64,000 nucleotides of DNA. Source: Desulfovibrionaceae bacterium (lineage in GTDB: Bacteria > Desulfobacterota > Desulfovibrionia > Desulfovibrionales > Desulfovibrionaceae). A program made the translations under genes and the position numbers. The DNA lies in assembly GCA_015709205.1 (NCBI GenBank), contig JACCQO010000012.1, forward strand, positions 31,083-95,082, read 5' to 3'. Positions within the stretch are counted from its first letter, which is position 1. Every line of letters starts with the position of its first letter. A model generated the notes under the pieces. That model was given only the letters and a program-made list of their open reading frames with translations, was not told where the DNA came from and searched no databases. Of the stretch, positions 1-64,000 are shown piece after piece.

Positions 1-63
1 GGGCCGGCGGGAACAGCATTGCTCCGCGCGCTGCTGCGCAGCGGGGAGGCAAAGGAGAACGGA

Positions 64-717
64 ATGTACAAAGCCTGCGGGAATTGTCGCTTTTGGAACA
101 GGACGACCCCGGACCAGGAATGGGGAAAGTGCCGTGTTGCCAACCCCTTCATGGAGCTGGATATTTTTGGCGGGAGCTGCGTGGCTACGCGGCGGGGAGC
201 CCTGTGCCCGCGCCATCTGCCGTGCAGTTCGGACCAGGTTGGCGCGGGCCTGGATGGGGCCACGGGCGGCATGGCGAACCCGGTGCGAGACGATGCCGCC
301 TCTGCTGGCGGCCGGGATGTTGCGGAATCATTTGATAACTATTTGGTTAAATCTTTCACCCCGGCCGGGCCCGGTCGCGGCCGGGGCGGCCTGGCTGAGA
401 AGCTGGGAGCTGGGGAGCCCGCGGTGCGGGAGCGGGTTTCGGGCCCGGCGACGTCCCGGGAAGCGGCCGGGCTCCTCGGGAGCGACGCCCCCCTGGCCCG
501 CGTCCGTGAAAACGACCCGCCGCGCGCCGAGTTCCATCGCGCAGAGTCCGGCGGGGCCGCTTCCGGCCAGACCGATGCTCCGGGCTCCGGAACGCGGACG
601 GCACCGGGCGCGGAACACAAGGACGGACACGCGCGCGCAAGGGGAGAAGCCTTCTGGCGCGTGACCTGCACTCTGCGTCTGGCCTGCGCACCCCTGGCCG
701 CGGAGGAGGGGCGATGA
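64..717 (+). CDS. Small Cys-containing protein, unknown function
   Basis: I do not recognise this 217-aa protein. The start is the ATG at 64, placed by an AGGAG just upstream; an earlier in-frame ATG at 19 has no ribosome binding site. The first ~45 residues hold CGNC, a later GKC and GGSC, spaced like a small zinc- or iron-binding knuckle. The rest is low-complexity Gly/Ala/Arg-rich sequence typical of a disordered tail. The stop overlaps the start of the next gene (ATGA), so the two are probably translationally coupled. The reading frame may in reality be shorter, because the high GC content keeps frames open. Confidence 0.5.
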   Translation: MYKACGNCRFWNRTTPDQEWGKCRVANPFMELDIFGGSCVATRRGALCPRHLPCSSDQVGAGLDGATGGMANPVRDDAASAGGRDVAESFDNYLVKSFTPAGPGRGRGGLAEKLGAGEPAVRERVSGPATSREAAGLLGSDAPLARVRENDPPRAEFHRAESGGAASGQTDAPGSGTRTAPGAEHKDGHARARGEAFWRVTCTLRLACAPLAAEEGR

Positions 718-1238
718 GCGATCGCGCGGCCACGACCCCGGCCCCTGGGGATGCCGCCACGCAGGCCATGCCCTCCGGCGTGGTTCCCGTTGGCGCGGTT
801 CTCGTTGGCGCGGAGCCTCCCGAAGCGGTTGTCCCCGGTGCGGCTCCCTGTGGTCTTGATCCGTGTGGTCCGGATTCGTGCGCCACCGCGCCCTCGGCCC
901 GGCCCCTGGCCCCGTGCGTGCCCCCGCCTCCCGCTCCGGAGGCGGCGCGGGCCTGCGCCGCGCGCCCCGCCCCGCCGTCCGTCCCGCCGTCCGTCCCGCC
1001 ATCCGTGCCGCCCGCCCGAACCGGCTTTACGCGCCCCCCGGGCGCCATGCCCGGGGCCGCCTTCCGCCGCCCGCGGCCGGGCGGCGCGGAAGCCCGCGCA
1101 CCGGCGCAGCGGCCCGCGCGGAGGCGCTGCCGCTACCCGGGCTGCAACCGCTCCCTGCCGCCGGGCTACTGGTTCTATTGTCCGGAGCACCACGCCCTGG
1201 TCAGCGACGAATACGATCTGGACATGCAGGGCCTCTGA
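714..1238 (+). CDS. Pro/Ala-rich protein with C-terminal zinc-ribbon-like motif
   Basis: This 174-aa protein of unknown function overlaps the preceding gene by 4 bp. Residues ~1-130 are Pro/Ala/Gly-rich and include a short PPSV tandem repeat, so they are probably disordered. The C-terminal ~45 residues are ordered: an Arg-rich stretch, then CRYPGC, then YCPEHH, that is CX4C followed by CX2HH, which looks like a small zinc-binding finger. It ends in an acidic tail. It has no membrane segment or signal peptide. Together with its Cys-containing neighbour it forms a two-gene unit closed by a hairpin terminator at 1260. Confidence 0.5.
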   Translation: MSDRAATTPAPGDAATQAMPSGVVPVGAVLVGAEPPEAVVPGAAPCGLDPCGPDSCATAPSARPLAPCVPPPPAPEAARACAARPAPPSVPPSVPPSVPPARTGFTRPPGAMPGAAFRRPRPGGAEARAPAQRPARRRCRYPGCNRSLPPGYWFYCPEHHALVSDEYDLDMQGL

Positions 1239-1259
1239 GCCTGCTCCCGCAAATAGCGA

Positions 1260-1292
1260 GGGCCCTCCGGAAAACTTCCGGGGGGCCGTTTC
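1260..1292 (+). terminator. Hairpin terminator after the Cys-protein pair
   Basis: GGCCCTCCGGA pairs with TTCCGGGGGGCC across an AAAC loop and is followed by a short T-rich stretch. It lies 22 bp after the stop of the upstream gene and just before the convergent gene on the minus strand. Confidence 0.65.
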
Positions 1293-1313
1293 GTTCGTCG
1301 GCAGGAGGGGCCT

Positions 1314-1847
1314 CTAGTAGGCCTTGAAGCTCTCGTAGGCGATCTTCAGGCCGTCGGCCGTGGGCACGAAGCGGTAGGCCTTTTCCAGGGTGCGGTCCCG
1401 GTCGCTGGCGTAGCAGTAGGTCATGGCCCGCGCCTCGATGCCCGTCTCCGTCGCGCGCACGTCCGTGACTTCGCTGCGCGTGCAGTGCAGGGCCTCGGCG
1501 TTCCAGCGGTCCACGATCCGCGGGATGGCGCGCACCAGCCCGTCGCCGGACAGGGGCGTTCCGCGTTCGAGTTCGGCCTCGGCGTCGTAGTCGTAGAGCG
1601 AGAGGAAGCGGTCCACGTCGCGCAGGTTCATGGCCTCGCGCTGGGTGTCCAGCAGGGCCTGGACCGCGGTGCGCGCCGGGTCGTCGGCCTTGGGCGCGGG
1701 CTTGATGTCCGCGCACCCCGCGCCCAGCAGCGCGGCCAGGGCCAGAAGCAGGGCCAGGATCGCGGGCGCACCGGAGCGCGCACGGAATTTTCCGAAACAA
1801 AATTGACCGAAACGGGACCGGCCGGAACCCAGGGGCGCGAATCGCAT
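1314..1847 (-). CDS. Putative lipoprotein, small NTF2/SnoaL-like domain
   Basis: This 177-aa protein is predicted to be exported. The N-terminus has an Arg-rich leader (residues 1-25), a hydrophobic Ala/Leu segment (~27-43) and the sequence LLGAGC, which resembles a lipobox although position -3 is Gly. The mature part runs from a helix with a DTQREAMN motif through LSLYD to a C-terminal beta-rich segment ending in YESFKAY. This pattern (helix, DVDRFLSLYD, then long strands) is what small NTF2/SnoaL-like periplasmic domains look like; the assignment is an inference. It follows the DHH phosphoesterase gene on the same strand with an 11-bp gap, so the two are probably co-transcribed. Confidence 0.6.
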   Translation of the reverse strand: MRFAPLGSGRSRFGQFCFGKFRARSGAPAILALLLALAALLGAGCADIKPAPKADDPARTAVQALLDTQREAMNLRDVDRFLSLYDYDAEAELERGTPLSGDGLVRAIPRIVDRWNAEALHCTRSEVTDVRATETGIEARAMTYCYASDRDRTLEKAYRFVPTADGLKIAYESFKAY

Positions 1848-1858
1848 CTACGTCCAGC

Positions 1859-2773
1859 CTACCGGTCCAGACAGGCCTTGATCAGCTCGCCCAGCACCTT
1901 GTCGGCCTTGTCGTTGGCGACCTGGCAGGTGCCGACCTTCTGGTGGCCGCCGCCGCCGTAGGCGAGCAGCAGGCTGCCCACGTCCACGGAGGAGGTCCGG
2001 TTGAGGATGGAATGGCCCACGGAGAAGACCGTGTTCTGTTTCTTCATGCCCCAGATGACCTGGATGGAGATGTTCGTCTTCGGATGGAGCGCGTACATCA
2101 CGAAGCGGTTGCCGGGCTGGATCTCTTCCACGGGCCGCAGGTCGAGCACGAGCACGTTGTTGTAGACGCGGGAGTTCTCCTGGAGCATCTCGCGGAAGCG
2201 GCGGTCGCGCTCGTGGTAGAGTTCCACGCGCTCCACCACGTCGGGCAGCTGCAGTACGTCGTCGATGGACATGGTCCGCAGGTAGCCGATGAGGTTCTCC
2301 ATGAGTTGGTAGTTGGAGAGCGTGAAGTGGCGGTAGCGGCCCAGGCCGGTGCGCGGATCCATGATGAAGCCCAGCAGCACCCAGCCCTCGGGGTTCTCGA
2401 TCTCCTCCAGGGCCAGTTCGCCGCTGTCGACCTTGTCGACCCAGTGGAGCATCTCGTCGTATTTGTCGCCGAAGCGGTCGTGGCCGCCGAAATATTCCCA
2501 GATCACGCGCGCACAGGATTTGGCGGGTTTGGAGGAGCCCTTGAACTCGAAGCCGAAGCCGAGGCGCTCCTGCTCGCTGGAATGGTGGTCGAACCAGTAG
2601 CCGCAGCCCGGAATGTAGGGGATGTTGGCGAGGATGTCGCCTTCGTCGCCCGGGTATTTGCCGTCCTGCACGTCCTTGGGATGCACGAACATCCAGTTGT
2701 CCATGATGCCGACCTCGGCCAGCAGTACGGCACAGCCGAGACCGTCGAAATCGGCCCGGGTCAAAAGCCTCAT
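1859..2773 (-). CDS. DHH-family phosphoesterase
   Basis: This 304-aa cytoplasmic protein belongs to the DHH/DHHA1 superfamily (exopolyphosphatase, oligoribonuclease and cyclic-dinucleotide hydrolase relatives). The metal-binding motifs are visible: RADFDGLG near residues 6-13, DEGD around 43-46 and DHH at 62-64. The C-terminal DHHA1-type substrate loop GGGGHQ lies at about 273-278. An AGGAGG sits 8 bp upstream of the ATG at 2773; an earlier frame start has no such site. The substrate cannot be told from sequence: nanoRNA, pApA/pAp or polyphosphate are all possible. It heads a two-gene unit with the downstream putative lipoprotein. Confidence 0.85.
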   Translation of the reverse strand: MRLLTRADFDGLGCAVLLAEVGIMDNWMFVHPKDVQDGKYPGDEGDILANIPYIPGCGYWFDHHSSEQERLGFGFEFKGSSKPAKSCARVIWEYFGGHDRFGDKYDEMLHWVDKVDSGELALEEIENPEGWVLLGFIMDPRTGLGRYRHFTLSNYQLMENLIGYLRTMSIDDVLQLPDVVERVELYHERDRRFREMLQENSRVYNNVLVLDLRPVEEIQPGNRFVMYALHPKTNISIQVIWGMKKQNTVFSVGHSILNRTSSVDVGSLLLAYGGGGHQKVGTCQVANDKADKVLGELIKACLDR

Positions 2774-2905
2774 TACGCATCCTCCTGGGTCGCGCCGCGC
2801 CACGGCACGACGTTTCTTCGATCCGAAATGGTGATCGTGGAAAACTACTGGAAAAATCGTCGCATTGCAACGGAGATGGTACGTGGAATGCGCCTTGACG
2901 CATTT

Positions 2906-6163
<3,258 letters not shown>

Positions 6164-6388
6164 GGTGTTTTGGGTGAAAGTTGGTGCGAAGCCAGTTCTA
6201 GCAGAGGTCGCTGGAAATCGAAATACGCCCTTCGGACGGGCGGAGGGAGCCGTGGCGTGGCCCGCGCGGTCCGGGCTTGCCCGCGCGGCGGCGCGCGTCT
6301 ACGATGGTGCCGCCTGCAGGGCGGGCCGGGACGCCGCCCGCGCAAGGGCGGCGTGAACAGGGCCTGTGGACGGGCAAGGGAGGTGATC

Positions 6389-6910
6389 GTGGACGAACGC
6401 GAGGTGGTCAGGGCCATCGTGGAGCAGGCCAGGGCGCGCTGCCGCACCGTGAGCGGCGAGCTGCGGCCCTGGTCGGTCATGGCCCGCGGGGCCGAGTCGT
6501 TGGAGGGGGAGGTGCGTCGGGGCGGCGATCCGCTGGTCCTGTCCCTGGCCCTGCTGCAGGCGGTGCTGGAGGGATTTCCGGCCGTGCTGCCCGGCGACGA
6601 GCGCTTTCACCGCGAGAACTGCCTGCACGCCCTGGCCGACGGGCTGTGCACGGCCCTGCGCGCGGCGCGCGGCCTGGCCGAGCCGGACATGGACGCCATG
6701 CACAAGGCGCGGCTGGCGGGCGTGGCCGCGGCCCTGGAACGCACCGCGGCCTCGCTCCTGGCCGACCCGCAGGGCGCGGACCCGGCGCGCCTGGCCTGGG
6801 AACTGACGGAGTTGGCCCAGGTCGTGAACCATGCCGTGCGCGATGTTCCCGATGCCGGGCCCGGCACCGAGACGAGCGATTTTCCCGATCTTTTCCCGGA
6901 CCCCGACTGA
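6389..6910 (+). CDS. Helical protein of unknown function
   Basis: This 173-aa protein is not recognised. The start is a GTG at 6389 with a GGGAGGTGA ribosome binding site; the frame is open further upstream but without one. The sequence is almost wholly alpha-helical and leucine/alanine-rich, with amphipathic helices (for example LALLQAVLEGF and LTELAQVVNHAV) and an acidic Pro/Asp C-terminus. It has no signal peptide, membrane span or catalytic motif. It is convergent with the receiver-TPR-PilZ gene. A four-helix, HPt-like or structural role is conceivable, but no conserved phosphoacceptor His is evident. Confidence 0.6.
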   Translation: MDEREVVRAIVEQARARCRTVSGELRPWSVMARGAESLEGEVRRGGDPLVLSLALLQAVLEGFPAVLPGDERFHRENCLHALADGLCTALRAARGLAEPDMDAMHKARLAGVAAALERTAASLLADPQGADPARLAWELTELAQVVNHAVRDVPDAGPGTETSDFPDLFPDPD

Positions 6911-6964
6911 TCGGCCCCTGATCGGGCAGGCCCTATCGGCCGGACATGAATGGAGCGCGCCGCG

Positions 6965-8395
6965 TCATTCGGCTTCGGCCAGCGCGGGCAGGCCGCTTTT
7001 GAGCTTGGCGCGGACGGCCTCCACGTCGTTGGCGAACTCGCACCCCACCACGCGCGGGGATACGCGCTTGACCACGGCGGTGAGCTTCTTCACCTTGGTC
7101 TCGCCCATGGACACCAGGTCGAAGGCGATCTCCTGGCCCACGGCAAAGGTCGCGTTGGTGGCCTTGAAGCCGATGCCGACCAGGCTGATGTCCACGACCT
7201 GGAAGGTGTCCTCCACGTGGGGCAGGCGCGCGGCGTAGTCGGCCAGGGGAATGCGCCCGGTGCGGCGCTTCTCCACGCCGTCGCCTCCTCCGGCCATGTC
7301 CAGGAACCGCATGCCCGGCCCTCGGCGGCGCGGCGCGGCCTGGGGGTCGGGCGGCCGCAGTTGCAGGAACAGGCCGCGCATCTCCGGCGGCACCTCCTGG
7401 CGGTCCACGATGGGCGCGAGCACGCGCGCGGCCTCCTCGCGCTCGTCCGCGTCCACCAGGGCCCGGGCCAGGGCCACGCCCACGCTCACGTCGCCGGGCG
7501 AGAGCTCCGCGGCCCGGCGGTAGTGGCGCACCTGTTCGGCCGGATCGTTCTGGCCGCGCAGGTGGTCGCCCACGACCTTGTAGGGGTTGGGTGCGTCGGG
7601 CGTGGCCTTGCGCACGTAGTCGTAGACCTCGCGGGCCCGTTCGTGCTGGTCGAGCCAGACGTGGGTCTCGGCGGCCTTGTTCATGAACTGGCTGGTGCGC
7701 TCCAGGTTGCCCTGGCCGCGGAAGGCCTCGGCGATGCCGCGATAGGCCTCGGGAAAGAGCAGCCGCAGGCGGATGGCGCGGGCGAATTCCGCGATGGCCC
7801 GGTCGTAGCGGCGCAGGGTCAGGAATTCGCTGGCCTTGCTGAAGTGGTCCATGGCCCTGGCCTGCTGCCCGGCCACGCGGCGGCCAGGGGGGAAGGGCCC
7901 GGCCCCGGCCCGGGGGCCGTCGGCGGCCGGATACGGCGCCTCGGGGTGCTCCTTGGGCGACGCCTGGGGCGTCGGGCGGCGCTCGATGTCGCGCAGGGGC
8001 TTGTCGTGGTAGCCGCCGAAGAGCGCCTTCTCCACCTTGACCATGAACAGGTAGGGCGTGAAGGGCTTGTTGATGTAGTCGCGCACGCCGAGCTTGAGGG
8101 CCTGTTCGATGGCCGTCATGGGCACGCTCGCGCCCATGAGCATCTTGGGTTGGCGGAAGAGCTTGCGGTGCTGCAGGGCGGTTTCCAGCAGGTCCATGGA
8201 ATTGGCCGCGGCGATGGGCCAGTCCAGAAGGTAGAAGTCCGCGGCCTCGTGCTCCAGGGCCGTGAGCACCTGGTCGGCGGAGGAGGTGAAGGCGACCCTC
8301 TCGTAGCCGTTGTCGGCGAGGATCTTGGAGATGATCTGGCGCGCGGCCGGGTTCTTTTCGGCAACGAGGATGCGGATGGCGTCGGTGGCGTTCAT
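6965..8395 (-). CDS. Receiver-TPR-PilZ response regulator
   Basis: This 476-aa cytoplasmic protein has three parts. Residues 1-125 form a receiver domain (start IRILVAEKNP, a conserved-position Asp in YLLDWPIA, and a KPFTP motif). A Pro-rich linker (~135-185) leads to TPR-like helical repeats (~185-340). The C-terminal PilZ domain (~385-470) has RRTGRIPL, resembling the RxxxR c-di-GMP motif, and DISLVGIGF, matching D/NxSxxG. It therefore probably couples phosphorylation to c-di-GMP binding. The start is supported by GGAGAGGAGG upstream. It is divergent from the lipoprotein gene. This fits the c-di-GMP theme of the window (GGDEF at 16.3 kb, HD-GYP at 23 and 52 kb). Confidence 0.88.
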   Translation of the reverse strand: MNATDAIRILVAEKNPAARQIISKILADNGYERVAFTSSADQVLTALEHEAADFYLLDWPIAAANSMDLLETALQHRKLFRQPKMLMGASVPMTAIEQALKLGVRDYINKPFTPYLFMVKVEKALFGGYHDKPLRDIERRPTPQASPKEHPEAPYPAADGPRAGAGPFPPGRRVAGQQARAMDHFSKASEFLTLRRYDRAIAEFARAIRLRLLFPEAYRGIAEAFRGQGNLERTSQFMNKAAETHVWLDQHERAREVYDYVRKATPDAPNPYKVVGDHLRGQNDPAEQVRHYRRAAELSPGDVSVGVALARALVDADEREEAARVLAPIVDRQEVPPEMRGLFLQLRPPDPQAAPRRRGPGMRFLDMAGGGDGVEKRRTGRIPLADYAARLPHVEDTFQVVDISLVGIGFKATNATFAVGQEIAFDLVSMGETKVKKLTAVVKRVSPRVVGCEFANDVEAVRAKLKSGLPALAEAE

Positions 8396-8607
8396 GACGA
8401 CCTCCTCTCCTTGGTCGGACGGTGCCGGCGGTATGGCCGGACAAAACCGGCCTTGTTTGTAACAGGGCTGCGACGCAAATTGTCAAGTCGGGCCCGATCC
8501 GTCTGCGCTGCGGGCGGGCCGGGGGCCGCATTACGGCATTGCGCGGGCCCCATGAAGTTCATATAATCACTTGCCGCGTCGGGAACAGGCGCGGCGTCGG
8601 AGAATTC

Positions 8608-9423
8608 GTGGCACACAGGCTTTTGACGTGGTTGGCGTGCGCGGCCGTGCTGGCCGCCCTGTCCGGATGCGGCTGGGTGGAGTCGGCGGGCGACGCGGTT
8701 TCCGACGCCATGGGCGGCGCCGTGGACGCAGTGGGCAGTGCCGTGGACGCCGTGGATTTCTGGTCCGGGGACGTCGCGGCCAACGCCACGGCCCCCGTTT
8801 CGGCCCCGGATGCCGCCCCGGTTCCGGACCCGGATGCGGCTGTCGTCGCGGCTTCGGGACCAGGCCCCGGGGCCGGAGCAGATTCCGGCCAGGGTGCGGG
8901 CCCGGCGCAGCGCCAGCGCCCCAACGGCACCACCACCCCGGAGCAACCCCTGTCGGCGGCGACCGATGCCGCCGACGTCCCGGCGCAGCCCCCGACCTCC
9001 GCCGCCCCGGCCGCCGTTCCCCCTGCTGCGGCCGCCGCCCCGGCTCCGGCGCAGGTGCCGGCCGCGCCCGCGGCGTCCGCGGCGACCGCGGCGACCACGG
9101 CGACCGGGGCGACCGGGGCGACCACGGCGACCGGGGCGACCACGGCGACCGGGGCGACCACGGCGACCGGGGGCGAGCGCGAATACTGGTACTACCCCGA
9201 CGACCGCGTGTACTACGACCCGCAACGCTCGGTGTATTTCTTTTGGCAGGCGGGCGAATGGCGCAAGGCCGACGCCCTGCCCGAGAACGTGCGCATCCTC
9301 CTGGGGGAGCACGTCGCCTTGCGGGCCGACGCCGATACCCCCTATGCGCGCAACCGTGAACATATGAACGATTATCCGCCCACCCGGCTGCGGGTGAAGC
9401 CCGGATCGTCGGGCCGGTGGTGA
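8608..9423 (+). CDS. Lipoprotein with repeat linker and YYPD-type C-terminal domain
   Basis: This 271-aa exported lipoprotein has a start GTG at 8608 with GGAGAA upstream. The N-terminus is a short basic segment and hydrophobic core ending in the lipobox LSGC (Cys21). Residues ~25-60 carry Ala/Val/Asp heptads. Residues ~65-190 are an Ala/Pro/Gly-rich linker that includes a Thr/Ala/Gly run encoded by 9-bp tandem repeats. The last ~80 residues form an aromatic domain starting EYWYYPDDRVYYD and containing VYFFWQAGEW and NDYPP. Similar small aromatic domains occur in deltaproteobacterial lipoproteins of unknown function (from memory, unverified). It is followed at 25 bp by the NYN-domain gene. 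Confidence 0.75.
   Translation: MAHRLLTWLACAAVLAALSGCGWVESAGDAVSDAMGGAVDAVGSAVDAVDFWSGDVAANATAPVSAPDAAPVPDPDAAVVAASGPGPGAGADSGQGAGPAQRQRPNGTTTPEQPLSAATDAADVPAQPPTSAAPAAVPPAAAAAPAPAQVPAAPAASAATAATTATGATGATTATGATTATGATTATGGEREYWYYPDDRVYYDPQRSVYFFWQAGEWRKADALPENVRILLGEHVALRADADTPYARNREHMNDYPPTRLRVKPGSSGRW
9082..9171 (+). repeat. 9-bp tandem repeat (about 10 units) within the lipoprotein gene
   Basis: Units of GCGACC followed by ACG, GGG or GCG run without interruption for 90 bp, partly as an 18-bp higher-order unit. Each unit adds three residues (A-T-T or A-T-G) in frame, so copy-number change would alter linker length but not the frame. Confidence 0.9.
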
Positions 9424-9447
9424 GCCGGAACCCGGCGGGGAGATCGC

Positions 9448-10419
9448 ATGTACCCCGAACAGACGGATCAGTCCCAGAAAGGGGCGGTGGCCTTCGTGGA
9501 CGGCCAGAACCTCTTCCACGCCGTCAAGGCCGCCTTCGGTTATTCCTTTCCCAACTACGATCCCGTGGCGCTGGCCGAGCGCATCTGCCGCATGCAGGGC
9601 TGGCGGCTGCGCCAGACGCGCTTCTACACGGGCATGCCCGCGCAGCAGGAGAATCCCTTCTGGCACGGGTTCTGGACCAACAAGCTCAAGGCCCTGGAGG
9701 GGCGGCGCAACGTGGCCGTGTGCAGCCGCGAGCTGCAGTACCGAGATGAGGCCATCCGCCTGCCCGACGGGTCGGTCTTCAATTACCGCTCGGGCCACGA
9801 AAAGGGCATCGACGTGCGTATGGCCATCGACCTGGTTGCCCTGGCCTACCGCCAGGGCTATGACGTGGCCCTGGTCTTCAGCCAGGACCAGGACCTGGTG
9901 GAGGCAGCGTCGGAGATCCGCCGCGTGGCGCGCGACACGGGCCGCTGGATCAAGGTGGCCTCGGCCTATCCGCACAAGACCCCGGGCCGGGGCATCGGCA
10001 AGGGGATCGACCGCACGGACTGGCTGCCCTTCGGCAGGGAGGTCTACGACGAGTGCGTGGACCGCGCGGACTACCGCCCGGCCCGCGAGGAGGTCGAGCG
10101 GCTGCTGGCCGAGCGCGAGGCCGAACGCGCGCTGGGCCCGGCGTCCGGTTCCGTCTCCGGTTCCGGAGTTGGGACGGGGCGGGGCCCCGGACTGGGCGGC
10201 GGACCGGGCGACCGGTCCTTGGAGGGGGCTGCGGACCGGCTCGGGGAGCAGCCCCGGGACGGGGCCCGGGACGACGCAGGGGACGACGCCGAGCCGGATT
10301 TCAACGCCGCCTCCCGCGAGTGTGTGGAGGCGCCGCAGTCCATCTTCGGGCTTGACGACGAGGACTGTGCGCCGGAGGACGAGCCCGGGCCGATCGGGCC
10401 CGAGCCGTCCGGGGCCTGA
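9448..10419 (+). CDS. NYN-domain (PIN-like) protein
   Basis: This 323-aa cytoplasmic protein carries an N-terminal NYN domain (LabA/DUF88 family, PIN-like nuclease fold) over residues ~12-200. Acidic positions expected for metal binding are visible: FVDGQN near residue 18, EKGIDVRMAIDL near 128 and SQDQDL near 152. Residues after ~215 are Glu/Arg-rich then Gly/Pro-rich and acidic, probably disordered. NYN proteins are RNases or RNA-processing factors in several systems; activity here is inferred from the retained acidic residues. It lies between the lipoprotein gene and a 59-aa gene on the same strand. Confidence 0.82.
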   Translation: MYPEQTDQSQKGAVAFVDGQNLFHAVKAAFGYSFPNYDPVALAERICRMQGWRLRQTRFYTGMPAQQENPFWHGFWTNKLKALEGRRNVAVCSRELQYRDEAIRLPDGSVFNYRSGHEKGIDVRMAIDLVALAYRQGYDVALVFSQDQDLVEAASEIRRVARDTGRWIKVASAYPHKTPGRGIGKGIDRTDWLPFGREVYDECVDRADYRPAREEVERLLAEREAERALGPASGSVSGSGVGTGRGPGLGGGPGDRSLEGAADRLGEQPRDGARDDAGDDAEPDFNAASRECVEAPQSIFGLDDEDCAPEDEPGPIGPEPSGA

Positions 10420-10527
10420 GTTGCCCCTGAGCCGTTCGGGGCCCGTGCCGATCGCGGTCCGGCCCCTTCGGCGATTCCTGCGCGGCCCGGCCGCGCGCAT
10501 TCGGCCGCTGGGCCGGGAGGAGGGTAC

Positions 10528-10707
10528 ATGACCGAGGCGGAACGCAAGCACGTGCACAACATCTCCCTGCGCCTGCAGGACGTGATTTCCTACCTGCAGG
10601 ACAACGATCCCAAGTACTTCACGGACGAGGACTTCGACTCCCTCACCGTGGTGCTCTCGAACATCGCCAAGGTGCTGCGGGACATGTCCAGCGCAACCGA
10701 GGACTGA
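10528..10707 (+). CDS. Small acidic helical protein (59 aa)
   Basis: This small gene has a strong ribosome binding site (GGGAGGAGGG) 5 bp before the ATG at 10528. The product begins MTEAERKHVHN, is highly helical and acidic (DNDPKYFTDEDFD), and ends SSATED. No membrane segment or metal motif is seen. The function is unknown. Its position 108 bp after the NYN gene suggests the same transcription unit. Confidence 0.6.
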   Translation: MTEAERKHVHNISLRLQDVISYLQDNDPKYFTDEDFDSLTVVLSNIAKVLRDMSSATED

Positions 10708-10828
10708 CTCTTGGACTGACCCTTCAGCCCGACGCGGCTGCGGCCGATAGGCCGGGTAGGGGGTCCGACAGCCCCGGCCCGTCGGGACGTAGCGTCGGGC
10801 CCAGGGCCGTCAACGGCAACCGGCAGGA

Positions 10829-11251
10829 ATGGCGACCATGCGAATAAATGCTGCCAGGGCCCGGCGAGGGGCGCTTTGCGCGGCGCAGGCCGGACCGCTC
10901 GGCGTCGCGCCTGCGCCGGGCCGCGCGGTTGCGCGCCTGGCCGCGCGGATGGGACTGGCCGCGCTGGCGCTGGCCGTGCCCGTATTCCTGGCCGGGGCCG
11001 GGCCGAATTTCGGGCCCCGGGCGGCCCTGGCGCAGTCCGCTCTGCCCGCGCCCCTGAACCGGCGCGACGCCGAGCGGCTGGCCAAATGGCAGTCCATCTT
11101 CTCCCTGTCCCGGGAGCAGCGCGCCCAGCGGCTGGTCAACCGCCGCGCCGCAGACGATCGCCTGTCGCGCAATTCCCTGGCCGACCCGGCCTGCCCGGTG
11201 GGCCGGGAGGGCGAAGAGAGCCCACCGGACGCATATTCCCCGGCCCCCTGA
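10829..11251 (+). CDS. Small putative exported protein
   Basis: This protein is at most 140 aa and is not recognised. The ATG at 10829 and another at 10838 are both possible starts; the AGGA lies better for the second. An Arg/Ala-rich leader precedes a hydrophobic stretch (~41-60: LAALALAVPVFLAG) and a possible AxA cleavage site (AALAQS near 66-71). The mature part is basic and helical (REQRAQRLVNRRAADDRL) and ends in an acidic Pro-rich tail. A periplasmic location is likely if the leader functions. It stands alone between the NYN cluster and the hybrid kinase. Confidence 0.45.
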   Translation: MATMRINAARARRGALCAAQAGPLGVAPAPGRAVARLAARMGLAALALAVPVFLAGAGPNFGPRAALAQSALPAPLNRRDAERLAKWQSIFSLSREQRAQRLVNRRAADDRLSRNSLADPACPVGREGEESPPDAYSPAP

Positions 11252-11420
11252 GCGGCGGCTTCGCCCTCGGAGTGGTCCGTCCCCATCCCTTTTCTTTCAC
11301 CCCACTGCTTTCTTTTGCGTTTGTCCCGCCGTGCAACCGTGGGCGCGGAGACGAGAATCCCTTTTATTATAATTGGAGCACAGGTAAAAAAGAGGAATAC
11401 CGGAAAGAAAGAGTGCTCCC

Positions 11421-13799
<2,379 letters not shown>

Positions 13800-13844
13800 T
13801 GCCGGGCCGGACTGTGTCCGCTGGGCGGGCGGGAGGAGGGAGCG

Positions 13845-14282
13845 ATGCTCAGGCTCTTGATCGTGGACGATTGCCCGACGTCGCGGCTGGTGCTGTGCGC
13901 GGGGCTCAGGGAGCTGGGACGCTGCGACGAGGCCGACGGGGGCGTGGCCGCCGTGCGGGCCTTTGCCGAGGCCCTGGCTGCGCACGAGCCCTACGACGTG
14001 GTGCTCATGGACATCATGATGCCGGACATGGACGGGTTGCAGGCCGCGCGCGAGATCGCCGCGCTCCAGGATGCGGCGGGCGTGGAGCGCTGCGCGCGGG
14101 CCAAGATGATCATGGTCTCCTGCCTGGACGACAGCCACCACGTGACCAGCGCGCACTATGAGTGCGACGCGGACTATTACATTCCCAAGCCCGTGGAGCT
14201 GCCCGTGCTGCACGAGGCCCTGGTCAACCTGGGCCTGCTCGCCAATCCGCTGGACGCCGAGGACGGGGAGTGCGGGGCATGA
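13845..14282 (+). CDS. Single-domain response regulator
   Basis: This 145-aa receiver-only protein has the acidic pair in LLIVDD, the phosphoacceptor in VLMDIMMPDMDG near residue 56, and the Lys in IPKPVE. It has no output domain, so it resembles CheY/Spo0F-type phosphotransfer or motor-binding regulators. The ribosome binding site is GGAGGGAGCG. It sits 46 bp after a hybrid kinase and overlaps cheD by 4 bp (ATGA), which points to coupled translation and a role in a chemosensory or phosphorelay pathway with both neighbours. Confidence 0.9.
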   Translation: MLRLLIVDDCPTSRLVLCAGLRELGRCDEADGGVAAVRAFAEALAAHEPYDVVLMDIMMPDMDGLQAAREIAALQDAAGVERCARAKMIMVSCLDDSHHVTSAHYECDADYYIPKPVELPVLHEALVNLGLLANPLDAEDGECGA

Positions 14283-14791
14283 CGGACGAGCGCGGCAAAT
14301 GCGGCGGAGGCCGGGCCATGGACGAACGGTTCCTGATGATCGGCCAGGGCGACGTGTTCACCGCGCCCACGCGGGTGCGCACGGTCCTCGGCTCGTGCGT
14401 CTCGGTCACCTTCCACTGCCCCCAGCGCGGGGTGGGGGCCATGTTCCACGCCCTGCTGTCCCGGCGCTGCGAGTTCGAGCGCTGCGAGCGCAACAACGCC
14501 TTCCGCTACGTGGACTCGGCCATCGAGGAAACCCTCAAGAAACTGGGGCGGCTCGGCGTGACCCCGGCCATGATCCAGTGCAAGATCTTCGGCGGGGCCA
14601 ACTCCCTGGTGCGCGAGGGGTTCTGCTCGGGCCGCCGCAACGTGGAGGCTGCCTTCGAGACCCTGGAGCGACGCCATCTCCAGGTCGTGGCCACCAGCGT
14701 GGGCGGCGAACGCGGCCGCAAGCTTCTGTTTTTTCCCCACCTCGGCGACGTGTATGTCAAGCTCCTGAACAGCTCCCTCTGTCCGCTCTAG
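14279..14791 (+). CDS. cheD: CheD chemoreceptor glutamine deamidase
   Basis: This 170-aa protein belongs to the CheD family, which deamidates glutamines on methyl-accepting chemotaxis proteins and is controlled by CheC or receivers. The catalytic residues are present: Cys40 in VLGSCVSV and His57 in MFHALL. The GGAN and SVGGERGRK blocks of the fold follow. The start overlaps the stop of the receiver gene, and an alternative internal ATG lies 13 codons downstream. This active-looking copy contrasts with the CheD-like protein at 25.7 kb, which lacks both catalytic residues. Confidence 0.88.
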   Translation: MTDERGKCGGGRAMDERFLMIGQGDVFTAPTRVRTVLGSCVSVTFHCPQRGVGAMFHALLSRRCEFERCERNNAFRYVDSAIEETLKKLGRLGVTPAMIQCKIFGGANSLVREGFCSGRRNVEAAFETLERRHLQVVATSVGGERGRKLLFFPHLGDVYVKLLNSSLCPL

Positions 14792-14918
14792 CTTCGGCGC
14801 TCCGGCCCTCGGCGACCCTGCGGATCTCGGTCCGGCGTCGGCGTGCGTCCGGCGGGCGGGAAAAGGCGGAAGAAGGGCGGAAAGGCCGGGCGCGAGACGG
14901 GCCCGCAGGCGGCAGGGC

Positions 14919-15830
14919 TCAGGCGTAGCGGCGGGCCAGCAGGTCCAGGACGGCACGCGTGCCGCGCGCCAGCCGGGCGCACCGTTCGTCGGCCGTGGTG
15001 CAGGCCTGGTCCAGCAGGTCGGTCTCCAGGCCCCGGGCCAGCTCGGCCAGCCCCTGGACAAGGATGGAGAGCACCGAGCCCGCCAGCCAGTGCGCGGCCC
15101 TGGCTGTGGCCCGGGCGTCGCCGTCGCGCACAGCGGCCTCCAGGGTGCGGAGCATGGGCGGGGCCTCTTCGAGCACGCGCACGGCGAGCATGCGCGTGTC
15201 CTCCGGGCCCAGGCCGAAGCCTTCCAGCAGTTCCTCGGCGGTGCGCAGCCGCCAGCCCGCGTCCTCGACGGACGCCGGGTTTGGGGAGGCGGCCGGGGCG
15301 GGGCCGGGGAAGGATTCCGAAGAAGGGGCCGGGGACGTCCCGGGACCAGGGGCGCCGGAGGCGGCGCGGTCCAGCGCGCGCAGCAGGGCCCGCAGGTCCG
15401 GCGCGCCGCGCCCGGTCACACCCAGCACGGCGTCCGCGCCCAGGGCCGGAAAGTCGGGAGGGGACGAATCGTCGCCCTCGGTGGGGCCGTCGCCCCCGGT
15501 GGGGCCGTCGCCCCCGGTGGGGCCGTTGCCCCCGGTGGGGGCGGCATGCCCGGCCGGTTCGTCCGGCGCGGGCAGGGCCACGAATACGGGCATGCCCGCG
15601 GCGACCTCGTGGGTGGCGGATTCGCGGATGGCGCGCAGCAGGGTCGCGCAGCCGAGTCCTGCGAGGTCGGCGTGGAGCACGGCCGCGCCGATGCAGCCGC
15701 GCACCAGTTCTTGCAGCGCCGCGCGCCCGTCCGGGGCCCAGACCGCGTCATGACCGTTTGCGGCCAGGCCGCGCGCAAGGTCCTCGGCCGCGTCCCGGTC
15801 CAGGCCGGCCAGCAGAATGCGCCGTCTCAT
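14919..15830 (-). CDS. Degenerate receiver-HPt protein
   Basis: This is a protein of about 303 aa. Residues 1-115 have a receiver-like pattern (RRILLAGLDRDAAEDLA and a central strand near AAVLHADLAG), but the usual acidic pair and phosphoacceptor Asp are not clear, so this half may be a pseudo-receiver. A Gly/Pro/Asp-rich linker follows, partly encoded by 18-bp tandem repeats. The C-terminal ~100 residues are helical, with AAHWLAGSVLSI where an HPt domain would carry its phospho-His (AHxLKGS-type). It could act as the phosphotransfer partner of the hybrid kinases. ATG 15830 is chosen; an upstream TTG is also possible and neither has a good ribosome binding site. Confidence 0.65.
   Translation of the reverse strand: MRRRILLAGLDRDAAEDLARGLAANGHDAVWAPDGRAALQELVRGCIGAAVLHADLAGLGCATLLRAIRESATHEVAAGMPVFVALPAPDEPAGHAAPTGGNGPTGGDGPTGGDGPTEGDDSSPPDFPALGADAVLGVTGRGAPDLRALLRALDRAASGAPGPGTSPAPSSESFPGPAPAASPNPASVEDAGWRLRTAEELLEGFGLGPEDTRMLAVRVLEEAPPMLRTLEAAVRDGDARATARAAHWLAGSVLSILVQGLAELARGLETDLLDQACTTADERCARLARGTRAVLDLLARRYA
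15480..15533 (-). repeat. 18-bp tandem repeat (3 units) in the receiver-HPt linker
   Basis: Three consecutive 18-bp units (GGTGGGGCCGTCGCCCCC on the plus strand, one C/T variant) plus a partial unit encode a GGDGPT-type hexapeptide repeat in the linker. Length changes would stay in frame. Confidence 0.85.
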
Positions 15831-15971
15831 GGCACGATTATTCCGCAATTTCCAGCGGTTGACAAGCAGGGATCGCCCGAGCGCGCGCCGGTCGAAAGGA
15901 CGCGGCCAAGCCGGGCCGTGCGGCCCGGTTCCCGGGTGCGCCTCGCCGCGCGGGGGCGTTTCGGGCGCGGC

Positions 15972-16241
15972 CTACGCGTTGGTGCTGACCACCAGTCCGG
16001 TGGCCTGCTCGAAGTTCTTGACCAGCGAGGTCTGGAAATCGCTGTGGTAGACGTTCTCCACGCTCTTGGGAAGGAAGGCGTTGGGGTCGCCGGTGAATTC
16101 CGAGGTGAAGGTCATGGCCTTCTGCAGGGCCCGCTGGTTGTCGCTGGCGATGGAGTGGCTGATGGTGGCCATGCGGATGATGCCGTTCCACAGGGATTGG
16201 TTGCTCATGGGCCTGGGAAGGCTGAAGGAGGGGCTGCTCAT
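15972..16241 (-). CDS. Small protein of unknown function (89 aa)
   Basis: I do not recognise this protein. The ATG at 16241 follows AGGGAGA at a good distance. The product is Ser/Asn/Thr-rich for such a GC-rich genome, with SLWNGIIRMATISHSIASDN near the N-terminus, a helical middle, and a conserved-looking C-terminus ending LVVSTNA. There is no signal peptide. The amphipathic helices and small size resemble secreted or structural small proteins, but that is only an impression. It stands 71 bp downstream of the diguanylate cyclase gene on the same strand and could be co-transcribed with it. Confidence 0.6.
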   Translation of the reverse strand: MSSPSFSLPRPMSNQSLWNGIIRMATISHSIASDNQRALQKAMTFTSEFTGDPNAFLPKSVENVYHSDFQTSLVKNFEQATGLVVSTNA

Positions 16242-16312
16242 GGTCGGTCTCCCTGGGCGCGGTCCGTCGCCGCGCGTGCTGCTGAAGACGGTCCCTGTCG
16301 AAGGCGGCCGCG

Positions 16313-17137
16313 TCATTCCTTGACGCGGCATTCCACGGGTGTGTCCTGGTCCACTCCGATGCCCGGCACTTCCTGGATCATCACGACCTTGTTCCGGCCG
16401 GTCTGCTTGGCGTGGTACATGGCGCGGTCCGCGAGCACGAAGAGGCCGTGCGGGACCTTGGCCGGAAAGGCGTCGGTGCAGGCCACGCCGATGGAAGCAT
16501 TAATATGGAGAATCCGGCCGTCGTCAAGAGGCACTTCGGTGGCGGAGATGGCGCGCCAGATGCGCTCTGCCAGGACGCGGCCGCCGTGGCAGTCGGTCTG
16601 GGGCATGATCACGGCGATCTCCTCGCCGCCGATGCGGGCCACGATGTCGCCCTCGCGCACCTGGACGGTGATGGTGTGTGCCACGGCCGCGAGCACGGCG
16701 TCACCGGCCTTGTGCCCGTAGGTGTCGTTGACGCGCTTGAAGTGGTCCAGATCGATGATCGCCAGGCCCAGCGAGGACTTGTAGCGCAAGGCGTTGGCGA
16801 ACTCCCGGTCGAAGGTGACGTGGAACATGCGCGTGTTGAACAGGCCGGTGAGGTCGTCGACCATGCTCAGGTGCGCGAAGTTCTCCTCGGCCTTGCCGAG
16901 CACGTAGCCGAAGGCCGCGAACACGGTCATGGTTCCCAGGCACATGTAGGCGAACAGGGACAGCTGGTAGGAGGGGGGCACGAGGCGGTGCAGGCTGAGG
17001 GCGCGTTCGAGGAAGATCCAGCCCAGGGGCGCGCCGAGTCCCAGCACCCCCCCCTGGATCATGCGGCGCAGGCGCGAGGGCGCCTGCCGCTGCACCATGT
17101 ACTTGTCCACTGTTCGTGTCATGCGTTCGGCCAGCAT
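16313..17137 (-). CDS. Membrane diguanylate cyclase (GGDEF domain)
   Basis: This protein is about 274 aa and should make c-di-GMP from GTP. Two membrane helices occupy roughly residues 28-47 and 58-80, with a very short periplasmic loop. The GGDEF domain begins after SMVDDLTGLFN. The signature reads GGEEI (about 170-174) in place of GGEEF, and the product-inhibition I-site RxxD is present as REGD five residues upstream. The start is uncertain: ATG 17137 is chosen, with an alternative ATG at 17122 and a frame-open TTG at 17161. The Ile in the last signature position is uncommon, and activity should not be assumed. Confidence 0.82.
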   Translation of the reverse strand: MLAERMTRTVDKYMVQRQAPSRLRRMIQGGVLGLGAPLGWIFLERALSLHRLVPPSYQLSLFAYMCLGTMTVFAAFGYVLGKAEENFAHLSMVDDLTGLFNTRMFHVTFDREFANALRYKSSLGLAIIDLDHFKRVNDTYGHKAGDAVLAAVAHTITVQVREGDIVARIGGEEIAVIMPQTDCHGGRVLAERIWRAISATEVPLDDGRILHINASIGVACTDAFPAKVPHGLFVLADRAMYHAKQTGRNKVVMIQEVPGIGVDQDTPVECRVKE

Positions 17138-17210
17138 ACCCCACGCGTCGCGTGCGGGCAATGGCGTTGGACACGAAAGGGGTGTCGCGGGCGTCGAAGG
17201 GGGAGGGCGG

Positions 17211-17960
17211 TCAGGCCATCCAGGCCTTGGCCAGGGTGAACATGTCCTCGTACTCCAGGCGGTCGCGCAGGGCCCGACACATGCAGATGCTCAGGTCGGC
17301 CTTGCGGCCCACGGCGGCGAGGATGGCGTCGCGGTGCACGCGCATGCGTTTGCGCACCAGGGGGGCGTCGAAGCCGTCGATGACCAGGGAAAGCCCGTCC
17401 ACGAAGAAGGAGGAGTTGACGAAGCGGAAGTAGCCCTGGCAGGCCTCGCGGCCTTCTCGGCGCGCGAGCATGACGTAGAAGAGCAGGGTGACCATGAGCT
17501 GGTCGGGCTTGATGTGGTGGTCCACATTGAAATACACGGAATGGTCGGCCTTGGGGTCCGCGGGCACCTTGGCCAGTTCCTGGGCCAGGCGGAAGGCCTC
17601 CTGCTCGGTCAGCGGGGTGCGGTCGAACTGCGCGGTCATCTTGGCCAGGGTCTTGCGCGGGTTCTCGGCCACGGCGATGTCCAGCAGGGCCATGCGCATG
17701 AGGTCCAGGCGCACGGCCAGGCCGTCCAGACATGTCTGGCGGCGGGCCTGGGCCGCGGCGGCGAAACGCTCGGCGTCCAGGTTGGACAGGCACGCCTCCA
17801 GCAGGTAGCGCACAAAGGGCTCGGGCGTGTACTCGGCCTCCTCGGCCAGGGCCTTGATGTTGCGCTTGCCCACCAGCTTCTTGAGCGACAGCCAGTAGGC
17901 GGCCAGCCCCTCCAGGGGCATTTCCACGAGGTCTATGTTGCGGTCGGGTTCGTCGCTCAT
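17211..17960 (-). CDS. Conserved-looking cytoplasmic protein, unknown function
   Basis: This 249-aa protein is not recognised. The start at 17960 gives MSDEPDRN. It is mostly helical, with a middle segment DHSVYFNVDHHIKPDQLMV and a segment ESCQGYF-like in style (ACQGYFRFVNSSFFVDG). There is no signal peptide, clear membrane span or metal motif beyond a His pair in VDHH. It is flanked by the diguanylate cyclase gene (same strand, 73 bp apart) and a divergent ferredoxin-nitroreductase. A regulatory role is possible from its neighbours, but nothing in the sequence proves it. Confidence 0.65.
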   Translation of the reverse strand: MSDEPDRNIDLVEMPLEGLAAYWLSLKKLVGKRNIKALAEEAEYTPEPFVRYLLEACLSNLDAERFAAAAQARRQTCLDGLAVRLDLMRMALLDIAVAENPRKTLAKMTAQFDRTPLTEQEAFRLAQELAKVPADPKADHSVYFNVDHHIKPDQLMVTLLFYVMLARREGREACQGYFRFVNSSFFVDGLSLVIDGFDAPLVRKRMRVHRDAILAAVGRKADLSICMCRALRDRLEYEDMFTLAKAWMA

Positions 17961-18092
17961 GGTCCTGCTCTGCGCGTCCTGCCGCCCAGCCCGGTGGGCG
18001 TTCGGGCGGGGCGGGCCCGGAACCGGGATGGTGCTGCGGCATTTTCTTTTTTCAGCCAACCCGTTATTAGCAGTCCCATGGAAGGAAGGCAA

Positions 18093-19139
18093 ATGGCGCG
18101 ACGCCCCGAACGGACTCCCGAAGGACCCCCTGAAGGACGCGAACCGAACGGCGCACAGCTGGAGGCGGAGACCGCGCGGGAAGAGGGCGGAGACCCCGGG
18201 GACCGCGTGGGCCGTATTCGCGTGGACGCCGAGACCTGCACGGGGTGCGGGCTGTGCGTGCGGCTGTGCCCCTCCGGGGCCCTGGCCCTGGATCCGGACG
18301 GCGGGGGCGCCGCCGCGCAGACGCGGCCCTGCATCCTCTGCGGCCACTGCGAGGCCGCGTGCCCGGCCGGGGCCGTGCGCGTGGAGGCGCTGTGCGACGA
18401 AGCCTCGGACTTCGCCACCTTTGCCGCGCCCGGGGGCTGGCTGCCCTACGGCCGGGCCGACCTGCCCGCCCTGGCGCAGCTGATGCGCTCGCGCCGCTCC
18501 TGCAGGGCGTTCCGCGACGAACCCGTGGCCCCGGCGCTGCTCGAGGACCTGGTGCGCCTGGGTGTGAGCGCGCCCTCGGGCACCAACAGCCAGGCCTGGA
18601 CCTTCGCCCTGTTGGAGGACCGCGCCGCGGTGCTGGCCCTGGGCCGGGCCGTGGGCGGGTTCTTTCGCCGCCTGGAGCGGCTGGCCGCGCGCCGCTGGCT
18701 GTGCGCGGCCCTGCAGCTCGCGGGCCGGGGCGAACTGGCCCGCTACCGGCGCGAGTATTCGCCCCGCGTGCGCGAGGCTCTGGAGGCCTTCGACCGCGAG
18801 GGCCGGGACATGCTCTTTCACGGGGCCCCGGCCGTGATCGTGGTCGGCTCGCGCGCGCCCGGGGAGGTTCCGGCGAGCTGCCCGGCCGAGGACGCGCTGC
18901 TGGCCTGCCAGAACATGCTCCTGGGCGCGCACGCCATGGGGCTGGGCACGTGCCTGGTGGGCTACGCCGTGGAGGCGCTCCGGCGCGACGCCGGGGCGCG
19001 TGCGGCGGCGGGCCTTGCCCCGGGCGAGGGCGTGCACGCGGTGCTGGCCGTGGGCTGGCCCGCGGTGGCCTTTGCCCGGCCCGCGCGGCGCAAGCCCTTT
19101 GCCCTGCGCCGGGTGCGCGGCGCGGGCGGGGAGGGGTGA
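18093..19139 (+). CDS. Ferredoxin-nitroreductase fusion
   Basis: This 348-aa flavoenzyme joins an N-terminal 2x[4Fe-4S] ferredoxin domain (CTGCGLCVRLCP and CILCGHCEAACP, residues ~48-95) to an FMN-dependent nitroreductase domain (~125-345; RSRRSCRAFRDEPV, SGTNSQAW, and a C-terminal GLGTCLVGY). Electrons probably pass from the clusters to FMN for reduction of an unknown substrate. The ATG at 18093 is chosen because AAGGAAGG lies directly upstream; an ATG at 18078 is in frame. A paralogue with a different first cluster motif lies at 59.1 kb. Such fusions are common in strict anaerobes. Confidence 0.88.
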   Translation: MARRPERTPEGPPEGREPNGAQLEAETAREEGGDPGDRVGRIRVDAETCTGCGLCVRLCPSGALALDPDGGGAAAQTRPCILCGHCEAACPAGAVRVEALCDEASDFATFAAPGGWLPYGRADLPALAQLMRSRRSCRAFRDEPVAPALLEDLVRLGVSAPSGTNSQAWTFALLEDRAAVLALGRAVGGFFRRLERLAARRWLCAALQLAGRGELARYRREYSPRVREALEAFDREGRDMLFHGAPAVIVVGSRAPGEVPASCPAEDALLACQNMLLGAHAMGLGTCLVGYAVEALRRDAGARAAAGLAPGEGVHAVLAVGWPAVAFARPARRKPFALRRVRGAGGEG

Positions 19140-19287
19140 GCGGTCCGCGCGCGGACCAAAACGTCATTATTTTCTACGCGGAACGGGCTTCGTGGGCCAA
19201 GCATCGGTGGCGTCCCGCGGGCGAATCGGATACACTGCGCCAAACAACCTCATTCAGGCGCCTTGCGCCGTCCCGATAGGGGGAAAC

Positions 19288-20274
19288 ATGTCAGGCGAAC
19301 GCCAACTCGCGCTCACGGAAGTCGGCACCAACGAAGTCGAGATCATGGTCTTCTTCCTGGACCTGACCGAAAAGGGCCGGGTCTACCGTGCCTATTTCGG
19401 CGTCAACGTGGCCAAGGTGCTGAAGATCATGCGCATTCCCGATATGACCATGAACCCGCCGGAGAAGTCGCACCAGGCGGTGCAGGGCGCGTTCAACTTC
19501 AAGGACCGCGACCGGGTCATCCCCCTGGTGGATCTGGCCGCGTACCTGGGCGCGGTCAAGGTGGAGGACTCCGAGGAAAAGGTCATCATCACCGAGTTCA
19601 ACGAGGTCATGACCTCCTTCATCGTCACCGGCGTCACGCGCATCCACCGGCTGAGCTGGCGCGACATCGAAAAGCCCGACCGGCTCGTGGACCGCTACAG
19701 CGAGCACGCCTTCACCGGCGTGGTGCGCATCGACGAGACCGTGGTCTTCATCCTCGACCTGGAAAAGGTCGTCATCGAGCTCAATCCCCGGTCGGCGCTG
19801 GCGTTTTACGGCACCGAGCAGGGGCAGATCATCGCCGACCGGGACATCCACATCCTGCACGTGGACGATCAGAACCTGGTGCGCAAGATGGTCAAGCGCT
19901 CCCTGGAGAACAACGCGCGCTTCCACGTGCATTCGGCAGAGAGCGGCGAGGACGCCCTGAACTGGCTGCGCGCCCGGCTGGAGGACGCCCGGCGCGAGGG
20001 CAGGCAGTTGGAGGAATACGTGGACGTGATCATCTCCGACGTGGAGATGCCGGTCATGGACGGCTTCACCCTGTGCAGCAAGGTCAAGAAGGATCCGGAC
20101 CTGCGTTCGGTGCCGCTGTTCCTGTTCTCCTCGCTGATCACCGAGGAGACCATGCACAAGGGCGAGTCCGTGGGCGCGGATGGGCAGTTCCCCAAGCCCC
20201 AGACCGAGGGCATGGTCTACGAGATGATGACCACCCTGGCGCGCAAGGTGGTGGGCGAGGACGTGGACGCCTGA
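19288..20274 (+). CDS. cheV: CheV-type chemotaxis coupling protein
   Basis: This 328-aa protein has a CheW-like coupling domain (~12-175; FGVNVAKVLKIMRIP and the IPLVDLAAYLG block) fused to a C-terminal receiver (~190-320). The receiver has HVDDQNLV, the phosphoacceptor in IISDVEMPVMDG near residue 256 and KPQTEG in the lysine motif. CheV couples CheA to chemoreceptors and tunes signalling through its own phosphorylation. The ATG at 19288 is preceded by AGGGGGAA. No cheA, cheW or receptor gene is in the window, so it is probably a stand-alone cheV. Downstream lies an A/T-rich stretch that could terminate transcription. Confidence 0.9.
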   Translation: MSGERQLALTEVGTNEVEIMVFFLDLTEKGRVYRAYFGVNVAKVLKIMRIPDMTMNPPEKSHQAVQGAFNFKDRDRVIPLVDLAAYLGAVKVEDSEEKVIITEFNEVMTSFIVTGVTRIHRLSWRDIEKPDRLVDRYSEHAFTGVVRIDETVVFILDLEKVVIELNPRSALAFYGTEQGQIIADRDIHILHVDDQNLVRKMVKRSLENNARFHVHSAESGEDALNWLRARLEDARREGRQLEEYVDVIISDVEMPVMDGFTLCSKVKKDPDLRSVPLFLFSSLITEETMHKGESVGADGQFPKPQTEGMVYEMMTTLARKVVGEDVDA

Positions 20275-20370
20275 GGGACTCGCCCGGTTTTCGGCAGCGG
20301 GGGTCCGGCGTTGGGTGGTGAGAAAAAAATCACGTTTTTTTCTTCGGCGACGGTGTAATATCCTGCCGGA

Positions 20371-23157
20371 ATGAACGCAATCCCGAACCTGTCGCGGATC
20401 GATCCGCCGCGGCGTTGCAATCGGGCGTCAAGCCCGGCGGCATCGCAGCGTCCCGGCGCCTGTCGCGCGCGGGCCCTGTGCTGCCCCGGCCGCCCGCGGC
20501 CGCGGGCGGCGTTCGCGTTTCTGGCCGCGCTGGCGGTCCTGGCGGTCCTGGCGGTCCTGGCGTCCCGTCCCCGCGAGGCCCTGGCCGAGCCGGAAACGAC
20601 CGGGCGCGGACTGGTGGTCGGGGTCTACAACAATCCCCCCCTGGTTTTTCGCACTTCCGACGGCGTGGTGCAGGGGTTGATCATCGACGTGCTGGAGTGG
20701 ATCGCCCCGCGCGAAGGCTGGACACTGCGCTTTCGCTTCGGCACCTGGGCCGACCTCGTGCAGGGGCTGGAAGACGGCAGCATCGATCTGGTCGGCGACA
20801 TCGCCCTCACCCACGACCGGGCCCAGCGCTTTCGCTTCAGCAACCAGACCGTGGTGACCAACTGGAGCCAGGTCTACGCCCGGCCGGGCAGCGGCGTGAG
20901 CACGGTCTTCGATCTGGCCGGGGCGCGCGTGGCCGTGCTGGACGCCGACGTGCACGGCGGCAACTTCGACGAACTCATGGCCCGGTTTCAGGTGCCCTAC
21001 ACGCCCGTGGCGACGTCCTCCTACAGGGAGGCCGTCGAACAGGTGCACTCCGGCCAAGCCAAGGCCGCGGTGCTCAATCGCATCTTCGCCGACTACCTCT
21101 CCGCGACCTCCGGCCTGGTGGCAACGCCCGTGCTCTTCGACCCCATCGGCATCCGGTTCGCCGCGCCCACCACGGGCGACCCCGCGGTGCTGGCGGCCCT
21201 GGACCGCCATCTGGCGCAACTCAAGGCCGACCCGCATTCCCCGTACTTCCGCTTCCGGGAGCGCTGGATGTCCGGGGACGAGCGGCCGTACAGGATGCCG
21301 GACTGGCTCCGGCGCACCCTGCCCGTGGCGGGCGGCCTGCTGGTGGCCGCCGTGGCCTGGGCCCTGGTGCTCCGCGCCCAGGTGCGCCACAGCACCGCCC
21401 AGCTCCGGCGGCGCACGCGCGAACTGGAATGGCAGGTCTCCGAGCGCCGCGCGGCCGAGGCGCGGCTGCGCGATTCCCAGGCCAACTACCGCGCCCTGGT
21501 GGAAGGCTCCATCCAGCCAACGGCCATCGTGGCCTGGGACCCGGTCCGGTTTCTCTACGTGAACAGGGCCATGTGCGATTTCATGGAGCGCGGCGAAGAG
21601 GAACTGCTGGCCATGGCCGGCGATGCCCTGTGGGTCCCCTTGCACCCGGAGGAGCGCGAAACGCTCAGCCGGCGGCACGAGCGGCACAGGACCGACGGGA
21701 CGCTAATGGACCGTTGCGAGGTGCGCGTGCTGGGCCTGGGCGGCGAGGTCCGCTGGGGCGACGTGCTCGCCGCGCGGGTCACGTATGCGGACCAGCCCGC
21801 CATGCAGGTCACGCTCATGGATGTGACCGCCCGCAAGCGCGTCGAGGCCGAGCTGCGCGAGGCCAAGGAGGCCGCCGAGGCGGCCAGCCGCTCCAAGAGC
21901 GAGTTCCTGGCGACCATGAGCCACGAGCTGCGCACCCCGCTCAACGGGATCATGGGCATGCTCCAGGTGGCGCGCATGACCGCCGACGGGGCCGAACGCG
22001 AGGAGTCCCTGGCCACGGCCCTGAGCGTCAGCCGCCATCTGCTCACGATCATCGGCGACATCCTCGACCTCTCCAAGATCGAGGCGGGCAAGATGGACAT
22101 CGCCCGGGAGCCGTTCTCCGTGCGCGCGGTCATGGAGTCCGTGGTCGGGAGCTTTGGGCCCCAGGCACGGGAAAAGAGGCTGGAGCTGGAATGGGAGGTG
22201 GCCAGGGACGTGCCCGCGTTGCTGCTCGGCGACGGCGTGCGCTTGCGCCAGATCCTCTTCAACCTGGTGGGCAACGCCCTCAAGTTCACGGAGCAGGGCC
22301 GGATCCGCATCGAGTGCGACTGGCTGCCGGGGCGCGGCCGTCCCGGGGCGGCTCCGGCCGGGGAGCCGGACGCGGACGGGGACGCCGCCGGGGACGCTGG
22401 GGACAGGGACGGGGATGCGGGGCGGCTGCTCGTTTCGGTCGCGGACACGGGCATGGGCATCCCGCGCGACAAGCTCGACCGGGTCTTCGAGAGCTTCACC
22501 CAGGCCGACGGCTCCCTGGCGCGACGTTTTCAGGGCACGGGGCTGGGGCTGGGCATTGTGCGTCGTCTTGTGACCCTGATGGGCGGTACCGTGGGCATCG
22601 ATTCCGAGGAGGGCGAGGGCACCCTGATCTACTTCCACGTGGCCGTGACGGCGGTGCGGGACGCGTCCGCCGTGCGCGCGGCCCTCGGGGGGGCGGACGC
22701 GGATCGCACCGTGCCGCCCGCCGGGCTGGCGCGCAGGATGCGCGTGCTCATCGCCGAGGACGACGTGGTCAGCCGTTTGGCCGTCAGGCGCATGGTGACC
22801 CGGCTCGGGCACGAGCCCCAGGCCGTGGATTCCGGCATCGCGGCCCTGGCCGCCCTGGGGCGCGAACGTTTCGACTGCCTGCTGCTGGACATCCAGATGC
22901 CCGGACTGGACGGGCTGCAGACCGTGGCGCGCGTGCGCGAGCGCGAAGCCGCCGCCGGAGGCCCGCGGCTGCCGGTGGTGGCCCTCACGGCCCATTCCAT
23001 GCGCGGCGACCGGGAGCGTTTCCTGGCCGCGGGCATGGACGACTACCTCTCCAAGCCCCTGGAGTTCGAGGCCCTGCGCCGTGTGCTCGACCGCCTGGCC
23101 GCCACCCCGTCGCCCACCGCCAAGCAGCGCACCGCCAAGCAGCGCACGGTCAAGTAG
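20371..23157 (+). CDS. Hybrid histidine kinase with periplasmic SBP_bac_3 sensor
   Basis: This 928-aa kinase has an Arg/Pro-rich N-terminal leader, a hydrophobic signal segment (~48-65) and a periplasmic solute-binding domain of the amino-acid family 3 type (~80-305; [30 protein letters not shown]). A membrane helix (~317-336), a coiled region and a PAS domain (~365-490) follow. HisKA has H518 in [11 protein letters not shown], the HATPase domain contains a Gly/Asp-rich insert before DTGMGIP, and the receiver carries D840 in [11 protein letters not shown]. It probably binds an amino acid or similar small solute outside the inner membrane. The C-terminus is encoded by 15-bp tandem repeats, and the stop codon lies inside the third copy. 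Confidence 0.93.
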
Positions 23158-23190
23158 CGCACGGTCAAGTAGCGCACGGTCAAGTAGCGC
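23116..23190 (+). repeat. 15-bp tandem repeat (5 units) spanning the kinase stop codon
   Basis: Five contiguous 15-bp units run ACCGCCAAGCAGCGC (two copies) then ACGGTCAAGTAGCGC (three copies). In the later copies CAG has become TAG, so the kinase stop (23155-23157) is in copy 3. Copies 4 and 5 are untranslated. Confidence 0.92.
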
Positions 23191-23307
23191 ACGGGCCGGG
23201 CGCGTTCAGCGCCGCGGCCCCCTTCCCACGGATTGCCCCGCCCGGGCGGGGCTGCTATACCCTGTCCGTCGGGCCCGGCACCGCCGCGGCGCGGCATGGG
23301 AATCCGC

Positions 23308-24714
23308 ATGAATCGCACCGTACCCCCGCCACCGCATTTCCCGGATCCCGGTCGCATCCGTTCGCCGGGCACGCCGGAGGCCTCGGAAGGTCCCGGCGCT
23401 TCCGGCGCGCCCGGCGGCGGCATCCTGCTGCGGCGCATTTCCGTCCAGGACCTGCGGCCCGGCATGTACGTGGTCGATTCCGGGCTCTCCTGGACCGAGC
23501 ACCCCTTTCTCTATTCTGAGGAGGGGCTGGTGCGGTCCGCGGAGCACGCGCGCGCCGTGGCCGCCGAGGGCTACATCGAGGTCTTCGTGGACCCGGCGCG
23601 CAGCGCGAACGCGGCCTGTCGTCCGGCGCGCGGCGCGGCCGCCGATGCCGAGTTGGGCCGCTCCGTGGCCACGGCGCGGGGCCCCGCGCCCGATCGGGGG
23701 GCCGGGCACCGGGCCGAGCACAGGTCTGGGCGCCGTCCCGTGCCCCTGGCCCGGGAGACCGGCCCGGCCGGGGCCATCTACCGCGACTCCATCCAGTGCG
23801 CGCGCAGCTTCCTGCACGACGCCGAGGCGGGCAATCCCATCGACGTGGCCGCGGCCGAGCGTTGCGTGCGCGGGGTCATGGGCAGCGTGGGCCGCAACGC
23901 CGACGCCCTGGTCAGCCTGTCGCGGCTGCGGACCTTCGACGCCTACACCTTCACCCACTGCGTCAACGTGGCCGTGCTCAGCGTGGTCTTCGGCTCCTAC
24001 CTGGGCTTGGCGGGCCACGCGCTGCGGCGCCTCGGCATGGCCGCCCTGTTCCACGACCTGGGCAAGGCGCGCATTCCGGCCGAGGTGCTCAACAAGCCCG
24101 GCCGGCTCACCGAGCGCGAGTTCGCCATCGTGCAGCGCCACCCGCGCGAGGGCCTGGAGGTGCTGCGGCGCAACGGCGTGGAGGACGAGGGCGTGCTCCT
24201 GGGCGTGGTCCAGCACCACGAAAAGCACAACGGCCGGGGCTACCCCGGGCGGCTGCCCGGGGGCATGGTCCACGAGTTCGGTTCGATCATCGCCCTGGCC
24301 GATGTCTACGACGCCCTGACCAGCGAGCGGGTCTACAAGCGGGGCATGCTCGCCAACCGCGCCCTGCAGATCATGTACGGCATGCGCGAGGCGGACTTCG
24401 CCCCGGGCTGGGCCGAGCGCTTCATCAAGTGTCTGGGCATCTACCCGGTGGGCAGCCTGGTGCGCCTGGAGGACGGGCGGCTGGCCGTGGTCCTGGAAGC
24501 GAATCCCGAGGCGCCTTTGCGGCCCACGGTGCGTTTGCTGCGCGCGGACGGCGGCAGCGGCGAGGTGCTCGACCTGGGCGCGTCCGGTTTTGACTCGTCC
24601 GGCCCAGACTTGCTTGGTTCAGATGCGTCCGGCCCGGACGCGCCGGGGCCGGCCATCGCCGACTGCCTGGACCCCACGGCCCACGGCGTGGACGTGGCCC
24701 GCCACCTGTTCTGA
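23308..24714 (+). CDS. HD-GYP c-di-GMP phosphodiesterase with DUF3391-type N-terminus
   Basis: This 468-aa cytoplasmic protein probably degrades c-di-GMP. The N-terminal ~150 residues look like the DUF3391 domain often found before HD-GYP (ISVQDLRPGMYVVD near residue 45). The HD-GYP domain (~165-410) has HD at H249-D250 in LFHDLGK, a second His cluster in QHHEKHNGRGYP, and ALADVYDALTSERVY. The GYP motif is intact. The C-terminus is a strand-rich segment (GSLVRLEDGRLAVV) followed by a Ser/Gly/Pro repeat tail. The start is uncertain between ATG 23308 and 23296. It is followed by a strong palindromic terminator. Confidence 0.88.
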   Translation: MNRTVPPPPHFPDPGRIRSPGTPEASEGPGASGAPGGGILLRRISVQDLRPGMYVVDSGLSWTEHPFLYSEEGLVRSAEHARAVAAEGYIEVFVDPARSANAACRPARGAAADAELGRSVATARGPAPDRGAGHRAEHRSGRRPVPLARETGPAGAIYRDSIQCARSFLHDAEAGNPIDVAAAERCVRGVMGSVGRNADALVSLSRLRTFDAYTFTHCVNVAVLSVVFGSYLGLAGHALRRLGMAALFHDLGKARIPAEVLNKPGRLTEREFAIVQRHPREGLEVLRRNGVEDEGVLLGVVQHHEKHNGRGYPGRLPGGMVHEFGSIIALADVYDALTSERVYKRGMLANRALQIMYGMREADFAPGWAERFIKCLGIYPVGSLVRLEDGRLAVVLEANPEAPLRPTVRLLRADGGSGEVLDLGASGFDSSGPDLLGSDASGPDAPGPAIADCLDPTAHGVDVARHLF

Positions 24715-24770
24715 GGCCGGTTCCTTCCGACGCTTTCCCGCTCTTTTCCGGCGCGCGGGGCGGCAAGAAA

Positions 24771-24803
24771 ACGGCCCGGCAAGCTTGCCGGGCCGTTCGT
24801 TTT
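24771..24803. terminator. Bidirectional palindromic terminator
   Basis: A perfect palindrome of 26 bp (ACGGCCCGGC mirrored around AAGCTT) is followed by CGTTTTT on the plus strand and preceded by AAGAAAA, giving a T-tract on the minus strand too. It separates the convergent HD-GYP and HDOD genes. Confidence 0.9.
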
Positions 24804-24827
24804 TCGCGGGAAGTCGCGTGGCGCGGC

Positions 24828-25679
24828 CTATTGGCTGCGCATGAAGATGTCCCGCAGTTCGGCCACGTGGGAGGGCAGGGCGAAGAGCACGGCGTGCACG
24901 GTGTTGGGGTTGATGCCCAGGCGCGCGGTCACGGCCACGGAGGGCAGGTAGTGCGTGCCGTCGATCCCCGCGCCCTGGCCGCTGGCCTTGGCGATCATGT
25001 CGCCGCAGTGCACCAGGTCCAGGGCCAGGTCCACGCCCTCGTAGGATTCGGGCGAAAGGCGGTGGCGCACCACGGTGACGATCGCCTCCGGCAGCTTCCA
25101 GTGCTCCAGCAGGGCCGCGCCGACCTCGGCGTGGTCGATGCCCAGCACCTCGCGTTCGGCCTCGTGGAAGGGGATGGCCTTTTCCTCGGCCAGGGCCAGG
25201 ATCGGTCCGGCGTCCTCCTCCAGGAAGGTGCCGAGCACGATCTTGCCGATGTTCACGAGCAGGCCGGAGGTGAAGGTGTGCGGCGGTGGGTCGATGCCCA
25301 GCTCCTTGGCCAGCAGTTCGCTGGACAGGGCCACGGCCACGGAGTTCTCCAGCAGTTCGCCCGGCTCCAGGCCGTAGCCGCGAATGGCCTGGCGCGAATA
25401 GGGGGCCACGCCCACGGCGATGACGAGCTGGAAGATGCGGTTGGCGCCCAGGCGGATGATGGCCTCGCGCAGCGATCCGATGGTGCGCACCGCGCCGAAA
25501 TAGCTGGAATTGGCGATGCGCAGGATGTTCACGGTCAGGCCGGGGTCGTACTGGATGACCTCCGAGAGCTCGCCCATGTCCGTATTCTCGTCCTGCAGCA
25601 GGCCGAGGGCCTTCTGGATGGATGCCGGAAGTTGCGGCACGGCCTTGGTCTTGAGAAGGATTTCCTGACGTCTGCTCAT
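24828..25679 (-). CDS. HDOD-domain signalling protein
   Basis: This 283-aa protein consists of one HDOD domain (residues ~10-210) plus a short C-terminal segment. Recognisable blocks are VPQLPASIQKALGLL, YDPGLTVNILRIANSS, and IRLGANRIFQLVI, matching the usual helix-rich HDOD fold. HDOD proteins relay signals in c-di-GMP, motility and stress pathways and usually lack hydrolase activity; the HD metal residues are not evident here. Its start overlaps the stop of the CheD-like gene (4 bp), so the two are translationally coupled and probably act together. Confidence 0.87.
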   Translation of the reverse strand: MSRRQEILLKTKAVPQLPASIQKALGLLQDENTDMGELSEVIQYDPGLTVNILRIANSSYFGAVRTIGSLREAIIRLGANRIFQLVIAVGVAPYSRQAIRGYGLEPGELLENSVAVALSSELLAKELGIDPPPHTFTSGLLVNIGKIVLGTFLEEDAGPILALAEEKAIPFHEAEREVLGIDHAEVGAALLEHWKLPEAIVTVVRHRLSPESYEGVDLALDLVHCGDMIAKASGQGAGIDGTHYLPSVAVTARLGINPNTVHAVLFALPSHVAELRDIFMRSQ

Positions 25680-26152
25680 AGCTCCCGTACCTCCCCCTGG
25701 CTTTCCACGCGCACTGCGCCGCTGCCGACGTGCAGGGTCATGGTGCGCGTTCGCGTGCCGCCGGTGTCCCGGGCGGCGAGTTTGAGGCCGTGGCGCTCGA
25801 GCAGCTCGTCGAGCAGCTCGTCGTTGCGTTGGCCGTTGTTGAACAGGTGCAGTCCCCCGAGCAGGGTGGCGCAACCCGCGGCCTTGATGACCATGCGTTC
25901 GGGCTCGGCCCCAAGCCGACGCATTTCCGCGAGCAGGCTGGGGAAGGAGTTCTTCAGAAAGATCAACGGAGCGTCGATTTCCTGCTCCTTGAGCAGGGGG
26001 AAGGGCAGCAAACTGGTGAGCATGCCGCCCGCACCGACGGCCGGGTCGTGGATGCTCAGCCCGAGGCTGGTGGCCAGGTTTCGGGCCACCAGCGTGTCCG
26101 AACTCCGGGTGCTGACCTGGATGTCGTACACGGCGAGGAGGATTTTCGGCAT
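25676..26152 (-). CDS. CheD-like protein lacking catalytic Cys and His
   Basis: This 158-aa protein aligns by eye with CheD over its length: LATSLGLSIHDP where CheD has LGSCVAVxxxDP, GGMLTSLLP for GGMNHFLLP, then a helix, a KAAGCATLL block for the KxFGGA block, GQRNDELLDELL, and DTGGTRTRTMTL for the DxGGxxGR block. The catalytic Cys is replaced by Ser29 and the catalytic His by Thr46, so deamidase activity is not expected. It may bind CheC, a receptor or the overlapping HDOD protein instead. The fold assignment is by motif order, not a search. An intact CheD is encoded at 14.3 kb. Confidence 0.75.
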   Translation of the reverse strand: MPKILLAVYDIQVSTRSSDTLVARNLATSLGLSIHDPAVGAGGMLTSLLPFPLLKEQEIDAPLIFLKNSFPSLLAEMRRLGAEPERMVIKAAGCATLLGGLHLFNNGQRNDELLDELLERHGLKLAARDTGGTRTRTMTLHVGSGAVRVESQGEVREL

Positions 26153-26399
26153 GCGGGCGTTCCTCGTTCCGGAAAAGGATCCGGGGGTTGCGCGGGTTCC
26201 GTGTTTTCAGGGTGTTGTTATGGCGCGAGGAAGGCTTCGCGTCAATATGTGCACGGATGTTGCGGCGGTCCGGCGGCGGCGCGGGGCGTCTTTTTTCCAC
26301 ATGCCTCGGTCGGCATGACGGCGGCGAAGGTGACGCGAGAAAACAAAATTAATGATTTAATATGTCAAGATAACAGATAAAAAAATTGTTAATATCCTG

Positions 26400-26427
26400 T
26401 TGACAAGGTGCGTGCCCGGCTTATTTC
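26400..26427 (+). promoter_or_regulatory. Putative promoter of the Hsp20 pair
   Basis: Within an unusually AT-rich patch (26335-26450) of this 304-bp divergent gap, TTGACA at 26400 is followed after 16 bp by TATTTC at 26422. A GC-rich block (GCCCGGCTTAT) overlaps the spacer, so a heat-shock sigma factor promoter is possible but not clear. The rest of the gap holds nothing I recognise. Confidence 0.4.
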
Positions 26428-26456
26428 TTCTGTGAAAAAAATAGGAGGGCTATGCC

Positions 26457-26867
26457 ATGATTATTGATTACACGCCGTTTGATCTGTTGCACAGGGAGAT
26501 GAGCCGTCTGCTCGGGGGCATCGCCCGGCCGTACGAATACGCGCTGGCGGGCGTCTTCCTGCCGCAGGTCAATCTCTCCGAGGACGAGGACAACTTCTAT
26601 CTGGACGCGGAACTGCCCGGCGTGGCCCGCGAGGACCTGGAGATCACCCTCACGAGCCAGGGCGTGGTCATCCGCGGCGAGCGCAAGACCGCGGAGGGCG
26701 GCTATTTTCGCAACGAACGCCCCAGCGGCAAGTTCACCCGTTCGGTGCACCTCTCCGCGCCCGTGGACCGCGACAAGGTCAGCGCCCATTACGCCGACGG
26801 CGTGCTCAGCGTGACCCTGCCCAAGGCCGAAACCTTCAAGCCGCGCAAGATCGCCATCGAATCGTAG
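26457..26867 (+). CDS. Hsp20/alpha-crystallin small heat-shock protein
   Basis: This 136-aa protein is a small ATP-independent chaperone. The alpha-crystallin domain (~38-130) starts at PQVNLSEDEDNFYL, contains ELPGVAREDLEITL and the GERK/RSVHLSAPVD strands, and ends with the conserved DGVLSVTLPKAE followed by a short C-terminal PRKIAI that supplies the I-x-I/V-like tail. AGGAGG lies 9 bp before the ATG. It is followed after 12 bp by a second, shorter Hsp20 gene, so the pair is an operon. AT-rich upstream DNA with a TTGACA box suggests a dedicated promoter. Confidence 0.93.
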   Translation: MIIDYTPFDLLHREMSRLLGGIARPYEYALAGVFLPQVNLSEDEDNFYLDAELPGVAREDLEITLTSQGVVIRGERKTAEGGYFRNERPSGKFTRSVHLSAPVDRDKVSAHYADGVLSVTLPKAETFKPRKIAIES

Positions 26868-26879
26868 GAGGTAGGAACG

Positions 26880-27245
26880 ATGAGCAAGGAAATCGCACGC
26901 ACCATGGAACCCTGCATGACCTGCGTCCGGCCCATGGCCGATGTGGTCGAGACCGGCGAGGGCTTCCACGTCTACATGGACATGCCCGGCGTGGGCCGCG
27001 ACGGGCTCGCCGTGGACCTGGCCAACGATGAGGTCACTGTGCGCGGCAAAAGCGGCTACGCGCCGCGCGCCGACGCCGGCTCCGTGCACGCCGAATTCGG
27101 CCCCGTGGAGTACGCGCGCTCCTTCGCCGTGTCCGATGCCGTGAACCGCGAGGCCATCACCGCCTCGATCCGCGACGGCGTGCTCGACCTCTTCCTGCCC
27201 AAGGCCGACGAGGTCAAGCCCCGGCGCATCGAGATCACCGGCTAG
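26880..27245 (+). CDS. Second Hsp20 small heat-shock protein
   Basis: This 121-aa paralogue of the preceding gene has a Cys-containing N-terminus (MEPCMTCVRPM) and an alpha-crystallin domain with DMPGVGRDGLAVDL and DGVLDLFLPKADE, ending in the short tail PRRIEITG. Its strong ribosome binding site TAGGAGGTAGG overlaps the upstream stop codon region. Pairs of class-A/class-B-like Hsp20 proteins often form mixed oligomers; that partnership is inferred here from adjacency. A rho-independent terminator follows at 27306. Confidence 0.92.
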   Translation: MSKEIARTMEPCMTCVRPMADVVETGEGFHVYMDMPGVGRDGLAVDLANDEVTVRGKSGYAPRADAGSVHAEFGPVEYARSFAVSDAVNREAITASIRDGVLDLFLPKADEVKPRRIEITG

Positions 27246-27305
27246 GCGCGGCGCGCGCGGCCGCCTGAGATCGTACGACACCCCCGCGGCGCGAAAGCGC
27301 CGCAT

Positions 27306-27343
27306 GCGGCGGGCGGCCTGCGGGCCGTCCGCCGCTCCTTTTT
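27306..27343 (+). terminator. Rho-independent terminator of the Hsp20 operon
   Basis: A 13-bp GC-rich stem (GCGGCGGGCGGCC paired with GGCCGTCCGCCGC, one mismatch) is followed by TCCTTTTT. A smaller GCGGCGC-GAAA-GCGCCGC hairpin lies just upstream. Confidence 0.85.
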
Positions 27344-27457
27344 GCGGCCTCGTCCGGGCCGTCGCCCCGCGCCATGCGGCTCCGCCAGCGCTCCAGGGCC
27401 GCCCGTCTGCGGCCGAGAGTTGGACAGCGCTCGTCCCTGCGGCTATGGTCCGCAGCT

Positions 27458-29404
27458 ATGCGCGCTCATTCCGCTTTCAGCCCTTCCGGCCTCGGGCCGT
27501 CTCTTGCCGCGCCCCGGCCCTCGGTGGCCCGGGGAGTGGGCGCAGCCCTGGCGGCCGTGGCCTCGGGGCTGCTCGTGAACCTCGGCGTGGTCCAGCACCT
27601 TGCCTGGCTGGCCTGGGTCTGCCTGGTGCCCTGGCTCGCGGCCACGCGCGGCGCGGGCGGGCGCAGGGGCTTTCTGCTGGGCATGGCCTGCGGCGTGGCG
27701 ACCTGGGCCGCGGCTACGTGGTGGGCGGCCGTGGGGCTGTGGGCCTGGAACTCCATGGAGCCCTGGCGCGCGGCGCTCACGGCCTGGCTGCTCTTCCTCT
27801 ACCAGGCCGTGCCCTATGGCCTGGCGGGCTGGTGGCTGGGCGCGCGCACCGCGGGACCAGCCACCGGGCCGGGCCTGCGCGGCCGGGAGATTCCGCCCGT
27901 GGAGGCCGCCGCCGTGCTTACCCTGGCCCTGACCCTGTACCCCACGGTGGTGCCCGGCACGGCCGTCAACCTGCTCTCCGCAGCGCCGGTCCTGCTTCAG
28001 CCCCTGGAACTGGGCGGCGAGCCGCTGCTCGTGTTCCTGGTCCTGTTGGCCGCGGCCTGGGGTGCCCGGGGCCTGGGCACGTTGGGGGGCTCGTTCTGGG
28101 CTCCCGGACCACCGCTCGGTCTCGGTCGCGCCCTGGGCTCCTTCCTGTGCGCCGTCCTGGTGGTCGGCGCGGTGTGGGGCTACGGCGCGTGGCGCATGGC
28201 CGAGCTGGCCGCGGACCCGGCGCGCGTGGCCGCCGCGCCCGTCTCGTGGCGGCCTGCGGGGGCTCCTCCCGCCACGCCGCCGGTCGTGGCCGCCGGGACC
28301 GCCGGGACCGAAGCGGCGCACGCGGCGCACGCCGCCCCCGCGCCCGCCACGGCCCCCTCTTCCTCTTCTTCTTCCGCCGCCGCCGTCGCCGCCTCCCCCG
28401 GCCCCGGCTGGGTGGCGGTGGCCTCGGTGCAGTCCGCGCTGCCCATTTCCGGCGAACAGGGCCCCCTTTTCGTCACGCCGCCCCAGGGGGAGCGCGGGAC
28501 GGCGGATGTGGCCGCCATGGTGCGCGACGCCGGGAACCTGCTTCCCCGGCCCGGGCTGGTGCTGCTGCCCGAGCTGCCCCTGTTCGTGGAGTGCGCCACG
28601 AACGACGGCGACACGCATCGGTTCACCGTCGCGGCGGCCGAAGCGGGCGCGACCCTGCTCATGGCCTGCGGCCACGACCTGGGCTACACGTCCGAGGGCC
28701 GGGCCCTGGGCTACTACAACGCGGCCGGGGCCTGTACGCCGGGCGCGGAGTTCGGGCCCCTGTACCACAAGCGCAAGCTCGTACCCTTCGGCGAATACGT
28801 GCCCTTCGAGCAACGGTTGCCCTGGCTGCGCCGCCTCGTGCCCGGGGCCCTGCGCTACCTGCCCGGGGGTGGGATTTCCGTGTTGCGCGCCGAAATCCCG
28901 GCCGGAGCGGCCACCGCGGTCGGTTCTGCGGACGTGCTGGCGGCCGCCGAGCCGGACCAGGCCCCCGCGCTCAAGGTCGGCGCGCTGCTCTGCTACGAGG
29001 CCCATTTCGCCGCTTTGGCGCGCGCGCAACGGTTGGCCGGGGCCGACGTGCTCGTGAACCTCTCGGACCTGGCCTGGTTCGGGCGCACCTCGGTCACGGA
29101 CTGGCACATGGCCCTGGCGCGGTTCCGCGCCGTGGAGCTGCGCATGCCGCTGATCCTCTGCGGCAACATCGGCCCTTCCGTGGTCGTGGACGCCCTGGGC
29201 CGCGACGTGCCCGGCTCGCGCCTGCCGACCTGGTTGCCGGGCGTGTCCACGGCCCTGGTTCATCCGGCCGGGCCGCCCTCGTTCTACGCCCTGCACGGCA
29301 ACTGGTTCCTCTGGGTCCTGGGCGCGCTGCTGGCCGTCCGGTGGCTCGCACGCGCGCTGGGCTCGGTGCTAACAGACAGTGAGTTTGCGACAACCTTAAA
29401 GTGA
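27458..29404 (+). CDS. lnt: Apolipoprotein N-acyltransferase, 3' end rewritten by the Mu-like element
   Basis: This ~648-aa inner-membrane enzyme transfers the third acyl chain onto lipoprotein N-termini. Multiple N-terminal membrane helices are followed by a long Ala/Pro/Ser-rich insert (~275-320), then the carbon-nitrogen hydrolase domain with the Glu-Lys-Cys triad: E372 in LLPELP, K438 in YHKRKLVPFGEY, C512 in LLCYEAHF. A final membrane helix (HGNWFLWVLGALLAV) remains. The last 12 residues, starting at the TG of the element at 29367, and the stop are encoded by the Mu-like element, so the native C-terminus is lost after the final helix. The enzyme may still work. The start is uncertain: an in-frame ATG lies at 27374. 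Confidence 0.85.
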   Translation: MRAHSAFSPSGLGPSLAAPRPSVARGVGAALAAVASGLLVNLGVVQHLAWLAWVCLVPWLAATRGAGGRRGFLLGMACGVATWAAATWWAAVGLWAWNSMEPWRAALTAWLLFLYQAVPYGLAGWWLGARTAGPATGPGLRGREIPPVEAAAVLTLALTLYPTVVPGTAVNLLSAAPVLLQPLELGGEPLLVFLVLLAAAWGARGLGTLGGSFWAPGPPLGLGRALGSFLCAVLVVGAVWGYGAWRMAELAADPARVAAAPVSWRPAGAPPATPPVVAAGTAGTEAAHAAHAAPAPATAPSSSSSSAAAVAASPGPGWVAVASVQSALPISGEQGPLFVTPPQGERGTADVAAMVRDAGNLLPRPGLVLLPELPLFVECATNDGDTHRFTVAAAEAGATLLMACGHDLGYTSEGRALGYYNAAGACTPGAEFGPLYHKRKLVPFGEYVPFEQRLPWLRRLVPGALRYLPGGGISVLRAEIPAGAATAVGSADVLAAAEPDQAPALKVGALLCYEAHFAALARAQRLAGADVLVNLSDLAWFGRTSVTDWHMALARFRAVELRMPLILCGNIGPSVVVDALGRDVPGSRLPTWLPGVSTALVHPAGPPSFYALHGNWFLWVLGALLAVRWLARALGSVLTDSEFATTLK

Positions 29405-29522
29405 AATATAGTGGGACACTGAGACACATACCGAAATGAAAATGGCTTGTGTCGTGCGGGCTTCGGGGTTTTAGGATGGGCGAAAAGGGGGTTCGACATT
29501 GAGTCTGCGACTACTATAAACC
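29367..29522 (+). repeat. Left end of the Mu-like element with transposase-binding repeats
   Basis: L1 is CAGACAGTGAGTTTGCGAC at 29373-29391. A partial copy beginning GGGACACTGAGA lies near 29412. L3 is TCGACATTGAGTCTGCGAC at 29493-29511, extended by TACTATAAACC. L3 and the right-end R2 match at 26 of 30 positions in inverted orientation. The spacing (L1 to L3 about 120 bp) resembles the Mu attL layout. Confidence 0.85.
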
Positions 29523-29723
29523 TCGGCGGGGAAGCGGTGGTTTCGAGACTTGGCTTGCCCTGAAACAACGGCTTGAGCAAAGAACGATTAACAACCGCTT
29601 AAAGCCTGATTAACAAGGGGTTCATGGTCGGAGAGATGGAACCGGAAAAGGGGTTTTGGGCAGGTCACGGGCCAAAGCTTGCCGACCAGAAGTATAAAGC
29701 GAGAAGTATAAACCTGCTCCCTC

Positions 29724-29969
29724 TGATCTTGGGCACGAGGTGCCTCCGGCAGGCTGTTCGAAAAAGCAAAAGGCCGTGACCCGCCCCCTACGTCCTGAAC
29801 GCTTCCGGGGATGAACCGGACGGTGTGTGCCACGGCACGGTTGTTCATATTTCTTGATCTTGGGCACGAGGTGCCATCGTCAGGCAGTCGAAAAAAGAAA
29901 AGGCTGTGACCCGACCCCTAACGTCCTGAACGTTTCCGGGTATGAACCGGACGGCGGTGTGCCACAGCC
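29724..29969 (+). repeat. Tandem structured repeat, two ~114-bp copies
   Basis: Copy 1 (29724-29836) and copy 2 (29855-29969) share most positions, including TGATCTTGGGCACGAGGTGCC and a TGAACCGGACGG block. Each copy has a small hairpin GGCAC-GAG-GTGCC and a longer closing stem: GCCGTG/CACGGC in copy 1, GGCTGTG/CACAGCC in copy 2, that is a C-G to U-A compensatory change. The 626 bp between lnt and the first element gene hold no convincing coding sequence; frames across the copies are probably by-products of the repeat. Confidence 0.75.
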
Positions 29970-30030
29970 AAATTTGATAGTAAGAAGATATGAACGAAAG
30001 TCAATCACCGCCAGCCTGTTGGATGTTGGA

Positions 30031-30564
30031 TTATTTTTGCCGCTTGGAAAGTTCATGTTCTAAATATACTACGAAAAAGAACCTCTGCCACCGCTTTCTA
30101 ATTGTTCGAGTCTTTGGGCCAAAAAAATCTGCAAACCATCGGTCAACTTCTTTTGCTCGTGAATGTAAATTGAATTCTTTGAGAACGTTCGCCTCCCTCT
30201 CTTCAATTTCCGCATCCTCTGGCAGAAGGCATTGAAGATTTTCATCTTTCCCATTGTCGATGCATGAATCATGATTCTTTTTCAACTCATGAACCATTAT
30301 ATATCCAACGGCCTCGGGTGCCTTAATAATATCAAATTCTGATTGGTCATTAATCTTGAAAAGACGTTTGGATTTCCTTTCAAGGTCACATGATGATTCT
30401 CCACGGTATCTATTGCAGTATTGCATAATTTCGTTGCTAAGAAAGTCATTGTCTTCAATGGTGCTCGTACAAGGAAGAATTGGACCTGAGCGCACGTCCA
30501 GTGCTTCTGACACCCTCTCTACGATACTATCCATAAGGTCATCTGTGAGAGTTCTTTCTTTCAC
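30031..30564 (-). CDS. AT-rich protein of unknown function beside the repressor
   Basis: This 177-aa protein starts at a GTG that overlaps the repressor stop (GTGA), with AGGAGG upstream. The codon use is AT-rich compared with the chromosome. The product is hydrophilic, rich in Glu, Lys and Asn, with four Cys residues and a basic C-terminus (RTIRKRWQRFFF). There is no HExxH metalloprotease motif of the kind often found next to phage repressors. It might be a repressor partner, an immunity or exclusion function, or cargo; the sequence does not decide. Confidence 0.7.
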   Translation of the reverse strand: MKERTLTDDLMDSIVERVSEALDVRSGPILPCTSTIEDNDFLSNEIMQYCNRYRGESSCDLERKSKRLFKINDQSEFDIIKAPEAVGYIMVHELKKNHDSCIDNGKDENLQCLLPEDAEIEEREANVLKEFNLHSRAKEVDRWFADFFGPKTRTIRKRWQRFFFVVYLEHELSKRQK

Positions 30565-30974
30565 TCTTCAATCCCTCCTTTCAGTGCAGAAACAATTGCA
30601 ACGGCTTTCTCTTCAAGTTCTTCATTTATGATTTTTGCTATCATTTCTTTCTGTTTATTTGTGATTTTGTATTTTGTTCGGCCAATAGCCTTGCCTACTA
30701 TCTCCATACCAATGGATGGCATATTTCCTTGACCTTCAGGGCGAACATTTCCCACGCCCAGCAGATCATCTATCGAAACACTAAGCTCACCGGCTATTTT
30801 GACCAAAGCGCTCCCTTTAGGGTCGCCCCCCTCCTCATATTTCTGAAGAGTTGAAACGGCAACGCCTATTCTTTTAGCTAACTCCTGCCTACTAAGAGAG
30901 TGCTTTTCACGCGCTTTGCGAAGGCGCTCACCGAATTCTCGGTACTTTTTTGAAGGTCCATCCCACTCAGACAT
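30561..30974 (-). CDS. HTH_XRE repressor of the Mu-like element
   Basis: This 137-aa protein has an N-terminal XRE helix-turn-helix (~12-68; ERLRKAREKHSLSRQELAKR, then VAVSTLQKYEEG) and a helical C-terminal domain ending in a Lys/Glu-rich segment. It is transcribed leftward away from the early operon, the position of the Mu c repressor, and probably silences the transposition genes through the inverted repeat at 31027-31066. It is coupled by a 4-bp overlap to the 177-aa gene. The frame is open further upstream, but the start at 30974 begins directly before the HTH. Confidence 0.85.
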   Translation of the reverse strand: MSEWDGPSKKYREFGERLRKAREKHSLSRQELAKRIGVAVSTLQKYEEGGDPKGSALVKIAGELSVSIDDLLGVGNVRPEGQGNMPSIGMEIVGKAIGRTKYKITNKQKEMIAKIINEELEEKAVAIVSALKGGIEE

Positions 30975-31026
30975 ACACCACTCATTATGCTTAGGCTGCC
31001 TGACTTTCGGCCACAGAGGGCAATGC

Positions 31027-31080
31027 CAACTCTTTTTTAGGCTTGACACGACCGAAAAAAGAGTTGAAGCTACCGAAAAA
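31027..31080. promoter_or_regulatory. Probable operator region between repressor and early operon
   Basis: CAACTCTTTTTT (31027-31038) and AAAAAAGAGTTG (31055-31066) form a perfect 12-bp inverted repeat with a 16-bp spacer that includes TTGACA (31043). ACCGAAAAA occurs as a direct repeat at 31051 and 31072, and a related inverted copy (GGTTTTTCG) lies near 31098. This is what a repressor-controlled divergent early promoter would look like. Confidence 0.6.
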
Positions 31081-31259
31081 GAAGCTGCGCTAGTTGCGGT
31101 TTTTCGAACCAATTTAGTCAACTGTATTAGATCGAAGGGCGACATTGCCCGTTTTGGTCACCCTAGCGCGCATTTGTAAGCCCAGTCAACGGCCCAGTTC
31201 GGGCGCATAAGGTGCTCGAACTGGGCCACGAGGGCAGAACTCGAAGAAGTGTGGACGTC

Positions 31260-31538
31260 ATGACCCAGATTTCCAGCAAAGAGCAGGTGCTCGTCATCCT
31301 CCGTGAAAAGCTCCCTCCAATCTTCAGCAGGAAGCATGTTGAGGAGCTGACCGGCGGCGTCATCACTGCTGTTTCTCTCGCTGGGCTGGACAAAAACGGC
31401 AACGGGCCGAAGGCGTTCAAGATCGGAGGCCGTGTCGGTTACGAAAGGGATTCCTTTCTTGAGTGGCTTGAGCAGAAGGTAAAACCTCGTGGAAAGCAGA
31501 AACAGCCCGGATGGCTGATATGTCCGAAAGGGAAATGA
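31260..31538 (+). CDS. Small DNA-binding protein, first gene of the early operon
   Basis: This ~92-aa protein starts at MTQISSKEQ (31260); the frame is open to 31212. The middle segment FSRKHVEELTGGVIT and the later FKIGGRVGYERDSFLEWLE are typical of excisionase/AlpA-like helix-turn-helix proteins, in which the second part forms a wing ending at the WLE helix. Its place, first gene rightward from the operator, matches Mu Ner, a transcriptional regulator. It may repress the early promoter or the repressor promoter. The ribosome binding site is weak. Confidence 0.65.
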   Translation: MTQISSKEQVLVILREKLPPIFSRKHVEELTGGVITAVSLAGLDKNGNGPKAFKIGGRVGYERDSFLEWLEQKVKPRGKQKQPGWLICPKGK

Positions 31539-31691
31539 AATCAAAATTTGGCGGTGGGAGCCTAATCTCCAGCAACGCCACGAACCCAGCCTTTGTTTTT
31601 GCAGTTTCTTGCGGCTGGTTTTGTGCGTTTCAGGCTTCCACCGCCATTCCCTTTTTCTGGACAGCGCAGACCTGCAAGGGGGCGTGACGGC

Positions 31692-32195
31692 ATGAACAAC
31701 TACCAGCATTCCCTCTTTTCCTTCACCGAACAGGGCGAAGGAAGCCAGAAGGCCACCGCCACGGCACAGATGCGCATTGGCGGCCTTGCTTCCACGCTGA
31801 AAGCCTGCATGCAGCAAGCTTTGGCATCTGCCGCCCCTTATCTTTCCCGCGCCCAACTGGTGGACCGGATGAACGAAATCGCCAAGCAAAACGGCGTGAA
31901 GATCACCACGGGGCGCACCCGGCTTCTTACGACCAACATTCTGGACAAGTGGCTTGCTCCCAACGACACGGACGACATTCCGCCGCTCATGGCCGTGGAA
32001 GTTTTCATGTTGGCCGTTGGTAGCTTGGCACCCCTTGAATTCCTTGCCGAATTTCACGGGTGTAAACTGCTCGATCCCGATGAAATCCTGCTTTTCGAAT
32101 ACGGCAAGGCCAAGTTCGAGAGCAAGGAACGCGCCCGCAAGCTCCGCAGATTGGAGAACGATCTTGCGGAAACCCGCATCAAGCGGAGGAGATAG
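31692..32195 (+). CDS. Early-operon protein of unknown function
   Basis: This 167-aa protein starts at ATG 31692 with AAGGGGGC upstream. It is helical, and the segment LSRAQLVDRMNEIAKQNGVKI resembles a DNA-binding helix-turn-helix. The C-terminus is a strongly basic/acidic coil (ESKERARKLRRLENDLAETRIKRRR). It is the second gene of the Mu-like early operon and ends 2 bp before the next start. Mu-like phages of deltaproteobacteria often have such a protein before the transposase (from memory), but I cannot name its function. A DNA-binding or transposition-accessory role is inferred. Confidence 0.7.
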   Translation: MNNYQHSLFSFTEQGEGSQKATATAQMRIGGLASTLKACMQQALASAAPYLSRAQLVDRMNEIAKQNGVKITTGRTRLLTTNILDKWLAPNDTDDIPPLMAVEVFMLAVGSLAPLEFLAEFHGCKLLDPDEILLFEYGKAKFESKERARKLRRLENDLAETRIKRRR

Positions 32196-32197
32196 CC

Positions 32198-32836
32198 ATG
32201 AGCAAGCGTCTGAAAATTTTATCTATGCAAGAGTGTTTTCCGTATCCGCGCTTCACGACGAGATGCCTGAAGGAGATGCTGGACATGACGGCCAAGGCTT
32301 TCGAAAAGCGGTCTGCCCGCGAAGGCTGGAAGCGTATCAGCGTCCAGGAATTCGAAGAAAACGGCGAAATCGTCCAGTACGAAATGTGGGACGCCTTGAC
32401 CATGCCCGTGAAAACCCGCGCGGCCATTGCGCAGGGACACTACCAGATAGAGGAAGACGATTCCGCCCTCATCTGTGAGGTGGAGGATGAGATTTCCCGC
32501 CTCATGGTCCTGTTTCCGGGAGCCAAGGAGAAGGTGCTTACGGCGGCGCTTTTCCGTGCCCGCCAGTTTGAATGCATCTGCGACGCCATTCTTTCCCTCA
32601 GAATTCCGGCTGACTTGGCTTTCGAGGCCATAGGCACGGTTTCCGGCACTCCGCAGTCGGTCTTTGAAGAGATCAGCAGCCGCCTTGACGGTGACAGGGA
32701 GTTTTCCTTCCTCACTTCGAACGATGACACGCGTCTGCTCATGCTCATTCAATACTACTCCGAACGCTCCGGGGAGTTTCTTCCTGAACTCGGCAATCCT
32801 CAGACCTTTTCCGCCGACGAGGGCGCTCTTCAGTAG
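32198..32836 (+). CDS. Early-operon protein of unknown function before the transposase
   Basis: This 212-aa protein has GGAGGAG directly upstream of ATG 32198 and ends 2 bp before the transposase start, so it is certainly part of the same operon. The N-terminus contains YPRFTTRCLKEMLDMTAKAFEKRS and KRISVQEFEENGEIVQYEMWDAL; the C-terminal half is helical and acidic. It has no catalytic motif. By position it could be a transposase partner or regulator of the early region. I do not recognise the family. Confidence 0.7.
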   Translation: MSKRLKILSMQECFPYPRFTTRCLKEMLDMTAKAFEKRSAREGWKRISVQEFEENGEIVQYEMWDALTMPVKTRAAIAQGHYQIEEDDSALICEVEDEISRLMVLFPGAKEKVLTAALFRARQFECICDAILSLRIPADLAFEAIGTVSGTPQSVFEEISSRLDGDREFSFLTSNDDTRLLMLIQYYSERSGEFLPELGNPQTFSADEGALQ

Positions 32837-32838
32837 GC

Positions 32839-34803
32839 ATGCGCATGAATCTGGCAGAACTCCCGAATAGCGCCTTCAGCACGGCGCAGGTTGCAAAGAT
32901 GTTGGGCGTTTCCGTCCCGGCAGTGCATGCCCGTGCCAAGCGCAACGAGTGGGAGTTGGCCCCGGAAAAGAAGCAGGGCGGCGGCTTTCTCTGGCACTTC
33001 AACAGCATGGATGAAGAAACAAAGGGGAAGGTCTCCAATTTCCTTATCCGTGAGGACCGCAAGAAGAACGGCCCCTCCCTGACTTTCGAAGCGATTCCGG
33101 CGCAGGAGCTGGAAGAACTGTGGGACGAATTCAACAAAAAATCCAGCAAGACCAAAGAAAAAGCCTTCCTCAGACAAGAAATCCTACAGGACGTCCTGAA
33201 TCTGTACGAGTCTGGAGTAACGCTTACTCAAGCCTTTGTGGCTGTCGGTCAGATGCGCGGGGTCGCAGTCGGCACCCTTCGCAACTGGTATTTCGGCACT
33301 GCTTCCAAGAGAGGGGTGCGCGGCATTGATCCCAAGGATTGGGCACCGATTCTTGCCAATCAGTACAAGGGTCGTGTGACCCGTGCTCATTGCGACCCCA
33401 TAGCTTGGGAGTTTCTGAAAAAAGACTATCTGCGCACTGAAGCGCCTTCATTTCTTTCCTGTTTTCGCCGCCTGGAAGATGCCGCAGAAGTAAATGGTTG
33501 GATGATTCCTTCAGGCCGCACCCTTTCCCGCCGTCTGTTCGAAGAACTTCTGCCCGCAGTTATCCAATACATGCGCACGGGCAAAATTGTTAACGATTAC
33601 CCCGATCAGGTGCGCAGAAGGGATACCTTTGCAGCGGGTGAAGCGGTTTCCGGCGATGCGCTCAGCTTCGACAAAATTTACGTATACGACGCCAAGACCG
33701 GCGAAGTCTACAATATGCGCGTGTGGTTCTTTGAGGATGTGCGCTCAGGCAAGATTCTCGCCTGGGCAGGGGACAAGACCGAGAACAGCGACATGTTCCG
33801 GCTGGCTACATACAACCTCGTCGGTGAAACAGTGCCCCGGTACATGTACATCGACAACACCCGCGCCGCCGCCAACAAGATTATGACCGGGCAGATGCCG
33901 GGTCGTCACCGCTTCACCAACAAGGCCACGGACCCCGTTGGCCTGTTGAAGCATTTTGGCATTGAAGTCTGCTTCACCAACCCGGACCATGAAATTTCCA
34001 GCCCCGGCAGCAAGCCCATTGAGCGAGCTTTCGGTATCGGCGGCTTGCATAGCATGATGCGCGATCTGCCGGTTCTGGCCGGACGCGGCTATTCCAAAAA
34101 CCCCATTCCCGACACTGAATTCTTGGAGCTGCTGCCGCAGGTTGTTGCCGCATACAATGCCCGCGAGGGACGTACCGGCGGCATCTGCAACGGCAGGAGC
34201 TTCGATCAGGTCTACGCCGAAGGGCTGCAACAGACCACCATTCGCAAGGCTTCGCCCAAACTGAGAAACATGCTTCTGCTTAGCCAGGAGTCAGTCAAGG
34301 TAAACAGACAGGGTGTTGTGAGCATCAAAGCCGGACGTGGTGAATCCAGGCACCGTTATTACGCTGAAGAGCTGGCTCACAGATCTGGCGAGTATGTTGC
34401 TGTGCTCTTCAACCCAGAAAGCCTGTCTGATGACGTTGAAATTTACACTCTGGACGGCAGGCACGTCTGCACCGCTCGCTGGTTGAAGACTGTGGCCTTC
34501 AATGACCGCAAGGCGGGGCGTGAACATGCCAAGCACAAGACGCGCAGAGCCAAGCACATCAAGCAGGCCGCAAAAGAAGCCGCCCTCATCAGCGATCTTG
34601 AATTCCAGCAGCTTGGCGCCAGCAAGCCTGTTTCTGAAAATCCCGTTCCCGCCAAGACACTTACCATGCTTTCCGAGAAAGAAGTGACTGAAAAGCTTGA
34701 CCAAAAAGTTTCCCCTGAACGACAGCGCCAGCTCAGGGAGATTCTTCAGAAAAATATCATGGCTGAGGATAACGACGTGTTTCCTTTTGCCGCACAAGGT
34801 TAA
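32839..34803 (+). CDS. MuA-type DDE transposase
   Basis: This 654-aa transposase (MuA is 663 aa) catalyses strand transfer at the element ends. The N-terminal HTH (~10-45; FSTAQVAKMLGVSVPAVHAR) matches the Mu-type DNA-binding domain. The RNase H-like core carries D273 in SGDALSFD, D339 in YIDNTRAAANK and E395 in SKPIERAFG, almost the same positions as MuA D269, D336 and E392. The C-terminal part is basic (HAKHKTRRAKHIKQ) and ends in a region that in MuA contacts MuB and ClpX. No frameshift or missing residue is seen, so the protein should be active. ATG 32839 is used; a second ATG follows two codons later. Confidence 0.96.
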   Translation: MRMNLAELPNSAFSTAQVAKMLGVSVPAVHARAKRNEWELAPEKKQGGGFLWHFNSMDEETKGKVSNFLIREDRKKNGPSLTFEAIPAQELEELWDEFNKKSSKTKEKAFLRQEILQDVLNLYESGVTLTQAFVAVGQMRGVAVGTLRNWYFGTASKRGVRGIDPKDWAPILANQYKGRVTRAHCDPIAWEFLKKDYLRTEAPSFLSCFRRLEDAAEVNGWMIPSGRTLSRRLFEELLPAVIQYMRTGKIVNDYPDQVRRRDTFAAGEAVSGDALSFDKIYVYDAKTGEVYNMRVWFFEDVRSGKILAWAGDKTENSDMFRLATYNLVGETVPRYMYIDNTRAAANKIMTGQMPGRHRFTNKATDPVGLLKHFGIEVCFTNPDHEISSPGSKPIERAFGIGGLHSMMRDLPVLAGRGYSKNPIPDTEFLELLPQVVAAYNAREGRTGGICNGRSFDQVYAEGLQQTTIRKASPKLRNMLLLSQESVKVNRQGVVSIKAGRGESRHRYYAEELAHRSGEYVAVLFNPESLSDDVEIYTLDGRHVCTARWLKTVAFNDRKAGREHAKHKTRRAKHIKQAAKEAALISDLEFQQLGASKPVSENPVPAKTLTMLSEKEVTEKLDQKVSPERQRQLREILQKNIMAEDNDVFPFAAQG

Positions 34804-34827
34804 CCAGTAGCCCGGAGGAGCACCACA

Positions 34828-35781
34828 ATGGAAGCTACAAATGACCGCGTACAGCTTGACCAGGACAGCTTGAAAGAGGCTGTGCGCAAGGAAATGAACC
34901 GGCTGGGGCTGAGTCAGACCAGACTCGCCAAGGAATCGGGAATCAACCAGACGCGCCTGTCTTTGTGGTTTTCCGGCAAGTATTCCGGCGATACCGAGGC
35001 TGTTGCCACCGCCCTTTCCCGCTGGCTGAACGCGATTCAGGAGCGGGATCAGGAAGCCAATCGCATGAGCGCCGCCCCGAGCTGGCGGCCTACGCCCACG
35101 GCGAACGGCATCACCGGAGCACTCAGATATGCGCACCGCGCCGGGGATATCGCCCTAGTGTATGGCGGGGCTGGCGTGGGCAAGACCTGCACCGCCCGCC
35201 ATTATCAGGAAAACCATCCCAACGTGTGGGTTGCCACCATGAGTCCGGCCATGAATAGCGTGGCCGCCTGCCTTGAACGTATCGCACTCGCCATTGGCCT
35301 GCCCGAAGCCCAGCCCAGCGCCGTGAAGACGGAAAACGCCATTGTTGCCCGCCTGGAGAACACTGGTGGCCTGCTGATTGTGGACGAGGCCCAACACCTG
35401 CCTGTTTGCGGCCTGGAGGCTATCAGGAGCGTTCACGACGCCACCGGCCTTGGCTTGGCCCTCATGGGCAACGAAAGCATCTACAGCCGCATTACCGGCG
35501 GCGGACGGCAGGCTCATTTCGCGCAACTGTTCAGCCGCGTCGGCTACCGCGTGAGGCTGGGCAACCCTTCCGCCGGAGATGTGGAAACGCTGCTTGCCGC
35601 CTGGAACATCTTTGAAGGGAAGAGTCAGAGCCTGTGCATGGAAATAGCCAAGCAGTCGGGCGCACTGCGCGGCCTCACCAAGGTTCTGCGCCTTGGGAGC
35701 CTAATGCTCACGGAAGACGACAAGTGCCTTACCTACGATCACATTCAAACCGCCTGGGCCGATCTTGGCGGCGCACTGTAA
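34828..35781 (+). CDS. MuB-type AAA+ target-selection ATPase
   Basis: This 317-aa protein has an N-terminal XRE-like helix-turn-helix (~15-60; LSQTRLAKESGINQTRLSLW) like MuB, then an AAA ATPase domain: Walker A GGAGVGKT at 113-120, Walker B LLIVDEAQ with D186-E187, and a sensor segment around GLALMGNES. It binds DNA non-specifically in the ATP form, chooses target sites and activates the transposase. It follows the transposase by 24 bp with GGAGGAG before the start. All ATPase motifs are intact. Confidence 0.95.
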   Translation: MEATNDRVQLDQDSLKEAVRKEMNRLGLSQTRLAKESGINQTRLSLWFSGKYSGDTEAVATALSRWLNAIQERDQEANRMSAAPSWRPTPTANGITGALRYAHRAGDIALVYGGAGVGKTCTARHYQENHPNVWVATMSPAMNSVAACLERIALAIGLPEAQPSAVKTENAIVARLENTGGLLIVDEAQHLPVCGLEAIRSVHDATGLGLALMGNESIYSRITGGGRQAHFAQLFSRVGYRVRLGNPSAGDVETLLAAWNIFEGKSQSLCMEIAKQSGALRGLTKVLRLGSLMLTEDDKCLTYDHIQTAWADLGGAL

Positions 35782-35793
35782 GGGGAAACAGAC

Positions 35794-36312
35794 ATGAAGA
35801 GCACCATTGACCAACATCAGCAGGGAACCATTTCGGACAACATCCGTTCATATTCGATCGCATTGCACGGCGAACTGCAAGCTCTTGGCGCGGAGGAAGG
35901 TGGAGTCGCCTTCAACGCCCTGAGCGGGATTCTCTCTGAAATAGAAAGTGTTCGACAGCTTGAAACCCTTCCTTTTCAGCTCCTTACTAGCCTCGCGGTA
36001 AGCGAAGGCGCTGCCCTCCTGAATCGAAAAGAATCCATTTCCAGTGCCATGTCCCGGTACGTAAAGACTCTTTGCGAGGAGTTTATTCGCCTGGGCGCGG
36101 AGTTGGAAGGAATCGCCTTTCACGCCCTGAACGGCATCGCTTCCGAGGTCGAGCGGATCAGTGGGCTTGAAGCCCTTTTTCCCAATGTGTTTCATGTCGA
36201 GGCTGCTCATTCCGGGAAACTTCTCGCACTTATGGGTGGCGCAGACGTCGAGGTGCTCCGTCAGCAGTTCAAAAACGCCGCCTACGAGCTGGCCTACAGG
36301 GACGCAAGATAA
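35794..36312 (+). CDS. Internally duplicated protein of unknown function
   Basis: This 172-aa helical protein contains an obvious internal duplication: residues 31-51 and 100-120 match at 14 of 21 positions (LGAEEGGVAFNALSGILSEI against LGAELEGIAFHALNGIASEV). It is acidic, with no Cys pair, membrane span or catalytic motif. It starts 12 bp after the MuB gene with AGGGGAAAC upstream. It may bind a repeated or dimeric partner. Mu carries several small accessory genes in this position (semi-essential early region), mostly of unknown function. Confidence 0.75.
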   Translation: MKSTIDQHQQGTISDNIRSYSIALHGELQALGAEEGGVAFNALSGILSEIESVRQLETLPFQLLTSLAVSEGAALLNRKESISSAMSRYVKTLCEEFIRLGAELEGIAFHALNGIASEVERISGLEALFPNVFHVEAAHSGKLLALMGGADVEVLRQQFKNAAYELAYRDAR

Positions 36313-36394
36313 GCGAAACGGCCCGCGTGGGCCGTCTGTCGGGCGTGGCGGCCCGGCACTGATGAGCAGCCAACAAGTACACAAGGGGATGGAT

Positions 36395-36544
36395 ATGAAG
36401 CTCGCAATCTACCACGAAAACAGCAGTCTCGCCTCCTCGGCGCACGCGGACCCCAGGGCCAGCAATTACCCGGAGGAAGGCGTTTTCGATCAAATCAGAC
36501 GCCAAGCGACAATCCTGCGTGAAGAGGTCCGCAAGGACCGCTAG
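36395..36544 (+). CDS. Small early-region protein (49 aa)
   Basis: ATG 36395 is six bases after AAGGGG. The product begins MKLAIYHENSS, is polar, and ends in a basic helix (DQIRRQATILREEVRKDR). An ATG two codons upstream is in frame but too close to the ribosome binding site. The function is unknown. It lies between the duplicated protein and GemA, so it is part of the early operon. Confidence 0.55.
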   Translation: MKLAIYHENSSLASSAHADPRASNYPEEGVFDQIRRQATILREEVRKDR

Positions 36545-36556
36545 GGAGAGTGAGAA

Positions 36557-37186
36557 ATGGGAACCATCATATCCTTTCCGGCAGAGCGGTGCCGCCCCAC
36601 ACAAGAAGTTGCACACGGCCACAACTGCCTGTTCATCCCTTTTCCCAAGCAGAATCAAGAACCCGCCGCCCCTCGGAAGCAAGCGGCTTCCAAAGCCAAG
36701 AAGGCCTTTGTGGGCGGGAAGCCCAAGACCAAGCGCACAAGCCTGATTGCCAAGGTCAAGATTGCCCAGAAGCAGCTTGGCCTCAGCGACGATGCCTACC
36801 GGGAGATTCTGCACACAAATTTTGGCGTAGATTCCTGCACCAAGCTGGAAGAGCGCGAGCTTGTACGGCTTGTCAGTTATTTCCGCACCAAGGGCTGGAA
36901 TGAACGTCCTGCCCGCAAGACGAAAGAAGACAAGCACGGCAAGCCCTTGACCATGAAAGACCAGAAAAACCCCGCACGGCCCACGCTGGAACGCATAGAG
37001 GCCCTTCTGGCGGAGTTGGGCAAGGCAAGGGGACAGTACATGCCGTGGAGCTATGCGGCGGCGATCCTGGAGAAGCAGACCGGCTTGCCGCGTCTGGAAC
37101 AGGCCACAGTGCGCGAATTGCAGAACGTCATGGTCGCACTGGAAAACACACTGGCAGTAAGCCGCACCAAGAAAAGCAAGGCTTAA
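36557..37186 (+). CDS. gemA: GemA-like regulatory protein
   Basis: This 209-aa protein belongs to the Mu GemA (DUF1018) family, semi-early regulators that alter host gene expression and DNA supercoiling. Characteristic blocks are LIAKVKIAQKQLGLSDDAYREIL, then the Lys-rich linker TKEDKHGKPLTMKDQKN, and a C-terminal segment with RGQYMPWSYAAAILEKQTG and a helix for the remainder. The N-terminus has an extra ~60-residue basic Pro/Lys tail. GGGAGAG precedes the start. Its presence supports descent of this element from a Mu-like phage rather than from a simple transposon. Confidence 0.88.
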   Translation: MGTIISFPAERCRPTQEVAHGHNCLFIPFPKQNQEPAAPRKQAASKAKKAFVGGKPKTKRTSLIAKVKIAQKQLGLSDDAYREILHTNFGVDSCTKLEERELVRLVSYFRTKGWNERPARKTKEDKHGKPLTMKDQKNPARPTLERIEALLAELGKARGQYMPWSYAAAILEKQTGLPRLEQATVRELQNVMVALENTLAVSRTKKSKA

Positions 37187-37242
37187 ACCGTGGAAACACG
37201 GCTTTTACGTTGAAAAAGGCATCATCCGAGGAGGATTCGAAA

Positions 37243-37710
37243 ATGATTGTTCATGGCTCGCATTATTTGGGATTTGAAGGCGTTCTCGGCACACTGGAAA
37301 ACGTTGCTTCCTTGATGGCCCTGCTGGACGAGTCTTTGACCAGCGGGAACCGGGAAGGCTTCGTCAATGCCAAGGCAACCAAAGGCTTGAAGATCATTTT
37401 TGATGAAATCCAGCATGCCCTTGACGCCGTTATCTGCGAGGGCAAGGACGGCGGCTACCTGGCCTCCGAAGTTCCTTCCTCTGTGTATCTTGATATTCTG
37501 GACAATCTTCATGACTTGGGTGCCGTTGTGGCTTTCATGTCCGATGTTCTGACCGTTCTTCCTCCGCACCACTCCTTGGGACAGAAGGCCATTGACGGTC
37601 TGAACAGCTTGCTTGTCAGAGGCTCCGAGACCGTGGAGACCGCCTGTCGCATGATTGAAGAACAGGCGGGCAACGGCCTTGCCGTAACGGGCAAAGCAGC
37701 CTGCGCCTAA
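37243..37710 (+). CDS. Early-region helical protein of unknown function
   Basis: This 155-aa protein starts at ATG 37243 with GAGGAGG upstream. It is helical and fairly hydrophobic: GVLGTLENVASLMALLDESL, SVYLDILDNLHDLGAVVAFM and a final helix before KAACA. No membrane helix is convincing and no motif is recognised. It lies between GemA and Mor. Small helical proteins in this position of Mu-like phages have no settled function. Confidence 0.65.
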   Translation: MIVHGSHYLGFEGVLGTLENVASLMALLDESLTSGNREGFVNAKATKGLKIIFDEIQHALDAVICEGKDGGYLASEVPSSVYLDILDNLHDLGAVVAFMSDVLTVLPPHHSLGQKAIDGLNSLLVRGSETVETACRMIEEQAGNGLAVTGKAACA

Positions 37711-37724
37711 ACCGGGATTCAAGC

Positions 37725-38237
37725 ATGGATGAACGGCGCACAATGGAAAAGATGGCTGAAAAGTATCCTGCCCTGCTCCCTGCGAGCGTGAGAGAGATGG
37801 CGGACCATCTTGGCCTGCGCAACGCCTTATTGATAACCAAGCGGCTTGGCGGGACTACGCACGATGTTCCCAAAGGGGATACGAGTATTGGCCGCGTCCG
37901 GGAACGATGGCTGAAAGAAGTCCTCGGAAGTGAAACCGCAGAAGCCTTTATTTATCATTACGGTGGATGCCGTGGGGTTTATATCCCAAAATGTCAGGTC
38001 TTTTTCTCCACCATTCAAGCTATCGCCATGCAGGAAAGATTTGACGAACTTTCTGAGGAGGGTTTGAGCGCCAGGAACATCGTATCTATGCTGGTCGTTG
38101 AGTTTGGGCTGAGCGACAAGACCGTCTGGAAAGCTTTAAAGCGTGATCCTGCCGACATGGCTGCGGCCAAGACTCCTCACAAAAAGGAGCAGGCTTTCAG
38201 AATAAACAAGGCGAGCAAAGCCGTATGCAGGACATAA
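37725..38237 (+). CDS. mor: Mor-type middle transcription activator
   Basis: This 170-aa protein resembles the Mor/C family of Mu-like phages. The core segment GTSIGRVRERWLKEVLG-like region is followed by AFIYHYGGCRGVYIPKC, which matches the dimerisation domain with its G-x-YIP strand, and a C-terminal HTH (LSARNIVSMLVVEFGLSDKTVWKAL). Mor activates the middle promoter leading to late genes in Mu. Here no late region follows, only two small genes and the right end. The regulator may be a relic, or may act on a helper phage or on the adjacent genes. Confidence 0.85.
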   Translation: MDERRTMEKMAEKYPALLPASVREMADHLGLRNALLITKRLGGTTHDVPKGDTSIGRVRERWLKEVLGSETAEAFIYHYGGCRGVYIPKCQVFFSTIQAIAMQERFDELSEEGLSARNIVSMLVVEFGLSDKTVWKALKRDPADMAAAKTPHKKEQAFRINKASKAVCRT

Positions 38238-38440
38238 ACGAATTCAACAATCTCACGGTGGACGTCACCGACCTTGCGAAGGGTGACTATCTCAGGAGCC
38301 GCCTGGACAAGCTTTGTGCGGACACCTGTCATACTGTGGATGAATTGTATTTTGAACAACATGGCCGTGGCCTTTCCCCCTCGGAGTCCCGAAAGGTGGT
38401 CGGGAAGGTAAAGGCGCTGCTGGAAACCATTACCTTGTAG
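38225..38440 (+). CDS. Small protein of unknown function (71 aa)
   Basis: This product overlaps the end of the Mor-like gene by 13 bp. It begins MQDINEFNNLTVDV, has a CADTCHTVDEL segment with two Cys and one His, and ends in a Lys-rich helix. No family is recognised. Its overlap with mor suggests translational coupling. The ribosome binding site is weak, so confidence is moderate. Confidence 0.55.
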   Translation: MQDINEFNNLTVDVTDLAKGDYLRSRLDKLCADTCHTVDELYFEQHGRGLSPSESRKVVGKVKALLETITL

Positions 38441-38474
38441 CTTCAGTATCGCACAAGAAAAGGAGATCACCAGA

Positions 38475-39032
38475 ATGTTTGAAGACAAGTTTGCCAATCT
38501 CGAAGCCGACTTGGTGGCAAAAATAAACGAGCTTGTTCCTCCTGCCGAATTGGCATTGGAAGAGGCCCGCACCCGCCTTGCGAATCTGGAAGAGAAGTTC
38601 CAGCAGTACCGGGCGGAGTACAAAGGTTTTGAGCATGGCAAGGCCAGTAAGACCCGGCAGGTTGCTGATGCCGTCGCTTCCGGCCAAGACCCCGAGATTG
38701 CATGGCAAGCCTTTCGGGAGGAAGAGCTGCGGGCCAAGGAAAAACATGAAATTGCCAATCAGTTCGAACACTCCCATATCCCCCATGCGAAGCGCGTAGT
38801 TGAACAGCGAAAAAAAGAAGTGGGAGAGGCTTACGGACAGGCCCGAAAAATCATCCTCAAGCAGTATCTGCCCGAAGTGAAGGCTATCATGGACGAGCTG
38901 TTTGAAGTTGATGCGGCATGGCAACAGGCCTGCGAGACCCATTCTTCCGGTTGTCATGGCAAGTTCTTCCTTCCGGTGCCTTATCGCCTTAAAGAACAAC
39001 TGGACGATCATTTCAGCAAGGTCGTTCTGTAG
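38475..39032 (+). CDS. Coiled-coil protein, last gene of the Mu-like element
   Basis: This 185-aa protein has AAAAGGAGA before ATG 38475. Residues ~1-60 form an alpha-helix with heptads (ALEEARTRLANLEEKFQQYRAE style), followed by a Lys/Glu-rich middle (EELRAKEKHEIANQFEHSH) and a second coil (VVEQRKKEVGEAYGQARKIIL). It has a short C-terminal domain with two Cys and His residues. It resembles scaffolding or DNA-bridging helical proteins but cannot be assigned. After it, 39033-39226 has no convincing gene, then comes a terminator. Confidence 0.7.
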   Translation: MFEDKFANLEADLVAKINELVPPAELALEEARTRLANLEEKFQQYRAEYKGFEHGKASKTRQVADAVASGQDPEIAWQAFREEELRAKEKHEIANQFEHSHIPHAKRVVEQRKKEVGEAYGQARKIILKQYLPEVKAIMDELFEVDAAWQQACETHSSGCHGKFFLPVPYRLKEQLDDHFSKVVL

Positions 39033-39226
39033 GAACCTTCTGGTGGAAAGCAATAGCAGCCAAATACTTCAAGGAATGGTGCTCCTTGGCAACCCCGTGG
39101 AGGCCTTGCAGCCGGAGGGCGGCCCGATGTCGCTCCCGCGCAAAGGTCTCCACGGGGAACAATTACAAGGCCATTCAAGAGCTGTTAGGTGGCGCTTAAA
39201 AGGTCATTAAGCGGACGAAGGACGCC

Positions 39227-39264
39227 AAAAAGGGGCAGGCTCCAGAAATGGACTGCCCCTTCTT
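39227..39264 (+). terminator. Rho-independent terminator before the right end
   Basis: AAGGGGCAG pairs with CTGCCCCTT across a 14-nt loop, with TCTTTA after it. It closes the rightward operon inside the element, so transcription is unlikely to run into the truncated kinase outside. Confidence 0.85.
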
Positions 39265-39266
39265 TA

Positions 39267-39324
39267 GGTTTATAGTAGTCGCAAACCAAGTGTCGAAGAG
39301 TCGTAAACCTAGTGTCGAGCTACA
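39267..39324 (-). repeat. Right end of the Mu-like element
   Basis: R2 (39278-39296, GTCGCAAACCAAGTGTCGA, with a TTTATAGTA extension) and R1 (39300-39318, GTCGTAAACCTAGTGTCGA) are 22 bp apart, as R1 and R2 are in Mu. Six bases (GCTACA) follow to the terminal CA at 39323-39324. Confidence 0.85.
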
Positions 39325-40307
39325 GCATGGACGCCCATCCCGAGCATGGGGACGAAAGCGTGGTCCAGGGGCGCGTCAGCGGCGTGTGGAACAACGACGA
39401 GACCCTCGCGGGCTACCTGCTCATGGTCACCGACGTCACCGAGCAGCGCCGCGCCGAGGAAAACCTCGCCCAGATGAACGTGCACCTCGAGCACCTCGTG
39501 GACGAACGCACCCGCGACCTGAACCGCAAGGCCCGGCAGCTCGAACTGGCCAACGTGCGCCTGCGCGACATGGACCGCCTCAAGTCCGACTTCCTCTCCG
39601 CGGTGTCCCACGAACTGCGCACCCCGCTCACCTCGCTCCTCGGCTTCGCCAAGCTCGTGGCCCGCGATTTCGACCGCCACTTCGCACCCGCCGCCGCCAC
39701 CGCCGTGGGCCTCGAACACCGCGCAGAACGCATTCGCGACAACTTGCACATCATGGGCCTGGAAAGCGAACGCCTTGCCCGGCTCATCAACAACTACCTG
39801 GATCTCGCCAAGATCGAATCCGGCCACCTGGAATGGCAGGACGCCCCCCTGGACATGGCCCGCGCCGTGGAACGCGCCATCGACAGCGTGGCCGGGCAAT
39901 ACGCCGACAACCCCGCCGTCGCCCTGGAAACCGACGTGGCACCCGACCTGCCGCCCGTGGTCGCCGACCCCGACCGCATCCACCAGGTGCTCATCAACCT
40001 GCTCTCCAACGCCGCCAAATTCACGGCCCGGGGCCGCGTCCTCGTGAGCGCCGCGGCCGAATCCGGCTCCGTCGTCCTCCAGGTCGCCGACACCGGCTCC
40101 GGCATCCCCGAACAGGACCTGTCCCACGTCTTCGACAAGTACCGCCAGGCCGCCCGCCAACAGGACACCCTGCGCGTGCCTCAGCAAGGCACCGGTCTCG
40201 GCCTCGCCATCTGCAAGGAAATCGTGGAACACTACCGAGGCTCCATCACCGCCGCCTCCACCTACGGCCACGGCGCCACCTTCACAGTCCGCCTGCCCGT
40301 GGCGTAG
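39325..40307 (+). pseudogene. Histidine kinase missing its N-terminal sensor
   Basis: Only the C-terminal ~327 residues of a kinase remain. The sequence begins inside a PAS domain (GVWNNDETLAGYLLMVTDVTEQRRAEE is its PAC end), then a coiled linker, HisKA with the phosphoacceptor in [11 protein letters not shown] (codon 39609-39611) and a complete HATPase domain with DTGSGIP and GTGLGLAIC. No receiver follows. A GTG inside end repeat R1 could serve as a start in frame, but there is no ribosome binding site and the element terminator lies just upstream. The 5' part was lost at the element junction. The catalytic core resembles that of the kinase at 54.8 kb. Confidence 0.88.
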
Positions 40308-40314
40308 CGGGCGG

Positions 40315-40361
40315 GCGGGGCTCCGCCCCGCACCCCGCTGGGGGGGGCATCCCACCCCCAG
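40315..40361 (+). terminator. Tandem GC-rich hairpins after the truncated kinase
   Basis: GCGGGGC-TCC-GCCCCGC (40315-40331) is followed by GCTGGGGG...CCCCCAGC. There is no T-tract. The same hairpin style recurs at 63.1 kb, so this may be a dispersed repeat as well as a terminator. The remaining ~540 bp to 40890 hold no gene I can support. Confidence 0.55.
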
Positions 40362-40894
40362 CCCCCCAGCCCCCCATCCCCCATCCCCCGGGACCCCGTT
40401 CCGGGCGAGCTTCTGCCGTCTTTGGAATCCCGACCATTCTTGGCCGCCCCTCCGTTCGCCATTGGAAACAGGGTGGAAACGGTCGCGGAAGCGACGGACG
40501 GCTGATCCCCGCTGATCTTGTCTCCATAACATATTGAGCTTCCAGGTTAATTTTGTGCCCGACATGGGTGCCGGCCTTTATCGCGTGGAACGGCATCATC
40601 CGCGCGCACGCATTGCCGTCGTGTTCCGGAGTGCCGGAGAAGGCAACCGCAGCGGACCCCCACGGCCATGAACGCCGAAGCGGCATTCATCAAAGTGGCA
40701 CGCATCGCTTTTCACAATGTCGGAAAACAGCGCCATCAATGACACCGGTTTTGGAAAACCGCGCACGAGCCACGATAGAAAGAGCTTGTCGTGCCCCTTT
40801 TTTGCCTACCAGTTCGCGCTACGTCCTCAGTCAATTTTAAAAATGAAATTCTTTATCATAATGGTCGGCGTGCCCTCAGGTCGGTGCTCATACA

Positions 40895-40928
40895 TTATTC
40901 TCATTGTTTCCATTGGTTATAATGAGAA
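40895..40928 (+). promoter_or_regulatory. Promoter with overlapping Fur-like palindrome
   Basis: TTCTCATT (40898-40905) and AATGAGAA (40921-40928) form a perfect 8-bp inverted repeat overlapping a TATAAT (40918-40923) with a weak -35 (TTATTC) 17 bp upstream. The surrounding DNA is unusually AT-rich. It lies 380 bp before the TonB receptor start. Confidence 0.5.
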
Positions 40929-41173
40929 AAATATGAAACCCCGGGATTTTTTGTCCGATTTTAATTGACTTTGAAAATCAACTTCATTAGGTTTCGACCC
41001 TGTTCCCGGGGCTCGCCCGGAATCGAAAGAGTCGTGCCATGTTTGATGTCTGCAATCCTCGATTTTTATCCCAACAAGGCGGCCTTGCTGCGGTTGGCGG
41101 CATTTGAGGGGCTTGAGCGCATCGGTGCGGCGCCGCGTCCTCGTGTCCTCAACTGTAAACGTGCAAATTTCTC

Positions 41174-41192
41174 ATAATGATTTTGAATTATT
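41174..41192 (+). promoter_or_regulatory. Second Fur-box-like sequence before the TonB receptor
   Basis: ATAATGATTTTGAATTATT resembles the 19-bp Fur consensus in its ATAATGAT half and AT-rich second half. It sits 115 bp before the receptor start. Confidence 0.45.
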
Positions 41193-41306
41193 CGACGTAA
41201 TCGCCTTGTTGATGTGCCGCGCCCGTTGATGCCGTGATGCATGGGGCAACGCTTTGTGGCGCCGCAAGAACTCTATGACCCCGTAAGAAGAGCAAGGAGG
41301 AGTGGA

Positions 41307-43610
41307 GTGGGTATCTGCCATGAGATCGGATCTGTGCTTCAAGGATTTTTCCGTACGGGTGCCCTTGGCGCGGCGCAGGCGTTTGCCGCAGACCGCGTAC
41401 GGCGTGCGATGTTTCTCGCGGCCTTGGCCCTGACCCTTGGCGGGACGGTGCTGTGCGGCCCCGTCCATGCCGCCGGGGCGGAGGAGGGCGAACCGTGCCG
41501 GGTGACCATTCCGGCGGGGAGCCTCGAGGATGCCCTGACGGCCTTCGGGACCCAGTGCGGCCTGAATTTGGATTTCGACGCCGCAGCCCTGGCCGGGCGG
41601 GGCGTCGCGGGCCTGAACGGGACGTTCGCCGTGGTTGAGGGGCTGGCCTTGCTGCTGGAGGGCACGGGCCTGCGCGCCGAGGTCGAAGCCTCCGGGCGCG
41701 TGACCCTGGTGGCCCGGAGCACCACCGCCGAGGAGGAGACCGTGCTGCCCAAGATGACCGTGCAGGGCGAGCCCATCGGCACCCACGAGATTCCCGTGGA
41801 GAAGATCAAGCGCAGCATGGCCAAGGACATGGCCGACGTGTTCGAGAACGACCCCTCGGTGATCGTTGGCGGCGGCGCGCGCAACGCGCAGCGCGTCTAC
41901 GTGCGCGGGGTGGACGCCGTGAATCTCAACGTGACCATCGACGGTGCCAAGCAGGGCGGCAGCCTGCACCAGCATCGCGGTGACATCGGGGCCATCGACC
42001 CCATGCTGCTCAAGCGGGTGGCCGTGCAGACGGGCTCCAGCGCCGACGCGGGCCCGGGCGCCCTGGGCGGCAGCATCCGCTTCGAGACCGTGGACGCCCA
42101 GGATCTGCTGGAGCCCGGCGAGAGCCTCGGCGCCATGGTCACCGGCGGTTTCGCCAGCGCGGACGAGTCCTGGACCGGCGGCGGCTCGGCCTACGGCGTG
42201 TTTGACGAGAACTTCGGCCTGTTGGCGCACTTCTCGGCCACAGACCGCGACGACTACACCGTGGGCGGAGGGGGCGAGGCGCCCAACACCGCCGGTGAGG
42301 ACTACGACTACTTCATGAAATTCAGCATGCTTGAGCGCCAGGGCCACAGCCTGCGCCTGAGCGCCGAAAACAAGCGCGACTCCGGGCTCTACGTCTGGGG
42401 GAGCGACGGCAGCGACATGGGCTACGCCGCCTCGGGAGTCGACCCGGTCTACGTCAGCACCGAGCGCACCAGCCTGGTCTTCGACCACCGCTACCACGAA
42501 AACAACCCGCTGCTGGATACGCGCGTCAACGCCTATTACACCCAAAACTCCGTGGACAACGAGGACGGCGACTCCGAATACGCCGCGAACGTGCTGGGCT
42601 ACGACCTGCGCAACACCTTCCACCTGGCCCTGGGCGACGTACTCCTCGACCTGACGGCGGGCGGCGACGGCGTGGCCGAGGAGAACACGGCCGAGGTGAG
42701 CGGCGACGACACCTCCAACGACTCCCACAACCTCGGATTCTACATCCAGAATCGTCTCAGCTACGGACCCGCGCGCCTGTCCTTCGGCGCCCGGTTGGAC
42801 GCCTACCGCGCCGAATTCGGCGAGGGCACCATCCAGGGCAGCCGCGTCTCGCCCAGCGTGGGACTGGAATACGACCTGCTGGAGGACCTGACGGCCTTCG
42901 CCGGCTACGGGCAGGCCGTGCGCGCCAGCGGCACGCTGCCCGGTTCCTGGATGGCGAACATCGACGGCGCCACGAAGTTCGACGTCGACGCGCCCGAGAC
43001 CTCCCAGCGCTACGAGGGCGGCCTGCGTTACCGGAAGGCCGGGGTTTTCCGGCCCGACGGCCAATTGAATCTGGAAGGCTCGGTTTTCCAAAGCCGTCTG
43101 AAGAACGTCATCACCGCCGTGGGCGGCAAGGGCGGGGTGGTCAAGCAGATCCTGAACTCCGATCCCCTGATCTCCAAGGGCTGGGAAGCCCGCGCAGGCT
43201 GGGGCTTCGAGCCGTTCGAGACCTCCCTGGCCTACACCCACGTGATCACGCGCGACGCGAACGACGAGCCCGTTTCCGTCACCCGTCGTCTGGTGGCCGC
43301 CTCCGGCGATCGCCTGACCTGGGACAGCCGCTTCCGGCCCCTGGAGAGCCTGACCCTGGGCTACACCATGAGCTACGTGGCCGAACTGACCGACGTGCCC
43401 GACGGCACCGAAGACCGCCCCGGCTACGTGCTACACTCGGTGCAGGCCGAATGGCGGCCCCAGTGGGTGCCCGGCCTGGCCCTGAATCTGGCCGTGCACA
43501 ATCTCGCCGACCGCCGCTACAGCGAACAGACCAGCATCCTTGACAGCAACGGCGACGCGCTGCTCGAGCCCGGGCGCGACATCCGCCTGGGCCTCACCTA
43601 TCGCTTCTAG
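41307..43610 (+). CDS. TonB-dependent outer-membrane receptor, heme-receptor type, with STN domain
   Basis: This 767-aa receptor starts at a GTG at 41307 with AAGGAGG 6 bp upstream; the longer frame lacks such a site. A signal peptide (RRAMFLAALALTLGG, cleavage near VHA-AG) is followed by an STN domain (~60-130) as in receptors that signal to anti-sigma factors, a plug domain (~150-270) and a beta-barrel ending in the aromatic LGLTYRF. Plug segments such as VYVRGVDAVNLNVTIDGAKQ and GPGALGGSIRFETVDAQDLL are very similar in style to heme/hemoglobin receptors (inference from motif memory). No FecI/FecR pair is adjacent despite the STN domain. It heads the iron/heme operon and is preceded by Fur-like sites. 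Confidence 0.88.
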   Translation: MGICHEIGSVLQGFFRTGALGAAQAFAADRVRRAMFLAALALTLGGTVLCGPVHAAGAEEGEPCRVTIPAGSLEDALTAFGTQCGLNLDFDAAALAGRGVAGLNGTFAVVEGLALLLEGTGLRAEVEASGRVTLVARSTTAEEETVLPKMTVQGEPIGTHEIPVEKIKRSMAKDMADVFENDPSVIVGGGARNAQRVYVRGVDAVNLNVTIDGAKQGGSLHQHRGDIGAIDPMLLKRVAVQTGSSADAGPGALGGSIRFETVDAQDLLEPGESLGAMVTGGFASADESWTGGGSAYGVFDENFGLLAHFSATDRDDYTVGGGGEAPNTAGEDYDYFMKFSMLERQGHSLRLSAENKRDSGLYVWGSDGSDMGYAASGVDPVYVSTERTSLVFDHRYHENNPLLDTRVNAYYTQNSVDNEDGDSEYAANVLGYDLRNTFHLALGDVLLDLTAGGDGVAEENTAEVSGDDTSNDSHNLGFYIQNRLSYGPARLSFGARLDAYRAEFGEGTIQGSRVSPSVGLEYDLLEDLTAFAGYGQAVRASGTLPGSWMANIDGATKFDVDAPETSQRYEGGLRYRKAGVFRPDGQLNLEGSVFQSRLKNVITAVGGKGGVVKQILNSDPLISKGWEARAGWGFEPFETSLAYTHVITRDANDEPVSVTRRLVAASGDRLTWDSRFRPLESLTLGYTMSYVAELTDVPDGTEDRPGYVLHSVQAEWRPQWVPGLALNLAVHNLADRRYSEQTSILDSNGDALLEPGRDIRLGLTYRF

Positions 43611-43645
43611 AACGACATATCGACGAACGAATAAGGAGACGAAAC

Positions 43646-44452
43646 ATGTTCAAAGGACTTCTTGTGCTGCTCCCCGCGCTGCTGCTCGCGGGGTTTGCCC
43701 CGGCCGCCCCGGCCCGTGCGGCGGATACCGGGCGGCTCTACCTCGTGGGCCTGGGCGTGGGTGACCGCGACAACATGACCCTGCGCGCCCAGAAGATCGT
43801 GGCCAAGGCCGACGTGGTCTTCGCCATGAAGAGGATGCTCAAGGACTACGCCGAGATGCTGGAAGGCAAGGATCTCTACGACGCCGGGCATGGCCTGTTC
43901 GCCTCTTTCGGGCGGCGCGGCGGGGACAGCTCCGCCCTGGAGGCCCAGGCGCGCAAGGTCATCCGCAAGGCCGTGGCCGAAGGCAAGACCGTGGCCATCC
44001 TCGACGGCGGCGACCCCATGATCTACGGCCCGCACACCGGGTTCCTCACGGAATTCGCGGACCTCAATCCCGAGGTCGTCCCCGGGGTGTCCAGCTTCAA
44101 CGCGGCCAACGCGGCCCTGTTGCGCGGCGTGGCCAGCGGCAAGGTCAGCCATTCGGTGATCCTCACGGCGGCCTTCGGCGTCCGCGAGGGCTACACCGGC
44201 AAGGACACCCTGGCCGAACTGGGCAAGACGCAGTCCACCATGGTCTTCTTCACCATGGGCATGAACCTGCCCGAGGTGGTGGAGCAACTCAAGCGGAGCT
44301 ATCCCGCCGACACGCCCATCGCCATCGTTTCCTATGCCGGATATCGCGACAAGGAGCAGGTGCTGCGGGCGACCCTGGACACCATTCTTGAGCGGAGCGG
44401 CGGCAAGTTGCCCTTCGAGCACCTGATCTACGTCGGAGACTTCCTGAAATGA
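43646..44452 (+). CDS. Exported tetrapyrrole-methylase-fold protein
   Basis: This 268-aa protein begins with a clear signal peptide (MFKGLLVLLPALLLAGFAPA, cleavage near ARA-AD). The mature part is a tetrapyrrole (precorrin) methylase fold: LYLVGLGVGDRDNMT with the GxGxGD-type SAM loop, GKTVAILDGGDPMIYG, VVPGVSSFNAANAALL and a C-terminal segment with PIAIVSYAGYRDKEQVLRATL. Cytoplasmic cobalamin and siroheme methylases need SAM, which is not known in the periplasm, so this exported version may instead bind or modify tetrapyrroles during uptake. It follows a heme-type TonB receptor by 35 bp with AAGGAG, and overlaps the permease gene by 4 bp. Confidence 0.85.
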   Translation: MFKGLLVLLPALLLAGFAPAAPARAADTGRLYLVGLGVGDRDNMTLRAQKIVAKADVVFAMKRMLKDYAEMLEGKDLYDAGHGLFASFGRRGGDSSALEAQARKVIRKAVAEGKTVAILDGGDPMIYGPHTGFLTEFADLNPEVVPGVSSFNAANAALLRGVASGKVSHSVILTAAFGVREGYTGKDTLAELGKTQSTMVFFTMGMNLPEVVEQLKRSYPADTPIAIVSYAGYRDKEQVLRATLDTILERSGGKLPFEHLIYVGDFLK

Positions 44453-45966
44453 CGAGCCAACCGGCTGGCACGGGCGTCCTGAAGCGCGAGATCGGGCTGG
44501 GTTCGGCTCTGACCCTGGTGGTCGCCAACATGGTGGGCACCGGCGTCTTCACCACGTCCGGCTTCATCATGGTGGAGCTGGGCAGCGCTCAGGCGCTGCT
44601 GCTCTGCTGGCTGGTGGGCGGCCTGTTCGCCCTGACCGGCGCCCTGTGCTATGCCGAACTGGGGGCGATGATGCCGCAGGCCGGCGGTGAATACCGCTAC
44701 CTGCGGCGGACCTTCGGACCGCTGCCCGCCTTTCTCTCGGGCTGGATTTCCCTCATCGTGGGGTTCTCCGCGCCCATCGCGGCGGCGGCCATCGCGTTCG
44801 CCACGTATGCTTCGAGTGGCGGACGCGACCCCTGGTTCGTCCTGAACGTCTTCGGCAGGCCCACCTTCACCTTCTCGCCCGCGACCCTGCTGGCCGTGGG
44901 CGTGGTGGTGGTCCTGTCCCTGGTGCATTACCACAGCGTCGGCCTAGGGCGGCGGGTGCAGAATCTGCTCACGATCTTCAAGATCGGCGTGATCCTGCTC
45001 TTCGCCCTGGGCGGACTCTGGCTCGGCAGCGGCGACGCCGGGCGGTTGGCCGGGGTGTTCACCTCCGGCGCGGCCGCGGGCGCGGTCTTCAGCCGGAAGT
45101 TCGCCGTGGCGCTGATCTTCGTGTCCTTCGCCTACAGCGGCTGGAACGCCGCGGCCTACCTGGGGGCGGAGATCAAGCGCCCCGAACGGAACATCCCCCT
45201 GGCGCTCATCGCCGGAACGGTCATCGTCATCGGCCTGTATCTGCTGCTCAACGTGGTCTATCTGTACGCCCTGGCTCCCGGCGAAATGGCCGGGGCGCTG
45301 GACCTCGGCGTCCTGGCGGGCGCGGCCCTGTTCGGCCCCGGGGTGGGCCGGGCCGTGGGCATGATCGTCGCCGTGGCCCTGTTGTCGGTCATCAGCGCCA
45401 TGGTCATGGCCGGGCCCAGGGTCTATTACGCCATGGCTTGCGACGGGGTCTTCTTCAAGTGTTTCCGTCAGGTGGACCGCACGCGCAGCACCCCCGGCAA
45501 GGCCATCCTGCTCCAGGGCGCGCTGGCGGTGCTGATGATTCTTTCGGCCACCTTCGAGACGCTGCTCATCTACATCGGCTTCACCCTGTCCCTGGCGTCC
45601 GTCCTCACGGTCTGCGGGCTCGTCAAGCTGCGCCTGACCGACCCCGACGCGTCCAGGCCCTACCGCACCCTGGGCTATCCCCTTACGCCGCTGCTGTTTT
45701 TGGCGGGCAACGCCTGGATCGTCGTGCACTCGCTGCTGGAGCAGCCCGTGGCGGGGCTCTATGGCCTGGGCACGGTGGTGCTTGGGGCGCTGTGCTACGG
45801 GCTGTTCCGGCCCGTGGGCGGGGCACCCGTCCCGGGCGCGGGCGAGGGCGAGCCCAAGGCCGGGACGGCGCGGGAGAGCGAGCTGGCCTCGGTTCCCGTG
45901 GCGGCGGGATTTTCCCTCGACGCCTCGTCCGACGCCTCTACCGGAGAAGCCGGCCGGAACTGGTAA
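44449..45966 (+). CDS. APC-superfamily amino-acid/polyamine-type permease
   Basis: This 505-aa inner-membrane transporter has about 12 helices. The first (LGSALTLVVANMVGTGVF) carries the GxGIF-like unwound substrate site, and the helix with AYSGWNAAAYLGAEIKRPERNIP is the usual APC consensus. A polar, probably disordered tail (~460-505) ends the protein. It starts with a 4-bp overlap (ATGA) on the exported methylase gene, so it belongs to the receptor operon. Its substrate is unknown. An amino-acid permease in an iron or heme operon is unusual; it may move a metal chelate or peptide, but that is speculation. Confidence 0.88.
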   Translation: MTSQPAGTGVLKREIGLGSALTLVVANMVGTGVFTTSGFIMVELGSAQALLLCWLVGGLFALTGALCYAELGAMMPQAGGEYRYLRRTFGPLPAFLSGWISLIVGFSAPIAAAAIAFATYASSGGRDPWFVLNVFGRPTFTFSPATLLAVGVVVVLSLVHYHSVGLGRRVQNLLTIFKIGVILLFALGGLWLGSGDAGRLAGVFTSGAAAGAVFSRKFAVALIFVSFAYSGWNAAAYLGAEIKRPERNIPLALIAGTVIVIGLYLLLNVVYLYALAPGEMAGALDLGVLAGAALFGPGVGRAVGMIVAVALLSVISAMVMAGPRVYYAMACDGVFFKCFRQVDRTRSTPGKAILLQGALAVLMILSATFETLLIYIGFTLSLASVLTVCGLVKLRLTDPDASRPYRTLGYPLTPLLFLAGNAWIVVHSLLEQPVAGLYGLGTVVLGALCYGLFRPVGGAPVPGAGEGEPKAGTARESELASVPVAAGFSLDASSDASTGEAGRNW

Positions 45967-45998
45967 AATTTCCCCCCGTCGGGCGGTAGCTTTTGGAT

Positions 45999-46029
45999 GA
46001 AAATGATTGTAGTAATCATCCTCATTTTC
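45999..46029 (+). promoter_or_regulatory. Fur-box-like palindrome before the Ton operon
   Basis: GAAAATGA (45999-46006) and TCATTTTC (46022-46029) are perfect inverted repeats, nested with TGATT-GTAGT-AATCA (46004-46018). The spacing and sequence resemble overlapping Fur hexamers. It lies 42 bp before the DUF3450 start and inside an otherwise GC-rich region. Confidence 0.6.
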
Positions 46030-46071
46030 GGCTGCCGAAAGATTGGGATCGTCCAAGCAAGGAGAGAGGAC

Positions 46072-46839
46072 ATGCAGACGCGAATCCTGGCCGCCGCACT
46101 GGCGGCCGCGATTCTGTCCGGCGCGATGGTGGTGGGCGCCAGCGCGGACATGACGGCCCGGGAGGCCGACCAGACCCTGCGTTCGGCGGCCAGGACCCAG
46201 GCCGCCGCCCAGGCCGAGGCCGACCGCTGGGGCCAGGAGCGCGAAGCGCTTTCCGCCGAGGAGCGGCAACTGCTCGTGCGCGAGGAATGGCTCGGCTACC
46301 AGATCGCCAAGCACAAGGCCTACATCGCGGGGGAAAACGCGGCCATCGAGGACCTTCGCCAGCGCAAGGAGACCTTCATCGCCGTGCGCCAGGAGCTGGA
46401 GCCCCTGCTGGACGCCCTGGCCGGGCGGCTGGAGCGGGTCGTGGCGGCCGACATGCCCTTTCTGCCCGGGGAGCGCGCCGCGCGCCTGGAACACCTGCGC
46501 ACCGCCCTGGACGACTACCATTTGGCGCTGGCCGAGAAGCTGCGCCGGACCTTGGAGGCCCTGCGCATCGAGGCCATGTACGGCGAGCAGGTGGAGGTGA
46601 CCGACGAAGCGTTGGCGCTGGACGGCCAGGAGGTCCAGGGGCGCGTGCTGCGCCTGGGCCGGCTTGGCCTGTATTGCCTTCTCCCCGACGGGCGCGCCGG
46701 CATGTACGACACCCAGGCCCAGGCGTGGCGCGTGCTGCCCGCGGGCGTGGGCGGCGAGCTGGCCAAGGCGGTGGAAATCGCCGGACGCCGCCGGGTGGTG
46801 GAACTGATCGCCTTGCCCGTGCCGCGGGTTCAGCCATGA
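46072..46839 (+). CDS. DUF3450 periplasmic protein of the TonB2-type system
   Basis: This 255-aa protein starts at ATG 46072 with GGAGAGAGGA upstream. A signal peptide (MQTRILAAALAAAILSGAMV, then ASA) is followed by a long coiled coil (~35-140) and a compact C-terminal domain (GLYCLLPDGRAGMYD, AWRVLP). It matches DUF3450, regularly encoded with TonB2-type energy-transducing systems. It probably lies in the periplasm between the ExbB fusion and the envelope. The stop overlaps the start of the ExbB fusion by 3 bases. Its frame is open back into the Fur-like palindrome, but that region is regulatory. Confidence 0.87.
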   Translation: MQTRILAAALAAAILSGAMVVGASADMTAREADQTLRSAARTQAAAQAEADRWGQEREALSAEERQLLVREEWLGYQIAKHKAYIAGENAAIEDLRQRKETFIAVRQELEPLLDALAGRLERVVAADMPFLPGERAARLEHLRTALDDYHLALAEKLRRTLEALRIEAMYGEQVEVTDEALALDGQEVQGRVLRLGRLGLYCLLPDGRAGMYDTQAQAWRVLPAGVGGELAKAVEIAGRRRVVELIALPVPRVQP

Positions 46840-48323
46840 AGAGGAGAGCCAAGGGAATGACCAAGGCGGCGTTGCCGATTGTGGTGTGGTGCCTGGGGCT
46901 GGCGCTCTGGGCCGGGGCTCCGGCACCGGAGGCGCTGGCCGCCGAGGGCGATTGGGGGCGGGCGGGGGCGCAGGTGCGCCAACGCAGCCAGGAAATGCGC
47001 GACGACGCGGCCGCCGTGCGCCAGGACGTGGCGAGCGACCGCAAGCGGACGACCATGACCGTGGTCGAGCGCCGGGCGCGGGTGCGCACCCTGGAAAAGG
47101 AGTACGACGCCCTGGTGAAAAATCTCCAGGAGCGCGTGCGGGAGCGGGCCCGGATGGAGGCCGACCTCGAGGCCGAACAGGAGGGCATGCGGGCCCTGGA
47201 GGGCACCATCCGCCAGTCCGCCAAGGACGCCGACAAGATGCTTTCGGGCAATCCGCTGACCGCCTTGGCTCCCGAGCGTCGCGCGGTGGTGGACGGGCTG
47301 CTGGAAAACCACGCCTTCCCCGACATGGTCACCATCGGCCGCCTGGCCGACGTGTTTCTGGACGAGGTGGTCCTCACCGGGGGAGTGCGCCTCCGCCAGG
47401 GCGAGTATGGCGGGCCCGACGGCGCGCGGCGCACGGGCGAGATCCTGCACGCGGGCCGTTTCGGCACCTTCTTCCGCGCGGCGGACGGCGAGGTGGGCGT
47501 GCTGGCCGCCGGCGCCGACGGCCTGGACCTGCGGGCCCTGCCCGATGCGCTGCCCCGGTCCGCCCGTTCGGACGTGGAGGACTTCTTCGACGGCCAGGGA
47601 GGAGTGTTGCCCCTGGACGTGGCCGACGGCGCGGCCTTCCGCCGCAATGCGTCCAGCGACGGCGCATGGGACTGGCTGCGCTCGGGCGGGTTCCTGGTCT
47701 GGCCCATCCTGCTGGTGGGGCTGGTCGGCCTGGGGCTGGGGCTGGTGCGCTTCATCACCCTGGGCTCGTCGCGGGCCTTCTCCGAATCGCGCATGCGCGA
47801 GGTCGTGGAACGGGTGGAGCGCGGCGAGTTCACCAAGGCCAGGGAGTATTGCGCGCAGGGCAGGAAGTTCCCGGCCTGTCGCGTGCTGGGCCGCGCCCTG
47901 GACCATGTGGGCCTGAACCAGGAGGTGCTGGAAAACGCCCTCCAGGAGGCCATCCTCCAGGAACTGCCCCGGCTGGAGCGCTTCCTGCCGTCCATGCAGA
48001 TCCTGGCGGCCATCGCGCCGCTGCTTGGGCTGTTGGGCACGGTGACGGGCATGATCAACACGTTCCAGGTCATCACCCTGTTCGGCACGGGCGATCCCCG
48101 GATGATGTCCGGCGGCATCTCCGAGGCGTTGATCACCACCCAGCTCGGCCTGGCGGTGGCCATTCCCATCATGGTCCTGCACCATTTCCTGGAGCGCCGG
48201 GTGGACGTGGTTCTGGGCGACATGGAGCAGAAGGGCACGGCCTTCACCGTGACCCTGCTCAAGGCCGGGGCCCTGGCGGCCCACGGGGACAACGTGTTCC
48301 TGCGGAGCATGGAGGAGGCGTGA
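46836..48323 (+). CDS. ExbB/TolQ proton-channel protein fused to periplasmic domain (TtpC-type)
   Basis: This 495-aa protein has a signal-like N-terminus (~1-30), a periplasmic coiled-coil domain (~35-140) and a globular segment (~140-270), then a MotA/TolQ/ExbB domain with three membrane helices (first near WPILLVGLVGLGLGLVRF, second and third within APLLGLLGTVTGMINTF and GLAVAIPIMVLH). The fused periplasmic part distinguishes it from ordinary ExbB and matches TtpC-like members of TonB2 systems. Together with ExbB, ExbD and TonB it should couple the proton gradient to receptor opening. Overlaps at both ends show strict translational coupling. Confidence 0.87.
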   Translation: MKRRAKGMTKAALPIVVWCLGLALWAGAPAPEALAAEGDWGRAGAQVRQRSQEMRDDAAAVRQDVASDRKRTTMTVVERRARVRTLEKEYDALVKNLQERVRERARMEADLEAEQEGMRALEGTIRQSAKDADKMLSGNPLTALAPERRAVVDGLLENHAFPDMVTIGRLADVFLDEVVLTGGVRLRQGEYGGPDGARRTGEILHAGRFGTFFRAADGEVGVLAAGADGLDLRALPDALPRSARSDVEDFFDGQGGVLPLDVADGAAFRRNASSDGAWDWLRSGGFLVWPILLVGLVGLGLGLVRFITLGSSRAFSESRMREVVERVERGEFTKAREYCAQGRKFPACRVLGRALDHVGLNQEVLENALQEAILQELPRLERFLPSMQILAAIAPLLGLLGTVTGMINTFQVITLFGTGDPRMMSGGISEALITTQLGLAVAIPIMVLHHFLERRVDVVLGDMEQKGTAFTVTLLKAGALAAHGDNVFLRSMEEA

Positions 48324-49003
48324 TGGACGTGGCATCCCTGCTGGCCAACAGCGGCGCCTATCTGGCGCGCGGCGGCTGGATCATGGTGCTCATCCTCGGG
48401 CTGTCCTTGTGGATGTGGCTGCTCATCGGCAGGCAATGGCATCTGCTGCGCAGCAACAGCTCGCTGGAAAAGGGCGTGGGCGAGTGCCTGCGCCACGCCG
48501 GGGAGCCCGGCTTCGCGGCGGCGCCCTGGCAGCTTCAGTTGCTCGAAGCCGCCGAGGCCGCCCGGAGTCTGCGCGCGCGCATGCGCAAGCGCTATCTGGA
48601 GGCCCAGACCGCCAGCGTGTCCCTGAGCTTCCAGCGCCACACGGGGACCATCCTCATGCTGGCGGGCGCCGCGCCGCTGCTCGGCCTCCTTGGGACGGTG
48701 ACGGGCATGATCGACACCTTCGACATCATCGCCGTCCACGGCACGGGCAACGCCCGGGGCTTGGCCTCGGGCATCTCCGTGGCGCTGGTCACCACCCAGG
48801 CCGGGCTGGTGACCTCCGTGCCGGGGTTGGCGCTGGGGCTTTTTTTGCGGCGGCGCGCGGCCCGTGCCAGCGAGCGGGTGGTCCGCTTCACCCATGGGCT
48901 CATGCTGGCGGGGGGCGAGAGGCCGGGGCGGAGGGCCCGCGTTTTTTCCGCGGCCGCGAAAGCCCGTTCGGCCACCGCGAAATCCAGCGAGGAGGAGGCA
49001 TGA
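48323..49003 (+). CDS. exbB: ExbB biopolymer transport protein
   Basis: This 226-aa inner-membrane protein is a standard ExbB/TolQ member. The first helix is ARGGWIMVLILGLSLWMWLL, and the conserved APLLGLLGTVTGMIDTF segment holds the proton-path helix, with SGISVALVTTQAGLVTSVPGLALGLFL as the third helix. The C-terminal tail is basic and Ser/Ala-rich. It follows the larger ExbB fusion with TGATG overlap and overlaps exbD by 4 bp. Having both a fused and a plain ExbB in one operon is characteristic of TonB2-type loci. Confidence 0.92.
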   Translation: MDVASLLANSGAYLARGGWIMVLILGLSLWMWLLIGRQWHLLRSNSSLEKGVGECLRHAGEPGFAAAPWQLQLLEAAEAARSLRARMRKRYLEAQTASVSLSFQRHTGTILMLAGAAPLLGLLGTVTGMIDTFDIIAVHGTGNARGLASGISVALVTTQAGLVTSVPGLALGLFLRRRAARASERVVRFTHGLMLAGGERPGRRARVFSAAAKARSATAKSSEEEA

Positions 49004-49413
49004 ATTCCATCCGCTACAGCCGGGCGCGGCGCTCGGGCGGCTCGGACATCAACATGGCGCCGCTCATCGACATGATCTTCATTCTGCTCATCTTCTTCCT
49101 GGTGACCACGAGTTTCACCAAGGAGTCGGGCGTGGACGTGGAGCGGCCCGTGGCCGCTTCGGCCCAGACCAAGGAGCAGACCAACATGGTCATCGGCATC
49201 GACAAGGACGGCCTGGTGCACATCGAAAACCGCGTGGTGGACGTGCGCGCGGTACGCGCGGTGATGGAGCGCTTCCTGGCCGAAATTCCCGAGGGCTCGG
49301 TGGTCATCGCCGCCGACCGGGCCAGCATCACCGGCGTGGTCATTTCCGTGCTCGACGCCTGTCGCATGGCCGGGGTCAAGCACGTCAGCGTGGCCGCTCG
49401 CCGGCCGTCGTAG
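49000..49413 (+). CDS. exbD: ExbD biopolymer transport protein
   Basis: This 137-aa protein has the standard ExbD layout: a short basic cytoplasmic N-terminus, one membrane helix (MAPLIDMIFILLIFFLVTTS) with the proton-binding Asp in PLIDMIF, and a periplasmic domain ending in KHVSVAARRP. GGAGGAGG lies directly upstream. It forms the ion-driven motor with ExbB and TonB and overlaps exbB by 4 bp. Confidence 0.95.
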   Translation: MNSIRYSRARRSGGSDINMAPLIDMIFILLIFFLVTTSFTKESGVDVERPVAASAQTKEQTNMVIGIDKDGLVHIENRVVDVRAVRAVMERFLAEIPEGSVVIAADRASITGVVISVLDACRMAGVKHVSVAARRPS

Positions 49414-49431
49414 CCGGAGGAGGGAATCCGC

Positions 49432-50124
49432 ATGAGCGCATGTGCCTGTTGCCTGGCCTCGCCCCTGCCGCGTTCGCGCGTCTGGAGCTGGACCTGCGGG
49501 GTGCTTCTGGCCCTGGTCATCAACGCGGTGCTGTTTTTGGGCATTCCGTGGCTGACCGAGCGGGACGACGCCACGGCCGAGCGGGAATACGAGGGCGCCG
49601 TGCTGCTGGCGGCCAGCCCCGAGCCACCGGCGGAGGTGGAGCCCGAGCGGCCTCGGCCCGAGCGGGAGCTGCCGCCGCAGTTGCCCGACCTGGCCTCGCC
49701 GCCCACGCCCCAAACTCCCCAACCCCCGGAAACCGTGCGGTTCGAACTGGCCCTGGACACGCCGACGCTCAACGGGGCCACGATGGTGGCGCCCCTGGTC
49801 GAGGCGCCTCCGGCGCCGCCCCTGTCCGGGCCACGGCTGTTCGAGGTCGGCGAGGTGGATACGGCGCCCCGCGTTCTGCGCGGCGCTCCGCCCAGCTATC
49901 CCTTCCACGCCCGGCGCCAGGGCATCGCCGGTCGGGTGGTGGCCCGTTTCCTGGTGGATGCCAAGGGGGGCGTCAGCCAGATTTCCATCGTGGAGGCCAC
50001 GCCCAGGGGCGTGTTCGACGCCAGCGTGCTTCAGGCCGTGGCCCGCTGGCGCTTCAGCCCCGGCATGCTGGAGGGCGTTCCCGTGAACACCTGGGTCGTG
50101 GCGCCCTTCGAGTTCAAGCTGTGA
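49432..50124 (+). CDS. tonB: TonB energy-transducing protein
   Basis: This 230-aa protein has an N-terminal Cys-rich stretch, an inner-membrane anchor (~18-40; WTCGVLLALVINAVLFLG), a Glu/Pro-rich periplasm-spanning linker (~60-110) and a C-terminal TonB domain (~150-230) with SYPFHARRQGIAGRVVARFLVDAKGG, VFDASVLQAVARWRFSP and the terminal PFEFKL. It contacts the TonB box of outer-membrane receptors. It overlaps the downstream TPR gene by 4 bp. The short linker suggests either a narrow periplasm or cooperation with the DUF3450 and TPR partners. Confidence 0.93.
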   Translation: MSACACCLASPLPRSRVWSWTCGVLLALVINAVLFLGIPWLTERDDATAEREYEGAVLLAASPEPPAEVEPERPRPERELPPQLPDLASPPTPQTPQPPETVRFELALDTPTLNGATMVAPLVEAPPAPPLSGPRLFEVGEVDTAPRVLRGAPPSYPFHARRQGIAGRVVARFLVDAKGGVSQISIVEATPRGVFDASVLQAVARWRFSPGMLEGVPVNTWVVAPFEFKL

Positions 50125-51374
50125 GCGCGCGGTCGTCCTTTGGAACCGTCCGGGCCGTGGCCCTGGGGCTCGCCCTGCTGGCCGGGCTCTGGAACGGCGG
50201 GGCGGCCCTGGCCGCCGGGCCGGAGCTGCCCCCCCGCGCCCACAAGGCGTTGTATGCGGCGCAGCGGGCGGCCGACGCCGGGGAGGACGCCCGGGCCGTG
50301 GAGATTTTGGACGCCTACCGCGAGGAGGCCTCGGCCTCCGGCGAAAAGGTCCCGGCCCTGGTGCACTTGGTGCGGGGCGCGGCGCAATACCGCCTGGGGC
50401 GGATGCAAGCCGCCGCCCAGACCTTTGCCCAGGCCGTCCGGCTGAAGCCGGGCGACCCCGACGCCCGTCTCAACCTGGGGTTGGCCCTGTGGGCGGCCGA
50501 GAAGCCCGGCCCCGCGGGTGAGGCCTTCGAGGCGGCCTTTGATCTCTATCGCAAGCGGGGCGGCGTTCGGCCCGAGCTGCTGTATCAGGCCGCCGCGGGC
50601 CACTATCAGGCCGGGGCCACGGCCCGGGCGCGTGCGGCCCTGAAGGCCCTGTGGGACCTGAACCCGAAGGAAACCCAGGATGCCTGGCACCGCCTGTGGA
50701 TCCAGGTGCTGTGCGACGGCGAGGAATGGAGGGCGGCGGAGCGGGCCATCGCCGGGCGTCTGGAGGTTCGGCGCGCCGAGCGCGGGCTGTGGAGGCTGCT
50801 GGCCCAGGTGCGCGCCAACGACGGACGCTACGCCGAGGCGGCCAGCGCCCTGGAGGTCGCCGATGTCCTGGAACCCCTGGACCGGCGCGATCTGCTTTTC
50901 CTGGCGGACGTGCACGCGGCGGCGGGCGCGCCCCTGCGCGCGGCGGCGCTGCTGGAGCGGGCGGTGGCACGGGACGATGCGCCGGACCTGCACGACCGGC
51001 TGGCCCGGCTGCTGGCGCTGGGCCGTCGTCCGGCCGAAGCCCTGGCCCACGCGCGCAAGGCCCTGGCCCTGGCCCCGAGCCGGGACCGGGTGTTGGCCGT
51101 GGGGCAGCTGCTGAGCGTTTCGGGCGACCGCGCGGCCCTGGAGGCCCTGTGCCGCGAGCATGCGCGAAACGACGCGGAGTCCGGCGAGCTGCTGCTGCTC
51201 GCGGCGGTGTCGGCCATCCAGGCCCGGGCCTGGGGCGAAGCCCGAGGCCTGCTGGGCCGGGCCGCCGACGATCCCAAGGTGCGCCCCCGGGCCGTCGCCT
51301 GGCGCGCGGTCCTCGACGACCTGGAGAGCGTCCAGCGCGAGGCCCAGGCCGCTGCGCAGGGCTCTCCCTCCTGA
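50121..51374 (+). CDS. Exported TPR protein of the Ton operon
   Basis: This 417-aa protein starts at a GTG overlapping the tonB stop. A signal peptide (~1-32; VRAVALGLALLAGLWNGG, then ALA) precedes about ten TPR-like helix pairs, recognisable by motifs such as YRLGRMQAAAQTFAQAVRLKPGDPDARLNLGLALW and YAEAASALEVADVLEP. It should lie in the periplasm. TPR proteins are regular partners in TonB2-type operons and may link the TonB complex to the receptor or to DUF3450. It is the last gene before a hairpin at 51407. Confidence 0.85.
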   Translation: MSARSSFGTVRAVALGLALLAGLWNGGAALAAGPELPPRAHKALYAAQRAADAGEDARAVEILDAYREEASASGEKVPALVHLVRGAAQYRLGRMQAAAQTFAQAVRLKPGDPDARLNLGLALWAAEKPGPAGEAFEAAFDLYRKRGGVRPELLYQAAAGHYQAGATARARAALKALWDLNPKETQDAWHRLWIQVLCDGEEWRAAERAIAGRLEVRRAERGLWRLLAQVRANDGRYAEAASALEVADVLEPLDRRDLLFLADVHAAAGAPLRAAALLERAVARDDAPDLHDRLARLLALGRRPAEALAHARKALALAPSRDRVLAVGQLLSVSGDRAALEALCREHARNDAESGELLLLAAVSAIQARAWGEARGLLGRAADDPKVRPRAVAWRAVLDDLESVQREAQAAAQGSPS

Positions 51375-51406
51375 GCGCGTCGCCGGGCCGGCGGTGCGGC
51401 GAAAGT

Positions 51407-51438
51407 CGAAGGCCGGTCCCGGGCGGGGCTGGCCTTCG
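51407..51438. terminator. Hairpin between convergent operons
   Basis: CGAAGGCC (51407-51414) pairs with GGCCTTCG (51431-51438) across a GC-rich loop. There is no T-tract. It lies between the Ton operon and the convergent signalling operon. Confidence 0.5.
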
Positions 51439-51530
51439 GCCGTGATGGGGCGGGGCTGCGCTGCGCGCCCGTTTCGTTTCCGGACCGGCCCCGGCGTTTC
51501 CCCTCCAGCCCCGCACGCCGCCTCCGCCGC

Positions 51531-52439
51531 CTAGCGGCGGGCGGTGAGGCCCAGGTAGATGGCGGCGAGGGTGATGGCGGCGCCCAGGGCCCCGAGGGGG
51601 CCGGTGGGGCGCTGGAAGATGAGGATGTCCCAGACGAAGGCCAGGGTGGGTTGGATGAGCATGACGAGTCCGGCCATGGAGGCGGGCAGTCGGGGCAGTC
51701 CCTTGGAGATGAGCACCCAGCCCAGGGCCTGCGGGCCGAGGCCGTAGAGGGCCATGAGGCCGAGCGCTTCGGGGTCGCGGATGACGAAGGATTTCCCGGT
51801 GGCGGCGGATTCGGCCATGGTCAGGACCATGACGCCCACGCAGAGCCAGGCGATGTTCGTGGCGGCCGGGAGTTTTCCGGCCACGGACTGGCTGCGGCGC
51901 AGGGTGAGGATGTAGCCGGTGTACCACACGGCGGTGAGCAGGCCGAGGGTGACGCCCGTGGCGGTGTCCGGCGGCAGGTTGGAGGGGTCTTCGCCGAGCA
52001 GCAGCCAGAGGCCGAGCACGGCCAGGGGCATGGAGGCGAACAGGCGCACGGAGCCGGGCTCGCGGAGCAGGAACACGCCCCACAGGGCCAGGAAGAAGAC
52101 CTGGAAGTTGGCCAGGATGGTGGCGAGCCCCGGGCCCACGTACAGGATGGAGGTGTGCCAGCACTCCAGGTCCAGGGTGAAGAAGACGGCGAGGGTGGCG
52201 GTGGTCAGCAGGGTGGAGCGCAGGTGTTTGCGGTCCGGGGTCAGGCGGCGGCGGGTGCCCAGCACGTAGAGGATCAGGAACAGGGCGCCGAAGGCCATGC
52301 GGTGGAAGGTGGCCTGGGTGCCGCTCACGCCCGCGAGCTTCACGAGGACGGCGGAGAAACTGATCATGACCGCGCCGGCGAGCACGAGGAGGAAGCCCTT
52401 GCGATCCGGGCCGGTACGGGAGAGGAACGGCGCGTTCAT
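51531..52439 (-). CDS. EamA/DMT-family transporter
   Basis: This 302-aa inner-membrane protein has about ten helices in the EamA duplicated pattern (VMISFSAVLVKLAGV early in the first half; LMALYGLGPQALGWVLISKGL and AGLVMLIQPTLAFVWDIL in the second). The start at 52439 is preceded by AAGGAACC. Drug/metabolite transporters of this family export amino acids or other metabolites. It is the last gene of the minus-strand signalling unit, 66 bp after the HD-GYP gene, so it may be co-expressed with it. Its substrate is unknown. Confidence 0.88.
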   Translation of the reverse strand: MNAPFLSRTGPDRKGFLLVLAGAVMISFSAVLVKLAGVSGTQATFHRMAFGALFLILYVLGTRRRLTPDRKHLRSTLLTTATLAVFFTLDLECWHTSILYVGPGLATILANFQVFFLALWGVFLLREPGSVRLFASMPLAVLGLWLLLGEDPSNLPPDTATGVTLGLLTAVWYTGYILTLRRSQSVAGKLPAATNIAWLCVGVMVLTMAESAATGKSFVIRDPEALGLMALYGLGPQALGWVLISKGLPRLPASMAGLVMLIQPTLAFVWDILIFQRPTGPLGALGAAITLAAIYLGLTARR

Positions 52440-52505
52440 GCCCTGGTTCCTTTGGAAAAAGCCACTGATAGTCCCGCGGTTGCGGAAAGGCAAGCGCGGG
52501 CGGGC

Positions 52506-54275
52506 CTAGAGGGTGTGATCCAGCGGCAGGGTGGTCGGCAGTCCGGTCTGGGAGAGGGTGGTCTCGATGGCGCTGATGTTGTCGATGAAGACCTGGACGA
52601 AGCGGTGGTCGAGCTTGCCCAGGCGCACTTCCTCGCGCAGGATGTTCAGGGCCATGTTCTGCGGCAGGGCCTTCTTGTAGTGCCGGTCGCGGCGCAGGGA
52701 GTCGTAGATGTCCACGATGGCCAGCAGGCGGGCCTGGAGGATGACGTCCTCGCCCATGATGCCGTTGGGGTAGCCCGAGCCGTCGAGGCGTTCGTGGTGC
52801 TGGAGCACGGCCTCGAGCAGGTTGGGGAAGTGGCTGGTGAAGGGGATGGACTTGAGGATGCGGTGGCTTTCGGTCGGGTGGCGCTTGATTTCCAGCCATT
52901 CCTCGGGCGTGAGATTGCCGCGCGGAGTGAGCATGCGGTCGCGTTCTTCCTCCATGAGCACGGGCACCACGCGTTCGCCCACGCGCACGCGTTTCTGGGC
53001 CAGTTCGTGGATGAAGGCCACGTCCTCCTCGCTCAGGTCGTAGGCGGTGTTCAGGCGCGTCAGCCGGTCCATGAGCGGCTCCCAGTCGGTCTGGTGCATC
53101 TCGCTCCACATGCTCAGGCGCAGGCCCACGAGCTCCAGGTAGCGCTCCGGCAGGCGCGAACCCTTGGTGAGCACTTCCTCGCGCACGCCGATCTTGCCCA
53201 CGTCGTGCAGCAGCCCGGCGAAGAAGATCTCGCGCAGTTCGGCTTCGGAGAAGTAGAGGGCGGAGAGCGCGCCGTTGGCCGAGTTCACGGCGCGGGCCAG
53301 CCCCATGGCGTAGCGCGCCACGCGGTGCGAGTGGCCGGCGGTCAGGCTGTCCCGGGAGTCGATGGCCGTGGCCATGGACTGCACCAGGGCGGTGAGCATC
53401 TGCTGCACCTGTTCGAAGTGCTGGGCGTTGGCCAGGGCGGTGGCGGCGGCCGAAGCCAGGGTCTCGGTGCGCTTGAGGTGCGCGGCCTTGAAGCCCGGGC
53501 CGGGGTGGGAGGAGCCGAGCACCAGCGCGCCGAGCGGGGTGCCCGAGGAGAGTAGGGGCACGACCATGAGCTGGGCCAGGGCCGGGAGCTCCGCGTTCCA
53601 GCGTTCGTCCTCTTCCAGGTTGTTGACGATCTCGCCCTGGGAGCGGGTGCGCACCACGCTGTCGTAGAGGTCGCCCCCGGCCACGCGCAGGAAGTCCTCA
53701 CGGCTCAAGGGGCCATAGGTAGCCAGGCACTTGTGCCGTCCCCTGCCGTTGCCGCCGCCGTGCAGGAACACCGCGCCGCAGTCCGTGGGCAGGGCCGACT
53801 GCTCGCATTCGGCCAGAAAAGAGTGCACCACGTCCATGAGCTTGATGGAACTGTTCAGGTTGACGGTGGCGCGTTGCAGCAGGGCCAGTTCGCGGTACTG
53901 CTCCAGGGTCTCCTCGCCCAGGCAGCGGCGGCCGAATTCGCGGAGCACGATTTCGTCCAGGCCGCTGCCGAGCATGGCCAGGACGGCGGCGGCGCGGGAG
54001 GCGTCGAGGCTGCCTGGGGCGGCGTCCGCACTGGGGCCGACCACGAGATGCCCCAGGTGCGCGCCCTCCACGGCGAGTTCGCGGCAGAGGTGCCCGTCGC
54101 CGGGCACCGCGGGCAGGGCGGCGGGGTCCAGCTCCGCCGAGGGGGTGCCCGCGGCGGCCAGGATGCGGTCCGGCGCGCACACGGCCACGTAGGCCCCGGG
54201 CCCCAGCAGGGGCAGGGCTGTTTCCAGGTGCGGCTGCAGGAAACGCGGCTTGAGAAGTTTCTTCAGGCGGATCAT
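52506..54275 (-). CDS. GAF-HD-GYP c-di-GMP phosphodiesterase
   Basis: This ~589-aa protein has an N-terminal region resembling a small ligand domain (~25-100), a GAF domain (~140-290; VVPLLSSGTPLGALVLGSS) and an HD-GYP domain (~300-560). The HD motif is H357-D358 in LLHDVGKIG, and QHHERLDGSGYP is the GYP region. An insert within the HD-GYP domain (LRLSMWSEMHQTDWEPLMDRLTRL) is unusual in length. It should hydrolyse c-di-GMP in response to GAF input. The start is uncertain (54275 or 54311). It lies 57 bp downstream of a single-domain receiver and, with it, forms the output side of the three-component system. Confidence 0.9.
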   Translation of the reverse strand: MIRLKKLLKPRFLQPHLETALPLLGPGAYVAVCAPDRILAAAGTPSAELDPAALPAVPGDGHLCRELAVEGAHLGHLVVGPSADAAPGSLDASRAAAVLAMLGSGLDEIVLREFGRRCLGEETLEQYRELALLQRATVNLNSSIKLMDVVHSFLAECEQSALPTDCGAVFLHGGGNGRGRHKCLATYGPLSREDFLRVAGGDLYDSVVRTRSQGEIVNNLEEDERWNAELPALAQLMVVPLLSSGTPLGALVLGSSHPGPGFKAAHLKRTETLASAAATALANAQHFEQVQQMLTALVQSMATAIDSRDSLTAGHSHRVARYAMGLARAVNSANGALSALYFSEAELREIFFAGLLHDVGKIGVREEVLTKGSRLPERYLELVGLRLSMWSEMHQTDWEPLMDRLTRLNTAYDLSEEDVAFIHELAQKRVRVGERVVPVLMEEERDRMLTPRGNLTPEEWLEIKRHPTESHRILKSIPFTSHFPNLLEAVLQHHERLDGSGYPNGIMGEDVILQARLLAIVDIYDSLRRDRHYKKALPQNMALNILREEVRLGKLDHRFVQVFIDNISAIETTLSQTGLPTTLPLDHTL

Positions 54276-54332
54276 GCGAATGCGGCTGATTCGGGGGCGG
54301 TCCGTCGGCAACGTCGGCGTCGGGTCCGGCGG

Positions 54333-54719
54333 CTAGTCCGAAAGGTGCAGCAGTTCCTTGGCCAGCGCCAGAACCTCGTCGGGGTCGAAGGGTTTGGTCA
54401 TGTAGTCGAAGGCGCCGATCTCCAGGCCCTTCTTGCGGTCGGCCTCCTGGCCCTTGGCCGTGAGCAGGACGATGACCGTGTCCTTGAGTTCGTCGTCGCT
54501 CTTGACCGTGCGGCAGACCTCGTAGCCGTTGAGCTTGGGCATCATGATGTCGAGAAAGACGACCTCGGGCCGTGCGGTGCGGATGGCCGCGAGCCCTTCC
54601 TCGCCGTCGGCGGCGGTGATGATCTCCACCTCGAATTCGTCCTCCAGTTCCTCAAGGGTCTGTGCCAGCAGGGACCGGATGTGCATTTCGTCTTCCACGA
54701 TGAGAATTTTTTTGGTCAT
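54333..54719 (-). CDS. Single-domain response regulator
   Basis: This 128-aa receiver has KKILIVEDEMHIR at its start, the phosphoacceptor Asp in VVFLDIMMPKLNGYEV and the Lys in YMTKPFDPDE. No output domain is attached. The start ATG at 54719 has GGGAGCG upstream; the longer frame is a by-product. It lies 52 bp downstream of the hybrid kinase and 57 bp upstream of the GAF-HD-GYP gene, so it probably carries the phosphoryl group from the kinase to an effector, perhaps by binding the HD-GYP protein. Confidence 0.92.
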   Translation of the reverse strand: MTKKILIVEDEMHIRSLLAQTLEELEDEFEVEIITAADGEEGLAAIRTARPEVVFLDIMMPKLNGYEVCRTVKSDDELKDTVIVLLTAKGQEADRKKGLEIGAFDYMTKPFDPDEVLALAKELLHLSD

Positions 54720-54771
54720 AGGAGATCGCTCCCTCGCAGGTTCGATTGCCGCGCCCGGCTCGGGCCCGTCG

Positions 54772-57531
54772 TCACAATTCGTCCGGGTCGTCGTCGTCGC
54801 CGAAACGGGTGATGTGTATTGCTCCAGTATTTCGGGCAAGGGCCTTCAGGTCAAGTGCTTTGGCGAGGTTTCCGGGCACCAGCGCCACGCCGTCGAACCC
54901 CTGGCGCAGTCGCTGCGCCAGCTCCGCGGGCGTCACAAGCTCCACGGATGCGTCTTTTCCGGCGCGGTCCCGCAGCGCGCCGGGGGCGTCCTCCTCCTGC
55001 TGCAGCAGGCGGCGCACGGCCGCGAGCAGCGTTTCCTCGTCGATGGGTTTTTCCACCACGGCGTCGGCCGGAATGTCCTCGTCCTCGCCCAGGATGGAGA
55101 CGACCAGGATGGGCGTGCGCGCCAAGTCCGGGTCCGCGCGCAGCCGCCGCGCCGTCTCCCGCCCGTCCAGCACGGGCATGAGCACGTCCAGGGTGATCAG
55201 GTCCGGGCGGAACTCCTTGGCCAGTTCCAGGGCCGCGGCCCCATCCGGCGCCGTAAGCACACGATACCCCGCGTCTTTCAGGACGTCCACCAGGAAGGCG
55301 CGGATCGCGGGCTCGTCGTCCACCACCAGCACCAGGGGACCGTCCTGTCCCGCCGCATCCTCCTTGAGGCGCTCGGCGGCCACGGCCGAGGCCCCGTCCA
55401 CGGGCATCTCGAAGCGGATGGTCGCGCCCCGGCCGAATTCGGATTCGGCCCAGATCACCCCGCCGTAGCGGCTGAGGATGTTGTGGCAGATGGACAGGCC
55501 CAGGCCGGTGCCCGCGGGCTTCTGCAGCAGGGTGTCGCCGCCCAGGGCCTGGTGGAACTTGTCGAAGACCTGGAGCAGTTCGTGGCGGCGGATGCCCGCG
55601 CCCGTGTCCGCGACCTCCACCTGCAGCCAGCCGTCGCGGTGGCAGGCGCGCAGGCGGATGCTGCCGCGCTGCGTGAACTTCACGGCGTTGCCGAGCAGGT
55701 TGACGAGCACCTGGAGGATGCGGTCCGCGTCCGCGCGCACGGGCGGCAGGTCCGCGGGCACCTCGGAGACGAGGCGCACCGAGGCCCCGCGCCTGGGCGA
55801 GACGCGCAGGGCGTCCACGGCCCGGGCCGCCACGTCGTGGAAGGAGAATTCCTCGTCGCGCCACTGCATGCGGCCGGACTCGATCCTGGCCAGGTCGAGC
55901 ACGTCGTTGATCAGCCGGGTCAGTCGTTCGCCCTCGTCGGAGATGACGTGCAGGTTTTCCAGGATGCGGTCGGCCTTGCGCCGGTCGTGGCGCGGCGGTG
56001 CGCCCGCGGCCTCGGGCAGGAAGCCGCCCCGGAAATCCTTGGCGATGAGCTTGGCGAAGCCCATGATCGAGGTCAGGGGGGTGCGCAGCTCGTGGGAGAC
56101 GGAGGAAAGGAAGGCGCTCTTCATGCGGTCGAGCTCCTGGAGCCGGTTGTTCATCTCCTCCAGCTTGCGCGCCTTGCGTTCCACGGCGCGGGTACGCAGC
56201 CGCACGATGCGCTCCAGGTCGGTGTTCAGGGTCTCCAGCTCGCCGCGGCGGCGCGCGTTCAGGTCGCGCAGGTCGCGCAGGCTGCGGATCATTTCGTTGA
56301 AGCGGCGGCAGAGGTAGCCGATTTCCCCGGGCGCGTCTTCGGGGGCGATGCGTTCCAGGTCTCCGCCCGCGACCGCGCGGCAGGTGGCGGTCAGCTCCCG
56401 CACGGGCTTGAGCATGGAGCGCAGGATCAGCGCCAGCGCGCCGCCGAGGATGACGATGGACATCAGCGAGGGCAGGAAGATGGAGCGGAAGAAGCGCGGC
56501 ACGCCCGCCTCCAGTTCGGACACGTAGGCCGTGGCGACCACGTACCAGCCGGTGGTCGGTTCCTGGGTGGCCCACATGATCTTGCCGTGCGTGAAGTGGC
56601 CCAGGTCGTCGGGCCGGTCCCAGTCGTAGCGCACGGTGTTCTCGCCCCATTCGCGCTGGGCCGTGGCCACGATCATCGCGCACATGTCCGTGTTCTTGCC
56701 CGGAACGGGGAGTTCCCTGAGATTGCGGTCCTCGATGTTCGGATGGGCGAGGACGTTGCAATCCTGGTCGGTGATGGTCATGTAGCCGCTTTTGGCGATG
56801 CCGATCTCCCGGATGCGCGCCTTGAGCTCGTTGAAGGAGGAGCGGTTGAGCTCGGCCAGGGCGGCCTCGATGGGCCCCATGGACATGCGCGAGCGGATCA
56901 GCAGGTCCCAGGGCGGGAAGTAGAGGCCGGAGACGAGCACGCCGTCCTGGTCCGCGCCATCGGGAAAGGTCGCCAGATAGACCGAGGCCGCGCCGTCCAG
57001 GGTGCGGGCCCGGCGCAGCAATTCGCCGTACACGGGCAGCCCTTCGCGGTCCAGGTAGGCGGTCATGTTCCGGCCGATCATGGCCGCCCGGGCGTGGGCC
57101 ACCACGGTGAGCCCGGCGTCCAGCACCGAGGGCGGCACCGGGCTCAGGGCCGCGAGTTCGCTCAGGCGGGCGAAGGCCTGCTCGCGCGCCCGGTGCGGCG
57201 AAAGCGCGCCGGAGATTTCGCGCGCGCGGTAGGCCTGGAGCTCGGCCAGGGCGTGGCGGTTGGCCAGATCCAGCAGCCCGCGCGCGTTGGCCAGCTCCAT
57301 GTTGTGGACCTCCTCCATGGACATCCGGGAGCGGGCGATGAGGTCGATGGTGTTGCGCAGCAGCACGAGGGTGGCGTGGTCCTGGATGCCGCTGACCAGG
57401 GAGCTGCCCACCCAGATGGACACGGCCAGCGCCCCGGCGGCCGTGAGCACGGACATGACCAGCGTGGCGGCGACGAGCCGCCAGAAGGTGGACTGGTGCA
57501 GGGCGAGGTGGTCCGCGTTCGCCCGGGTCAT
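54772..57531 (-). CDS. Cache-type hybrid sensor histidine kinase
   Basis: This 919-aa kinase has a first membrane helix (~18-40), a large periplasmic double-Cache-like sensor (~41-348), a second helix (~350-372), HAMP (~373-425) and a coiled coil. HisKA has H480 in [11 protein letters not shown], the HATPase domain has DTGAGIR and GTGLGLSI, and the receiver has D782 in TLDVLMPVLDG. After the receiver a further ~70 residues (GVALVPGNLAKALDLKALARN) form an unassigned C-terminal domain. Its start overlaps the stop of the periplasmic binding protein gene (ATGA), which suggests the binding protein presents ligand to the Cache sensor. Confidence 0.93.
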   Translation of the reverse strand: MTRANADHLALHQSTFWRLVAATLVMSVLTAAGALAVSIWVGSSLVSGIQDHATLVLLRNTIDLIARSRMSMEEVHNMELANARGLLDLANRHALAELQAYRAREISGALSPHRAREQAFARLSELAALSPVPPSVLDAGLTVVAHARAAMIGRNMTAYLDREGLPVYGELLRRARTLDGAASVYLATFPDGADQDGVLVSGLYFPPWDLLIRSRMSMGPIEAALAELNRSSFNELKARIREIGIAKSGYMTITDQDCNVLAHPNIEDRNLRELPVPGKNTDMCAMIVATAQREWGENTVRYDWDRPDDLGHFTHGKIMWATQEPTTGWYVVATAYVSELEAGVPRFFRSIFLPSLMSIVILGGALALILRSMLKPVRELTATCRAVAGGDLERIAPEDAPGEIGYLCRRFNEMIRSLRDLRDLNARRRGELETLNTDLERIVRLRTRAVERKARKLEEMNNRLQELDRMKSAFLSSVSHELRTPLTSIMGFAKLIAKDFRGGFLPEAAGAPPRHDRRKADRILENLHVISDEGERLTRLINDVLDLARIESGRMQWRDEEFSFHDVAARAVDALRVSPRRGASVRLVSEVPADLPPVRADADRILQVLVNLLGNAVKFTQRGSIRLRACHRDGWLQVEVADTGAGIRRHELLQVFDKFHQALGGDTLLQKPAGTGLGLSICHNILSRYGGVIWAESEFGRGATIRFEMPVDGASAVAAERLKEDAAGQDGPLVLVVDDEPAIRAFLVDVLKDAGYRVLTAPDGAAALELAKEFRPDLITLDVLMPVLDGRETARRLRADPDLARTPILVVSILGEDEDIPADAVVEKPIDEETLLAAVRRLLQQEEDAPGALRDRAGKDASVELVTPAELAQRLRQGFDGVALVPGNLAKALDLKALARNTGAIHITRFGDDDDPDEL

Positions 57532-58925
57532 GGGGCCTCCCTGGCGGTAAGCGGTTCGAGGTGCGGCGGAAGCCCGGCCGCGATGCGGCGGCGGCGCCAT
57601 TCGGCCTCGGGCAGCACGGTCTGCGCGCCGGGCTTCTCCAGGACGATCTCGAAGAAGTCCAGGCGGAAGGGATCGGCGAGCACCTGCGCCGGGGTCTTGC
57701 CGCGGACCATGTACACGGTCTGCACGGACTGGTGGTCCAGGGCCCGCCAGGTCTGGGCGTCCTTGAGCAGGGCGTGGGTGTGGCCCTCCAGGGCGCGGAC
57801 CACGGCCGAGGGGTCGGTGCTGTGCGCGCGTTCTACGGCGGCCTTGTATTCGTAGACGATGGTGTAGGCGCTGGCGCCCGAGGTGGAGGGGTAGCGGCGG
57901 TAGCGCCGGACGAAGTCCTCCACGAAGCGGATGCCGCGCCGGTTGTGGTCGCGGTAGGGCAGGGTCCAGGTCCAGGGCAGGGTGCCGACCACGTCCTGCA
58001 TGGCCTCGGGCCCGGCGCGCTCGGCCATGCCCAGGGTCAGGTTGGGGACCACGAAGCGCGCGCGCGCCTTGAGCCCCATGGCCGTGGCCTGGCGCAGGGC
58101 GTAGGCCATGTCCTTGCCGAAGAGCACGAGCACGATCACGTCGGGCCGGAAGGCGTCGGCCTGTTCGAGCACGTTGCGGAAGTCCGTCTCGCCCAGGGGG
58201 GTGAGCGCCGCGGGGTGGGCCAGCCGGTCCTCGGTGTGCGTGGCCCGGCGAAAGCTCTCCTCGGTGGTCCAGCCCCAGGTGTAGTCCGCGGTGATGTAGA
58301 AGAAGCGCTTGTCCGCGTAGCGCTCGTTGAGCCAGTCGGCCATGGTCAGGGCGGACATGTGCGAGTCGTTGCACGCGCGGAAGCTCATGCGGTGTCCGTC
58401 CTCCAGGGTGGTGGCCGTGGAGTAGGTCAGGGTGCCGAAAAAGGGCACGCCGTAGCGCTGGCAGGTTTCCGCGGCCGCGATGGCCACGGCGCTTGACGAA
58501 CCGCCGAAGACCATGGAGCATCCGGAGCGGATCAGCTCGCGCACGTTGATGGCCGTCTTGAGCGTATCCGAGGCCGAGTCGCGGGGCATCAGGCGGACGC
58601 GGCGGCCCAGGATGCCGCCCTGCACATTGATTTCGTCCACGGCCATGCGCGCAGCGCGGATCTGGTCCAGCCCCTCCACGGAATAGGGGCCGGTGAGCGG
58701 ATAGTTGATGCCCAGGAGCAGCGGATCGTCGGCGTCCGGGGGCGGCGCGTCGGCCGCGTGGCCCGCTGTCGGGGGCGCCGCCAGCGCGAGCGTCAGCGCC
58801 AGCAGCAGGGCCGGAAGAAGCGCCGGAAGGAGCCCCGCCGTCGCGGGGCGGGAGGGGGGCCGTGGCGAAGGGTGTGCGTGCTGCGGTGGCTGCATGGGGG
58901 GTGGTCCGTGTCGGTGCACAACCAT
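57528..58925 (-). CDS. Branched-chain amino-acid-type periplasmic binding protein
   Basis: This ~465-aa protein (455 if the ATG at 58895 is used) has a long Pro-rich leader and a signal segment (LLPALLPALLLALTLALAAP, cleavage near GHA-AD). The mature part is a type-I periplasmic binding protein of the Peripla_BP_6 family: LLGINYPLTGPYSVEG, DEINVQGGILGRRVRL, MVFGGSSSAVAIAAAETCQRYGVPFFG, and FFYITADYTWGWTTEES. No ABC permease genes follow; a hybrid kinase does, with a 4-bp overlap. It therefore probably serves as a sensory binding protein for the kinase rather than for transport. Confidence 0.88.
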   Translation of the reverse strand: MVVHRHGPPPMQPPQHAHPSPRPPSRPATAGLLPALLPALLLALTLALAAPPTAGHAADAPPPDADDPLLLGINYPLTGPYSVEGLDQIRAARMAVDEINVQGGILGRRVRLMPRDSASDTLKTAINVRELIRSGCSMVFGGSSSAVAIAAAETCQRYGVPFFGTLTYSTATTLEDGHRMSFRACNDSHMSALTMADWLNERYADKRFFYITADYTWGWTTEESFRRATHTEDRLAHPAALTPLGETDFRNVLEQADAFRPDVIVLVLFGKDMAYALRQATAMGLKARARFVVPNLTLGMAERAGPEAMQDVVGTLPWTWTLPYRDHNRRGIRFVEDFVRRYRRYPSTSGASAYTIVYEYKAAVERAHSTDPSAVVRALEGHTHALLKDAQTWRALDHQSVQTVYMVRGKTPAQVLADPFRLDFFEIVLEKPGAQTVLPEAEWRRRRIAAGLPPHLEPLTAREAP

Positions 58926-59073
58926 TTCAGTCTGGATTCGAGTTTACACCCTGCATTAAAAAAAACAACCGAATGGGCGGATTTATCATGGCTGCGTCGA
59001 TGCTTCGCGGCGGCCTCCGGACGGCTTCGGAGGGATGCGGCGAGCGGCGGGCGGCGGCAAGGAGGAGAACGCC

Positions 59074-59895
59074 ATGGAGCATGTGGAACTGAATGTGGAA
59101 CTGTGCAACCGAGACGGCCTGTGCGCCGCGGTCTGTCCCCTGGGACTCTTGCACATGGAGGGCGAGGGCGGGCTGCCCCTGGTGCGCGAGGGCATGGGCG
59201 CGCACTGCATCGGCTGCGGCCACTGCGAGGCCGTGTGCCCCACAGGCGCACTGCGCCTGGCGGAAATGGCCGCCGACCCGTGGCCCGAGATCGACCGCGC
59301 CGCGCTGCCCTCGGCCGAGGCCGTGGAACTGCTGATGCGCTCGCGGCGCTCGGTGCGCGCCTTCCGGGAAACCCCGCTGGAGCGCGCCGAACTGGCCGGG
59401 CTGCTGGAGGTCACGCGCTGGGCGCCCACCGGGCACAACGCCCAGGCCGTGGAGTGGTGCGTGGCCCCGGATCGCGCGGCCGTGGAGCGCGTGGCCGGGG
59501 CCGTGGTCGAGTGGATGGCCTGGGCCTGCGAGGAGCGCAGGGACCTGGCCCGAACGCTGTTTCTGCCCGGTACGGTGCGCGCCTGGCGGCGCGGCAAGGA
59601 CATCGTCACCCGCTTCGCGCCGAACCTGGCCGTCTGCCACGTTCCGGACGCGGGCGTCACGCCCGAGGCCGACGGAATCGTCGCCGCGTCCTGGCTGGAG
59701 CTGGCCGCGCACGCGCGGGGGCTGGGCGCGTGCTGGTGCGGCTACGTCATGCTCGCGCGCGAGCACCCGGCCGTGCGCGCGGCCCTGGCCATTCCCGAGG
59801 GCCGGGTCATGGCCGCGGCCATGATGTTGGGCCGGCCCCGCGTGCGCTACCGGCGCATTCCGCCGCGCAAACCGCTGTCCGTGGCCTGGCTTTAG
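59074..59895 (+). CDS. Ferredoxin-nitroreductase with Asp-substituted cluster motif
   Basis: This 273-aa flavoenzyme starts at ATG 59074 with AAGGAGGAG upstream. The ferredoxin part has a first motif CNRDGLCAAVCP, in which the second Cys of the usual CxxCxxCxxxCP is Asp, and a second complete motif CIGCGHCEAVCP. The nitroreductase domain (~90-270) has RSRRSVRAFRETPL, APTGHNAQAVEW and the flavin-region GLGACWCGY. The Asp form recalls Pyrococcus furiosus ferredoxin, where Asp14 ligates a 4Fe-4S cluster. A paralogue at 18.1 kb keeps all eight Cys. Its substrate is unknown. Confidence 0.88.
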   Translation: MEHVELNVELCNRDGLCAAVCPLGLLHMEGEGGLPLVREGMGAHCIGCGHCEAVCPTGALRLAEMAADPWPEIDRAALPSAEAVELLMRSRRSVRAFRETPLERAELAGLLEVTRWAPTGHNAQAVEWCVAPDRAAVERVAGAVVEWMAWACEERRDLARTLFLPGTVRAWRRGKDIVTRFAPNLAVCHVPDAGVTPEADGIVAASWLELAAHARGLGACWCGYVMLAREHPAVRAALAIPEGRVMAAAMMLGRPRVRYRRIPPRKPLSVAWL

Positions 59896-60012
59896 CCCGC
59901 TCCCCCGCTGCGGTCGCCCGCTCCGCAGGGGAGATTATAATGGCCCGGCCTCCCCAGCGGCGTATATCCGTGGAGAAATATCGCGGGGTTGATGCAGCCG
60001 TTGGGGGGAGGC

Positions 60013-62808
60013 ATGGACGACGCCGAACATCGCAACAGGACGACCGAGACTCTGGGGGGGGCGCAGGCCGACGGGCCGGGCGAAGGCGCCGGGTCCTCCG
60101 CGTGCGGCTCCGAGACGGCAGGCTGGCTGCGCGACGCCCTGGATCTTTCCGGCGCCCTCTGCGTGCTGCTCGGGCCGGACTACACGCTGCTCGACTGCAA
60201 CGAACCCTGCGCCGCTGCCTTCGGGCTGCGGCGCGAGGACGTGCCGGGCCGTTCCCTCTCCTTCCTCGTGGGGTCCGAACTCTTCGCCTCGGCCTTTCGG
60301 CGGCACGTGGACCGCGCCCTGGCCGGGGAAGCATCCCATTTCGAACTCTGGCTGGACCTGCCCGCCACGGGCAGGCGGCGGCTGGCCGTGGCCTGCGCGC
60401 CGACGGACGGCCCCGCGTACGGCGGGCGCGGCGTAATCCTCGCGGCGCGCGACACGACCACCACCGAGCGGCTGCGCCAGGAACTGCTGCAGACCCGCGA
60501 GTTCATGACCACCATCGTGGACAGCGTGCCCGTGGCCCTGTTCACGGTCACCGCGGGCCGCGGGCGCGTGCTCTTCTGGAACCGCCCGGCCGAGGACCTT
60601 TTCGGCATGCGCGCCCAACTCGTGGTCGGCCGCACCGTGGCGGAAATTTTCTCCGCGGAGCAGGCCGGGGCCCTGCGGCGGCTGGACGGGCTGGCCCTGG
60701 AACGGCGCGCCCCCCTGGTGACCGAGGACGAGGCCATCGACTGCGGCGCCGGAAGGCCCGTGCGCGCGCACACGGTGCGCGTGCCGGTGTACGACGCCGA
60801 CGGCGAACCCCGCCTCGTGCTCTACATGGCCAGCGACCGCACCGAGGAGCGGCGCTGGGCCCTGGCGCGCGACCGTTGGGGCATGCTCCAGCAGACCCTG
60901 GCCCTGTGCGCGCGCGACCTGCTGGCGGGTAGGGAGGAAGGTGCGCTCGCCACCGTGCTCGGCCGGCTCCTCAACGCCGCCGGAGCCGGCCGCGTTTCCG
61001 TGTTCGAGAACTTCCGGGACCCGGTGGACGGACTGTGCGGCCGCCAGCTCCAGGAGATATCGGCCCACGGCTGCGAACCGCGCCAGGAGGTCCCGCTGCT
61101 GCGACACGCGGTCTACGGCGTCCTGGCTCCGGATTGGGAGCGGCCCCTGGCCGGGGGCGAGGTCATCAGCGGCCTGCCCGAGGACTTCAGCCCCGCGGTG
61201 GCCGAACTGATGCATGCGCGGTCCATCCGCTCCCTGCTGGTGATCCCGATCAACGTGCTGGGCCGCTGGTGGGGCGTGATGGCCTTCGGCGACACGCGCA
61301 CCCCGCGCCGTTGGGACCGCGAGGACGTGCTCTTCCTGCGCACCTCGGCGGAGATCGTGGGCGCGCACCTGGAACGCACCTCCGTGGAGCGCGAACTGCG
61401 CGCTTCGCACGACGGGCTGGAACGGCGCGTGCGCGAACGCACCGCGGACCTGGAACGCACCAATGCCCTGCTCGGTGCGGAAATCCGCGAGCGCAAGGCC
61501 GTGGCCGCCGCACTGACGCGCGCCCGCGACGAGGCCACGGCGGCCAGCACGGCCAAGGACAGGTTCCTGGCGAACATGAGCCACGAACTGCGCACCCCGC
61601 TCAATGGCGTGCTGGGCATGGCCCAACTGATGCTGACCACCCGCCTGACCCCGGAACAGCGCGAGATGCTCCAGGTCTGCCTGCAGTCCACGCGCGGCCT
61701 GTTGCGCATCGTCAACGACCTGCTCCAGCTTTCGACCATCGACCAGGGACTGCTGGAAATCCGCTCGTGCCCCTTCGGCCTGCGGCGCATGCTCACCCCC
61801 CTGCTGCGCGGCATGACCGACGAGGCCGCGCGGCGCGGCCTGGCGCTCGAATGCGCCGTGCACCCGGAACTGCCCGACGAACTCGTGGGCGACGCCGGCC
61901 GCGTGCAGCAGGTGCTCGTCAACCTGCTGACCAACGCCCTGAAATTCACCCCCAAGGGCCGTATCGACCTGCTCGTGGAGCCCCACGAACCGCCCTCCGA
62001 CGACGGAACGCCGGGCAAGGTGCGTTTCACCGTGCGCGACACCGGCGTGGGCATCGCTCCGGAAAAGCACGAGGCCATCTTCGATCGCTTCTCCCTGGGC
62101 GAGGACTTCATGACCAAACGCTACGGCGGGCCCGGACTCGGGCTGGCCATCTCGCGCGAAATCGTGCAGCGCATGGGGGGGCGCATCTGGGTGGACAGCG
62201 CGCCCGGAGCCGGGGCGGCCTTCCACTTCGTGCTGCCCCTGCTGGAGGCGCGCCGGGACGCGCGGCCGCACCCCGAGGCCCCGGCCTGCGCAACGTGCCC
62301 GGCAGCCTCCGCGCTCCTCGACCCCGCGACGTGCGGGACCGAACCACCCCCCACCGGACTTCGGGCCTCGACCGGAGAGCCGTTGCGCGTGCTGCTCGTG
62401 GAAGACGAACCCGTGAGCCGCCTGGTGGCCCTGCGTGCCCTGCAATCCTTGGGGTTGGAGGTGGGCGTGGCCGAAAACGGCGACGAGGCCCTGCAGGCGC
62501 TCGCCCGGGGAGGCGTGGACGTGGTGCTCATGGATATGCAGATGCCGCGCCTCAACGGAGAGGACGCCACGCGTCGCCTGCGCTCGGGCCAGGTGCGCGG
62601 CGCGAACCGCGACGTGCCGGTCATCGGCGTTTCGGCCTTTGCCCAGCCCCGCGACCGTGAACGCGCCCTGGCCGCCGGCATGAACGACTACCTGACCAAG
62701 CCCTACGAGATCGAGACCCTGGTGCGCGCCGTGGAGCGACAGACCGGACGCAACCTGCGCCTCCCGAAGGAAACAGGCGGGCCGGACGGCCTGGAAAAGG
62801 CGTATTGA
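60013..62808 (+). CDS. PAS-PAS-GAF hybrid sensor histidine kinase
   Basis: This 931-aa soluble kinase starts at ATG 60013 after GGGGGGAGG. Domains in order: PAS (~45-155), PAS (~165-285), GAF (~300-465; VIPINVLGRWWGVMAFGD), coiled coil (~470-515), HisKA with H524 in [11 protein letters not shown], HATPase (~630-745; DTGVGIA, GPGLGLAI), a Cys-containing linker and a receiver with D841 in LMDMQMPRLNG and the KPYEIE motif. Lack of membrane helices means a cytoplasmic signal. A small gene follows by 61 bp, and no cognate regulator is adjacent. Confidence 0.92.
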   Translation: MDDAEHRNRTTETLGGAQADGPGEGAGSSACGSETAGWLRDALDLSGALCVLLGPDYTLLDCNEPCAAAFGLRREDVPGRSLSFLVGSELFASAFRRHVDRALAGEASHFELWLDLPATGRRRLAVACAPTDGPAYGGRGVILAARDTTTTERLRQELLQTREFMTTIVDSVPVALFTVTAGRGRVLFWNRPAEDLFGMRAQLVVGRTVAEIFSAEQAGALRRLDGLALERRAPLVTEDEAIDCGAGRPVRAHTVRVPVYDADGEPRLVLYMASDRTEERRWALARDRWGMLQQTLALCARDLLAGREEGALATVLGRLLNAAGAGRVSVFENFRDPVDGLCGRQLQEISAHGCEPRQEVPLLRHAVYGVLAPDWERPLAGGEVISGLPEDFSPAVAELMHARSIRSLLVIPINVLGRWWGVMAFGDTRTPRRWDREDVLFLRTSAEIVGAHLERTSVERELRASHDGLERRVRERTADLERTNALLGAEIRERKAVAAALTRARDEATAASTAKDRFLANMSHELRTPLNGVLGMAQLMLTTRLTPEQREMLQVCLQSTRGLLRIVNDLLQLSTIDQGLLEIRSCPFGLRRMLTPLLRGMTDEAARRGLALECAVHPELPDELVGDAGRVQQVLVNLLTNALKFTPKGRIDLLVEPHEPPSDDGTPGKVRFTVRDTGVGIAPEKHEAIFDRFSLGEDFMTKRYGGPGLGLAISREIVQRMGGRIWVDSAPGAGAAFHFVLPLLEARRDARPHPEAPACATCPAASALLDPATCGTEPPPTGLRASTGEPLRVLLVEDEPVSRLVALRALQSLGLEVGVAENGDEALQALARGGVDVVLMDMQMPRLNGEDATRRLRSGQVRGANRDVPVIGVSAFAQPRDRERALAAGMNDYLTKPYEIETLVRAVERQTGRNLRLPKETGGPDGLEKAY

Positions 62809-62869
62809 CAAACTTGCGGGCCGGAGGGATGTTTTACCTGAGCCCCTCCCCAGGGGCGAGGAGGACCCC

Positions 62870-63118
62870 ATGGCATCCCGGAACGCGCAGAACCCCCACG
62901 GCCAGGTCCACGGCGGCGTGCGCGCCGCCGACGATCCGCACGAAAGGTTGGCGGAGTCCGAAGAGTTCCGCCGCCACGAGGCCGCCAAGGAGAAGCTCTC
63001 CTCCCTGGATCAGGTCAACGTGCTGGATCTGTCCTTCGACGACGGAGAACTGGAGGACTACTACCTCAACGGCCGACTGGTGACCTCCCTGGCCTCGCCC
63101 GACGACGCCGGGGATTGA
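62870..63118 (+). CDS. Small acidic protein of unknown function (82 aa)
   Basis: A strong ribosome binding site (GAGGAGGA) precedes ATG 62870. The product has an N-terminal His/Gly-rich stretch, a helical middle (ESEEFRRHEAAKEKLSSLDQ) and a short strand-like C-terminus (LDLSFDDGELEDYYLNGRLV). It has no signal peptide or metal motif. It follows the hybrid kinase by 61 bp and may be co-transcribed. I do not recognise the family. Confidence 0.6.
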   Translation: MASRNAQNPHGQVHGGVRAADDPHERLAESEEFRRHEAAKEKLSSLDQVNVLDLSFDDGELEDYYLNGRLVTSLASPDDAGD

Positions 63119-63145
63119 TCCCGCCGGGCCGCCCTCCGCTCCGCG

Positions 63146-63254
63146 CCGGGGCGCTGCCCCGGACCCCGGTGGGACGCCGTCCCACACCCTGCTGGGGCTC
63201 TGCCCCAGACCCCGCTGGGGGGGATCATCCCCCCCAGGCCCCCCGGTCGGGGGG
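63146..63254. repeat. Array of five GC-rich hairpins
   Basis: Consecutive palindromes occur at about 63146-63162, 63169-63185, 63192-63208, 63215-63237 and 63239-63254, with stems such as CCGGGGC/GCCCCGG and CTGGGG/CCCCAG. The style is the same as the hairpins at 40315, so it may be a dispersed intergenic element. Confidence 0.75.
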
Positions 63255-64000
63255 GCGCGTGGGTGGGGGCGTTGGTCCGGGTTTACTCCGACCCGGAACG
63301 CTCGCACGTCGCCGCGTGCCGCTTCGTTGCGCTGCGCGGCACAGGATCGAAGGGGAATGGAGGGAGAGGCCGGTGCGGACGTGGAGGGCGCGGGAAAGGT
63401 TGGCGAGTCGGGAACGCGCCGCCCTCGCGGCTGCGCCGCATGCGGGCTCGGGGGACAGTAGAGCGGACGGCTGGTCGGATGCCCAAAAGGAGCTTCAGGG
63501 CTCCTTTTTTCGTTGGCAGCGTAACGCCGTTTCCGGCGCGGGGGGCACTGTGCGCCCTTCTCGCGGTCGCCGGTGCTGCGTGGGCATTTCAGCGCTTCCG
63601 CTCGCGCTCCACCACCGCATCCCCGAATCCTCCGCCTCCTTTCCCTTCTTCGTCCCCCCCAGGGCGCATCCGCCGCCAAAGGCGGCGGCAGCCCGGCGCG
63701 TCCGTCCCTTCCGCCACCTTTCCCTCATATCTCGCGTCCGTCCCCGTTCGGCATCAACGCGCTTGCCATAGCCCGCACCGTCTCAATCCACCAGCTTCCC
63801 TTCGCTCGCGCTGGGCACCGCATCGTCGTGTCCTCTCCCTCTTTCCCGTCCGCCCCAGGGCGCATCCGCCGCAAAGCGGCGGCAGCCCGGCGCGCTGCAC
63901 CGCTCTCCACTTTTCCCGCTCGTCCCGCGCCAGCACCACCCCGTTCGGCATCCACGCGCACTCAACAGTCACCTCCGCCCTCATCCAACCAGCAGTTTTT
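63255..64000. repeat. Non-coding region with direct repeats
   Basis: No convincing gene is seen. Two imperfect copies of a ~160-bp unit lie at about 63595-63760 and 63800-63965. Each has AGGGCGCATCCGCCGC, a GC hairpin (CCGCCGC-CAAAG-GCGGCGG in the first copy), GGCAGCCCGGCGCG, and a CCCCGTTCGGCATC block. Open frames here are probably by-products of the base composition. Confidence 0.6.

Follow-up and report, generated by a model that had tools for sequence, protein, structure and literature searches.

Background

As far as we know, class III (tetrapyrrole) methylases are SAM enzymes of the cytoplasm only. The window analysed here, a 64-kb stretch of DNA from a member of the Desulfovibrionaceae, encodes a protein of this family that appears to begin with a signal peptide and whose gene lies between those of a TonB-dependent receptor and an amino acid permease, which raises the question of what a methylase of this kind could be doing in the periplasm. 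The titles and abstract openings of the matches listed from the open-access literature describe neither an exported tetrapyrrole methylase nor a receptor-methylase-permease module; one paper names, among tabulated expression data, a protein of the tetrapyrrole methylase family without reference to export (PMC3646045). The exported methylase branch and its module are apparently undescribed, and the fold and each of the partner families are already known. In this study, the window gene, its relatives and their neighbours were analysed, focusing on export, distribution, gene context, possible ligands and the SAM pocket.

Results and discussion

The methylase gene and its operon

The features of the window discussed below, with the evidence for each, are as follows.

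40971..40987, + strand: candidate delta-proteobacterial Fur box TTGAAAATCAACTTCAT, upstream of the receptor gene (consensus match)
41241..43610, + strand: TonB-dependent receptor, 789 aa as called, with plug, barrel and a weak STN domain (PF00593, E 2.4e-34; PF07715, E 4.3e-15)
43646..44452, + strand: predicted exported tetrapyrrole-methylase-family protein, 268 aa, mature form about 243 aa (PF00590, E 2.2e-44)
43646..43720, + strand: predicted signal peptide of the methylase, 25 codons (hydropathy and an A-x-A site, by inspection)
44449..45966, + strand: APC-superfamily amino acid permease, 505 aa, start overlapping the methylase stop in ATGA (PF13520, E 6.8e-52)
45997..46839, + strand: DUF3450 protein, true start probably a little downstream of 45997 (PF11932, E 1.6e-63)
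46836..48323, + strand: long ExbB-like protein (similarity to ExbB-like proteins of other loci, inspection)
48323..49003, + strand: second ExbB-like protein (inspection of the translation)
49000..49413, + strand: ExbD-like protein, start approximate by inspection (similarity to ExbD-like proteins of other loci)
49432..50124, + strand: TonB-type protein (PF03544, TonB_C, E 2.9e-21)

A preliminary description of this DNA had placed at 43646..44452 a protein with the GxGxGD and GGDP motifs of precorrin methylases behind a clear signal peptide, and both parts of that statement hold. The ORF scores 152.4 bits against the PF00590 (TP_methylase) cut-off of 27.8 over residues 30-247, covering positions 1-211 of the 212 in the profile, with GLGVGD at residues 35-40 and GGDP at residues 121-124, and it has no other Pfam match at E <= 0.001. 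Its N-terminus, MFKGLLVLLPALLLAGFAPAAPARA followed by ADT after the presumed cleavage site, has a short basic start, a hydrophobic core and an A-R-A end, and is by inspection a signal peptide of the Sec type. Over 12 residues its hydropathy peaks at 2.70, whereas seven cytosolic members of the family do not exceed 1.84. The ATG is preceded at about 7 nt by AAGGAG, a good ribosome-binding site. A start codon downstream of the signal-like segment, which the same description had named as evidence against export, was looked for and is absent ahead of the domain: ATG, GTG or TTG codons occur in frame at positions 1 and 7 and then at 34, 38 and 44, with none in the stretch from the signal to the domain's first strand, and the objection from an alternative start therefore fails.

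Among 25 of the 32 matched NCBIfam models that were listed, there is none whose curated cut-off the methylase reaches. It resembles CbiF/CobM in belonging to PF00590, in giving its best sequence match there and in sharing the GD(P), PG-S and P-A-A motifs, but differs in its signal peptide, in its receptor-permease operon and in its score, TIGR01465 (cobM/cbiF) being the closest curated model among the matches listed at 112.7 bits against a cut-off of 259.65. The uroporphyrinogen III methyltransferases CobA, CysG and NirE likewise share its fold and SAM-pocket motifs, whereas the window protein is predicted to be exported, has Met61 at the position of their presumed catalytic Asp and scores 83.2 against the 185 bits required by TIGR01469 (SUMT). 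The closest solved structures are precorrin-4 C11-methyltransferases (PDB 4e16, 1cbf and 3ndc), and a plasmid search with the methylase gave three matches at 33-35% identity, two of them annotated as cobM. An AlphaFold2 model built on the six-sequence alignment A1 (pLDDT 60, pTM 0.53) was too poor to use. The source genome has five other PF00590 genes, with CobA, CobM/CbiF and CbiH among them above their curated cut-offs and the separate CobM reaching 300.3 bits against TIGR01465, and the idea that the window gene stands in for a missing B12 gene was ruled out on this ground. As far as its sequence indicates, the window methylase is not a biosynthetic precorrin methylase.

The position of the methylase between a receptor and a permease, noted previously, was confirmed by Pfam, the methylase gene starting 35 bp after the receptor gene. 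The receptor ORF has no in-frame stop, its true start is likely to be M57 (41409), which opens a signal-like segment, and its STN match is below the cut-off (PF07660, 22.8 against 28.4 bits). It had been called heme-type, and its best NCBIfam model is indeed TIGR01785 (TonB-hemin), but at 242.2 bits it misses the cut-off of 316.85, and the receptors that accompany the methylase elsewhere include other classes, among them a selenocysteine-type one. The FRAP/NPNL box, which we take to be the motif of heme receptors in the region where they bind their cargo, is absent from the window receptor, and YGQAVRASGTLPGSW...VDAPETSQRYEGG stands in its place. The selenoprotein-type models NF049944-NF049947 do not appear among the eight families listed for this receptor at E <= 0.001. 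The permease scores 177.3 bits against the PF13520 cut-off of 27, and none of the window genes examined was recognised as an ABC importer. Vibrio-type TonB sets comprise an extra ExbB-like protein and DUF3450, and the window is similar to them in having, by Pfam and inspection, DUF3450, two ExbB-like genes, an ExbD-like gene and TonB in line after the permease.

The operon had also been described as apparently Fur-controlled. The E. coli Fur consensus, whose best upstream match was 14 of 19 positions and was reached by 7 of 500 shuffles of the region, was replaced by the delta-proteobacterial consensus WTGAAAATNATTTTCAW as given in PMC545781. The candidate box matches 13 of 15 positions of the core of the latter, with the N position counted as a match, which makes it the best site of the 64 kb, and its score was reached by 3 of 2000 shuffles of the 900-bp upstream region. 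Fur control of the window operon is plausible on this evidence, but it is not conserved across relatives. As a family trait it was rejected: among 38 loci, only the window, L053, L056 and L057 have sites reached by 5 or fewer of 200 shuffles, and the candidate site of L056 falls within a called ORF.

Distribution and architecture of the exported branch

A profile search of 395 Desulfobacterota genomes gave matches in 51 at E <= 1e-30, a threshold at which weaker members are missed. Eleven of the 51 had a partial CbiF-like match only and were excluded by match extent, and the two of these that were read (L082 and L083) are cytosolic. As a result, a full-length match was recorded for 40 of the 395 genomes, the source genome included, and 33 of the 40 were read. 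Forty regions were taken, comprising 36 with branch members, L082 and L083 as controls, and two from a search of closer relatives (G127 and G116). A protein scan of GTDB contigs returned five records 42-70% identical to the window methylase, originating from a Desulfovibrio MAG (70%), two Geobacter MAGs with two tandem methylase copies each, a Desulfobacterales MAG and a Thermoguttaceae (Planctomycete) MAG, and the signal-like N-terminus is kept in every copy of these records. The copy in the Thermoguttaceae MAG (L015:7884-8783, + strand) is an exported relative that has neither receptor nor permease in the five genes on either side.

The signal peptide seen in the window recurs across the branch, a strong hydrophobic segment being present within the first 57 residues of 49 of 51 branch ORFs (peak hydropathy of at least 1.99, against at most 1.84 in the cytosolic controls). 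The exceptions are L084, which is preceded by a separate ORF with a signal-like start, and L051. The latter gene (L051:3790-4497, - strand), from a genome of the window's own family, is a branch member with neither signal peptide nor receptor nor permease; a return to the cytoplasm and a truncated gene are both possible. In a quick tree, the 55 branch domains all fell on one side of a single branch with a modest support of 72. Branch proteins consist of one domain, of two tandem domains (about 550-590 residues, six ORFs) or of a methylase with DUF4198 fused in front (L052), and in L064 and L074 an Oxidored_molyb-like part is fused N-terminal to the methylase domain. The last two are exported proteins of about 600 aa with a C-terminal methylase domain (L064:2163-3911, + strand; L074:7985-9823, - strand), and ORFs of similar length in L075, L077, L078 and L079 resemble them by inspection.

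Among 150 relatives of the window's family and order, four genomes, the window's own included, had a match at E <= 1e-20; in G084, one of the three besides the window's, the protein matched is CobA-HemD-like. The branch is therefore patchy near home, and the idea that vertical descent has conserved it in the family of the window was rejected on these counts.

Neighbouring genes and the linked permease

Conservation of the receptor-methylase pair had been proposed as a check on this locus, and the pair does recur. Within five genes of the branch gene, a TonB receptor is present in 41 of 48 loci, a permease in 26, DUF4198 in 23 and FmdE in 6, the 48 loci being partly dependent, with L012 and L013 near copies of each other and several loci drawn from some single genomes. 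When five loci fetched for their permease are left out, the corresponding counts are 36, 21, 22 and 6 of 43. The permease is absent within five genes in 22 of the 48 loci, and the window itself has neither DUF4198 nor FmdE within five genes of the methylase. Within five genes of L051 there is neither receptor nor DUF4198 nor permease, and the permease type is missing from its genome. The predicted export of the methylase and its membership of this module are well supported.

The permease type occurs in 35 of the 40 genomes with a full-length methylase match and in 51 of the 355 without one (Fisher 3e-21), a presence count that leans towards linked permeases because ten linked sequences went into the permease model; the distance result is less affected. 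By distance, the permease lies within 1.5 kb of the methylase in 24 of the 40 genomes and within 12 kb in 27, and a rough estimate puts the chance expectation of a permease within 3 kb at about 0.1 genome. The window permease is the sole PF13520 match of its source genome at E <= 1e-15, and G127 and G420 likewise have one PF13520 permease only, the linked one. A second, unlinked permease is present in G194, G213 and G276, and the single permease of G317 is 10.6 kb away. In five of the 40 genomes the permease model matches nothing. One of these five (G311, locus L073) has a signal-bearing methylase with a receptor and a DUF4198-like gene; the permease is therefore dispensable, or replaced, there.

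Linked and unlinked rows interleave on the permease tree, though none of 500 shuffles clusters the linked label as strongly. The linked state requires 10 changes, at least 8 of them forced by the starred branches, and the pairing of methylase and permease has therefore been gained or lost many times. A private clade of linked permeases was considered and rejected, given the interleaved rows and the 51 genomes that have the permease without a full-length methylase match. Close relatives of the permease are unlinked in 32 of 58 rows, so the window permease may be an ordinary amino acid carrier.

Two further observations concern SAM and its products. In L071, a nucleoside-hydrolase-like protein (PF01156; L071:6345-7490, + strand) with a signal-like start is encoded between the receptor and the exported methylase, and its substrate could be an adenosine product, SAH for example. 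A SAM riboswitch was looked for as a clue to the permease, and none was found at gathering score in the window stretch and 45 loci, L015, L051 and L143 being left out.

Clues to the ligand

The suggestion that the module deals with a tetrapyrrole gained ground from several relatives. The receptors of the closest ones (L011, L012 and L046) are heme-like, with 235 to 286 bits and none reaching the cut-off of 317; a gene of the ChaN family (heme-binding uptake) follows the permease in L012; and a cobalamin riboswitch of 103.8 bits (L055:12179-12369, - strand) lies on the coding strand directly upstream of a receptor and a two-domain exported methylase. Besides the window, 45 loci were scanned, and L055 is the one in which such a riboswitch precedes the receptor-methylase pair; none was found in the window between 38000 and 52000. 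The same genome as L055, G317, carries a second cobalamin riboswitch at L046:5729-5920 (- strand), downstream of the methylase and before a 668-aa ORF. The heme-like receptors, the ChaN neighbour and the riboswitch point to tetrapyrroles. Desulfovibrio vulgaris CbiK, which we take to be a periplasmic chelatase, offers an analogy in that a tetrapyrrole-pathway protein is exported in a Desulfovibrio relative and tied to uptake, but the window methylase contains no chelatase domain, PF00590 being its sole Pfam match.

Other clues point elsewhere, namely DUF4198, the CbiMQO-like neighbours in L053, FmdE and the selenoprotein-type receptors. We take DUF4198 to be a family linked to nickel/cobalt transport, and the differences between loci in their neighbours (FmdE, DUF4198, Oxidored_molyb fusions) could point to metals. 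In L053, CbiM/CbiQ/CbiO-like genes (cobalt/nickel ECF transporter, by inspection; L053:2730-4824, + strand) precede a receptor fragment, a two-domain exported methylase, DUF4198 and the permease. Eight partner receptors are split into pairs of ORFs, and in seven of them (L052, L060, L061, L062, L076, L081 and L085) an in-frame TGA stands at the split, five times in the context RLPCP-U-DYYWWARC; these seven are predicted selenoproteins, with the predicted selenocysteine site near the FRAP/NPNL region by inspection. In L130, the first receptor piece likewise ends in RLPCP. A tRNA-Sec gene (RF01852, 56.1 bits; L085:5305-5392, - strand) is situated just upstream of the predicted selenoprotein TonB receptor and exported methylase of L085. 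The unsplit receptors of L014, L056 and L080, which have no in-frame stop, reach scores of 734 to 811 with the FCYXU selenoprotein receptor model, whose cut-off is 825. The partner receptors of several relatives resemble the selenoprotein-type TonB receptors (FCYXU, CU, PUIUD and PCPU; NF049944-NF049947), matching below cut-off or being split at TGA, whereas the window's own receptor is of another type. In passages of PMC12013277 and PMC13188914, some selenocysteine-type TonB receptors are given without cargo, and the word 'tetrapyrrole' is absent from the main text of either paper.

Conservation of the SAM pocket

Over the 55 branch domains, the most conserved columns include G37, P124, G147 and A156 (55 of 55), G122, A231 and G232 (54), D123 (53) and P146 (50), and several of these fall within the SAM-pocket motifs of the PF00590 family. 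In the window methylase, the motifs GD(P), PG-S/T and P-A-A/G are represented by GGDP, PGVS and PIAIVSYAG. The place of the SAM-pocket motifs in this group speaks against a fold that has fully degenerated and been turned to binding. This conservation favours continued binding of SAM, or of something of like shape, by the predicted pocket, and the retained glycines and prolines may be structural.

SAM-contact positions were mapped from those reported for CysG in UniProt. The nine contacts presumed on this basis have a mean conservation of 0.66, against 0.49 over 238 columns; the equivalent of Pro225 is Pro in 32 of 55 domains, that of Thr331 is Ser in 37 and Gly in 17, and that of Met382 aligns poorly. 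Asp248 of CysG is presumably the catalytic Asp; its column holds Met61 in the window methylase and is variable across the branch, and Asp is absent from the CbiF/CobM rows too. K75 is conserved in 52 of 57 rows.

A proposed mechanism and its alternatives

The methylase family, the predicted signal peptide, the gene order, the recurrence of the module and the conservation of the SAM-pocket motifs are established at the level of sequence. To account for them we put forward, tentatively and with rather less than even confidence, that an exported class III methylase takes part in TonB-powered uptake, where it binds SAM and probably methylates an imported tetrapyrrole, the SAM being supplied by the permease. 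The receptor would carry a tetrapyrrole-type molecule, presumably heme- or corrinoid-like, across the outer membrane, with energy from the ExbB/ExbD/TonB set encoded alongside. The exported methylase would hold this ligand in the usual cleft between its two lobes with SAM still bound, and the putative methyl transfer would most likely take place in the periplasm. The APC permease, in itself a strong clue to function, would bring SAM over the inner membrane and probably return SAH by exchange, SAM and SAH being its supposed cargo. Candida Gap4 is reportedly an amino-acid-permease-type SAM carrier and provides a precedent for this role. The joint absence of signal and module partners in L051 fits the proposed model, but the model is weakened by modules that have no permease, such as that of G311, and by permease relatives found on their own. 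An extended version, which is speculative and in our view unlikely to hold as a whole, is a periplasmic SAM economy in which APC SAM/SAH exchange would feed an exported methyltransferase that C-methylates heme or a corrinoid, so that the ring would be dearomatised or marked and the metal or ring recovered with no ABC importer, the device having been recombined repeatedly with different receptors, predicted selenocysteine ones included, across Desulfobacterota.

The nearest rival to this uptake-linked methylation is a non-catalytic periplasmic tetrapyrrole carrier, in which the methylase fold would receive heme or a corrinoid from the receptor and the SAM pocket would be structural or would hold part of the ligand, e.g. 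the adenosyl group of adenosylcobalamin. We know of no demonstrated source of periplasmic SAM, which speaks for a carrier, as do the unconserved position of the CysG catalytic Asp, the variation at some SAM-contact positions, the cobalamin riboswitch ahead of L055 and the location of the gene directly after the receptor, a place that would suit a periplasmic binding protein. Such a carrier is nevertheless harder to reconcile with several SAM-pocket motif columns being 96-100% conserved in the branch, where relaxed re-use predicts otherwise, with the amino acid permease in 26 of 48 loci and with the lack of a recognised ABC importer among the window genes examined, and we consider it possible, on the unlikely side. 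The DUF4198 genes of 23 of 48 loci, with their presumed nickel/cobalt link, the FmdE genes of 6 of 48, the CbiM/CbiQ/CbiO-like genes adjoining the L053 module by inspection and the predicted selenocysteine beside Cys-Pro in partner receptors would instead suit the uptake of nickel, cobalt or another soft metal on a small chelator, which the exported protein would methylate or bind and whose amino-acid-like part the permease would carry; the window, however, has no DUF4198 or FmdE within five genes and a receptor nearest to heme receptors, and this reading appears distinctly unlikely.

Two other explanations concern the methylase itself. The wider fold also covers diphthine synthase and rRNA methylases, and periplasmic methylation of a non-tetrapyrrole substrate (a peptide, siderophore or protein) was considered for this reason. 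It would agree with the lack of any curated precorrin methylase cut-off reached among the 25 models listed, and with the DUF4198 and Oxidored_molyb fusions that suggest other partners in some lineages, but the nearest sequence relatives are precorrin-4 methylases and the riboswitch, ChaN and heme-like receptor context is one of tetrapyrroles, which leaves this explanation with a slight chance. That the protein is an ordinary cytoplasmic precorrin methylase with a falsely signal-like N-terminus is hardly credible: the fold is indeed that of cytoplasmic enzymes and the relative in L051 has no signal, but the signal segment is found in 49 of 51 branch ORFs, the window methylase has no alternative start and the source genome already possesses CobA, CobM/CbiF and CbiH above curated cut-offs.

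Conclusions

The recurrence of an exported methylase branch together with TonB receptors and, frequently, a permease would mean one of two things: SAM gets into the periplasm, or the fold leads a second life without catalysis. Some of the selenocysteine-type TonB receptors gain a partner gene set from the association. The observations hint at modification or carriage of heme- or B12-like compounds in the periplasm of some sulfate reducers, and the module gives genetics a way into the recovery of heme and corrinoids by bacteria that reduce sulfate or metals.
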